Under the pieces are notes generated by a model that saw only the letters and a program-made list of their open reading frames with translations, made no database searches and was not told the origin of the DNA. Below, piece by piece: positions 1 to 37,291 of a DNA stretch of 37,291 bases. The DNA comes from Tissierellia bacterium (GTDB lineage Bacteria; Bacillota; Clostridia; Tissierellales; Tepidimicrobiaceae): NCBI GenBank assembly GCA_012728365.1, contig JAAYFE010000033.1:1-37291 (forward strand), in the 5' to 3' direction. The translations under genes and the position numbers were made by a program. The stretch's first letter is position 1; each line of letters opens with the position of its first letter.

Positions 1-659
1 GAACAAGCCATAAATATGTATCCTAAAGGGCGGCAGAAATATTAGGAAAACCTGTAGAGGAATTAAATATTATAACTTGCCACTTAGGAAATGGGGCTAG
101 TGTTTGTGCTATTCAAGGTGGAAAATCCATTGATACAAGTATGGGCTTTACCCCACTAGAAGGCTTAGCTATGGGAACTAGATGTGGAGATATTGACCCA
201 GCTATTATACCATTTTTAATGGAAAAAGAAGGCCTTACCTTTGAGGAAATAAATAATGTATTAAATAAGAAATCAGGTGTATTAGGAATTTCAGGGCTAA
301 GTAGTGATTTCAGAGACTTGGAAGAAGCAGCAGAAAATGGAAATGAAAGGGCCCTATTGGCACTTAAAGTATTCTGTAACAGGGTAAAAGAGTATATTGG
401 AGCTTACTCAGCCCTATTATGCAACGTTGATGCTGTAGTGTTTACTGCAGGTATAGGTGAAAACTCACCAACAGTTAGATACTATGTATGCGAAGGTCTT
501 GACTGTATAAATATTAAATTAGACTCAGAACTAAATAGTAAAGTAAAAGGAAAAGAAGCTATAGTGTCAAAGGTTCTAACTAGTGTTCCAGTACTTGTAA
601 TTCCAACAAATGAAGAATTAATGATTGCAAGGGATACTGTAGAATTAGTTAAAAAATAA
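1..659 (+). pseudogene. ackA: acetate kinase, 5'-truncated by window edge, with in-frame TAA
   Basis: Acetate kinase interconverts acetyl phosphate plus ADP with acetate plus ATP in the cytosol, giving ATP in fermentation. Reading from base 3, the frame gives TSHKYVS, then TAA at 24-26, then [13 protein letters not shown] and on to the C terminus. Family motifs are present: [30 protein letters not shown] and the terminal [10 protein letters not shown]. The TAA falls where relatives usually have Gln (HKYVSQRAAE), one base away from CAA. The rest is intact and unshifted, so this is a recent nonsense mutation, a sequence error or a readthrough site. As read, only the piece from the ATG at 141 could be made, and it would lack the N-terminal half of the enzyme. 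The frame ends with TAA at 657-659, just before the promoter of the next operon. The family assignment is certain; whether the gene is functional is not. Confidence 0.9.
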
Positions 660-665
660 TATTTC

Positions 666-695
666 TTGACAAACACACACCTCCTTATATATAAT
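666..695 (+). promoter_or_regulatory. sigma-A promoter for yceD-rpmF
   Basis: A consensus -35 TTGACA (666-671) is followed after 18 nt by TATAAT (690-695). It lies directly after the ackA stop and 30 nt before the yceD start, so it should drive yceD-rpmF separately from ackA. Confidence 0.8.
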
Positions 696-724
696 AGTTT
701 GTGTTAGTTTATGGGGTGAAACTT

Positions 725-1237
725 ATGTAAATAGACCTATTAGAACTCCGTGATGAAAATGTGTCCAGTCTAGTACTTAGGGGTGACATAAAAAAGGATG
801 GAATAGACATCTATGGTAGAAAAATTAAATTCGTAGAACCAATACAATATGATGGAGAGATATATAAGGTAGATGGAGATTATTTTATTCACCTAAACAT
901 AGCATATAAGTACAAAGAAAACTGCGGAAGATGTCTAGAATCCTTTATAAAAGAAGGCAGGATCATTTTATCAGGAAAATTGGAAGAAAAAAATGATAAA
1001 AATATGGAAGAAGGTGAAGGGGAGGTCATATATTACTCTGAAGATGAATTAGATCTTCAAGAGGAAATATTGACTACTATTGTTTTGGCCCTTCCAATGA
1101 AGCCTCTTTGTAAAGAAGCTTGTAAAGGTATCTGTCCTCAATGTGGTACAAATTTAAATATTGAGGAATGCAACTGTGTTATAGAAGATATTGACCCAAG
1201 GCTTGCAGTATTAAAAGATTTGAGGCTAAAGGAATAA
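725..1237 (+). CDS. yceD: YceD/DUF177 family protein, with TAA as its second codon
   Basis: DUF177 (YceD) proteins are small Cys-rich proteins almost always encoded next to rpmF; work on plant and E. coli homologues links them to 23S rRNA accumulation. A good ribosome binding site (GGGGTGA, 714-720) precedes ATG at 725, but the next codon is TAA (728-730), followed in frame by IDLLELRDENVSS and the rest. Clostridial homologues typically begin M-K/R-I-D, so TAA sits where AAA is expected. From 725 the frame encodes about 170 residues, the usual family length. Without readthrough, translation would have to start at a poorly served GTG at 761 (158 aa). Cys motifs CGRC near the middle and CKEAC, CPQC and CNC near the C terminus suggest metal binding. 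It is followed by rpmF after 13 nt. Confidence 0.85.
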
Positions 1238-1250
1238 GGAGGTGTTTTAG

Positions 1251-1430
1251 GTGGCAGTACCAAAAAGAAAAACTGGAAAAGCTAGAAGAGATAAAAGAAG
1301 AGCATCAGCATATAGATTAAATAGGGTTACAATTACAGAATGCCCACAATGCCATGAGCCAAAATTACCCCATAGGGTTTGTAGAGCTTGTGGATACTAT
1401 AAAGACAGGGAAGTATTAGAAGTAGAGTAA
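1251..1430 (+). CDS. rpmF: 50S ribosomal protein L32
   Basis: L32 is a small zinc-ribbon protein of the large ribosomal subunit. The GTG start at 1251 is preceded by AAGGAGGTG and gives a 59-residue protein beginning MAVPKRKTGKARRDKRRA, the standard L32 N terminus. Two zinc-binding pairs are visible: C31-P-Q-C34 and C44-R-A-C47. It is cotranscribed with yceD (13-nt gap), the conserved arrangement across bacteria, and followed immediately by an intrinsic terminator. The length is normal for the C4 (zinc-binding) form. Confidence 0.97.
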   Translation: MAVPKRKTGKARRDKRRASAYRLNRVTITECPQCHEPKLPHRVCRACGYYKDREVLEVE

Positions 1431-1460
1431 AAGATAGTGAATAAATCACTATCTTTTTTT
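1431..1460 (+). terminator. intrinsic terminator after rpmF
   Basis: AAGATAGTGA (1431-1440), loop ATAAA, then TCACTATCTT (1446-1455) form a perfect 10-bp stem that runs into a T-tract. Confidence 0.9.
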
Positions 1461-1469
1461 CTATAAATA

Positions 1470-1498
1470 TTGCATTTTTAACTGTTCTATAATATATT
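1470..1498 (+). promoter_or_regulatory. probable sigma-A promoter for plsX operon
   Basis: TTGCAT (1470-1475), a 17-nt spacer and TATATT (1493-1498) lie between the rpmF terminator and plsX. An overlapping TATAAT at 1488-1493 would leave a spacer of only 12 nt. No FapR-type operator is recognisable nearby. Confidence 0.55.
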
Positions 1499-1537
1499 AA
1501 ATATCAGTGGCACTTAAGGAATATTAGGAGGATTAAT

Positions 1538-2524
1538 ATGAAAATTATAGTAGATGGCATGGGAGGAGATAAAGGCTATAAGGAAGTTGTAAAGGGTTCT
1601 ATTGATGCTGTTAAAGAACTAGGAGTTGAAATAATAATAGTAGGTAAGGAGGACATAATAGAAGAAGAATTAAAAAAATATGATTATCCAAAAAATGCAA
1701 TAGAAATATTAAATGCAAATGATATAATAACCAATGATGATGAACCAGCCTTGGCCATTAGGAGGAAAAAGGACAGTTCAATGGTAGTAGGCTTAAAGGC
1801 TTTAACAGAGAACAAAGGTGTAGGTTTTGTGTCAGCTGGAAGTACTGGAGCCTTACTTGCTGGGGGGCTTTTTATAGTTAAAAGGATTAGAGGTATTGAA
1901 AGAGCAGCCTTAGCAGTACCTTATCCTACTACAAAAGGCATGTCTTTACTTATAGATGCAGGAGCTAACGTAGATAGCAAGCCAGAGTATTTAAAACAAT
2001 TTGCAATTATGGGGTCTATATACTGTGAAAAAGTATTAGGATATAAATCCCCAAAAGTTGCCTTAGCAAATATAGGCATAGAAGAGGCAAAGGGAAATGC
2101 CCTTGTAAAAGAGGCTTACAACCTTTTAAAGGAATCAACTATAAACTTTATTGGTAATGTAGAAGCAAGGGATCTTCCTCAAGGGGTTTGTGATGTAATT
2201 GTATGTGATGGCTTTGTTGGAAATATTATATTAAAATTAACAGAGGGTATGGCCATATCTATATTTTCTATGATAAAAGAAGAGTTAACTAGTAATTTTA
2301 AATCTAAAATAGGGGCCTTACTTCTAAAATCCCAATTTAGCTCCTTAAAGGATAAAATGGATTATAGAGAATATGGTGGAGCTCCTCTTTTAGGGCTTAA
2401 GCAACCTGTTATTAAGGCCCATGGAAGCTCTGATGCTGTAGCTATAAAAAATGCCATTAGACAGGTTAAAAATTTTGTTGAAAATCAGGTTATAAATTTA
2501 ATAGAAGACGATATAAATAATTAA
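1538..2524 (+). CDS. plsX: phosphate acyltransferase PlsX
   Basis: PlsX converts acyl-ACP plus phosphate to acyl phosphate, the donor used by PlsY for lysophosphatidate synthesis; it is a peripheral membrane enzyme. The 328-residue product has the usual family length. Typical motifs are IIVDGMGGDKG at the N terminus, SAGSTGALLAGG, LIDAGANVDSKPEYL in the middle, ANIGIEEAKGN, and CDGFVGNIILKLTEG toward the C terminus. The ATG at 1538 has TAGGAGGAT at a good distance. It is followed by acpP, its acyl-carrier partner. The regulator FapR and the fab synthesis genes, often neighbours in other Bacillota, are absent here. Confidence 0.96.
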   Translation: MKIIVDGMGGDKGYKEVVKGSIDAVKELGVEIIIVGKEDIIEEELKKYDYPKNAIEILNANDIITNDDEPALAIRRKKDSSMVVGLKALTENKGVGFVSAGSTGALLAGGLFIVKRIRGIERAALAVPYPTTKGMSLLIDAGANVDSKPEYLKQFAIMGSIYCEKVLGYKSPKVALANIGIEEAKGNALVKEAYNLLKESTINFIGNVEARDLPQGVCDVIVCDGFVGNIILKLTEGMAISIFSMIKEELTSNFKSKIGALLLKSQFSSLKDKMDYREYGGAPLLGLKQPVIKAHGSSDAVAIKNAIRQVKNFVENQVINLIEDDINN

Positions 2525-2551
2525 AAATGCAATAATTTGGAGGTGTTTTAT

Positions 2552-2788
2552 ATGGTGTACGAAAAGGTAAAATTAATAATTTCAGAGCAATTTAGCATTG
2601 ATGAAGAGGAAATAACTATGGAGACTTCCTTTAAAGATGATTTAAATGCAGATTCTTTAGATTTAGTAGAGCTTATAATGGCATTGGAAGACGAATTTGA
2701 GCTTGAAGTTGATGATGCCGAAGTTGAAAATATACAAACTGTTGGAGATGCAGTAAATTATATAAATGAGCTTTTAGGAAATAAGTAA
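2552..2788 (+). CDS. acpP: acyl carrier protein
   Basis: ACP carries fatty-acyl intermediates on a 4'-phosphopantetheine arm. The ATG at 2552 follows TTGGAGGTG and is preferred over the upstream in-frame TTG at 2537, which lies inside that ribosome binding site. The 78-residue product ([10 protein letters not shown]...) is acidic and contains the modification site D34-S35-L36-D37 in [11 protein letters not shown]. The C-terminal helix ends [13 protein letters not shown]. It sits between plsX and rnc, a common clostridial order, and is probably cotranscribed with both. Confidence 0.96.
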
Positions 2789-2825
2789 TTTTAAATTATT
2801 TTGAAATTAATTTGGAGGTTATAGT

Positions 2826-3548
2826 GTGAATATATCACCAGAACGAAAAAAAAAGTTAGAAGAGCTACAAGCTATTATTAATTATAAATTTAAAGATTTA
2901 AATCTTTTAAATACTTCCCTAACCCATAGCTCCTATGCCAATGAAAACAAACAGGCAGGTGTAGTTAGTAACGAAAGGTTGGAGTTTCTTGGGGATGTGG
3001 TAATTGATTTAGTTGTAAGTGAATACCTTTATAAAAGGCTTACTGAACTACCTGAAGGGGAGCTTAGTAAAAGGAGAGCTTCGGTGGTTTGTGAATCTTC
3101 CTTAGCCTTTGCTGCCCATAAAATTAAATTAGGTAAGTTTCTCTTATTGGGAAAGGGAGAAGAGGCTACAGGAGGCAGGGAAAGGGAGTCTATACTGGCA
3201 GATGCCTTTGAGGCATTAACGGGGGCCATATACATAGATGGCAAATATGAGTCTGCCAGAGACTTCCTTTTAGGCAATTTTGAACAGGAAGTTATATATG
3301 CCTTATCTAAAGGAAGTCTCTTTAAGGATTATAAAACTGAATTGCAAGAAAAATTACAAAGAAAAACCAAATCTAAAATTGAATATGTGGTGGTAAAGGA
3401 AGATGGGCCAGATCACAGAAAAAAATTCTATATGAATGTGATTGTAGAAAACAAAGTTATTGGGAAAGGAATGGGGAGGAACAAAAAAGAAGCTGAGCAA
3501 AATGCTGCTAAGCAAGCCCTTATGAATTTAGGTGAGCATTTTGAGTAA
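2826..3548 (+). CDS. rnc: ribonuclease III
   Basis: RNase III cleaves double-stranded RNA in rRNA precursors and some mRNAs. The start is GTG at 2826 after TTGGAGG. The 240-residue product has the catalytic domain with the signature ERLEFLGDVVIDLVVSEYL and the second metal-binding segment ADAFEALTGAIYIDG, then a C-terminal dsRNA-binding domain ending GMGRNKKEAEQNAAKQAL. Its end overlaps the start of the radical SAM gene, which implies translational coupling. Its position before smc is conserved. Confidence 0.97.
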   Translation: MNISPERKKKLEELQAIINYKFKDLNLLNTSLTHSSYANENKQAGVVSNERLEFLGDVVIDLVVSEYLYKRLTELPEGELSKRRASVVCESSLAFAAHKIKLGKFLLLGKGEEATGGRERESILADAFEALTGAIYIDGKYESARDFLLGNFEQEVIYALSKGSLFKDYKTELQEKLQRKTKSKIEYVVVKEDGPDHRKKFYMNVIVENKVIGKGMGRNKKEAEQNAAKQALMNLGEHFE

Positions 3549-4641
3549 AAACTATTATATAATTCCCATATTTGTTCCCCATTTAGGCTGCCCCCATGAC
3601 TGTGTTTTCTGCAATCAAAAGAGGATTACTGGACTTTCTACTGATGTAACTGAAGATTATGTAAATAAAACTATTATGGAATATTTAAATACTTTCCCTA
3701 AAAGAAATATTACTGTGGAAGTGGCTTTTTATGGTGGAAGTTTTACAGGAATTGATAAAGCTATTCAAAGGAAACTTTTAGCAGTTCCCTTAAAGTATAA
3801 GGAAGAAGGGAAAATTCAAGGCATAAGGCTGTCTACAAGGCCAGACTATATAGATCATGAAATACTAAGCCTTTTAAAGGAATACAAGGTAGATACAATA
3901 GAATTAGGTGTACAATCCTTATGTGATGATGTTCTTGAAAAAAGTGGAAGAGGCCATAATAGCAATCAGGTCTATGTGGCCTCTAAACTAATTAAGGATT
4001 ACGGTTTTAATTCAGGCCTTCAGATGATGATAGGTCTTGTGGGGGATAATAGGGAAAAGAGCTTGTACACAGCAAGGGAATTTGTAAAACTTAACCCTTA
4101 TTGTGTTAGAATATATCCTACCCTAGTTATTAAAGATACCTTCTTAGAAAAACTGTATCAAAGGAACTTATATAAGCCACTAACTTTAAATGAAGCAATA
4201 GATATAACTACAGATATACTTATGTTATTTCAGTTCCATAATATCCATGTAATCCGTGTAGGATTGCAGCCTACAGATAATATTACTTTAGGGAAAGACG
4301 TTGTAGCAGGTCCTTTCCATCCATCCTTTAGGCAGTTGGTAGAATCAAATATTATTAGAATAATACTTAAGGAATATTTAGATGAAAAAATTAGGTCCTA
4401 TTTTAATGATACCTTAATAATAGAAGCAAATGGAAAAACTGTTTCCTATATAGCTGGTCAAAAATCCTCTAATATTGACTACCTAAAAAAGATCTATGGT
4501 TTTAAAAAGGTTAAGATATATAATAATAATGAGCTAAATTTTGATACTTTAAATATAACCCTTGGAGGCTATACGGAACAATTAGATAGAAAAACAGGAA
4601 TAAAAGAGCATCTATCAAAGTTAAAACTTATTGAAGGGTGA
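3541..4641 (+). CDS. Elp3-like radical SAM protein
   Basis: A 366-residue radical SAM enzyme. The cluster motif is C17-x3-C21-x2-C24 (GCPHDCVFC), followed by FYGGSFTG, RLSTRPDYI and IELGVQSLCDDVL, typical of the elongator-protein-3-like radical SAM group. It lacks an obvious acetyltransferase domain, so it is not a full Elp3. Most clostridia carry such a gene between rnc and smc; I know of no proven substrate, and a tRNA-modification role is only inference. I prefer TTG at 3541 (AGGTGA at 3530-3535, giving MSKNYYIIPIFVPHLGCPH) over GTG at 3532. It overlaps rnc by 8 nt, and its TGA lies within the smc ribosome binding site. Confidence 0.85.
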   Translation: MSKNYYIIPIFVPHLGCPHDCVFCNQKRITGLSTDVTEDYVNKTIMEYLNTFPKRNITVEVAFYGGSFTGIDKAIQRKLLAVPLKYKEEGKIQGIRLSTRPDYIDHEILSLLKEYKVDTIELGVQSLCDDVLEKSGRGHNSNQVYVASKLIKDYGFNSGLQMMIGLVGDNREKSLYTAREFVKLNPYCVRIYPTLVIKDTFLEKLYQRNLYKPLTLNEAIDITTDILMLFQFHNIHVIRVGLQPTDNITLGKDVVAGPFHPSFRQLVESNIIRIILKEYLDEKIRSYFNDTLIIEANGKTVSYIAGQKSSNIDYLKKIYGFKKVKIYNNNELNFDTLNITLGGYTEQLDRKTGIKEHLSKLKLIEG

Positions 4642-4646
4642 TTGTT

Positions 4647-7600
4647 TTGCATCTTAAAAAGATATTCATACAGGGATTTAAATCCTTTGCTGATAAAACA
4701 GAAATAGAATTTAAAGACGGTATTACTGCCATAGTAGGACCCAATGGTTGTGGAAAGAGCAATGTTGCCGATGCAATCAGATGGGTTTTAGGTGAACAAA
4801 GTGTTAGAACCTTAAGGGGTAGTAAAATGGAAGATGTTATTTTTTCTGGTACAGACAAAAGAAGAGCCTTAGGTTATGCTGAAGTAACAATAGTGTTTGA
4901 TAATTCTGATGAAAAGGTGCCTGTTGAATTTCAGGAAGTAGCTATTACGAGGAGAATGTTTAGGTCTGGAGAAAGTGAATACTATATAAATAAGAATCCC
5001 TGCAGGTTAAAGGATGTTAGAGAGCTTTTAATGGATACTGGTATAGGAAAAGATGGTTACTCCGTAATTGGACAAGGCCGTATTGATGAAATTTTAAGTA
5101 CTAAGCCTGAAGATAGACGTCATATATTTGAAGAAGCGGCAGGCATAGTAAAATACAAATCAAAGAAGATGGAAGCTGAAAAAAAGTTAGAAAAAACTGA
5201 CAATAATCTAATTAGAATTGAGGATATAATAGGTGAGCTAGAAATTCAATACGAAAACCTAAAGGAACAATCAGAGAAAGCTCAAAAATATATGGAGCTT
5301 TCTAATAAAGTAAAAGAAATTGAAATCAATCTAATGCTAAGAAAAATTGAAGAATTACAGGGACAAATAAGTAAGTGCATGGAAGAAAAGGAAGTAGTAC
5401 AAAGACAAATAGACCAACTGGAAGCTCAAAGGGAAAAAGTAGAGGAAGAGTCAAATTTACTCAGGAAAGTTATGGACTCTAAAGGTCTGAACATTGAAAA
5501 GCTTCAAAAAGATAAGGAAAATATAATGTTTGAAATAAATAACAATAAAAATAGACTAACAATTTTAGAAGAGAAGAAGAAATATTATTTAAAGGATGTT
5601 GAAAGGCTTGCAAAGGAAATAGAAGAGCTTAAATTAAAATATAATAAGCTTAAGGAAGATAAAAAATTATTATCAAGTACAACTAGCCTAAGTAAAGAAG
5701 AGTTGGAAAATTTTAAAGAAGATTATAGATTAAAAAGTGAAAATCTTGAAAGGTTAAGTGAAAATATAAGGAAAAGAGAAAAGGAAATAAATTTAGAAAA
5801 GGACAGGGTAATTACCCTTTACAATACAATTGCTGATAAAAAAAGTAAATTAAATAGTATATCTAGCTTTAGGGACAATATAATTAAGAGGATAAGCCAA
5901 ATAGAAAAAGAAATAGCTACTCTTTGTGAAAAGAAAAAGCAGGAGCAGAAAACTATTAAAGAAATGGAAATAATTGAGAGCAATAAGAAAGAGGAAATAG
6001 TTGCTATTAATAAAGCTTTAGTCAATTTAAAGTTAGAAGAAGAAAAATATAAAGAAAAGCTGGACAACCTGTATAAATTAATAAATGAGAACAAAATAAC
6101 CTTACAGGGTAAAATTACAAACTATAATTTGTTAACCAATATGGAAGAAGATTATGAAGGATATTATAAAAGTGTTAAAAACTTAATGTTAGCCTATAAA
6201 AAAGACAAAACCCTTAAGGATAGGCTTATAGGAGTAGTTGCAGATCTGATAAAAGTAGATACAAAATATGAAAAAGCTGTTGAGGTTGCATTAGGTGGTA
6301 GTCTTCAAAATGTTGTAACTAAAGATGAAGATGATGCTAAATTCATTATAAGTTATCTACGGCAAAGAAAGCTTGGAAGGGTTACTTTTTTACCCCTTTC
6401 TACTATTAAAGCTAAAGCAATAAATATAAGCCATAAGGATAGGGAAGTCTACAGTATTATAGGGTTAGCTTCAGAGTTAGTTCAATATGATAGCATTTAT
6501 AAAGATATTATAGAATATCTACTAGGTAGAACCATTGTAGTAGAAAATATAGACTATGCTACTAAAGTTGCTAAAGGGTTTAATTATTCTTATAAAATAG
6601 TTACCTTAGAGGGAGATGTTGTAAATCCGGGTGGCTCCATAACTGGTGGTAGCATGCCCAAGGTGAATAATCTACTTAATAGGAAGCATAGGATTAATAA
6701 AATTAAAAGGGAAATAAATGAACTTACACAAGTACAATCTAATTTAGAAAAGGAAAAAGCCTTTGTAAAATCAAAAATTGATGAATATATGAACTGGATT
6801 AAAGAAAAAGAAAACATTTTACAAGGTATTAATATTGAAATAATAAAAATAGAAAATGAAATAAATAAACATTCTGATGAACTTAAAAGAAATGAAGAGA
6901 TGGTATTAAAATATAATGAGGAAATAAATAGGTTAAAGATAGAGCTTAGATCCATAGATGAAGAGGAAAAACATATTAACGAAGAAATAAGTACATTATC
7001 AGCTAAAAGAGAAGCCCTTGAAAAAGAAATAGTTAAGTCTATGGAAGTTTTTGAAGAAAGGAAAAAAACATTAGAAGAAGTAAAAAAGGAAGTTACAGAT
7101 GCCCAAATAAAAATCAATATACTGGAAAATAAAATGGCAAATACTGAAGAAAAAATAATAAATGCAGAATTAGAACTAAAGAATATAAATGACACTATTG
7201 AAAATAAGAAAAAAGAGAGGGAAATAAATTTAGTCAATATAGATAGGGTTTCAGCAGAAATACTGCAAGTAAATGAAGAAATAGAAAAGCTATTATCAAA
7301 AAATGAAGAAAAGAATAGTAAATTAACCTTATTAAAGGAAGAAAAGGATTCATTATTGAAGGACTATTACTTAATTCAAAATAAATTAAAAGATGTATTA
7401 GATAACATAAAGGTACTTGAAAATAAGAAAAACCATTATTCCATTAAGGAAGCAAAATACAGCACACAGTTAGATAATATATTTAACAAATTAGAGGAAG
7501 AATATAACTTAACCTATGATGAAGCAATAGAATACAAATTTGAAATAGAAAATTTAAAGGAAGCAGAAGATTTGGTTAAAAATCTAAAGGAAGAAATAAA

Positions 7601-8222
7601 GGATTTAGGTACTGTGTACTTAGACGCTATAGAAGAATTTAGACAGGTAAAGGAAAGATTGGAGTTTTTGAGGAAGCAACATGGGGACCTTTTAACTGCT
7701 AAAGAAGATCTCAATAAGGTTATATTTGATATGGAAGGCAAGATGAAAAAGCAATTTATTGAAAAGTTTAAAATAATAAATGAAAACTTTGATGTTATAT
7801 TTAAGAAGCTATTTGATGGTGGTACAGCCAGCATTGAATTAGTAGATGAAGAGGACATATTAAATTGTGGAATTGAAATAAAGGCCCAACCTCCAGGAAA
7901 GAAACTACAAAATCTTGACCTGCTTTCTGGTGGTGAAAGATCTTTAACAGCTGTAGCCCTTTTATTTGCAGTACAAAAAGTAAAACCATCACCATTCTGT
8001 GTATTAGATGAAATAGATGCAGCCTTAGATGAATCAAATATTAGCAAATATACAAGCTATTTAATGGAACTAGCAGAAAACACCCAATTTATAATCATAA
8101 CCCATAGAAAAAAAACTATGGAAATTGCAGATGCTCTATATGGTGTTACTATGGAGGAGGAGGGTATTAGCAAAATAGTTTCTGTAAAATTAACAGATAA
8201 GCTTGAAGATATTGCAAGTTAA
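4647..8222 (+). CDS. smc: chromosome segregation protein SMC
   Basis: SMC is the ATPase core of the SMC-ScpAB condensin, which organises and helps segregate the chromosome. The 1191-residue product has an N-terminal Walker A (GPNGCGKSN, residues 31-39), a long coiled coil, a central hinge of about 160 residues beginning near YEGYYKSVKNLMLAYK, a second coiled coil, and the C-terminal ABC signature LLSGGERSLTAVAL with Walker B FCVLDEIDAALDE. TTG at 4647 (MHLKKIFIQGFKSFADK) is preferred over GTG at 4638, because GAAGGGTGA is placed correctly for it and family members begin M-x-L-K-K. It is coupled to the upstream radical SAM gene and followed by ftsY after 14 nt. Confidence 0.97.
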   Translation: MHLKKIFIQGFKSFADKTEIEFKDGITAIVGPNGCGKSNVADAIRWVLGEQSVRTLRGSKMEDVIFSGTDKRRALGYAEVTIVFDNSDEKVPVEFQEVAITRRMFRSGESEYYINKNPCRLKDVRELLMDTGIGKDGYSVIGQGRIDEILSTKPEDRRHIFEEAAGIVKYKSKKMEAEKKLEKTDNNLIRIEDIIGELEIQYENLKEQSEKAQKYMELSNKVKEIEINLMLRKIEELQGQISKCMEEKEVVQRQIDQLEAQREKVEEESNLLRKVMDSKGLNIEKLQKDKENIMFEINNNKNRLTILEEKKKYYLKDVERLAKEIEELKLKYNKLKEDKKLLSSTTSLSKEELENFKEDYRLKSENLERLSENIRKREKEINLEKDRVITLYNTIADKKSKLNSISSFRDNIIKRISQIEKEIATLCEKKKQEQKTIKEMEIIESNKKEEIVAINKALVNLKLEEEKYKEKLDNLYKLINENKITLQGKITNYNLLTNMEEDYEGYYKSVKNLMLAYKKDKTLKDRLIGVVADLIKVDTKYEKAVEVALGGSLQNVVTKDEDDAKFIISYLRQRKLGRVTFLPLSTIKAKAINISHKDREVYSIIGLASELVQYDSIYKDIIEYLLGRTIVVENIDYATKVAKGFNYSYKIVTLEGDVVNPGGSITGGSMPKVNNLLNRKHRINKIKREINELTQVQSNLEKEKAFVKSKIDEYMNWIKEKENILQGINIEIIKIENEINKHSDELKRNEEMVLKYNEEINRLKIELRSIDEEEKHINEEISTLSAKREALEKEIVKSMEVFEERKKTLEEVKKEVTDAQIKINILENKMANTEEKIINAELELKNINDTIENKKKEREINLVNIDRVSAEILQVNEEIEKLLSKNEEKNSKLTLLKEEKDSLLKDYYLIQNKLKDVLDNIKVLENKKNHYSIKEAKYSTQLDNIFNKLEEEYNLTYDEAIEYKFEIENLKEAEDLVKNLKEEIKDLGTVYLDAIEEFRQVKERLEFLRKQHGDLLTAKEDLNKVIFDMEGKMKKQFIEKFKIINENFDVIFKKLFDGGTASIELVDEEDILNCGIEIKAQPPGKKLQNLDLLSGGERSLTAVALLFAVQKVKPSPFCVLDEIDAALDESNISKYTSYLMELAENTQFIIITHRKKTMEIADALYGVTMEEEGISKIVSVKLTDKLEDIAS

Positions 8223-8236
8223 GGAGGAATAGATAA

Positions 8237-9322
8237 ATGTTTAAGAATTTTTTTAGAAGGAAGAAGAAAGAAGAAAATGTAGTTGAAAAGGTTCAGGAAG
8301 TTGAAAAAGTTGAAAAGCTTGAAGAAGTAGAAGAAGATAAGGTTGAAGAAAAAGCATCTAAAGAAGTTATGGAAGTTGAGGAAGTTAAGGAAGAAAAGAA
8401 AGTTAAAAAAAGTTTCTTTCAAAGATTAAAGGAAGGGCTTGATAAGACTAGAAAGGGTATGACTGAAAGAATTGACAGCGTTTTAAAATCCTATGGAAAA
8501 ATAGACGAAGAATTGTTTGAAGAGCTAGAAGAAATATTGGTTACTGCTGATGTGGGCATTAATACTACCATGAATATAATTGATAGATTAAAAGAAAGGG
8601 TTAAAGAAGAAAAGGTAAATGAAGCAGAAAAAATTAGAGAACTTCTTAAAGAAGAAATTAAGGATATAATGAATGAAACTGGACTTAGCAATAAACTAAA
8701 TGTGGACAAATCACCAACGGTAGTTTTGGTAGTTGGAGTAAATGGGGCAGGAAAAACTACTACCATAGGAAAACTTTCTTATAACTTAAAACAATCAGGT
8801 AAAAAAGTCATAATGGCAGCTGGAGACACTTTTAGAGCTGCAGCAATTGAACAGCTTGAAGAATGGAGTCGCAGGGCAGGGGTAGACCTTATAAAGCATA
8901 GCGAAGGTGCAGATCCTGCAGCTGTTATATATGATGGAATTCAAGCAGCAAAATCTAGAAAAGCAGATGTGTTAATATGTGATACTGCAGGAAGACTTCA
9001 CAATAAAAAGAATTTAATGAATGAGTTAAATAAAATATTTCGTGTTATAGAAAGGGAATATCCTGAAGCTGAAAAAGAAGTATTATTGGTACTAGATGCA
9101 ACTACAGGACAAAATGCTATTTCCCAGGCAAAGGAGTTTAAGGAAGTATGTGATATAACTGGTGTAGCTTTGACAAAACTAGATGGGACAGCTAAAGGAG
9201 GAGTAGTTATAGCAGTGCAATCGGAACTAATGTTACCAATTAAGCTTATAGGAGTTGGGGAACAAATAGAGGACTTACAAGAATTCAATGTGGATGATTT
9301 TGTAGAAGCTATGTTTAGTTAG
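8237..9322 (+). CDS. ftsY: signal recognition particle receptor FtsY
   Basis: FtsY is the SRP receptor GTPase that docks ribosome-nascent-chain complexes at the Sec translocon. The ATG at 8237 follows AAGGAGGAA. The 361-residue protein begins with a short basic stretch (KNFFRRKKKEE), then a highly charged Glu/Val/Lys-rich segment of about 50 residues (the variable A region), then the N domain and the G domain. GTPase motifs are GVNGAGKTTTIGKL, DTFRAAAIEQL, DTAGRLHNKKNL and TKLDGTAKGG. The rnc-smc-ftsY order is conserved. In many relatives ylxM-ffh follow; here a terminator ends the operon instead. Confidence 0.97.
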   Translation: MFKNFFRRKKKEENVVEKVQEVEKVEKLEEVEEDKVEEKASKEVMEVEEVKEEKKVKKSFFQRLKEGLDKTRKGMTERIDSVLKSYGKIDEELFEELEEILVTADVGINTTMNIIDRLKERVKEEKVNEAEKIRELLKEEIKDIMNETGLSNKLNVDKSPTVVLVVGVNGAGKTTTIGKLSYNLKQSGKKVIMAAGDTFRAAAIEQLEEWSRRAGVDLIKHSEGADPAAVIYDGIQAAKSRKADVLICDTAGRLHNKKNLMNELNKIFRVIEREYPEAEKEVLLVLDATTGQNAISQAKEFKEVCDITGVALTKLDGTAKGGVVIAVQSELMLPIKLIGVGEQIEDLQEFNVDDFVEAMFS

Positions 9323-9327
9323 GATAG

Positions 9328-9353
9328 CCCGCTTTTAAAAGCGGGATTTTTTT
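9328..9353 (+). terminator. intrinsic terminator after ftsY
   Basis: CCCGCTTTT (9328-9336) and AAAAGCGGG (9337-9345) form a GC-capped stem, followed by ATTTTTTT. The stem begins 6 nt after the ftsY stop. Confidence 0.93.
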
Positions 9354-9500
9354 CTTTAGTTTAAATAATAACATCTAGGCTATATGTATTAAAAGTATTT
9401 TTTGTTAGAACAATTATATTTGATTTAAGTTAATGGCTATGGATATTTATGAAATAATAAAAGCATTGTGATTTTATAAAATTCTAAGTAATTTAATTTG

Positions 9501-9529
9501 TTGAAAATATATCAATATTGTGGTAGAAT
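9501..9529 (+). promoter_or_regulatory. sigma-A promoter of the LacI-family gene
   Basis: TTGAAA (9501-9506), a 17-nt spacer and TAGAAT (9524-9529) lie 57 nt upstream of the ATG. The stretch before it (9354-9500) shows no gene. Confidence 0.7.
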
Positions 9530-9585
9530 TAATTCATTACTTAACCGATTTATTATTGTATTCAACAGGGAATGGGGGATTATAT

Positions 9586-10599
9586 ATGAAAATAACCATA
9601 AATGACATTGCTAAAATGGCCAATGTATCAAAAGCTACAGTGTCAAGGGTAATAAATAATAAAGAGGAAGGGGTATCAGAAGAAACTAGGAAAAGGATTT
9701 TGAAAATTATAGACGAAGTAGGCTATGTGCCAAATTCAAATGCAAGGAGTATAACTGTTTCTGAAACAAAAACTATAGGTCTGGTAATTCCAGATGTAAG
9801 AAACCATTTTTTTGCAGAATTAGCTAGAGGGGTAGAAGATTGTTCAAGTGAACATGGATATACAGTATTTTTATGTAATTCTGATATGAATATTGATAAG
9901 CAAAAAAACTATTTAAATGCTTTATTTGAAAAAAGGGTAGATGGTATTATACTTAATGCTAGTGGTGATTTTAAAGATAAAAAGTTTAGAAACAAATTTT
10001 ATAAAATAGACATTCCTGTGGTACCAATTGATAGGAAAACCAAGGATTTGGAAAGATACAAGGGAGTATTTATTGACAATGTAGAAGCTGGATATAAGGC
10101 TACAAAATATCTGCTTTCTGGCGGCTATGAAAACATAGCCTATTTGGGAGGAACTTATGGTATTGATACTACAATGAAGCGTTTTGAAGGCTATAGAAAG
10201 GCAATTGAGGAAGCTGGTATAAAACTAAATCCTGCCTATGTAGTATATGGAGACTATAGTATTGAATCTGGTTATGAGAAAACATTCACCTTAATTAAAA
10301 ATAATAAGGAAATTAAAGGCATATTTGCAGGTTCAGACATAATTGCAATTGGTGTTATTAAAGCTTTAAAGGATATGAATATATTGGTACCAGATGAAGT
10401 AGAAGTCATAGGAATAGATAATATTGATATTAGTCAGTTAATTACTCCTAGTTTAACAACTGTGGCACAGCCTGCTTATGAAATTGGATATAAAGCTTGC
10501 GAGAAATTATTAAATTATATTAATTTTAAATTAGACAAGGAAGATGAATATTTACCAACTAAACTTATAGTACGAAATAGTACTAGAAAAAGAACATAA
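9586..10599 (+). CDS. LacI-family transcriptional regulator
   Basis: A 337-residue DNA-binding regulator. Residues 1-50 form the LacI helix-turn-helix and hinge (INDIAKMANVSKATVSRVIN, then YVPNSNARSI). The rest is a periplasmic-binding-protein-like effector domain (TIGLVIPDVRNHFFAELARG, GIDNIDISQLITPSLTTV). The ATG at 9586 follows ATGGGGGAT and gives the usual MKITINDIAK start. A GTG at 9520 in the same frame would add 22 non-family residues and lies within the promoter. The gene is monocistronic between strong terminators, with no sugar genes beside it, so its target and effector (sugar or nucleobase) cannot be told from context. Confidence 0.92.
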   Translation: MKITINDIAKMANVSKATVSRVINNKEEGVSEETRKRILKIIDEVGYVPNSNARSITVSETKTIGLVIPDVRNHFFAELARGVEDCSSEHGYTVFLCNSDMNIDKQKNYLNALFEKRVDGIILNASGDFKDKKFRNKFYKIDIPVVPIDRKTKDLERYKGVFIDNVEAGYKATKYLLSGGYENIAYLGGTYGIDTTMKRFEGYRKAIEEAGIKLNPAYVVYGDYSIESGYEKTFTLIKNNKEIKGIFAGSDIIAIGVIKALKDMNILVPDEVEVIGIDNIDISQLITPSLTTVAQPAYEIGYKACEKLLNYINFKLDKEDEYLPTKLIVRNSTRKRT

Positions 10600-10639
10600 C
10601 TTGTGACTAATTACATATTAAAAGTAAATATCTTACATA

Positions 10640-10681
10640 AAATATGGTATCTTATAGTGCTTAAGATACCATATTTTTTAA
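10640..10681 (+). terminator. intrinsic terminator after LacI-family gene
   Basis: A perfect 15-bp stem: AAATATGGTATCTTA (10640-10654) pairs with TAAGATACCATATTT (10662-10676) across a 7-nt loop, followed by TTTTA. It ends just before the ribosome binding site of the next gene. Confidence 0.9.
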
Positions 10682-10696
10682 TAAGGGAGGTTTATT

Positions 10697-10933
10697 ATGA
10701 ACAGGCAACCTAATAAGGATAAAAGATCAAATAGCCAAGACAGGAATATTTTTCGTGGATTAGCATATTTTTCTCAAATTACTGTAACCTTGATAACAAC
10801 AGTTCTAGTAAGTGTCTTTATAGGCAAGTATTTAGATACTAAGTTTAATACTAGCCCTTGGCTTCTACTTGTTTCTACTTTACTTGGTATAGCTGCAGCC
10901 ATTATGAATTTATTCTATATGGGAAAAAGATAA
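10697..10933 (+). CDS. AtpZ/AtpI-family two-TM protein
   Basis: A 78-residue membrane protein: a polar N terminus (MNRQPNKDKRSNSQDRN) and two hydrophobic helices at about 27-47 and 54-74, with GKYLDTKFNTSPWLLL between them. This matches the AtpZ/AtpI family (putative F-ATPase assembly or Mg2+/Ca2+-transport helper). Such genes normally begin an atp operon. Here no ATP synthase gene follows and the gene is closed off by its own terminator. AAGGGAGG precedes the ATG at 10697. The only ion pump nearby is the Ca2+-type P-ATPase downstream, so a functional link is possible but unproven. Confidence 0.75.
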   Translation: MNRQPNKDKRSNSQDRNIFRGLAYFSQITVTLITTVLVSVFIGKYLDTKFNTSPWLLLVSTLLGIAAAIMNLFYMGKR

Positions 10934-10996
10934 TTAAAATTTTAAATTAGTTTTGGACAATTACCTTCAATATTTTTATTAACTATTTTTAAAAAG

Positions 10997-11045
10997 TTTT
11001 CCAGCCTTGTTTAAACAGTTAAAAACAGGCTGGAAAATTTTTTTA
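10997..11045 (+). terminator. intrinsic terminator after AtpZ-like gene
   Basis: TTTTCCAGCC (10997-11006) pairs with GGCTGGAAAA (11028-11037), with further GTTT/AAAC pairing inside, followed by a run of seven T. Confidence 0.9.
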
Positions 11046-11101
11046 TTTATAAATGTAAGACCATAGCCTTTCCTACTTTTATGAAAATAAGTCATAAATT
11101 T

Positions 11102-11130
11102 TAAGGACAAACTATATAAATATAAGGACA
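11102..11130 (+). promoter_or_regulatory. direct repeat TAAGGACA around a TATAAA box
   Basis: TAAGGACA occurs at 11102-11109 and again at 11123-11130, exactly 21 nt apart (two helical turns), flanking TATAAA at 11115-11120. It lies 35 nt upstream of the P-type ATPase start. No matching -35 hexamer was found. A regulator-binding function is inferred from spacing alone. Confidence 0.3.
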
Positions 11131-11164
11131 GGCATTATAAAAAGAAGGGAAGAGAGGGGTAATA

Positions 11165-13903
11165 ATGAACTGGTATAAGCAGAAGAAGGAGGAAGTAATA
11201 AAAAATTTAGGTGTAGATATTGAAAAGGGCTTGACGGATTTGGAAGTTGAAAGAAGACTCCAAAGATATGGACCTAATGAATTTAAAGAAAAGCCAAAGG
11301 AAAGCTTTTTTTCTAAACTTATAAATCAGTTTGCAGACTTTTTAGTACTTATTTTAATTGGAGCAGCTGTGTTTTCCATATTTATTGGGGAAATAAGGGA
11401 TTCAATAGTTATAATTTCTATTGTACTTATAAATGCCCTATTGGGAATTTACCAAGAAGGTAAAGCTGAAAAGGCCTTAGAAGCACTTAAAGAAATGACA
11501 GCTCCTACTGCTAAAGTTATTAGAAATGGACACTTAGATGTAATTCCCACATCAAATTTAGTTCCGGGAGATTTGGTTGTACTTGAGGCAGGGGATATAG
11601 TGCCAGCTGATATAAGATTAATTGAAAGCTCCAATTTAAAAGCCGACGAAGCATCATTAACTGGGGAATCTGTGCCAGTAGATAAAAATAGTGAAATATT
11701 TTTTGAAGAGGATGTACCCTTAGGAGAAAGGGAAAATATCTTATTTATGGGTACTATTATAACCTATGGAAGAGGAAGAGGTATAGTAGTTGATACAGGC
11801 CATAATACAGAAATTGGGAAAATTGCAGAAGAAATTCAATCTTATGAGGAAGAGTTAACACCACTTCAGAGAAAATTAAATGAACTTGGAAAATATTTAG
11901 GCATAATTACTATACTAATATGCATAATTGTCTTTGGAGTTGGAATATTTCAAGGTAGAAAAATAATAGAGATGTTTATGGTAGCAGTTAGTTTGGCTGT
12001 TGCTGCAATACCTGAAGGCTTACCTGCTATTGTTACCATTGTTTTAGCTTTAGGTATGAATAAGATGGTTAAAAGAAATGCCATAGTAAAAAAACTATCA
12101 GCCGTTGAAACCCTTGGAAGTACCACTATTATATGTTCAGATAAAACAGGTACCTTGACCCAAAATCAAATGACAGTTACAAGGATATTTACAAATAATA
12201 AAATATATCATGTAACTGGTGTAGGATATGAACCAATGGGTGAAATTTTATTTGAGGGTAATAAGGTGGGCGTTGAAGATGGCTTAAATTTACAAAGGCT
12301 TTTAACAATAGGAGTATTGGCTAATGATGCTGATATAAATAAAATAAATGGAGGCTATAAAGTAGTTGGAGACCCTACAGAAGGAGCCTTAATAACCTTA
12401 GGTCATAAAGGAAACATATTTAAAAAAGAAATGAATAAAAAATATCCTAGAATTGAAGAAATACCCTTTGACTCTGCAAGAAAGATGATGACAACCTTTC
12501 ATAAAAATTATATACCAGGGAAAATAGTATCCTTTACTAAAGGGGCACCAGATATAGTTATTAATAGGTGTAAATATATAAATATTAATGGAGAGATAAT
12601 GCCTTTAGATAAGGAATTTAAAAGAAAAGTACTAGATGTGAACAATTCCTTTGCTAAAGATGCTTTAAGGGTATTGGCTTTAGCTTACAGGGAGTTTAAT
12701 AGTCTGCCAAAGGATTTGTCTTCTGATAACATAGAAGATGACATGACCTTTGTTGGACTAGTTGGAATGATAGATCCGCCTAGACCTGAAGCTAAGGATG
12801 CAATACTTAAATGTAAGGGGGCAGGCATAAAGACCATTATGATAACAGGAGACTATAAAGATACTGCCTTTGCCATTAGTAAAGAACTTGGTATTGCAAA
12901 TTCAATAAATCAGGTTATAACTGGCCAAGAATTAGATGAAATTTCAGATAGACAATTAAAGGAAGTAGTTAAAAATACTACTGTATATGCTAGGGTAACA
13001 CCTGAGCATAAGGTGAGAATAGTTTCTGCTCTTAAAGCCAATGGTGAGATTGTAGCTATGACAGGAGATGGTGTTAATGATTCAATGGCCTTAAAAAAAG
13101 CAGATATAGGTATTTCTATGGGCATTACTGGTACAGATGTAGCTAAGAATACGGCAGAAGTAATATTAACAGACGATAATTTTGCTAGCATTGTAGCAGC
13201 TGTAGAAGAAGGTAGGGTTATATTTAGCAATATAAGGAAGTTTGTATTTTTCCTCTTGTCCTGTAATATTGGAGAAATTTTAATAGTTTTTATTAGTATA
13301 TTGTATAATCTACCAGTTCCCCTATTACCCATACAATTGTTATGGTTAAATTTAGTGACAGATAGTTTTCCAGCCTTAGCTTTAGGTATGGAAAAGGGCG
13401 AAGAAGACATAATGATGTTAAGACCAAAGGAGCCAGACTCTCCTATAATTGATAGGTATATGATGGTGGATATTATTATTCAAAGTATAGCCATTGGTAT
13501 AACAAGCTTACTAGCTTATACTTGGGCATTGAAGGCTTTTCCCCACAACTTAATCAAGGCTAGAACCATAACCTTTGCTACCTTAATTACTGCAGAGCTT
13601 TTAAGGGCTCATTCTAGTAGATCTGAAAGGCATCTTTTATTTGAAATAGGTGTATTTTCTAATCCAACAATGGTTTATGCTACTAGCTTATCCTTTTTAC
13701 TATTGCTGGCAGTTATATATGTGCCGATTTTACAGCCAATATTCCATACCATTTCACTAGGACTAATAGATTGGGGAATTGTATCAACTTTTGCCTTCTT
13801 TCCATTATTAATAAGTGAATTATATAAAGCTTTATTCATTAGAAAAAGTACAGCTAAACCCTCTAGCCAACTTAGACAATCTAAAACTAATTTTGTAAAA
13901 TAG
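11165..13903 (+). CDS. Ca2+-type P-type ATPase
   Basis: A 912-residue P2-type cation pump, probably exporting Ca2+. Domains in order: N-terminal cation ATPase segment, TM1-2, actuator domain with TGES (166-169), TM3-4 with AAIPEGLPA (Glu284), the phosphorylation motif DKTGTLT (Asp326), a nucleotide-binding domain with KGAPD, the hinge TGDGVND, then six C-terminal TM helices. Ion ligands match SERCA-type pumps: PEGLP in M4, SCNIGE in M5 and NLVTDSFPAL in M6. This favours Ca2+ over Na+/K+ or Mn2+, although Mn2+ cannot be excluded. AGAGAGGGG precedes the ATG. The gene stands alone, ended by a terminator. Confidence 0.93.
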   Translation: MNWYKQKKEEVIKNLGVDIEKGLTDLEVERRLQRYGPNEFKEKPKESFFSKLINQFADFLVLILIGAAVFSIFIGEIRDSIVIISIVLINALLGIYQEGKAEKALEALKEMTAPTAKVIRNGHLDVIPTSNLVPGDLVVLEAGDIVPADIRLIESSNLKADEASLTGESVPVDKNSEIFFEEDVPLGERENILFMGTIITYGRGRGIVVDTGHNTEIGKIAEEIQSYEEELTPLQRKLNELGKYLGIITILICIIVFGVGIFQGRKIIEMFMVAVSLAVAAIPEGLPAIVTIVLALGMNKMVKRNAIVKKLSAVETLGSTTIICSDKTGTLTQNQMTVTRIFTNNKIYHVTGVGYEPMGEILFEGNKVGVEDGLNLQRLLTIGVLANDADINKINGGYKVVGDPTEGALITLGHKGNIFKKEMNKKYPRIEEIPFDSARKMMTTFHKNYIPGKIVSFTKGAPDIVINRCKYININGEIMPLDKEFKRKVLDVNNSFAKDALRVLALAYREFNSLPKDLSSDNIEDDMTFVGLVGMIDPPRPEAKDAILKCKGAGIKTIMITGDYKDTAFAISKELGIANSINQVITGQELDEISDRQLKEVVKNTTVYARVTPEHKVRIVSALKANGEIVAMTGDGVNDSMALKKADIGISMGITGTDVAKNTAEVILTDDNFASIVAAVEEGRVIFSNIRKFVFFLLSCNIGEILIVFISILYNLPVPLLPIQLLWLNLVTDSFPALALGMEKGEEDIMMLRPKEPDSPIIDRYMMVDIIIQSIAIGITSLLAYTWALKAFPHNLIKARTITFATLITAELLRAHSSRSERHLLFEIGVFSNPTMVYATSLSFLLLLAVIYVPILQPIFHTISLGLIDWGIVSTFAFFPLLISELYKALFIRKSTAKPSSQLRQSKTNFVK

Positions 13904-13955
13904 TTTAATATCTTTTGTTTTTAACATTTTGAAAGCTGCTGTACACTTTCTTGTG

Positions 13956-13998
13956 CCCCTAATATCATTAAGTGATATTAGGGGAATTATTGTTTTTT
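13956..13998 (+). terminator. intrinsic terminator after P-type ATPase
   Basis: CCCCTAATATCA (13956-13967) pairs perfectly with TGATATTAGGGG (13973-13984) over loop TTAAG, followed by AATTATTGTTTTTT. Confidence 0.9.
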
Positions 13999-14019
13999 AC
14001 GTTTAACTTATAAATAAAC

Positions 14020-14052
14020 TTTACAAAAATTTTACCTAAATTTTACCTTTTT
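14020..14052 (+). promoter_or_regulatory. three 11-nt-phased TTTAC repeats (candidate activator box)
   Basis: TTTAC starts at 14020, 14031 and 14042, an exact 11-nt period; the full units are TTTACAAAAAT, TTTACCTAAAT and TTTACCTTTTT. The last unit ends 5 nt before the -35 element of the next promoter. Phased direct repeats in this position are typical of OmpR/PhoB-family response regulators (compare the B. subtilis PhoP box). The actual regulator is unknown. Confidence 0.5.
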
Positions 14053-14056
14053 ATTA

Positions 14057-14085
14057 TTGTATTTAGTAAATTTTGGGTATATAAT
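14057..14085 (+). promoter_or_regulatory. sigma-A-type promoter for the FtsH-ext-like gene
   Basis: TTGTAT (14057-14062), a 17-nt spacer and a perfect TATAAT (14080-14085), 83 nt before the ATG. The weak -35 fits dependence on an activator bound to the repeats just upstream. Confidence 0.65.
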
Positions 14086-14167
14086 CATAGCCTAAAAACA
14101 TAAGAAATTTATATTTTAATTTCAAATAAATATATAGTTAATGAACTAATACAATGGGAGGATTAGA

Positions 14168-14701
14168 ATGAAGAGGTTTAGTAAATTGCCAAAGGATGTA
14201 AAAACAGTATTAATTGTTGCAGCTATAGTTATTTCAATAAGTGGATTAACAACCATATACGCCAATGTCAATGCCCATAGCAGATTGGAAACTTTAAAAA
14301 GAGATTCTCGTTTAAACTTTGTTTCTTTAGATGAATTCAAAACTTTCATGACAGAAAAAGAAGTAACTGCCCTGGAATATGATGTAGAAATGGATATCCT
14401 TACAGGTACTTTAAAAGAAGAAGCTAAAATAAAATATGGGATAACTGGTAGTGGTAGGGTAGCTTTAGGAAACATATCAAAATTTATAGAGGAAAACCGG
14501 ATTACCAATGAAGTTATATTAGAAACCATTAAAAATGCAGAAAAACTTTACTTTGCGAAACCTACGAAAACCTTTATATCTATGGTAGTAAGTGTTGTAA
14601 TATTGTCTGTATCCTATTTAATACTTATCAAACCTATGAGGAATAGTGTCATTACAAATCCGCCTACTTCTAGTGCTCCTAGGATGATTAGAAGAAACTA
14701 A
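14168..14701 (+). CDS. two-TM protein resembling the FtsH extracytoplasmic region
   Basis: A 177-residue protein without a name I can give surely. TM1 lies at about 14-33, an extracytoplasmic stretch at about 34-134, TM2 at about 136-155, then a short basic tail ending SAPRMIRRN. The middle part (VSLDEFKTFMTEKEVTALEY, then ILTGTLKEEAKIKYGI, then ISKFIEENRI) recalls the FtsH_ext fold: Y/S-x-F...V..V......TGTLKDG...LL...I. The arrangement TM-ext-TM is that of FtsH before its AAA domain, but no AAA, Walker or HExxH motif follows. It could be a FtsH-interacting or stress-sensing membrane protein; this is inference from motif likeness. GGGAGGATT precedes the ATG. Its promoter has activator-like repeats. 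Confidence 0.5.
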   Translation: MKRFSKLPKDVKTVLIVAAIVISISGLTTIYANVNAHSRLETLKRDSRLNFVSLDEFKTFMTEKEVTALEYDVEMDILTGTLKEEAKIKYGITGSGRVALGNISKFIEENRITNEVILETIKNAEKLYFAKPTKTFISMVVSVVILSVSYLILIKPMRNSVITNPPTSSAPRMIRRN

Positions 14702-14705
14702 GAAG

Positions 14706-14879
14706 GTCTTGAAGTTTATAAATGATAATTTATCAAAAGGTATCTTATTAAATTTAATGGATCAATACTATCCAAGCTATTAAGCCTTTAAATATGAAGA
14801 AATAAATAGGAGATTAAGATTTGGAGAGTATAAACAAGCTTATGTTTTTGCACAAGAACTAGGGGTAAAACTGGTATAA
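14706..14879 (+). pseudogene. 3' remnant of a PflA-like radical SAM gene
   Basis: The frame from 14706 reads VLKFINDNLSKGILLNLMDQ, then YYPSY, a TAA (14781-14783), then AFKYEEINRRLRFGEYKQA, and ends at TAA 14877-14879. This matches the C-terminal end of the PflA-homologue (PflX-like) radical SAM proteins, which have L-M-x-Q-Y-x-P-x-Y-K-A..Y-x-E-I-N-R-R followed by a helix of the form YxxAxxxAxELG. The N-terminal domain and its CxxxCxxC cluster site are missing, there is no start signal, and the remnant directly abuts the preceding gene. It is a decayed fragment; assignment rests on motif recognition by eye. Confidence 0.55.
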
Positions 14880-14970
14880 GAAATTTATTTTAAAGACAGA
14901 TGTAGATTTTTCAAAAAAATGGATATAATTATATGATGACAGGTTGAAAATTTAGAAAAAAAGACAATAC

Positions 14971-14998
14971 TTGACATAATTTGATAAGATGATATAAT
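14971..14998 (+). promoter_or_regulatory. sigma-A promoter for selC
   Basis: Consensus TTGACA (14971-14976), a 16-nt spacer and TATAAT (14993-14998) lie about 31 nt before the tRNA-Sec gene. The stretch between the radical SAM remnant and this promoter (14880-14970) shows nothing recognisable. Confidence 0.8.
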
Positions 14999-15029
14999 AT
15001 AATAGTCACATTTCATACATCAGTTATGT

Positions 15030-15126
15030 GGGAGTAGATGGGTGCTGGTGTGCCCTCTGGTCTTCAAAACCAGTACGAGGGGTTAGAAGCCTCTTGGGTG
15101 GGTTCGATTCCCACATACTCCCGCCA
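15030..15126 (+). tRNA. selC: tRNA-Sec (UCA anticodon), selC
   Basis: A 97-nt tRNA with encoded CCA (15124-15126). The acceptor strand GGGAGTA (15030-15036) pairs with TACTCCC. A long D stem (GGGTGC with GTGCCC, wobbles allowed) closes a 4-nt loop. The anticodon stem CTGGT/ACCAG encloses the loop CTTCAAA, giving anticodon TCA. A long variable arm (GAGG...CCTC) and a T arm GTGGG-TTCGATT-CCCAC follow. The long acceptor/T stack, extended D stem and UCA anticodon are diagnostic of selenocysteine tRNA. The eighth acceptor pair looks like G-A. SelA, SelB and SelD are not in the window, and no gene here shows an in-frame TGA. Confidence 0.96.
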
Positions 15127-15227
15127 TTTGATATACCTATTCTTAAAAACACTATAGCTATTTCATTTATGTACCAGCCAAATTCATAAAGTCCGTATAC
15201 AGTTATTGCAAATTCAAAAAGGTACTG

Positions 15228-15314
15228 ATGAAAGAGAATATAAAAATAATTCAAGACAATAAGTGCAAGGTAGCTGAGATATTAGAAATTACATGCTTGA
15301 CATCATTTAAATAA
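15228..15314 (+). pseudogene. possible remnant of a Fis-type HTH domain
   Basis: A short frame from ATG 15228 reads MKENIKIIQD, NKCKVAEILEIT and CLTSFK, then TAA. The core NKCKVAEILEIT resembles the Fis-type recognition helix region NKSKAAEILGIS found at the C terminus of sigma-54-dependent activators. No start signal or upstream domain remains, and the -35 box of the TRAP promoter lies inside its last codons. It may be the tail of a lost regulator of the neighbouring operon. Chance resemblance is possible over so few residues. Confidence 0.28.
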
Positions 15315-15324
15315 ATGTTATAAT
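15297..15324 (+). promoter_or_regulatory. sigma-A promoter for the TRAP-aroE-aroD operon
   Basis: TTGACA (15297-15302), a 16-nt spacer and TATAAT (15319-15324), both perfect hexamers, about 100 nt upstream of the first TRAP gene. Confidence 0.85.
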
Positions 15325-15370
15325 AAAGTAGTAGTCAATATCTGCATACCCTATTCCCCTAGGACATTAT

Positions 15371-15392
15371 AGCCACATAGGTGGCTTTTTTG
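15371..15392 (+). terminator. terminator-like hairpin in the TRAP operon leader (possible attenuator)
   Basis: AGCCAC (15371-15376), loop ATAG and GTGGCT (15381-15386) run into a T-tract with a second T-run shortly after. It lies after the promoter but before the first gene, so it would end transcription in the leader about 60 nt from the start. Upstream CCTAT (in TACCCTATTCC) could pair with ATAGG of the hairpin as an alternative fold. No known riboswitch class was recognised. Confidence 0.55.
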
Positions 15393-15425
15393 GTTTTTTG
15401 AAAACTTTATAATGGAGGTGGAATT

Positions 15426-15905
15426 TTGAATCTGATAAAATGGCTAGATAAAAATTTAGAGAAAGCTATTCTTTCTATATTTTTGTTGCTAATGATAGTA
15501 GTTATGGGTGCACAAGTAGTAGCAAGATATGTATTTAATTCCTCCTTATCATGGTCTGAAGAATTAACAAGATATTTGTTTATATGGTCGGCATTTTTAA
15601 GCCTTCCATATACTATAAGATATGGCATTGCTCTTAAAATTGATCAGCATTTAAATATTTTTTCAAAGGGTGTAAGTAGAGCAATAAATATAATTGGCCA
15701 CATCTTAATGTTATTTTTCTTTCTATTTATGTTTTTTCAATCAGCTGATGTTGTAGGTATAAGTTTTAATAGTGGTCAAAAAAGCCCTGCCTTAGGTTTA
15801 CCAATGTATGTTGTGCAAATGTCTTCTTTTATAGGATTTGGTCTTGCTATAGTAAGAGTGGTACAATCATTATTTATGTATATTAGAGAAATTAATAAAA
15901 TTTAA
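15426..15905 (+). CDS. dctQ: TRAP transporter small membrane subunit (DctQ family)
   Basis: The small integral-membrane subunit of a tripartite ATP-independent periplasmic transporter. The 159-residue protein has four hydrophobic helices and the family signature SLSWSEELTRYLFIWSAFL between TM1 and TM2. Start is TTG at 15426, preceded by GGAGGTGG. It is the first gene of the operon and is followed after 19 nt by the large membrane subunit. Gene order Q-M-P differs from the common P-Q-M. The substrate is discussed under the binding protein. Confidence 0.93.
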   Translation: MNLIKWLDKNLEKAILSIFLLLMIVVMGAQVVARYVFNSSLSWSEELTRYLFIWSAFLSLPYTIRYGIALKIDQHLNIFSKGVSRAINIIGHILMLFFFLFMFFQSADVVGISFNSGQKSPALGLPMYVVQMSSFIGFGLAIVRVVQSLFMYIREINKI

Positions 15906-15924
15906 AAGGAAGGGAGGAAGTTTT

Positions 15925-17214
15925 TTGCCTTTAGTCTTATTTTTTTTAATATTTGTACTTTTATTAGCTATAGGATTACCAATTGGTGTTTCAATATCAA
16001 TGTCTTCTGTTCTGCCATGGATTTTAAATTCAAGATTTCCAGCAAATGCACCCCTTGTCATTAGGGCTATGATAAGTGGAGTTGATAGTTTTCCCTTATT
16101 AGCTGTACCTATGTTTGTTATATCAGGAGTTATTATGGCCCGTGGTAAGATTTCAGAAAAGCTATTTAATATGTTTGCTTTTTTCGTAGGTAAAAAGACG
16201 GCTGGATTGCCAGTAGCTGCCATTCTCACCTGTTTATTTTATGGTGCAATATCAGGTTCTGGTCCTGCCACAACGGCAGCAGTAGGCTCTATGACCATAC
16301 CAATATTGGTTAGCTTAAATTATGATAAAACCTTTGTAACATCTATGCTGGCTGTAGCTGGTGGCCTTGGGGTAATTATTCCACCCAGTATTCCTTTTAT
16401 TTTTTATGGAATGGCTTCGGGAGAATCTGTAGGTAGGCTATTCATAGCTGGAATATTACCAGGAATACTTATAGGATTTATACTATCAGTTTATGCAGTT
16501 ATTTATTGTAGAAATAAAGGGGAAGATAAGGAAAAGCTAATTGAATTTACAGATAATCTTAGAAATAAAGGTTTTTTCAATGTATTTAAGGATAGTTTTT
16601 GGGCCCTGTTATCTCCAGTAATAATCCTTGGAAGTATTTATGGTGGTCTTGCTACACCTACAGAAGCTGCTGTAATATCAGTATTTTACTCCTTATTTAT
16701 AAGCTTATTTGTATATAAGACCCTTAAGCTTAAAGATCTTCCATCCTTATTAATAGAAAGTATTAATTCCTATGCACCTATTTGTTTTATATTAGCAGCA
16801 GCCATGGGATTTTCACGGGTTTTAACCTATCTAAATGCACCACAAATTGCAGCTGATATTATTAGGTCAATAGCATCAAGCAAGATGAGTGTATTAATTA
16901 TAATAAATATATTGTTATTATTTGTGGGTATGTTTATGGATACAACTCCAGCAATACTAATATTAACCCCAATTTTATTACCTATAGTACGTAGTTTTGG
17001 AGTAGATCCAATACATTTTGGTATTATAATGGTAGTAAACTTAGCAGTAGGCTTTGTAACTCCTCCAGTTGGTGTTAATTTATTTGTAGCTAGTAGTTTA
17101 GCAAATATTCCAGTAATTGAAATAGCGAGAAAGGCTTTACCCTTCATAATAGGATTTTTACTTGCCTTAGTTCTTGTAACATATATACCACAAATAAGTT
17201 TAATATTAGTATAA
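15925..17214 (+). CDS. dctM: TRAP transporter large membrane subunit (DctM family)
   Basis: The 429-residue, roughly 12-TM subunit through which solute is moved using an ion gradient, usually Na+. Family features include LPIGVSISM in the first helix, FYGAISGSGPATTAAVGSMT, GGLGVIIPPSIPFIFYG, YGGLATPTEAAVISVFYSL and the C-terminal NLAVGFVTPPVGVNLFVAS. Start is TTG at 15925 after GGGAGG. The dctP gene follows after 25 nt. Length is normal for the stand-alone M subunit. Confidence 0.96.
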   Translation: MPLVLFFLIFVLLLAIGLPIGVSISMSSVLPWILNSRFPANAPLVIRAMISGVDSFPLLAVPMFVISGVIMARGKISEKLFNMFAFFVGKKTAGLPVAAILTCLFYGAISGSGPATTAAVGSMTIPILVSLNYDKTFVTSMLAVAGGLGVIIPPSIPFIFYGMASGESVGRLFIAGILPGILIGFILSVYAVIYCRNKGEDKEKLIEFTDNLRNKGFFNVFKDSFWALLSPVIILGSIYGGLATPTEAAVISVFYSLFISLFVYKTLKLKDLPSLLIESINSYAPICFILAAAMGFSRVLTYLNAPQIAADIIRSIASSKMSVLIIINILLLFVGMFMDTTPAILILTPILLPIVRSFGVDPIHFGIIMVVNLAVGFVTPPVGVNLFVASSLANIPVIEIARKALPFIIGFLLALVLVTYIPQISLILV

Positions 17215-17239
17215 TTCTAAATAAAGGGGTGAAAAAATT

Positions 17240-18247
17240 ATGAGAAAATTTATTACCTTTATTTTAATTTTCTGCATATCAAGTTTAGTATTAGCAGCTT
17301 GTAATAATGGAGATGCTGATAATTCAACCTATTCTTTTGAATTAGCCATGGATAGTCCAGAAGATACTGTCACATATTTGTTTGGTAAGAAATTTGCTGA
17401 ACTAGTTGAGGAAAAATCTAAGGGCAAAATTAAAATAACAGTATATTCAAGTGGGCAGCTTGGTGGAGATAGGGAAATCTGTGAAAGTGTTCAAAATGGT
17501 GATATAGCTTTTGTAGTTCAGAATACAGCACCGCAGGTGAATTTTGTTCCGGAGCTGGCAGTGTTTGATTTACCTAATTTATTTCCCAATACAGAGGTTG
17601 CAAGAAAGGTTTTAGATGGGCCCTTTTTTGATACAATAGCTGAAAAATATGAAGAAAGTAATATAAAGCTACTTGCATATGCAGATCAAGGCTTTAGGGT
17701 GATGACTACTAACAAAAAAATAGAAACAATTGAAGATTTTAAGGGGCAAAAAATTAGAACCATGGAAAATCCTTATCATTTAGCCTATTGGGAAGCTCTT
17801 GGTGCAAATCCAACTCCAATGGCTTTTGCAGAAGTTTACCTTGGATTACAACAGGGCACAATCGATGCACAAGAAAATCCATATGAAGTTATAGTTGCCA
17901 ATAGATTTTATGAACAACAAAAATATATTATAAATACGAACCACCTAATACATCTAATTTCATTAATAACAAACCTTCAACTTTTTAATGATTTACCAGA
18001 AGAAGACCAACAAATCATATTGGAGGCTGCTGAGGAAGCAAAAGTATGGGCTAGAGAACAGGCTGATTTAAGAGTAGAAAGTAGAATTAATACTATAATA
18101 GAAAATGGTGCTGAAATTATTGAACTTGATGATAAATTAAAGGGAGAGATGGCTGTTAGGGCAAATATAGTGTATACTAAGATTAGAAGTGAAATTGGAG
18201 ATGAATTGGTGGATTCTATATTAAAAGCTGTTTCAGATGTACTGTAA
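17240..18247 (+). CDS. dctP: TRAP transporter substrate-binding lipoprotein (DctP family)
   Basis: The extracytoplasmic solute receptor of the TRAP system. Residues 1-20 form a signal sequence ending in a lipobox (LVLAAC, Cys21), so it is membrane-anchored, as expected in a Gram-positive. The mature part has the DctP fold: SSGQLGGDREICESVQNGDI, GFRVMTTNKKIETIEDFKG and KIRTMENPYH. Arg173 in KIRTMENP corresponds to the Arg that binds the substrate carboxylate in most DctP proteins, so the ligand is probably an organic acid. Total length 335. Directly followed by aroE and aroD, which suggests a shikimate-, dehydroshikimate- or quinate-like ligand; this is inferred from context. Confidence 0.94.
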   Translation: MRKFITFILIFCISSLVLAACNNGDADNSTYSFELAMDSPEDTVTYLFGKKFAELVEEKSKGKIKITVYSSGQLGGDREICESVQNGDIAFVVQNTAPQVNFVPELAVFDLPNLFPNTEVARKVLDGPFFDTIAEKYEESNIKLLAYADQGFRVMTTNKKIETIEDFKGQKIRTMENPYHLAYWEALGANPTPMAFAEVYLGLQQGTIDAQENPYEVIVANRFYEQQKYIINTNHLIHLISLITNLQLFNDLPEEDQQIILEAAEEAKVWAREQADLRVESRINTIIENGAEIIELDDKLKGEMAVRANIVYTKIRSEIGDELVDSILKAVSDVL

Positions 18248-18266
18248 TAATAGAAAGGATGAGTTT

Positions 18267-19127
18267 ATGACTAATAGAATTCAGGGAACAACTAAGCTAA
18301 TGGGTCTAATTGGGTATCCCCTTAAACATAGTAAATCACCGCATATGCACAATACTGCCTTTGAAGCTTTAGGATTGGATTATGTATATTTGGCTTTTGA
18401 AATTAAGGATGGTTATCTAAAAGAGGCCTTAGATGCATTAAAGATCTTAAATGTAGAAGGTTTTAATGTTACAATGCCCCATAAAACAAAAATTATTGAG
18501 TACCTGGATGAAATAGCTCCTGATGCTAAAATTATTGGTGCAGTAAATACTGTAAAATATGAAGAAGGAAGGTTAATTGGTTACAATACAGATGGTAGAG
18601 GTTTTGTGAAGTCTTTGGAAGAAAAAGGTGTGGAATTTAAAGGGGAAAAAATTGTACTAGTAGGTGGAGGAGGAGCTGCAAGGGCTGTAGCAAGCCAATT
18701 AGCCTTTGAAGGGGCTGGAGAAATAGTACTATTTAATAGGACTCTGAGTAAGGCAGAGGAAATAGTTGGGAATATTAATAAAAACGTACCAGATTGTGAA
18801 AGTAGGGCTCTAGAATTAAATGAATCTCTCCTAATAGAAGAAATTCAGGATGCAAAGTTGTTAGTAGATTGTACTTCTTTAGGCATGAAGGATACTATTG
18901 ACCAATCAATAATTTCTTCTCCTGATTATTTGCCAAAGGATTTATTTGTTGCCGATATAGTATATGGCCCTTATAAAACTAAGCTATTAAAAATTGCAGA
19001 AGAAGCAGGTTGTAGGTATATGAATGGACTAATGATGATGATATGGCAAGGTGCAATAGCTTTTAAAATATGGACTGGTAAAGATATGCCAATAAAATTA
19101 ATAAAAGAAGAAATATTGGATAAGTAG
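18267..19127 (+). CDS. aroE: shikimate dehydrogenase
   Basis: Shikimate dehydrogenase reduces 3-dehydroshikimate to shikimate with NADPH. The ATG at 18267 follows AGAAAGGATGA; a frame-opening ATG at 18237 inside dctP is rejected. In the 286-residue product the substrate serines are S22 and S24 (HSKSPHMHN), the catalytic Lys is K73 (NVTMPHK), and Asp109 lies in NTDGRGF. A GGGGAARAVA nucleotide loop is followed by NRTLSKAEE, the NADP-type NRTxxKA motif, which favours AroE over NAD-linked quinate dehydrogenases. The C terminus has the usual QGA (IWQGAIAFKIWTG). It starts 19 nt after dctP and precedes aroD by 21 nt. Confidence 0.95.
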   Translation: MTNRIQGTTKLMGLIGYPLKHSKSPHMHNTAFEALGLDYVYLAFEIKDGYLKEALDALKILNVEGFNVTMPHKTKIIEYLDEIAPDAKIIGAVNTVKYEEGRLIGYNTDGRGFVKSLEEKGVEFKGEKIVLVGGGGAARAVASQLAFEGAGEIVLFNRTLSKAEEIVGNINKNVPDCESRALELNESLLIEEIQDAKLLVDCTSLGMKDTIDQSIISSPDYLPKDLFVADIVYGPYKTKLLKIAEEAGCRYMNGLMMMIWQGAIAFKIWTGKDMPIKLIKEEILDK

Positions 19128-19148
19128 GAAGATGTAAGGTGTGATATT

Positions 19149-19925
19149 ATGAGAGTGCAAAGTAGAAAAAAGGTGGTAGTAAAAGACATTTTATTTGGTG
19201 GAGATAGGATATTGACATGTATTCCCTTAGTGTCTAAGAATAAGAAAAAATTAATTGAAGAAGCTAAAGAGGTTTCTTTATTGCGTCCAGATGTAATTGA
19301 GTGGAGGGTGGACTTTTTTGAAAGTGTAAATGATGTAAAAAGCGTAATTGATACGTTACTAACCTTATCAGATATAATTGGTAAGATTCCTTTAATATTT
19401 ACATTAAGACATTGGAAAGAAGGAGGAAAATCTAACTTACACCAAGTAAAAAGAATAGAGATAATCAAGAAGTCTTTGGAGACTAATTGCATAGACTTAT
19501 TAGATATTGAAATAGATAATGATATGGGCTTTATAGATGAAATAAAGGGCATAATAGATAAAAAGGAGACTAAGTTAATATTTTCTTATCATAATTTTGA
19601 AGAAACACCTGGAGAGGAATTTCTATACAATAAGATCCTGGAAGGACAAAGACTTGGTGCAGATATAGTAAAAATAGCTGTTATGTCCCAAAATTATGGA
19701 GATGTATTAAGGTTATTAAATATTACATATTGGGCAAGAAATACTATTGATATTCCTTTAATTACAGTATCTATGGGAAAGCTTGGTGTAGTAACAAGGC
19801 TTATTGGTGGCTTATTTGGTTCAGATATGACCTATGCAGTTGGAAAAGAAGCATCTGCTCCTGGGCAAATAGCAATAGAGGATATCAATATAGTTTTAAA
19901 TATACTTAATAGAAGTGGCTTTTAG
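19149..19925 (+). CDS. aroD: type I 3-dehydroquinate dehydratase
   Basis: The class I enzyme converts 3-dehydroquinate to 3-dehydroshikimate through a Schiff base. The 258-residue protein shows the full active site: EWRVD (Glu51, Arg53), TLRHWKEGG, SYHNF with His148, KIA with the Schiff-base Lys175, SMGKLGVVTRLIG (Arg217), FGSDMTYA and SAPGQI (Gln240). It acts one step before AroE. Class I enzymes are used both in biosynthesis and in breakdown of quinate. AAGGTG precedes the ATG. It is the last gene of the apparent TRAP-aroE-aroD operon; no clear terminator follows. Confidence 0.95.
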   Translation: MRVQSRKKVVVKDILFGGDRILTCIPLVSKNKKKLIEEAKEVSLLRPDVIEWRVDFFESVNDVKSVIDTLLTLSDIIGKIPLIFTLRHWKEGGKSNLHQVKRIEIIKKSLETNCIDLLDIEIDNDMGFIDEIKGIIDKKETKLIFSYHNFEETPGEEFLYNKILEGQRLGADIVKIAVMSQNYGDVLRLLNITYWARNTIDIPLITVSMGKLGVVTRLIGGLFGSDMTYAVGKEASAPGQIAIEDINIVLNILNRSGF

Positions 19926-20017
19926 CGTACAAAAATATATAACCCTTTATTTGCCTGTATTTTATATGAAAAAATAGAAAAACTATATAAGAGAATATAT
20001 TCAACGAGGTGAATAAA

Positions 20018-20218
20018 GTGGTTAAAAAGAGAGTTGATGAAAATGCTAAAAAGGCCTTGGAAGAACTAAAATTTGAGATTGCAACTGAATTAGGAATAAC
20101 AGATGCTGTTAGAAAGGTTAAGTCTAAGCCAATAAAGAATATTTATGCTACCGGTCGTGTTGCAGACATTATGAAAAGAAAAACTATGGAAAATGATGAT
20201 GATTTTACAATAGGATAG
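20018..20218 (+). CDS. alpha/beta-type small acid-soluble spore protein, atypical
   Basis: SASPs coat and protect spore DNA and are degraded at germination. The 66-residue protein contains ALEELKFEIATELGI, matching the conserved SASP block K-Y/F-E-I/F-A-x-E-L-G, including the peptide bond (E-I) cut by the germination protease whose gene is also in this window. The C-terminal part GRVADIMKRKTMEN aligns only loosely with the usual G-S-V-G-G-x-M-x-K-R-M, so DNA binding may differ. GTG at 20018 is chosen because ACGAGGTG lies 6 nt before it; a GTG at 20009 would overlap that site. It ends within its own terminator stem. Spore-specific transcription is expected but no clear sigma-G site was seen. 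Confidence 0.75.
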   Translation: MVKKRVDENAKKALEELKFEIATELGITDAVRKVKSKPIKNIYATGRVADIMKRKTMENDDDFTIG

Positions 20219-20242
20219 TGTTGACTATCCTATTTGTTTTTT
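20212..20242 (+). terminator. intrinsic terminator after SASP gene
   Basis: AGGATAGT (20212-20219), loop GTTG and ACTATCCT (20224-20231), then ATTTGTTTTTT. The stop codon TAG lies inside the stem. Confidence 0.9.
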
Positions 20243-20322
20243 GAGAAAAATCCTGAAATCATCCTTTTTTTATAATTTCATGTTATAATTATACTGGTAT
20301 CACTCGTTAGAGGGGGATTGTA

Positions 20323-20700
20323 ATGAAAAAAAACATAATGGTATGTGTTACTCAACAGAAAACTTGTGAAAGGCTTATATTAAAAGGAAATGAGCTGGTA
20401 GAATCAGAGGAGGATAAACTTTTTGTTATACATGTTGTAAATGAAAAGGAGAAGTTTTTAGAAAGTTATAGTGATGGGGAAGCACTAGAATATTTGTTTC
20501 AAGTCTCTAAAGAATCTGGTGCGGATTTAACTGTTCTTAGGTCTAAGAATATATTAAAAACCTTAATAGATTTTGCTAAAGATAATGAGATAACCCACAT
20601 AGTTATGGGAGTTTCACCTGTGGACAAGGCCTTAAGCAGTGGAAGTATAAGGTTAAAACTTCAAAATGAGCTACCTGATGTAGAGTTTATAGTAACTTAA
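20323..20700 (+). CDS. UspA-domain protein (KdpD-like universal stress domain)
   Basis: A 125-residue single-domain protein of the universal stress family. The start KKNIMVCVTQQKTCERLI resembles the Usp domain of KdpD sensor kinases, and LFVIHVVNEKEKF is the second beta-alpha unit. The C-terminal nucleotide-binding region reads HIVMGVSPVDKALSSGSIRL: the G-S near the end is kept but the G-x2-G-x9-G pattern is incomplete, so ATP binding is uncertain. The ATG at 20323 follows AGAGGGGGAT, with TATAAT-like boxes 30-45 nt upstream. It is monocistronic between terminators, so context gives no partner. Confidence 0.8.
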   Translation: MKKNIMVCVTQQKTCERLILKGNELVESEEDKLFVIHVVNEKEKFLESYSDGEALEYLFQVSKESGADLTVLRSKNILKTLIDFAKDNEITHIVMGVSPVDKALSSGSIRLKLQNELPDVEFIVT

Positions 20701-20730
20701 CACTTCTTTTTAAAGAAGTGTTTAATTGTT
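20699..20730 (+). terminator. intrinsic terminator after Usp gene
   Basis: AACACTTCT (20699-20707) pairs with AGAAGTGTT (20714-20722) across TTTTAA, followed by TAATTGTTTT. It overlaps the stop codon. Confidence 0.8.
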
Positions 20731-20790
20731 TTGGCACATTATAAATCATATTGAATAGATTGATACTATAGGGTAAAGGAGGAAGGAAAT

Positions 20791-21849
20791 ATGGAAAACA
20801 TAAGGCGAATGTTTTTTGGTGGTAATACTACTGCGGGATTTTATTCCCTTCACAACAATATTATAAACGAAAACAGGAAAAAACTATATATATTAAAAGG
20901 AATGCCAGGAGGGGGAAAGTCTTCCTTAATGAAAAAAATAGGGGAACATTTAATTGCTAAAAATTTTACTGTAGAGTTCCATCATTGTCCAACAGATCCA
21001 ACTTCTTTAGACAGTATATTTATATGGGAACTAAGAACTGCCATAGTAGATGGAACAGCACCCCATATAATAGAACCTGTATATCCTGGTTTAAAGGATG
21101 AATTAATAGAATTGGCACAATTTGTGGATAGGAAGAAGCTAAAATCAAAAGAAAAGGAGATAATAGAAGCTAAAGCTGCCAACAAAAGGGCTTATTTTAA
21201 GGTTTTTTCATACTTAAAATCTGCAAAGCATATTCATGATATAATAATTGAAAATAATAAGCAAGCTGTTGATTTTAAAAAGGTAAATAAAAAGACTAAA
21301 TTAATAATCGAGGAGATATTCTCAAATAATAAAAATGAAATAAAAGATAAAATATTTAAGGAAAGGCATGCCTTTTCTGCTGCTAATTCACCAAGGGGAT
21401 TAGTTGATTATACAGATACTATTCTGAATGGTATAAAAACTATTTATTATATTAAAGGAGAGAAGGGAACTGGAAAATCAACCTTAATTAAGAAAATATA
21501 TGAAATGGCTCTTATAAAGGATTATACTGTAGAAGTATACCGCAATGCTTTATTTCCAGAAAAGTATGAAACCTTAATCATAAAAGAATTAGATTCTTGT
21601 ATAACCTCTAATGAAAATGCTGAAAAGTATGCAACAAGTATTATAGATTTAAATGAATTCTTTAATGAAAAAGCAATGGACAGAAAGGATTATGAACTAT
21701 ATGATTATTTGCTTGAAAAAGCTACCTTAAGCCTTAAGGAGGCTAGTAAAAATCATAATATATTGGAAAAAATATATATTCCTACAATAGATTATGAGGG
21801 AATTAATAAAGTAAAGGATAGCTTACTAAAAGAAATTCTATCTTTATAA
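20791..21849 (+). CDS. tandem P-loop NTPase (PRK06851-like)
   Basis: A 352-residue protein with two P-loops: GMPGGGKSS (37-45) and GEKGTGKST (223-231). The halves are related: residues 5-50 and 192-236 both follow R-x-x-F-x(3)-N-x(2)-x-G-x(n)-Y-x-x-K-G-x-x-G-x-G-K-S-x-L-x-K-K-I, and both continue into a VEV/VEF strand and an acidic helix. It resembles the uncharacterised PRK06851-type ATPases of spore-forming Bacillota; the biochemical role is unknown. Walker B sites are not clear. AAAGGAGGAAGG precedes the ATG at 20791. It is convergent with alaX, separated by a 34-nt palindrome. Confidence 0.75.
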   Translation: MENIRRMFFGGNTTAGFYSLHNNIINENRKKLYILKGMPGGGKSSLMKKIGEHLIAKNFTVEFHHCPTDPTSLDSIFIWELRTAIVDGTAPHIIEPVYPGLKDELIELAQFVDRKKLKSKEKEIIEAKAANKRAYFKVFSYLKSAKHIHDIIIENNKQAVDFKKVNKKTKLIIEEIFSNNKNEIKDKIFKERHAFSAANSPRGLVDYTDTILNGIKTIYYIKGEKGTGKSTLIKKIYEMALIKDYTVEVYRNALFPEKYETLIIKELDSCITSNENAEKYATSIIDLNEFFNEKAMDRKDYELYDYLLEKATLSLKEASKNHNILEKIYIPTIDYEGINKVKDSLLKEILSL

Positions 21850-21855
21850 ATTAAG

Positions 21856-21889
21856 AAGCTTTCTTTTCGTCTAGACGAAAAGAAAGCTT
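21856..21889. terminator. perfect 34-nt palindrome, likely bidirectional terminator
   Basis: A 17-nt arm (AAGCTTTCTTTTCGTCT) is followed directly by its exact complement (21873-21889). It lies between two convergent genes and touches the alaX stop codon. T-tracts are weak on both strands, so it could also be a 3'-end stabilising hairpin. Confidence 0.7.
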
Positions 21890-23091
21890 TATAGATTTAA
21901 AGTTTTTATTATTTCATCATAGAAAATATTAAATACCTGCTCTAAATTGTTTTTGCTACAGCTTCCTTGTACTAAACTTTCATTGCCACCGCCCTTTATA
22001 TCTGTTTTCTTAAGAACTTTATTGAATATATATTTTAAATTTATATTTAAGGCCTTATTCCTGACTATAACAAATTGATTATTTTCTTCATTTTCTATTG
22101 CTAAGAGTGAAATAACATTTTCATGGTCTTTTAAAATATTTGATATATTTTGGATATCCTTTATATTTTTATCTGGGAATTTTTTAATTATAATCTTTAT
22201 ACCACCATAGTTTTTTCCTTCATCTAAAAGGGATCTAGCTTCATATTCATAAATTTTTTCCCTTAATTTTCTGTTTTCCTTTTCTAAATTTTCTTTTTCC
22301 TCATAAAGCTTTTCCACCCTTTTTTTAACATCCTTATCCTTAATAGATAGCATATTGCTAATATCTTTTATATAATTACTTTTCCAGCTATAGTCTTTTA
22401 AAGCCCTGTGGCCGCAAACAAATTCCACTCTTATATTTCCTTTATAAGATTCCACCTTCCTTATTTTTATAAGCCCAATTTCACCAGTACTTCTTACATG
22501 GGTACCACAACAGGGAGAAAAATCTATTTCATCTATTTCTACAATGCGAATATTTGAGTTTATATTTGGGTCCTTTCTAACAGGAATTTTATCCATATCT
22601 TCTTTCTCAACAACATAGGTTTTGATTGAAAAGTTAGAAAATACAATTTTATTAGCAAAGGATTCAACCTTCTCTATTTCCTCATCACTTATCTTAGGTA
22701 TATTAACATCTATATAAACATACTCTTTCCCTATATAAAAACCAATGGTTTCACCATTAAATAACTTGTAAAAAACTGAAGATAAAAGGTGTTGCCCAGA
22801 ATGTTGCTGCATATAATCAAAGCGTGTATTCCAATCAATAGCCATTTTTACCCTATCACTATGAATATTTTCCCCTAGTACGTGTATTATATCATCCCCA
22901 TCTTCATATACTTCTAAAACCTCTATGCCATTAATTGTACCCTTATCTCCTGGTTGTCCTCCTGCTAAATTTGGATAGAAAATGGTTTTATTAGTTTTTA
23001 AATAGTACTTATTATTATCATATTTTTTTTCAACAATACGAGCTTCCAATTGGCGCAGATATGGGTTTTCTAAATATACTTTTTCAGTCAT
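21889..23091 (-). CDS. alaX: AlaX-type alanyl-tRNA editing protein with DHHA1 domain
   Basis: A 400-residue trans-editing hydrolase that removes wrongly attached Ser (or Gly) from tRNA-Ala. The N-terminal half is the AlaRS-like editing domain with the zinc motif H97-x3-H101 (HSGQHLL) and C194-x3-H198 (CCGTHV), plus GGQPGDKG near the start. A coiled coil at about 255-295 leads to a C-terminal DHHA1 domain (KGGGNESLVQGS). This is the long AlaX form common in Bacillota, without the aminoacylation domain, so not AlaRS itself. The ATG at 23091 is preceded on the minus strand by AAAGGTGTGGTGA. Confidence 0.92.
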   Translation of the reverse strand: MTEKVYLENPYLRQLEARIVEKKYDNNKYYLKTNKTIFYPNLAGGQPGDKGTINGIEVLEVYEDGDDIIHVLGENIHSDRVKMAIDWNTRFDYMQQHSGQHLLSSVFYKLFNGETIGFYIGKEYVYIDVNIPKISDEEIEKVESFANKIVFSNFSIKTYVVEKEDMDKIPVRKDPNINSNIRIVEIDEIDFSPCCGTHVRSTGEIGLIKIRKVESYKGNIRVEFVCGHRALKDYSWKSNYIKDISNMLSIKDKDVKKRVEKLYEEKENLEKENRKLREKIYEYEARSLLDEGKNYGGIKIIIKKFPDKNIKDIQNISNILKDHENVISLLAIENEENNQFVIVRNKALNINLKYIFNKVLKKTDIKGGGNESLVQGSCSKNNLEQVFNIFYDEIIKTLNL

Positions 23092-23122
23092 ATAATCACC
23101 ACACCTTTAGTTGTTTATAAAT

Positions 23123-23152
23123 ATAATACCATTAATTTTCTATTAGGTACAA
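23123..23152 (-). promoter_or_regulatory. probable sigma-A promoter for alaX
   Basis: On the minus strand TTGTAC (23152-23147), an 18-nt spacer and TATTAT (23128-23123), 31 nt upstream of the start. Confidence 0.55.
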
Positions 23153-23168
23153 TATGAAATGAAACTTA

Positions 23169-23177
23169 TGGTATAAT
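23169..23177 (+). promoter_or_regulatory. extended -10 promoter upstream of comEC
   Basis: TGGTATAAT (TGn plus a perfect TATAAT at 23172-23177) with no good -35. It faces away from the alaX promoter and would make a leader of about 105 nt before comEC, containing a 12-codon frame. Confidence 0.5.
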
Positions 23178-23203
23178 CTAATTAAAATTAAGAGGGGATA
23201 ATT

Positions 23204-23242
23204 ATGGATAATGAATTTCTGGGATATATGCTTGGGGATTAA
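23204..23242 (+). other. 12-codon leader ORF or decayed small gene before comEC
   Basis: AGAGGGGAT precedes ATG 23204, giving MDNEFLGYMLGD and TAA. Dropping one G from the GGGG at 23234-23237 would extend it as INSYCILTRINRKRKR to a TAG just before the comEC start, resembling a small membrane protein with a basic tail. It may be a frameshifted small gene or a real leader peptide. Confidence 0.3.
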
Positions 23243-23291
23243 TTCTTATTGTATTTTAACTAGGATAAATAGAAAAAGAAAGAGGTAGCTT

Positions 23292-25715
23292 ATGAAAAGA
23301 CCTTTTGTCTATATATCTATACCCTTTATGTTGGGCATAGTTTTTTTCTATTTTATTGATATTAGTTTAAATTTTATTTTGACTATAATTATTTTTGCAA
23401 TTTTATTTAATTTATTAATATATTTTCATAATGAAAATACTATAAGTGGAATTGGTATGATTTTATTATTTTTTATATTAGGCATATTTTTAGCCTATAT
23501 TAAGTTTAACAGTAGTGAACTTTTGAAACATAAAGGGAGTATATTACAACTAGAGGGAATAGTAGAAGAAATAAGATACATTGATAACAATAAAGGAAAG
23601 GCTATAGTAAGGATAAAAAATATAAAAGGAGAGGATTTTAATAAAAATATATCTGAAAAAATGCGACTAACTATTATAGGAAATAATGAAATAGAGCTTT
23701 ATGATACTATAATTTTTAATGCTGAAGTAGTCGAACCTTTATCCAATACTAATCCAAAGCTGTATAATTATAAGTTAAATCTTCTTTCTAATGGAATATT
23801 TACAACAGCTACCTTAAGGAATAATAACTTATTGGAAGTAAAAAAGGGTTATCATAGCTTTTTACAGAATCTAAGGTTAAATTTTATAAATAAAATTGAG
23901 GAAGTATTTGATAAATATCTTTCAGATAGAAATAACTCTTTGATGAAATCCATAGTCTTAGGTGATTACTCATATATTGAAGAAGATGAAATAAAGGGTT
24001 TTAGAGACTTAGGCATAGCCCATGTAATTGCAGTTTCAGGTCTTCATATTGGGCTTATTTCTGTTGTAATTATTTTTACCTTATCTTTTGTGGGGATAAA
24101 TAAGAAAATTAGTATTTTAATTGCTTTACTTGCTATATGGATTTATGGTTTTATAATTGGTATGCCAGCTTCAGTTTTAAGAGCAAATATAAGCATTTCC
24201 CTCTTATTAATATCTCATATATTGGCTAAACCCTATGATTCTATTAATACATTATCTTTTGCCCTTTTAGTATTGCTTTTAATTAATCCTTTTTGGTGCT
24301 TTAATTTAGGCTTTCAGCTATCCTTTATAGCTACCTTCTTCATATTGTATTTAACACCCAAGGTAAAGGTAGCTACTATAGCAGCCCAGGTTGGAATATT
24401 GCCTGTTTTAGCTTATTATTTTAATAGGTTACCAATAATTGCAGTCCTAGCTAATCTTATTTTAGTACCCCTCTTTACTCTAAGTTTAAGTCTTAGTATA
24501 TTTTTAATATTGTTTTCATATATAAGTACCCATATATCTAATGCATTAGGTACAGTAATAAATATTATATTGAATTTAGAAGCTGTAGCAGCAGAAATCC
24601 TATATAGTTTTCCATTTTTAAGCTTTAGGGTTCCCTCGCCAGATATTATTGAAATTATCAGTTATTATATTGTTTTATTCTTAATTGTTAATGGCAAATT
24701 TTTAAGAAAGTTACATAAAGGGATAGTTAAAACTATATTTTATTATCTTGTACTTGTGGTACTATTTAATTTAGCATATCTGTCTATAAATGACTCTTTA
24801 AGTATTGAATTCATTGATGTGGGACAAGGGGATAGTATACTTATAAGGACTAAAAAGGGTCATTATTTAATTGATACTGGAGGAAATGCTTTTGGTGATT
24901 ATGATATAGGTGAAAATATTTTGCTTCCCTATCTAGAAAAACATGGTATATTTAATCTTAATGGAGTTTTTATCACCCATTTCCATGAAGATCATTCAAA
25001 AAGTTTACCTTATTTAATGGACAATATAAATATAGAAAGGGTATATATTGGTTATATAAAGAAGGGCAACGAGCTTTATGAAAATATAATTTTAAAAGCT
25101 TATGAAAAAGATATTCCAGTTTATATTATACAAAAAGGAAACCATATTAAACTAGGCAGGAATACCCATATATTTGTATTAGGTCCTAGTGAAGAACTGT
25201 TGAATACTTATAAGGACCAAGATAATGAACTTTCCCTTTGTTTATTACTAAAACATTTTGACAAGGAAATTTTATTTACTGGTGACATAGAAAAAGGGGG
25301 AGAAAAAAATTTGATAGAAAGTTTAAAAAAAGATGTTGATTTTTTAAAGGTTCCCCACCATGGAAGTAATACATCTAGTTCAGAGGAGTTTTTAAAAAGT
25401 GTAAAAGCTAAAGTGGGTTTTATATCTGTAGGTAGAAACAATATATATAATCATCCCCATAAAGAGGTTTTAGATAGGTATGAAGCTTTGGGAATAGATA
25501 TTTATAGAACCGATGAATGTGGTCTTATAAATCTAATTTTAGACAAGAAATATTTTTATATTGAAGGCTTTATAAAAGAAAAAATAAGTTTATATGATAT
25601 ACTTGAAAAATATACAATACATATTTTAATTGGAATTTTATACTTATGTATCCAGTACTTAATGGTAAAATATTATCTACAAACTATGAAGGAGTTGGAA
25701 AGAATTGAACTATAA
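23292..25715 (+). CDS. comEC: DNA internalization protein ComEC/Rec2
   Basis: The membrane channel for uptake of single-stranded DNA during transformation. The 807-residue protein has an N-terminal TM block with a DUF4131-like soluble segment, then the competence domain (SGLHIGL at 249-255, followed by many TM helices) and a C-terminal metallo-beta-lactamase-like domain from about residue 505 (DVGQGDSILI, LIDTGGN, THFHEDH near 562, TGDIEKGGE, VPHHGSNTSSS). The metal ligands of the nuclease domain are intact. A last TM helix near the C terminus is unusual but not unique. AAAGAGGTAG precedes the ATG. Its end overlaps holA by 11 nt, the normal neighbour. No comEA lies in the window. Confidence 0.95.
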   Translation: MKRPFVYISIPFMLGIVFFYFIDISLNFILTIIIFAILFNLLIYFHNENTISGIGMILLFFILGIFLAYIKFNSSELLKHKGSILQLEGIVEEIRYIDNNKGKAIVRIKNIKGEDFNKNISEKMRLTIIGNNEIELYDTIIFNAEVVEPLSNTNPKLYNYKLNLLSNGIFTTATLRNNNLLEVKKGYHSFLQNLRLNFINKIEEVFDKYLSDRNNSLMKSIVLGDYSYIEEDEIKGFRDLGIAHVIAVSGLHIGLISVVIIFTLSFVGINKKISILIALLAIWIYGFIIGMPASVLRANISISLLLISHILAKPYDSINTLSFALLVLLLINPFWCFNLGFQLSFIATFFILYLTPKVKVATIAAQVGILPVLAYYFNRLPIIAVLANLILVPLFTLSLSLSIFLILFSYISTHISNALGTVINIILNLEAVAAEILYSFPFLSFRVPSPDIIEIISYYIVLFLIVNGKFLRKLHKGIVKTIFYYLVLVVLFNLAYLSINDSLSIEFIDVGQGDSILIRTKKGHYLIDTGGNAFGDYDIGENILLPYLEKHGIFNLNGVFITHFHEDHSKSLPYLMDNINIERVYIGYIKKGNELYENIILKAYEKDIPVYIIQKGNHIKLGRNTHIFVLGPSEELLNTYKDQDNELSLCLLLKHFDKEILFTGDIEKGGEKNLIESLKKDVDFLKVPHHGSNTSSSEEFLKSVKAKVGFISVGRNNIYNHPHKEVLDRYEALGIDIYRTDECGLINLILDKKYFYIEGFIKEKISLYDILEKYTIHILIGILYLCIQYLMVKYYLQTMKELERIEL

Positions 25716-26754
25716 AGATTTTATACAAAATATGAAAGAAGGGAAATTAAAGACAGTATATCTATTTTATGGTGAAGAAGAATATATGATGGATTATACT
25801 TTAAAAATACTTAAAGAAACATATATTACTGAATCTCTAGAGACCTTAAACTATATAGCAATGGAAGGTGAAGACATAAATTTTGAAAAGATATTGAATG
25901 CTTGTGAAACTTTGCCTTTTATGTCAGAAAAGAAGCTTATTATAATTAAGGAGCTACCCATATTAACAGGAAAGAGGAATTTGCAAACAACAGAATCCAT
26001 AGATGGAAAAACTTTAGCTGATTATTTACTGAATCTTGGCAATTATGTAGTTTTAATATTTACTGTAAAGGATAAGGATGTTAAAAAATCAAGTCCAGTA
26101 TATAAATCTATTAGGAAGGTTGGGGACGTAGTAGAATTTAATAGATTAAGGGGGAAGGACCTTAATACATGGGTTGAAAACTCTTTTACATCAAGAAAAA
26201 GAAGGATCTCTAAAACTAATGTAAACTATTTTATTAAGCAGTCTTTTTATTTTGATTCCAATAGTGAAAAAACTTTATACGATTTAGAAAATGAAATTAT
26301 AAAAATATGTAATTATGTCAGCATTAATGGTGAAGTAACTAAGGACATAATTGATAATGTAATGGCCAAAACATTAGAGATGAATGTATTTAATTTGTTA
26401 AATGAAATAAGCAATAAAAAAGGTGCAAATGCTATTAGAATATTTAATGAAATGTATATGTCAGATAAACCAGTACTTTTCATATTACATATGATAGTAA
26501 GACAACTTAGGAATATGCTTCAGTATAAAGTCATAAAGAAAAAGGGCTATTCTGAAAAGGAAATTTTTGATAAGATGAAATTATCTAAATTTGAATTTAA
26601 CAAGGTGGCAGAACAAAGTGGAAATTTTACAATTATTCAATTGGAGGAAGCTATGAAATATTGCCTAAAGGCTGATGAATCTATTAAGCTTTCTTTTATA
26701 GATGAGAGGCTTGCTATGGAAATATTAATTTCAAATTTATGTTTTAAAATATAA
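25705..26754 (+). CDS. holA: DNA polymerase III delta subunit
   Basis: The clamp-loader delta subunit opens the beta sliding clamp. The 349-residue product starts at TTG 25705 after GAAGGAGTTGG and reads MNYKDFIQNMKEGKLKTVYLFYGEEEYMMDY, the usual delta N terminus. The middle has PFMSEKKLIIIKELP, and the C-terminal collar domain includes LFILHMIVRQLRNMLQYK. It overlaps comEC by 11 nt, so translational coupling is likely, and is convergent with rpsT, sharing a bidirectional terminator. This arrangement is conserved in Bacillota. Confidence 0.95.
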   Translation: MNYKDFIQNMKEGKLKTVYLFYGEEEYMMDYTLKILKETYITESLETLNYIAMEGEDINFEKILNACETLPFMSEKKLIIIKELPILTGKRNLQTTESIDGKTLADYLLNLGNYVVLIFTVKDKDVKKSSPVYKSIRKVGDVVEFNRLRGKDLNTWVENSFTSRKRRISKTNVNYFIKQSFYFDSNSEKTLYDLENEIIKICNYVSINGEVTKDIIDNVMAKTLEMNVFNLLNEISNKKGANAIRIFNEMYMSDKPVLFILHMIVRQLRNMLQYKVIKKKGYSEKEIFDKMKLSKFEFNKVAEQSGNFTIIQLEEAMKYCLKADESIKLSFIDERLAMEILISNLCFKI

Positions 26755-26759
26755 TAAAA

Positions 26760-26786
26760 AACTTCGGCAACCCCGAAGTTTTATTT
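26760..26786. terminator. bidirectional terminator between holA and rpsT
   Basis: AACTTCGG (26760-26767) and CCGAAGTT (26773-26780) form an 8-bp stem, flanked by an A-run on the left and a T-run on the right, so it works in both directions. Confidence 0.9.
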
Positions 26787-27060
26787 ATACAGCTTCATTT
26801 AATTTGTTGTTTAGTTTTTTAGTTAATCTGCTTAGCTTTCTTGAAGCACTATTTTTGTGGATAACATTTTTATGAGCCGCTCTCTTTAATTTTTTATCTA
26901 TAACTTTAAGCAATTCCTTAGCTTCATCAAAATTTCCATTTTCTAGAGCTAAATTAAACTTCTTAATATAAGTTTTAATTTCAGATTTTCTTCTTCTGTT
27001 TAGCTCTGTTCTTTTTCTTGTTATTCTAATCCTTTTTTCAGCTGATCTTGTATTAGCCAA
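26785..27060 (-). CDS. rpsT: 30S ribosomal protein S20
   Basis: S20 binds 16S rRNA in the body of the small subunit. The correct start is TTG at 27060, with GAGGAGGTG placed 6 nt before it, giving MANTRSAEKRIRITRKRTEL and a 91-residue basic protein. Upstream in-frame starts, up to 27120, would add residues foreign to the family. The body is Lys-rich helices (KKLKRAAHKNVIHKNSASRK). The opposite orientation to holA and gpr is the usual arrangement. Autoregulation by S20 is known in other bacteria; I see no specific site. Confidence 0.96.
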   Translation of the reverse strand: MANTRSAEKRIRITRKRTELNRRRKSEIKTYIKKFNLALENGNFDEAKELLKVIDKKLKRAAHKNVIHKNSASRKLSRLTKKLNNKLNEAV

Positions 27061-27091
27061 TAGATTCACCTCCTCTATCTTAACAAAAGTT

Positions 27092-27120
27092 ATTTTACCA
27101 TGAAGAGAGATTAAATGCAA
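27092..27120 (-). promoter_or_regulatory. sigma-A promoter for rpsT
   Basis: On the minus strand TTGCAT (27120-27115), a 17-nt spacer and TAAAAT (27097-27092), about 30 nt upstream of the TTG start. Confidence 0.65.
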
Positions 27121-27190
27121 GGATATTTAGATTTTACGTACATAAAATTCTCTTTTTTATATAAAAATAAAACAAAAGAGGAGGTGTAGT

Positions 27191-28165
27191 ATGTTTAATA
27201 TTAGGACAGATTTAGCTGTAGAGAGTAGAGAAATCTATAAAGAAGCTTATAAAGAGGAAGTGCCTGGAGTTGATATTGAAACTGAAGAGAGTGAAAATTA
27301 TACCATAACTAGGGTAACAATAAATAATGAAGAAGGGGAAAAAAAATTAGGAAAAGCAAGGGGGACCTATATTAATATTGATGTTCCAGGGCTTAAAAAC
27401 ACAGATCAGGAACTAAAGGATGAAATAAGTAAAGTTTTTGCTAAAGAATTAAAGTCAATTTGTAAAAATGACGAAAATACTAAAACCCTTATTGTAGGCT
27501 TAGGAAACTGGAATATAACCCCTGATGCTTTAGGTCCAAAGGTTGTAGATAAGGTATTAGTTACTAGACAATTTTTTGTAGCATATAATAAGGAGAGGGA
27601 TGAAACGGTAGCCAATGTATCTGCCATATCTCCTGGAGTAATGGGACTTACTGGTATAGAAACAGGAGAGATTGTTAAGGGGGTAGTGGAAAAAATAAAA
27701 CCTGATTTAGTAATAGCAATAGATTCTCTGGCTTCAAGAAGGATGGAAAGGGTAAGCACTGTAATTCAAATCTCAAATACAGGTATTAATCCTGGCAGTG
27801 GCATAGGCAATAAGAGAATTGGACTTACAGAGGAATATTTGAAAGTGCCAGTTATTGCTGTAGGGGTACCTACAGTAGTAGATGCTGCTACAATGGTAAA
27901 TGATACCATGGATTTAATTATTTCCTCCATGAAGAAACAAGCAAAAGTGGGCACTGACTTTTATTCATTATTAGATGATATTTCTAAAGAAGAAAAGTAT
28001 AGTCTTATAAAAGAAGTATTAGAACCTTTTATGCCAAATGTAGTAGTCACTCCTAAGGAAATAGATATTTTAATAGAGGACTTGTCTATAATAATAGCTA
28101 ATGGACTTAATATGGCCCTCCATCATGGAATAGGGCTAGAGGATGTAAACAAGTATATAAGATAG
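27191..28165 (+). CDS. gpr: germination protease GPR
   Basis: GPR starts SASP degradation during spore germination and is made as a self-processed zymogen. The 324-residue sequence closely follows the family: an N-terminal pro-region with IRTDLAVE, LIVGLGNWNITPDALGPKVV, SAISPGVMGLTGIETGEI, IAIDSLASRRMERV and IQISNTGINPGSGIGNKR, then VPVIAVGVPTVVDAATMV. AGAGGAGGTG precedes the ATG at 27191. It is divergent from rpsT and followed by spoIIP after 89 nt without a terminator. It is normally transcribed by forespore sigma factors, but I could not identify a convincing site. Confidence 0.97.
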   Translation: MFNIRTDLAVESREIYKEAYKEEVPGVDIETEESENYTITRVTINNEEGEKKLGKARGTYINIDVPGLKNTDQELKDEISKVFAKELKSICKNDENTKTLIVGLGNWNITPDALGPKVVDKVLVTRQFFVAYNKERDETVANVSAISPGVMGLTGIETGEIVKGVVEKIKPDLVIAIDSLASRRMERVSTVIQISNTGINPGSGIGNKRIGLTEEYLKVPVIAVGVPTVVDAATMVNDTMDLIISSMKKQAKVGTDFYSLLDDISKEEKYSLIKEVLEPFMPNVVVTPKEIDILIEDLSIIIANGLNMALHHGIGLEDVNKYIR

Positions 28166-28254
28166 ACAAAATTCCCTCTCTAAAACAACTATCATATATG
28201 TATAGTTTTATGAATATAAATTATATATTGATACATATATGGAGGAGTGTTTTT

Positions 28255-29409
28255 ATGAGAGGGAAGGATAGCAGAATTAACTATATTATATTTGCTTTAA
28301 TTTGCCTCATTGTCTTTAATGTAGGAAGCTTATTAATAAGTTGGGCTGAAGCTAGACCAGTAAATGATGAAGTTAAAGAAGTATTTGATCATGAGTACTA
28401 TGAAGAAGATGGAGGTTTATTTATTTCACTACTAAGTAGAACAAGCTCCATTATAAATCTATACAAGAATGAACAGTATAAGAATGCAGAAAGTCCCTTT
28501 AATTTAATTGGTTTGTTTAGGAATACAATAAACAGATTTATCAGGGCTCAGTTTCCTGCTATATTAAGTTTCAACACCGACTATTACAATGATATAAATG
28601 AGGATAATATAGAAGATTTTGAAATGCATTCTACCATAGTAGAAGATTTTATAATTATTGATAAGATTGAGGAATATGAGGATTTGATAATTGTAAGGGA
28701 AAAAGATGGAACTATTTCTCTTGAAAATATTCCTGATCCAATAAATGTAGAGGCTTTTGAAGCAGAAGATGAAAGGCCTTATATACTTATATACCATACC
28801 CATGGTACTGAAGCCTACTCTTCTTTAGAAACAGGTGAACATCATAGTACAAATTTAGACTATAATGTTACTACAATTGGGAAAATTATTGCTGAAACCA
28901 TGGAAGAATATGGTCACAAGGTTGAGCATGTTTCTAAGTACCATGATATACCATCCTACAACAGATCTTATTCAGAATCCTTAAAGACCATTAGTGAAAA
29001 AATTGAAGAAAATAGCAATTTAAAAGTCCTCCTAGATATACATAGGGATGGTTTTGATCATAATGATCCTAATGTAAAGGCAAATTTAGATACTTTGTTG
29101 GATAAAACAAAGATTAATATTGATGGAAAAGAAGTGGCAACATTTTTCTTTGTTATAGGGCCAGATTCTCCCAATAAGGAGGCAGTACTTAATTTTGCTA
29201 AATATATTAAAGCTATTACAGATGCGGTTTATCCTGGTCTTTGTACTGGCATATTGATTAAACCCATTGGAAGATATAATCAATATTTATCAGATTATTC
29301 AGCTTTAATTGAAATAGGCAGCAATCTGAATACTATGGAGGAAGCAAAGGAGACGGCTAAACTTGTAGGAGAAATTTTAAGTGTGGCAATAGATAAAATA
29401 AAGAAGTAA
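28255..29409 (+). CDS. spoIIP: stage II sporulation protein P (SpoIIP)
   Basis: SpoIIP is the amidase and endopeptidase that, with SpoIID and SpoIIM, thins septal peptidoglycan during engulfment. The ATG at 28255 follows TGGAGGAGTG; an upstream ATG at 28198 is rejected for lack of a ribosome site and family residues. The 384-residue product has one N-terminal TM anchor (about 10-29), then an extracytoplasmic domain with the zinc-amidase motifs ILIYHTHGTEAYSS, VLLDIHRDG and LIEIGSNLNTMEEA. Length and motifs fit the family. The gpr-spoIIP pair is conserved in spore formers. Confidence 0.95.
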   Translation: MRGKDSRINYIIFALICLIVFNVGSLLISWAEARPVNDEVKEVFDHEYYEEDGGLFISLLSRTSSIINLYKNEQYKNAESPFNLIGLFRNTINRFIRAQFPAILSFNTDYYNDINEDNIEDFEMHSTIVEDFIIIDKIEEYEDLIIVREKDGTISLENIPDPINVEAFEAEDERPYILIYHTHGTEAYSSLETGEHHSTNLDYNVTTIGKIIAETMEEYGHKVEHVSKYHDIPSYNRSYSESLKTISEKIEENSNLKVLLDIHRDGFDHNDPNVKANLDTLLDKTKINIDGKEVATFFFVIGPDSPNKEAVLNFAKYIKAITDAVYPGLCTGILIKPIGRYNQYLSDYSALIEIGSNLNTMEEAKETAKLVGEILSVAIDKIKK

Positions 29410-29471
29410 ATATCCATAAATTGAAAAAAATGTTATAATAACTAATAGAAACTACGGAAAGGGGTGCACAT

Positions 29472-30020
29472 ATGAAAAAAGAAAAGACCAATAAGGTAAA
29501 AAAAGAAGCCATTGAGTGGATAAAGAGTATATTATTAGCCATTGCCATAGCTATGCTGATAAAAACCTTTATATTTAATACTACTTATGTATTAGGGAAT
29601 TCCATGTATCCAACTCTACATGAAAGGGATAGATTGTTTGCAAACAAGATACCTCTTTATTTTTCAGGGCCAGATAGGGGAGATATTGTTGTTTTAGAAG
29701 CACCGGACCATCCTAACAAAGATTATATTAAAAGGGTAATAGGCATTGGAGGAGATACTGTAGCCATAATAGATGGAAAGGTTTATTTAAATGGAGAATT
29801 ACTTAAAGAAGATTATATAGAAGATGGAGCTTATACCCATGTATATTCAGAAAACTACTGGGAAGTTCCAGAAGGATATGTATTTGTCTTAGGAGATAAT
29901 AGGGAAGAAGGGGCTAGTAAGGATAGTAGATATTTTGGATGTGTACACTTGGAGTCAATAAAAGGAATAGCAAGTTTCAGATATTATCCTTTTAACAATA
30001 GATTTGGTAAGATAGAGTAG
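29472..30020 (+). CDS. lepB: signal peptidase I
   Basis: Type I signal peptidase removes signal peptides from exported proteins. The 182-residue protein has one N-terminal TM helix (about 16-36) and the Ser/Lys dyad: Ser44 in GNSMYPTL and Lys87 in DYIKRVIG. Box E reads VLGDNREEGASKDSRYFG. It is the short Bacillota SipS-type enzyme. AAAGGGGTG precedes the ATG at 29472, and a TATAAT at 29434-29439 suggests its own promoter. Its place between spoIIP and lepA is not the B. subtilis order. Confidence 0.95.
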   Translation: MKKEKTNKVKKEAIEWIKSILLAIAIAMLIKTFIFNTTYVLGNSMYPTLHERDRLFANKIPLYFSGPDRGDIVVLEAPDHPNKDYIKRVIGIGGDTVAIIDGKVYLNGELLKEDYIEDGAYTHVYSENYWEVPEGYVFVLGDNREEGASKDSRYFGCVHLESIKGIASFRYYPFNNRFGKIE

Positions 30021-30051
30021 TATAATTTTAAGCTTTCTTGAAATAATACTA

Positions 30052-30312
30052 ATGGTGATTACTTTGGAAAGCAGGGTGGAAAAAAATAAAAGAATTAAAA
30101 GGGAGAAGCGATTAGCTTTTCTAAAATTTTTAATCATACTATCTGCATGTTTAATACTTTTTTATGGCATAAAGCTAGTAAATGATGAAATAATTTATTT
30201 AGGTTATATAGAAAATCCAACTATTTTTAATTTGAATATTAGAGAAAGAACATTAGCCTTATTTGGAGAAAAGTATTTTGTTGATTTAAAAATACTAAAA
30301 AAAATTCCTTAA
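30052..30312 (+). CDS. small single-TM protein of unknown function
   Basis: An 86-residue protein with a strongly basic N terminus (RVEKNKRIKREKRLAFLKF), one TM helix at about 22-42, and an outside tail of about 40 residues ending LKILKKIP. I do not recognise the family. B. subtilis has the unrelated-looking small TM gene yqxA between spoIIP and lepA, so only the position is comparable. The start is uncertain: ATG 30052 has no good ribosome site, whereas TTG 30064 follows GGTGAT. It lies 31 nt after lepB and is probably cotranscribed with it, with a terminator right after. Confidence 0.6.
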   Translation: MVITLESRVEKNKRIKREKRLAFLKFLIILSACLILFYGIKLVNDEIIYLGYIENPTIFNLNIRERTLALFGEKYFVDLKILKKIP

Positions 30313-30341
30313 AAAGACCGTTATTACGGTCTTTTGTTTTA
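30313..30341 (+). terminator. intrinsic terminator before lepA
   Basis: AAAGACCGT (30313-30321), loop TATT, ACGGTCTTT (30326-30334), then TGTTTT. It separates the lepB unit from lepA; a TATAAT at 30361-30366 may start the lepA transcript. Confidence 0.85.
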
Positions 30342-30403
30342 CTTATAGGAGTAATTCTGCTATAATAATAGTTTAGAGTTATACACTTCTAAGGAGGAAA
30401 AAC

Positions 30404-32212
30404 ATGCAAAAGGTGAAACAAGAAAATATTAGGAACTTTTCAATAATTGCCCATATTGATCATGGTAAATCTACATTAGCAGACAGACTAATTGAAAAAA
30501 CAGGACTTTTAACATCAAGAGAGATGGAAGAACAAGTACTTGACAGCATGGAACTGGAAAAAGAAAGAGGAATAACTATAAAATTAAAAAATGTAAGATT
30601 AAACTACAGAGGGGAAGATGGAGAGGAATATGTACTTAATTTAATCGACACTCCAGGCCATGTAGATTTTAACTATGAGGTTTCGAGAAGTTTAGCAGCC
30701 TGTGAAGGGGCTTTACTAGTTGTAGATGCTACCCAGGGAGTAGAAGCTCAGACTTTGGCTAATGTTTATTTAGCTTTAGAGCAGGATTTGGAAATTATTC
30801 CAATTATAAATAAAATTGATCTACCTAGTGCAAGGCCTGACGAAGTGAAAAAAGAAATTGAAGAGATAATTGGAATAGAGGCAGAAAATGCCCCTTTAAT
30901 ATCTGCTAAAGAAGGAAAGAATATAGAAAGTGTATTTAAGGAGATCATAGAAAAAATCCCTCCTCCAAAAGGGGATAAAAAAGCACCTTTAAAGGCCTTA
31001 ATATTTGACTCCTACTATGACAGTTATAAAGGAGTAGTAGCCTACATAAGGGTTTTTGAAGGTAGTATAAGGCCAGGAATGAAAATAAGGATGATGTCTA
31101 ATAATAAAAAATTTGAGGTAACTGAAGTAGGAGTAACTACCTCTAAACAAATTCCAGTAGATAGCTTAGAAGCAGGGGATGTCGGTTATCTAGTAGCAGG
31201 TATTAAAAATGTTAAAGATGCAAGGGTAGGAGATACAGTTACAGACCATGAAAATCCAACGGCTGAGCCACTACCAGGCTATAAGAAGGTTGTGCCTATG
31301 GTATATTGCGGTATATATCCAGCAGAGGGGGAAGATTTTAATTCTGTAAGGGAAGCCCTTGAAAAACTACAAGTTAATGATGCAAGTTTAGTGTTTGAGC
31401 CTGAAACATCTGAAGCTCTAGGCTATGGATTTAGATGTGGTTTCTTAGGCTTGCTCCATATGGAAATAATACAGGAAAGATTAGAAAGGGAGTTTGACCT
31501 AAATATAGTTACTACAGCACCTAGTGTAATTTATAAGGTAAGGACAAAAAAAGGTGAAGAATTGTCCATACAAAATCCTACTAATATGCCTGATATGACT
31601 GAAATAGAAGCAATGGAAGAACCAATTGTATCTGCATCAATTATGACTCCAACAGAATATGTAGGGGCTATTATGTAACTATGTCAAAATAGACGGGGGA
31701 CTTTTATAAATATGGAGTATTTGGAAGAAAATAGGGTCATTATGCATTATGATTTACCACTAAATGAAGTAATATATGATTTCTTTGATGCATTAAAGTC
31801 AAGAACAAGAGGCTATGCTTCATTGGATTATGAATTAAAGGGATATAAAGAATCAGATCTGGTAAAATTAGATATATTAATAAATGGAGAATTAGTAGAT
31901 GCACTGTCTATAATTGTTCATAGAAGTAAAGCCTATGAAAGAGGAAGAAAAATTGCTGAAAAATTAAAGGAAGAGATTCCAAGACATCAATTTGCCATAC
32001 CCATTCAAGCGGCCATTGGTTCTAAAATAATAGCCAGGGAAACAATTAAAGCATTGAGAAAAGATGTATTAGCTAAATGTTATGGTGGAGATGTATCAAG
32101 AAAGAAAAAGCTTCTTGAAAAACAAAAGGAAGGCAAGAAGCGTATGAGACAAATAGGTACCGTTGAAGTGCCTCAGGAAGCATTTTTATCTGTTTTAAAA
32201 TATGACGAATAA
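30404..32212 (+). pseudogene. lepA: elongation factor 4 (LepA), full length but with in-frame TAA
   Basis: LepA (EF-4) is a ribosome-associated GTPase that acts on elongation or initiation. The frame from ATG 30404 (AAGGAGGAA) runs to TAA at 32210, about 601 residues, the normal length. G motifs [22 protein letters not shown] and NKIDLP lie in the first part. The C-terminal LepA domain ([46 protein letters not shown]) is intact. Codon 425 (31676-31678) is TAA in GAIM-stop-LCQNRRG; relatives have a conserved Glu there (IMELCQ), one substitution from GAA. No frameshift is present. As read, the product stops after 424 residues and loses the tRNA-contacting C-terminal domain; the rest has an ATG at 31712 but no good ribosome site. 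Confidence 0.93.
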
Positions 32213-32234
32213 TGCACACTTTTAGTGTGCATTA
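32210..32234 (+). terminator. stem-loop at the lepA 3' end
   Basis: TAATGCACACT (32210-32220), loop TTT, AGTGTGCATTA (32224-32234), a perfect 11-bp stem that includes the lepA stop codon. No T-run follows, so it may be a stabilising or weak termination hairpin, with readthrough into hemW likely. Confidence 0.5.
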
Positions 32235-32258
32235 AATTAATTTAAGAAGGTGAAATTG

Positions 32259-33398
32259 TTGAAGAAAATTGCTATTTACATCCATATTCCTTTTTGTAGC
32301 AGCAAATGTTATTATTGTGATTTTATTTCTTTTCCTAATATGGATAATAGAGTTCATCAGTATGTGAGGTATTTACTAAAGGAAATGGATATGTATAAAG
32401 ATGTAATGAAAGAATACAAAATAGACACTATATTTTTAGGAGGAGGGACTCCTTCTTATATAGACCAAAAGCATGTGGAAGGAATACTTAAATATATATA
32501 TGATAACTATAACTCAAGTGAAATTAAGGAAATTACAATAGAAGTAAACCCTGAAACTGTAACTTATGACAAACTAAAAGTTTATAAAAGTATTGGAATA
32601 AATAGAATAAGCTTAGGGTTGCAGACTACGAAAGATAAAATATTAAAAGAAATAGGTAGAAGGCATACATTTGAAGATTTTTTGAAGGCCTACGAGGCAA
32701 CAAGAAAAGCAGGCTTTGAAAATATAAATGTTGATTTAATATTTGGTCTTCCTAACCAGACTGTTGAGGATTGTATCAATTCATTAGATGCTGTAGTAAC
32801 CTTAGGAGTAAAGCATATTTCCTATTATAGTTTAATTATTGAAGAAGGTACTTTAATGGATAAGTGGCATAGGGAAGGCAAATTGAATCTTCCTGATGAA
32901 GATAGTGAAAGGCAAATGTACCATGAAGCAATTAAATTTTTAGAAAGCATGGGATATAAACATTATGAAATATCTAATTTTGCTAAAGAAGGCTTCAAAT
33001 GTAGGCATAATTTATACTATTGGAAATTGGAGCCTTATATTGGATTTGGTATCTCCTCCCATTCCAATATTGGATATAAAAGATTTTGGAATTATAAAGA
33101 TTATAATAAATATATAAACTCTTTACAGATGGGGCATTTTCCAGTTGAAGGAGAGGAATATATTGATGAAAATATGAAAATGTTAGAATACATGATTGTG
33201 GGATTAAGGCTAATAGAAGGTGTTAGTAAAGAAGAATTTAAAAATACATTTAAAATAGAAATGGATGATATATTTGGACTTGTATTGGATAAACATAAAA
33301 AACAAGGCCTTTTAACTGAAGAAAATGGAAATATAAAGTTCACTAAAAAAGGTTTAGACCTATCTAATATAGTTTATGTAGATTTGTTGCCTGATTAA
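32259..33398 (+). CDS. hemW: heme chaperone HemW (radical SAM)
   Basis: HemW is a radical-SAM-related protein that delivers heme, formerly annotated as coproporphyrinogen dehydrogenase. TTG at 32259 is preferred, with AAGAAGGTGA well placed and the product MKKIAIYIHIPFCSSKCYYC typical of the family. The upstream GTG at 32250 overlaps that site. The 379-residue product has CxxxCxxC (CSSKCYYC), FLGGGTPSYI, EVNPETVTYDK, INRISLGLQT and, near the C terminus, CRHNLYYWKLEPYIGFG containing the heme-linked HNxxY motif. The lepA-hemW-hrcA order is conserved. Confidence 0.94.
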   Translation: MKKIAIYIHIPFCSSKCYYCDFISFPNMDNRVHQYVRYLLKEMDMYKDVMKEYKIDTIFLGGGTPSYIDQKHVEGILKYIYDNYNSSEIKEITIEVNPETVTYDKLKVYKSIGINRISLGLQTTKDKILKEIGRRHTFEDFLKAYEATRKAGFENINVDLIFGLPNQTVEDCINSLDAVVTLGVKHISYYSLIIEEGTLMDKWHREGKLNLPDEDSERQMYHEAIKFLESMGYKHYEISNFAKEGFKCRHNLYYWKLEPYIGFGISSHSNIGYKRFWNYKDYNKYINSLQMGHFPVEGEEYIDENMKMLEYMIVGLRLIEGVSKEEFKNTFKIEMDDIFGLVLDKHKKQGLLTEENGNIKFTKKGLDLSNIVYVDLLPD

Positions 33399-33416
33399 TT
33401 TTATTTAAATAAGGTA

Positions 33417-33446
33417 TTGACAATTTAGATTTGTTTATGGTAACTT
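33417..33446 (+). promoter_or_regulatory. heat-shock operon promoter
   Basis: A perfect TTGACA (33417-33422) begins 19 nt after the hemW stop; the -10 is poor (TAACTT at 33441-33446, spacer 18). The CIRCE operator follows directly. Confidence 0.5.
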
Positions 33447-33450
33447 TAAA

Positions 33451-33477
33451 TTAGCACTCAAAGCCGAGGAGTGCTAA
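33451..33477 (+). promoter_or_regulatory. CIRCE operator (HrcA binding site)
   Basis: TTAGCACTC (33451-33459), nine spacer bases, GAGTGCTAA (33469-33477): an exact match to the CIRCE inverted repeat. It lies in the 5' leader of hrcA, so HrcA should repress its own operon. Confidence 0.98.
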
Positions 33478-33512
33478 CAAACATCGCCAGATGTTAGAAT
33501 AGAGGGGATAAA

Positions 33513-34553
33513 ATGTTAGATGAAAGAAAAATAAAGGTTTTGTGTGCTGTTATTGATAGTTATTTACGAGAAGCAGAACCTGTAGGGTCTAGAACCATAT
33601 CAAAAGAATATAATTTAGGAGTTAGTTCTGCAACTATAAGAAATGAAATGTCTGATTTAGAGGAGTTAGGATACTTAAGCAAACCCCATACATCTGCAGG
33701 AAGAATACCTTCAGACAAAGCCTATAGGTTTTATGTAAACAACATATTAAAGGAAAATAAAATACAAATTGATATAGAAAAAAAAGAAAAAATAAAAAGG
33801 GTATTAACAAGAGAATCTAAGGAACTAGATGACCTAATCCAAAATTCAGCTAAAATTTTATCTGCCATAACTAGCTATACTGCCTTAGCCTTATCACCAC
33901 AAATAAAGAAAATGAAGCTTAAACATATTCAATTGGTTCCTTTAGATGGAAGAGAAATACTGATAATATTAGTTGGAGATTCAGGAATAGTAAAAAATAC
34001 TATTTTTAGACTTGACCAAGACATATCTCCTGAACAGGTAGAGAGAATATCTAACTTTTTCAACCATAAGCTAAAGGGTCTTACAATAAGTGATATAAGA
34101 AAAACTGTAACAGTTGAAGTATTTAGAGAGTTTTATGAGTACAAAAACTTACTAGATAGTATTATACCTATAATTATAAATTCCCTTGAGGACAATGATA
34201 ATGTTGAAGTGTATCTTGATGGTGTTACAAAAATATTTGATTTTCCTGAATATAAGGATATGGAAAAAGCTAAGTCTTTTATATCCTTTATTGAAGATAA
34301 GGACCAATTGTTAAATGTGCTTTTAAACAACACTTTAGAAGAAGGTATAGAAATTACCATAGGAGAAGAAAATATATACGATACAATAAAGGATTGTAGT
34401 TTAATTACAACAACCTATAAATTAGGTGATATGATCATCGGGAAAATAGGTGTCATTGGGCCTACAAGGATGGATTATTTAATGGTAATTAGCTCATTGA
34501 AGCTATTTTCAGATAATTTATCTGAAATACTGGAAATGCTACTAAAAAGATAG
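33513..34553 (+). CDS. hrcA: heat-inducible transcription repressor HrcA
   Basis: HrcA binds CIRCE and represses the dnaK operon; its activity depends on GroEL. The 346-residue product has an N-terminal winged helix (SYLREAEPVGSRTISKEYNL, then SSATIRNEMSDLEELGYL, SKPHTSAGRIPSDKAYRFYV) and the C-terminal dimerisation/GAF-like part (TTTYKLGDMIIGKIGVIGPT, RMDYLMVISSL). AGAGGGGAT precedes the ATG at 33513, and a CIRCE site lies 36 nt before it. It is the first gene of hrcA-grpE-dnaK, and its stop lies inside a 36-nt perfect palindrome. Confidence 0.97.
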   Translation: MLDERKIKVLCAVIDSYLREAEPVGSRTISKEYNLGVSSATIRNEMSDLEELGYLSKPHTSAGRIPSDKAYRFYVNNILKENKIQIDIEKKEKIKRVLTRESKELDDLIQNSAKILSAITSYTALALSPQIKKMKLKHIQLVPLDGREILIILVGDSGIVKNTIFRLDQDISPEQVERISNFFNHKLKGLTISDIRKTVTVEVFREFYEYKNLLDSIIPIIINSLEDNDNVEVYLDGVTKIFDFPEYKDMEKAKSFISFIEDKDQLLNVLLNNTLEEGIEITIGEENIYDTIKDCSLITTTYKLGDMIIGKIGVIGPTRMDYLMVISSLKLFSDNLSEILEMLLKR

Positions 34554-34583
34554 TAAGTGCAAGGTACCTTGCACTTACTATCT
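34548..34583 (+). repeat. perfect 36-nt palindrome between hrcA and grpE
   Basis: The arm AGATAGTAAGTGCAAGGT (34548-34565) is followed without a gap by its exact complement (34566-34583). It overlaps the hrcA stop and has no T-tract. In B. subtilis the dnaK operon mRNA is processed at the hrcA-grpE junction, leaving a more stable grpE-dnaK message; this hairpin could serve a similar purpose (inference). Confidence 0.75.
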
Positions 34584-34615
34584 GTTAATTATAAAAACTT
34601 AAAAAGGGTGATTAA

Positions 34616-35182
34616 ATGGAAAATAAAGAAAAAAAAGAAGAAACCATAAAGGAAGAAAAAGTTGAGGATCAGGAAACTAAAGAAAAATTAGAGATAGATT
34701 TTGATAAGGTAGAAGATAAAAAAGAAATGGAAGAAAATGAGAAAGGAAAATTAGAAGAAAAGGAAAAGGTAATAGAGGATCTAAACAATAAGCTTTTAAG
34801 GTTGCAGGCAGATTTTATAGATTACAAAAATAGGGTTGAAAGGGAAAAAACAAGCATTTATGCTAATGCAGCAGAGGAAATTATACTTCAGATCTTGCCT
34901 ATATTAGATAATTTTGAAAGGGCCTTACATAATATGGATGATGATAATACCTATTATGAAGGGGTCAAAATGATATATGACCAGCTTATTGATGTACTTA
35001 GTAAAAATGGCTTAAAGGAAATAGATTGTGAAAATAAAGCCTTCGACCCTAATTATCATCATGCAGTTTTAGCTGAAGAGGTTGAAGGTAAGGAAGAAGG
35101 AATTATAGTGGAAGTTTTACAAAAAGGATATATGCTAAATGATAAAGTCATAAGACCTAGTATGGTTAAAGTAGCTAAATAA
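34616..35182 (+). CDS. grpE: nucleotide exchange factor GrpE
   Basis: GrpE releases ADP from DnaK. The 188-residue protein has a charged, disordered Lys/Glu N terminus (about 60 residues), a long helix (KEKVIEDLNNKLLRLQADFI, then DYKNRVEREK), LPILDNFERAL, and the C-terminal beta domain ending VLQKGYMLNDKVIRPSMVKVAK, all typical of the family. AAAAGGGTGAT precedes the ATG. It is cotranscribed with hrcA and dnaK. Confidence 0.97.
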   Translation: MENKEKKEETIKEEKVEDQETKEKLEIDFDKVEDKKEMEENEKGKLEEKEKVIEDLNNKLLRLQADFIDYKNRVEREKTSIYANAAEEIILQILPILDNFERALHNMDDDNTYYEGVKMIYDQLIDVLSKNGLKEIDCENKAFDPNYHHAVLAEEVEGKEEGIIVEVLQKGYMLNDKVIRPSMVKVAK

Positions 35183-35206
35183 TTTAAGCATTAAGGAGGG
35201 ATTTTT

Positions 35207-37039
35207 ATGGGAAAAATTATTGGAATTGACTTAGGAACTACTAATTCATGTGTAGCTGTAATTGAAGGTGGAGAGCCTGTAATTATTACCAATATAGAAG
35301 GAAATAGAACTACTCCATCAGTAGTAGCTTTTACTAAGGATGGAGAAAGACTTGTAGGAGAAACAGCAAAAAGGCAAGCTGTAACTAATCCCGATAGTAC
35401 TATAATCTCAATAAAGCGCCACATGGGAAAGGATTATAAAAAAGTTATTGATGGTAAAGAATATACACCACAGGAAATTTCTGCAATGATCTTGCAAAAA
35501 TTAAAAAGTGATGCTGAAAGCTACCTAGGAGAAACTATTACAGATGCTGTTATTACAGTACCTGCATACTTTACAGACAGCCAGCGTCAAGCAACAAAGG
35601 ATGCAGGACGAATTGCTGGATTAAACGTAAGAAGAATAATTAATGAGCCTACAGCAGCTGCCTTAGCTTATGGATTAGACAAAGATGAAGGGCAGCAAAA
35701 AATTATGGTATTTGACCTGGGAGGAGGAACTTTTGACGTTTCCATATTAGAAGTTGGAGATGGAGTTTTTGAAGTATTGGCAACTCGAGGAAACAACCAT
35801 CTTGGAGGAGACGACTTTGACCAGGCATTAATTGATTATATTGCTGAAGAGTTTAAAAAGGAACATGGAATTGATTTAAGACAAGACAATATGGCCCTTC
35901 AAAGACTTAAAGAAGCTGCAGAAAAGGCTAAAAAAGAATTGTCTTCTACATTAAGTACTAATATAAACTTACCCTTTATAACAGCAACACAAGCTGGACC
36001 ACTACATTTAAATATGGATATTACAAGGGCCAAATTTAATGAACTTACAGAACATTTGGTGCAAATGACCTTAGAACCAGTAAAGCTAGCCTTAGAAGAT
36101 GCAGGCCTTACAAAGGATGATATTAATAAGGTTCTATTAGTTGGAGGTTCTACCAGAATACCTGCTGTACAAGAAGCAGTAAAGAATTTAATTGGCAAGG
36201 AGCCACAAAAAGACATTAATCCAGATGAGTGTGTTGCCTTAGGTGCAGCAATCCAAGGGGGAGTTTTAAGTGGAGAGGTTAAGGATCTACTTCTATTAGA
36301 CGTAACTCCTCTATCATTGGGTATTGAAACTTTAGGTGGAGTAATGACAAAATTAATTGAAAGAAATACCACTATACCTACAAAGAAATCACAAATATTC
36401 TCTACTGCTGCAGACAATCAGACATCTGTTGAAATACATGTATTGCAAGGAGAAAGACCCTTGGCAAGGGATAATGTAACCTTAGGAAGATTTATACTTG
36501 ATGGTATACCACCAGCTCCAAGAGGAGTACCCCAAATAGAAGTAACCTTTGATATAGATGCTAATGGTATAGTAAATGTAAGTGCTAAAGATTTAGGTAC
36601 TGGCAAGGAACAAAAAATTACTATAACTGCATCAACAAACTTAACTGAAGAAGAAATTCAAGAAAAGATAAAAGAAGCTGAAAAATATGCGGAAGAAGAC
36701 AAAAAGAGAAAGGAAGAAATTGAAATCAGAAACAATGCCGATTCAATAATTTATCAGACTGAAAAAACATTAAAAGAGTTAGAAGGAAAAATATCAGAAG
36801 GTGAAAAATCTAAAGTAAAAGCCAAACTAGATGAATTAAAGAAGGCTTTAGAAGGAGATAATGTAGAAAATATTAAAGCAAAGACGGAAGAACTAACTCA
36901 GGAATTTTACAATATATCACAAAAGCTATATCAACAAGCTCAACAATCTCAACAAGGATCTGAAAATCCTGATTCTGGAAAGTCAGATGATGATGTAGTT
37001 GATGCGGATTATGAAGTAATGGATGATGAGGATAAATAA
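35207..37039 (+). CDS. dnaK: molecular chaperone DnaK (Hsp70)
   Basis: The ATP-driven Hsp70 chaperone. The 610-residue product has the ATPase domain signatures [28 protein letters not shown] and [14 protein letters not shown], the linker near [15 protein letters not shown], a substrate-binding beta domain and a helical lid. It ends in an acidic tail ([17 protein letters not shown]). Length is typical of Bacillota. AAGGAGGGA precedes the ATG at 35207, 24 nt after grpE. A strong stem-loop with T-run follows, so dnaJ is likely made at lower levels. Confidence 0.98.
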
Positions 37040-37047
37040 GTTAATTG

Positions 37048-37085
37048 TCAAAGCTAAATCCCTTGGATTTAGCTTTGATTTTTGG
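37048..37085 (+). terminator. terminator between dnaK and dnaJ
   Basis: TCAAAGCTAAATCC (37048-37061) pairs over 14 bp with GGATTTAGCTTTGA (37065-37078), followed by TTTTT. It is likely a partial terminator that lowers dnaJ transcription relative to dnaK. Confidence 0.85.
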
Positions 37086-37123
37086 TATTATGATAGAGAA
37101 TGAATGAAAGTGGGTGATATTGA

Positions 37124-37291
37124 TTGAAGGATTATTATGAGATACTTAATGTATCAAAAGATGCAAGTCAAGATGAGATAAAGGCTGCTTTTAGGAAACT
37201 TGCTAAAAAATATCATCCTGATGTAAATCCTAATGATAAAGAGGCTGAAAAGAAATTTAAAGAAATAAATGAAGCCTATGAAGTATTAAGC
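37124..37291 (+). CDS. dnaJ: chaperone DnaJ, N-terminal part (cut by window end)
   Basis: DnaJ (Hsp40) delivers substrates to DnaK and stimulates its ATPase. The first 56 codons are present: [18 protein letters not shown], then [20 protein letters not shown] and [16 protein letters not shown], the J domain with its HPD motif. A TGA lies in frame just before the TTG at 37124, so TTG is the only sensible start; AAAGTGGGTGAT is placed correctly for it. The rest runs off the window. Confidence 0.95.

Follow-up and report, generated by a model that had tools for sequence, protein, structure and literature searches.

The window, which is the whole stretch of 37,291 nucleotides from a Tissierellia bacterium that was analysed, contains an intact operon of five genes, dctQ-dctM-dctP-aroE-aroD, all on the + strand (Table 1); family searches confirm the identities and positions proposed for them in the sequence-only reading. 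The intergenic gaps are 19, 25, 19 and 21 bp from 5' to 3', and no terminator-like site was seen on the + strand within the operon. DctQ, DctM and DctP match the families of DctPQM (DctP-type TRAP) transporters, all within one operon. For aroE, a start at 18237 was corrected to the ATG at 18267, which matches the start of its homologues. All five genes are under purifying selection despite the deletion of the neighbouring region (dN/dS of 0.12 for dctP, 0.12 for dctM, 0.21 for dctQ, 0.08 for aroE and 0.19 for aroD).

Table 1. Features of the operon and its surroundings in the window, with the other pathway genes of the host genome (contigs C96 and C165)
Feature	Position	Strand	Evidence
Sigma-70-type promoter-like site upstream of dctQ, TTGACA-16-TATAAT (12/12)	15297..15324	+	consensus match only
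Terminator-like hairpin AGCCACATAGGTGGCT-TTTTT between promoter-like site and dctQ	15371..15386	+	
dctQ, small TRAP membrane subunit, 159 aa, TTG start	15426..15905	+	PF04290 E 5.5e-32
dctM, large TRAP membrane subunit, 429 aa, TTG start	15925..17214	+	PF06808 E 9.4e-108; TIGR00786 above cut-off
dctP, solute-binding lipoprotein, 335 aa	17240..18247	+	PF03480 E 1.3e-86; TIGR00787 above cut-off
aroE, shikimate (or quinate/shikimate) dehydrogenase, 286 aa	18267..19127	+	PF08501 E 1e-31; TIGR00507 above cut-off
aroD, type I 3-dehydroquinate dehydratase, 258 aa	19149..19925	+	PF01487 E 2.5e-64; TIGR01093 above cut-off
Terminator-like hairpin 3' of operon	20209..20234	+	consensus match only
aroK	C96:8560-9042		
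aroA, aroC	C165:5839-7128, 7160-8287		

That a single promoter serves the whole dctQ-aroD operon, as first proposed, is plausible: a promoter-like site with all 12 consensus positions lies upstream. The promoter is nevertheless uncertain because a hairpin stands before dctQ. Over about 15286-15331, the window shares 83% identity with the promoter region of tRNA-Sec in a congener, where a similar hairpin lies directly 3' of tRNA-Sec, and the hairpin of the window is likely a relic of a tRNA-Sec terminator. Given this resemblance and the fold z-score of the dctQ leader (-0.69, no better than shuffled sequences), a role as attenuator was set aside; a riboswitch or T-box was rejected on the same folding result and because only tRNA-Sec was matched in Rfam.

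The proteins of the operon

The carboxylate-binding arginine ascribed to DctP is indeed kept: R153 and R173 are invariant in all 66 DctPs compared. R173 lines up with the conserved arginine of SiaP, R147. Cys21 is invariant within the clade of this DctP, whose specific residues include S39, V44, T45, F91, H238 and R278. Among the matches listed, identity to solved DctPs is about 24-34%, and the solved relatives include binders of sialic acid and of sugar acids. The predicted model (pLDDT 84) matches the fold of TRAP binding proteins (E 1e-27) but does not discriminate a ligand, since it fits many such proteins with diverse ligands equally well.

The nearest solved structures to AroE are 3tnl, 1nvt and YdiB, and the protein is closer to YdiB (E 3e-68) than to the E. 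coli-type AroE 1nyt (E 4e-28). It could also oxidise quinate, as YdiB does, although closeness to YdiB is not decisive. The motifs MPHK and YNTDG are present and aligned with 3tnl and 1nvt, and presumably hold the catalytic Lys and Asp; likewise, the AroD motifs VKIAVM and SYHNF align with the solved enzyme 3js3 and would contain the active-site Lys and His of type I enzymes.

The shikimate pathway of the host genome

The host genome (G000, a draft of 226 contigs, 94.5% complete) was searched for the other steps of the pathway and for further copies of aroD and aroE, as the sequence-only reading had suggested. It carries aroK, aroA and aroC; it has no match to type I DAHP synthase (aroF; PF00793), nor to dehydroquinate synthase (aroB) of either kind (PF01761; archaeal-type PF01959). 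The shikimate pathway is therefore incomplete in G000. A class II DAHP synthase alone, without aroB, would not yield dehydroquinate. The aroE and aroD of the operon are single copies: no other aroE was found in the genome, type II dehydroquinase (PF01220) has no match and AroD is the sole dehydroquinase of either type that was found. Extra aroD or aroE copies that might have been the biosynthetic ones were thus not found in G000. Queries for CM-PDT and TyrA taken from G106, which are too distant for a negative result to be telling, had no match in G000, in its congener G001 or in G006.

The loci around the missing genes are preserved. In G006 and G003, the order is aroC-aroB-aroA and DivIVA-aroF-DksA-like; in G000 and G001, aroC and aroA adjoin (31 and 38 bp apart) with aroB gone, and DivIVA and the DksA-like gene adjoin (233 and 281 bp apart) with aroF gone. 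G000 and G001 are two separate assemblies and each preserved locus lies on one contig. The preservation of both loci argues against missing assembly sequence, and we infer loss of aroB and aroF rather than regain. Without these two genes, G000 is apparently unable to make 3-dehydroquinate.

This pattern recurs among carriers of the TRAP genes: aroB and aroF are jointly absent in at least three other lineages, represented by G196, G104 and G181 with G178, all four genomes keeping aroA, aroC and aroK. Congeners that keep both aroB and aroF are G211 and G050 (of G196), G106 (of G104) and G173 (of G181 and G178). The lower-pathway operon of G181 and G178 is without aroE, and in both genomes an aroE adjoins the TRAP genes. 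The transporter is also found in genomes with aroB and aroF, namely G006, G062, G211, G173 and G106.

Transporter, aro genes and catabolic clusters in relatives

The linkage of the TRAP and aro genes is more than chance. Within 10 kb of dctP, a gene for aroE, aroD or a ThDP enzyme, the last a member of a linked catabolic cluster, was present at 40 of 50 loci whose DctP is at least 48% identical, and at none of 28 loci below that identity. Linked loci also cluster in the DctP tree (11 changes for three states against a shuffled mean of 36). The refuting condition set in the sequence-only reading, TRAP and aro genes that are never next to each other in relatives, therefore did not hold: this DctP clade has aroE for a neighbour, in many cases with aroD as well, in Tissierellia, Lachnospiraceae, Oscillospiraceae, Erysipelotrichaceae and rumen MAGs, with some 30 loci having aroE (often with aroD) and no catabolic genes.

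The catabolic cluster comprises genes for an HMG-CoA-lyase-like protein, an acylating aldehyde dehydrogenase, a ThDP enzyme and a TIM barrel. In G001, aroD and aroE flank the complete cluster, and several other genomes have aroE inside the cluster itself. In G006, the orthologous TRAP genes follow HMGL-ALDH-ThDP while aroD and aroE are on another contig; the transporter is thus not bound to supply biosynthesis in every genome. G000 has neither the ThDP nor the TIM gene. G171 has both transporter and cluster, and aroA, aroC and aroK were not found in it. The larger cluster that holds the transporter in the congener perhaps represents an undescribed route of quinate degradation. By chemical reasoning from the gene set, the IolI/QuiC-like barrel would dehydrate 3-dehydroquinate to a 3,4-dione, the ThDP enzyme would cleave the dione, the acylating aldehyde dehydrogenase would form homocitryl-CoA and the HMG-CoA-lyase-like enzyme would split it into acetyl-CoA and 2-oxoglutarate. 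It is a speculative and rather unlikely proposal that the TRAP clade serves two undescribed hydroaromatic routes, an obligately import-dependent half of the shikimate pathway in G000 and a non-aromatising, inositol-like quinate degradation in relatives. Cyclohexane-1,2-dione hydrolase was considered as the identity of the ThDP enzyme (E 3e-53) and dropped, as acetolactate synthases score better.

Probable import of a hydroaromatic acid into a truncated pathway

In our view, the operon probably codes for a TRAP system that takes up a hydroaromatic carboxylic acid, along with two enzymes that lead into the shikimate pathway below its missing steps. The earlier proposal that the cell takes up quinate, dehydroquinate, shikimate or dehydroshikimate is supported and survived the adjacency test, the ligand itself being predicted: quinate would be the most likely, with shikimate, dehydroquinate and dehydroshikimate as possible substrates. 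DctP would bind the acid outside the membrane and DctQM would import it, uptake by TRAP systems being driven by an ion gradient. AroD and AroE would bring the acid to shikimate, from which AroK, AroA and AroC would lead to chorismate. With quinate as the acid, oxidation by the AroE/YdiB-like enzyme could give dehydroquinate, which would be dehydrated by AroD; the resulting dehydroshikimate would then be reduced to shikimate by AroE. This conversion would be redox-neutral overall, which would explain why aroE and aroD travel with the transporter. Like the ligand, the way the flux runs, the redox reaction with quinate and the reliance on import are what we infer.

The proximity to catabolic genes could mean that what the transporter takes up is the substrate of the cluster found in relatives, a compound unrelated to the shikimate pathway, and that aroE and aroD are neighbours by locus history only. 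The arrangements in G006 and G001 would fit, yet the 30 or so aro-linked loci free of catabolic genes, the presence of aroE within the cluster itself elsewhere and the recurrent joint absence of aroB and aroF in TRAP carriers make this unlikely, and in G000, where the ThDP and TIM genes are lacking, purifying selection still maintains the TRAP genes. It is quite unlikely that the chief role of the acid is that of carbon source or electron acceptor (for example, with dehydroshikimate being reduced to shikimate, or quinate being fermented) rather than to supply chorismate: relatives such as G171 do keep the transporter with a catabolic cluster, and it occurs in genomes with aroB and aroF, but G000 lacks the ThDP and TIM genes, has every pathway step after dehydroquinate and carries these aroD and aroE as its sole copies. 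Where the sequence-only reading left biosynthesis and fermentation side by side, the gene set of G000 favours biosynthesis, because it includes aroA, aroC and aroK and one copy each of aroD and aroE, but neither aroB nor type I DAHP synthase. That ordinary biosynthetic aro genes stand by chance behind an unrelated sugar-acid transporter, with aroB and aroF merely missing from the assembly, is highly improbable; the assembly is a draft and the solved DctP relatives do include sialic and sugar acid binders, but the linkage at 40 of 50 loci and the gap-free surroundings of the aroB and aroF sites in two separate assemblies speak against it.

The preferred reading, import into a truncated pathway, makes the operon a specific and widespread candidate transporter for incomplete shikimate pathways, in a gene pattern (aroB and aroF absent, the rest kept) that recurs in several lineages. 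On this reading, some anaerobes of the gut, the rumen and digesters may depend on plant- or neighbour-derived quinate or shikimate for their aromatics. Such a dependence would matter for cross-feeding, for anaerobes that are difficult to culture and for automated predictions of prototrophy or auxotrophy for aromatic amino acids. Our literature search did not find a TRAP system for quinate or shikimate. A quinate-to-chorismate pathway has been proposed for a rumen bacterial population (PMC10054779), with the same idea of plant quinate as a chorismate precursor; the portion of that report available assigns no quinate transporter, whereas here a transporter is linked and aroB and aroF are absent from preserved loci. 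A 2010 survey described incomplete shikimate pathways in host-associated bacteria and left open the uptake of intermediates and the transporters (PMC3018139); compared with those cases, exactly the first two steps are missing here, repeatedly across several lineages, and a candidate transporter accompanies their absence. The E. coli shikimate permease ShiA, named in that survey, is similar in taking up a shikimate-pathway intermediate with possible entry to aromatic biosynthesis, but it is a single-gene permease, unlike the three-part transporter with binding protein and operon-encoded enzymes described here.

The same two enzyme families adjoin each other and a transporter gene in ydiN-ydiB-aroD of E. 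coli K-12, an analogous set that speaks for the preferred reading; there the transporter is MFS and not TRAP, whereas the enzymes of the window are the only copies of their genome, in a pathway without its first two steps. SiaPQM (sialic acid) and DctPAm (sugar acids) share the subunit make-up, the fold and the conserved Arg with the TRAP system of the window, whose DctP falls in a separate clade linked to aroE and aroD.

An operon beside a pathway lacking aroB and aroF

The close spacing of dctQ, dctM, dctP, aroE and aroD noted in the sequence-only reading holds: gaps are 19-25 bp, and a scan of the + strand found no terminator-like site within the operon. The carboxylate-binding arginine attributed to DctP is also there, both conserved arginines (R153 and R173) being present, together with an invariant, lipoprotein-type Cys21. 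AroD retains type I active-site motifs. AroE is closest to 3tnl, then to M. jannaschii-type 1nvt and the YdiB group, and E. coli-type AroE (1nyt) is far more distant. None of the five reading frames is interrupted, and purifying selection acts on all of them, with dN/dS of 0.12 for dctP and dctM, 0.21 for dctQ, 0.08 for aroE and 0.19 for aroD.

The window genome, G000 (a 2.24 Mb draft in 226 contigs, 94.5% complete, the window being one entire contig), belongs to the order of Schnuerera, Sedimentibacter and Dethiosulfatibacter. Whether aroB, aroA and aroC complete the pathway alongside other aroD or aroE copies had been left as a check. Genome searches returned a single type I dehydroquinase and a single shikimate dehydrogenase, no type II dehydroquinase, chorismate synthase and EPSP synthase (contig C165) and shikimate kinase (C96). 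Dehydroquinate synthase (no PF01761 or PF01959 match) and type I DAHP synthase (no PF00793 match) were absent. The congener G001 (96% complete) likewise keeps aroD, aroE, aroK, aroC and aroA, and neither aroB nor aroF was found in it. These absences are not assembly gaps, because both surrounding loci are preserved gap-free on single contigs. Where the relatives G006 and G003 read aroC-aroB-aroA, aroC and aroA lie 31 bp (G000) and 38 bp (G001) apart with the same flanking genes on both sides; DivIVA and the DksA-like gene, which enclose aroF in G006 and G003, are separated by 233 and 281 bp, respectively.

Features of the window and of relatives' loci
Feature	Position	Strand	Remarks
two broken genes, fused	14168-14873		in-frame stop
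tRNA-Sec promoter	14971-14998		12/12 consensus match
tRNA-Sec	15030-15122		Rfam, 75 bits
dctQ	15426-15905	+	Pfam, NCBIfam
dctM	15925-17214	+	Pfam, NCBIfam
dctP	17240-18247	+	Pfam, NCBIfam
aroE	18267-19127	+	Pfam, NCBIfam; start 18267, not 18237
aroD	19149-19925	+	Pfam, NCBIfam
short ORF	20018-20218		spore-protein-like, by eye only
terminator-like site	20209-20234		after the short ORF
candidate catabolic cluster	L048:738-6499, L032:4401-6807, L033, L086, L087, L090, L091, L093-L095, L101, L102, L105, L140		relatives
macro-domain-like gene	L200:5024-6230, L201:10590-11803, L050 (4049-4582)		family by eye
AroE-AroK fusion	L202:6306-7544		G104; apparent, by eye
chorismate-mutase-like/AroK fusion	L200:8497-9285		G181; apparent, by eye

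Recurrence in relatives

In a set of 15 genomes, made up of G003 and 14 in which the searches had turned up a DctP homologue, the absence of aroB and that of type I DAHP synthase coincide exactly: both are missing from G000, G001, G245, G196, G181, G104, G171 and G178 and present in the remaining seven. Three of these have congeners in which the transporter accompanies both genes: G196 (G211, and G050, whose DctP is more distant), G104 (G106) and the G181/G178 pair (G173). Counting the window genus, aroB and aroF would have been lost together four or more times independently, as judged from kinship groups rather than a species tree. Of the eight genomes without aroB and aroF, all but one (G171) keep aroA, aroC and aroK. 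The G196 operon, (PDT-like)-tyrA-aroA-aroC-CM-aroE-aroK, is that of G211 minus DAHP synthase and aroB, and the G181 and G178 operon, aroD-aroA-aroC-(chorismate mutase-like/aroK), is without aroE, an aroE adjoining the TRAP genes. Apparent gene fusions occur in the operons of G104 and G181 that are without aroB and aroF. A macro-domain-like gene lies immediately 5' of aroD in truncated pathway operons (L200, L201) and, in L050, a few genes from aroD/aroE.

The sequence-only reading turned on TRAP and aro genes being neighbours in relatives, and they are. A DctP-alignment scan, with one genome per species, gave 78 loci. At DctP identity of at least 48% (50 loci), aroE homologues occur in 36, aroD homologues in 15 and a ThDP enzyme in 8, with at least one of these in 40/50, many contigs being short, vs 0/28 loci below 48%. 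On the DctP tree the neighbourhood states are strongly clustered (11 changes among three states vs a shuffled mean of 36).

Two layouts are seen. Layout A, aroE-(MFS)-(aroD)-dctQ-dctM-dctP with a divergent LysR-type gene in several cases, occurs in Lachnospiraceae, Oscillospiraceae, Erysipelotrichaceae and MAGs labelled Bacteroidaceae; it resembles E. coli ydiN-ydiB-aroD but adds a TRAP system. Layout B (Tissierellia and others) joins dctQMP to a ThDP enzyme, an acylating aldehyde dehydrogenase (ALDH), an HMG-CoA-lyase-like enzyme (HMGL) and a TIM barrel, often also with aroE, IclR and Gfo/Idh. Same-clade aroE-dctQ-dctM-dctP copies in Bacteroidaceae/Bacteroidales-labelled MAGs, mostly from rumen or omasum (L108, L110, L114, L116, L119, L121, L122, L129), may reflect either lateral transfer or mis-binning.

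Import and the likely ligand

In this family DctP captures the substrate and DctQM imports it, and the same would apply here to an acid. The retention of AroD makes it likely that the imported acid joins the pathway at dehydroquinate or before it: it would be quinate if AroE oxidises quinate, or else dehydroquinate itself. Shikimate or dehydroshikimate would require AroE alone or less; with quinate the AroE/AroD pair would be redox-neutral. The earlier interpretation, hydroaromatic-acid uptake feeding aromatic biosynthesis or fermentation, is supported and, for G000, sharpened in favour of biosynthesis, the choice of ligand being our inference. An earlier survey names ShiA as a shikimate permease already known and leaves open whether bacteria with a deficient pathway take up its intermediates (PMC3018139); in a rumen study, quinate is proposed as a chorismate precursor (PMC10054779). 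Literature searches linking TRAP systems to quinate or shikimate gave no relevant result.

A possible catabolic cluster and the history of the locus

The layout B enzymes are conserved around the same TRAP genes and are a candidate for an undescribed degradation pathway. The solved folds closest to the IolI-like TIM barrel (model pLDDT 93.6) are those of IolI, of a putative sugar isomerase from Listeria and of 5hmq, a dehydroshikimate dehydratase in which a TIM barrel is fused to HPPD. The ThDP enzyme belongs to the acetolactate synthase/cyclohexane-1,2-dione hydrolase superfamily, ALDH is closest to acylating sulfoacetaldehyde dehydrogenase, under that family's cut-off, and HMGL scores above its subfamily cut-off. 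On chemical reasoning alone, by analogy with the breakdown of inositol, dehydration of 3-dehydroquinate could yield a dione; ring opening, conversion to homocitryl-CoA and splitting into acetyl-CoA and 2-oxoglutarate would follow.

The locus has the same neighbours in G000 and G001: a P-type ATPase, an ORF and tRNA-Sec at one end, and genes resembling Usp and PRK06851 at the other. Inside these flanks G001 carries, over two contigs, aroD-IclR-TIM-HMGL-ALDH-ThDP-dctQ and dctM-dctP-Gfo/Idh-MFS-aroE, and G000 only dctQMP-aroE-aroD, a difference that may reflect either loss of the catabolic genes from G000 or their acquisition by G001. No traces of the additional cluster genes were seen in the window; elsewhere in G000, ThDP and TIM were not found and ALDH has one paralogue only (55%). 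Retention of only the transporter and AroE/AroD is what import-fed chorismate synthesis predicts.

Upstream of the operon, a 673-aa ORF has been cut back by a deletion to its first 169 residues, which run into the last ~60 of a radical-SAM-like gene; both genes are intact in G001. A terminator-like hairpin lies ~240 bp beyond tRNA-Sec, before dctQ and behind a second promoter-like copy, and is similar to the congener's hairpin, which directly follows tRNA-Sec. Beyond aroD, a short ORF resembles a small acid-soluble spore protein and is followed by a terminator-like site.
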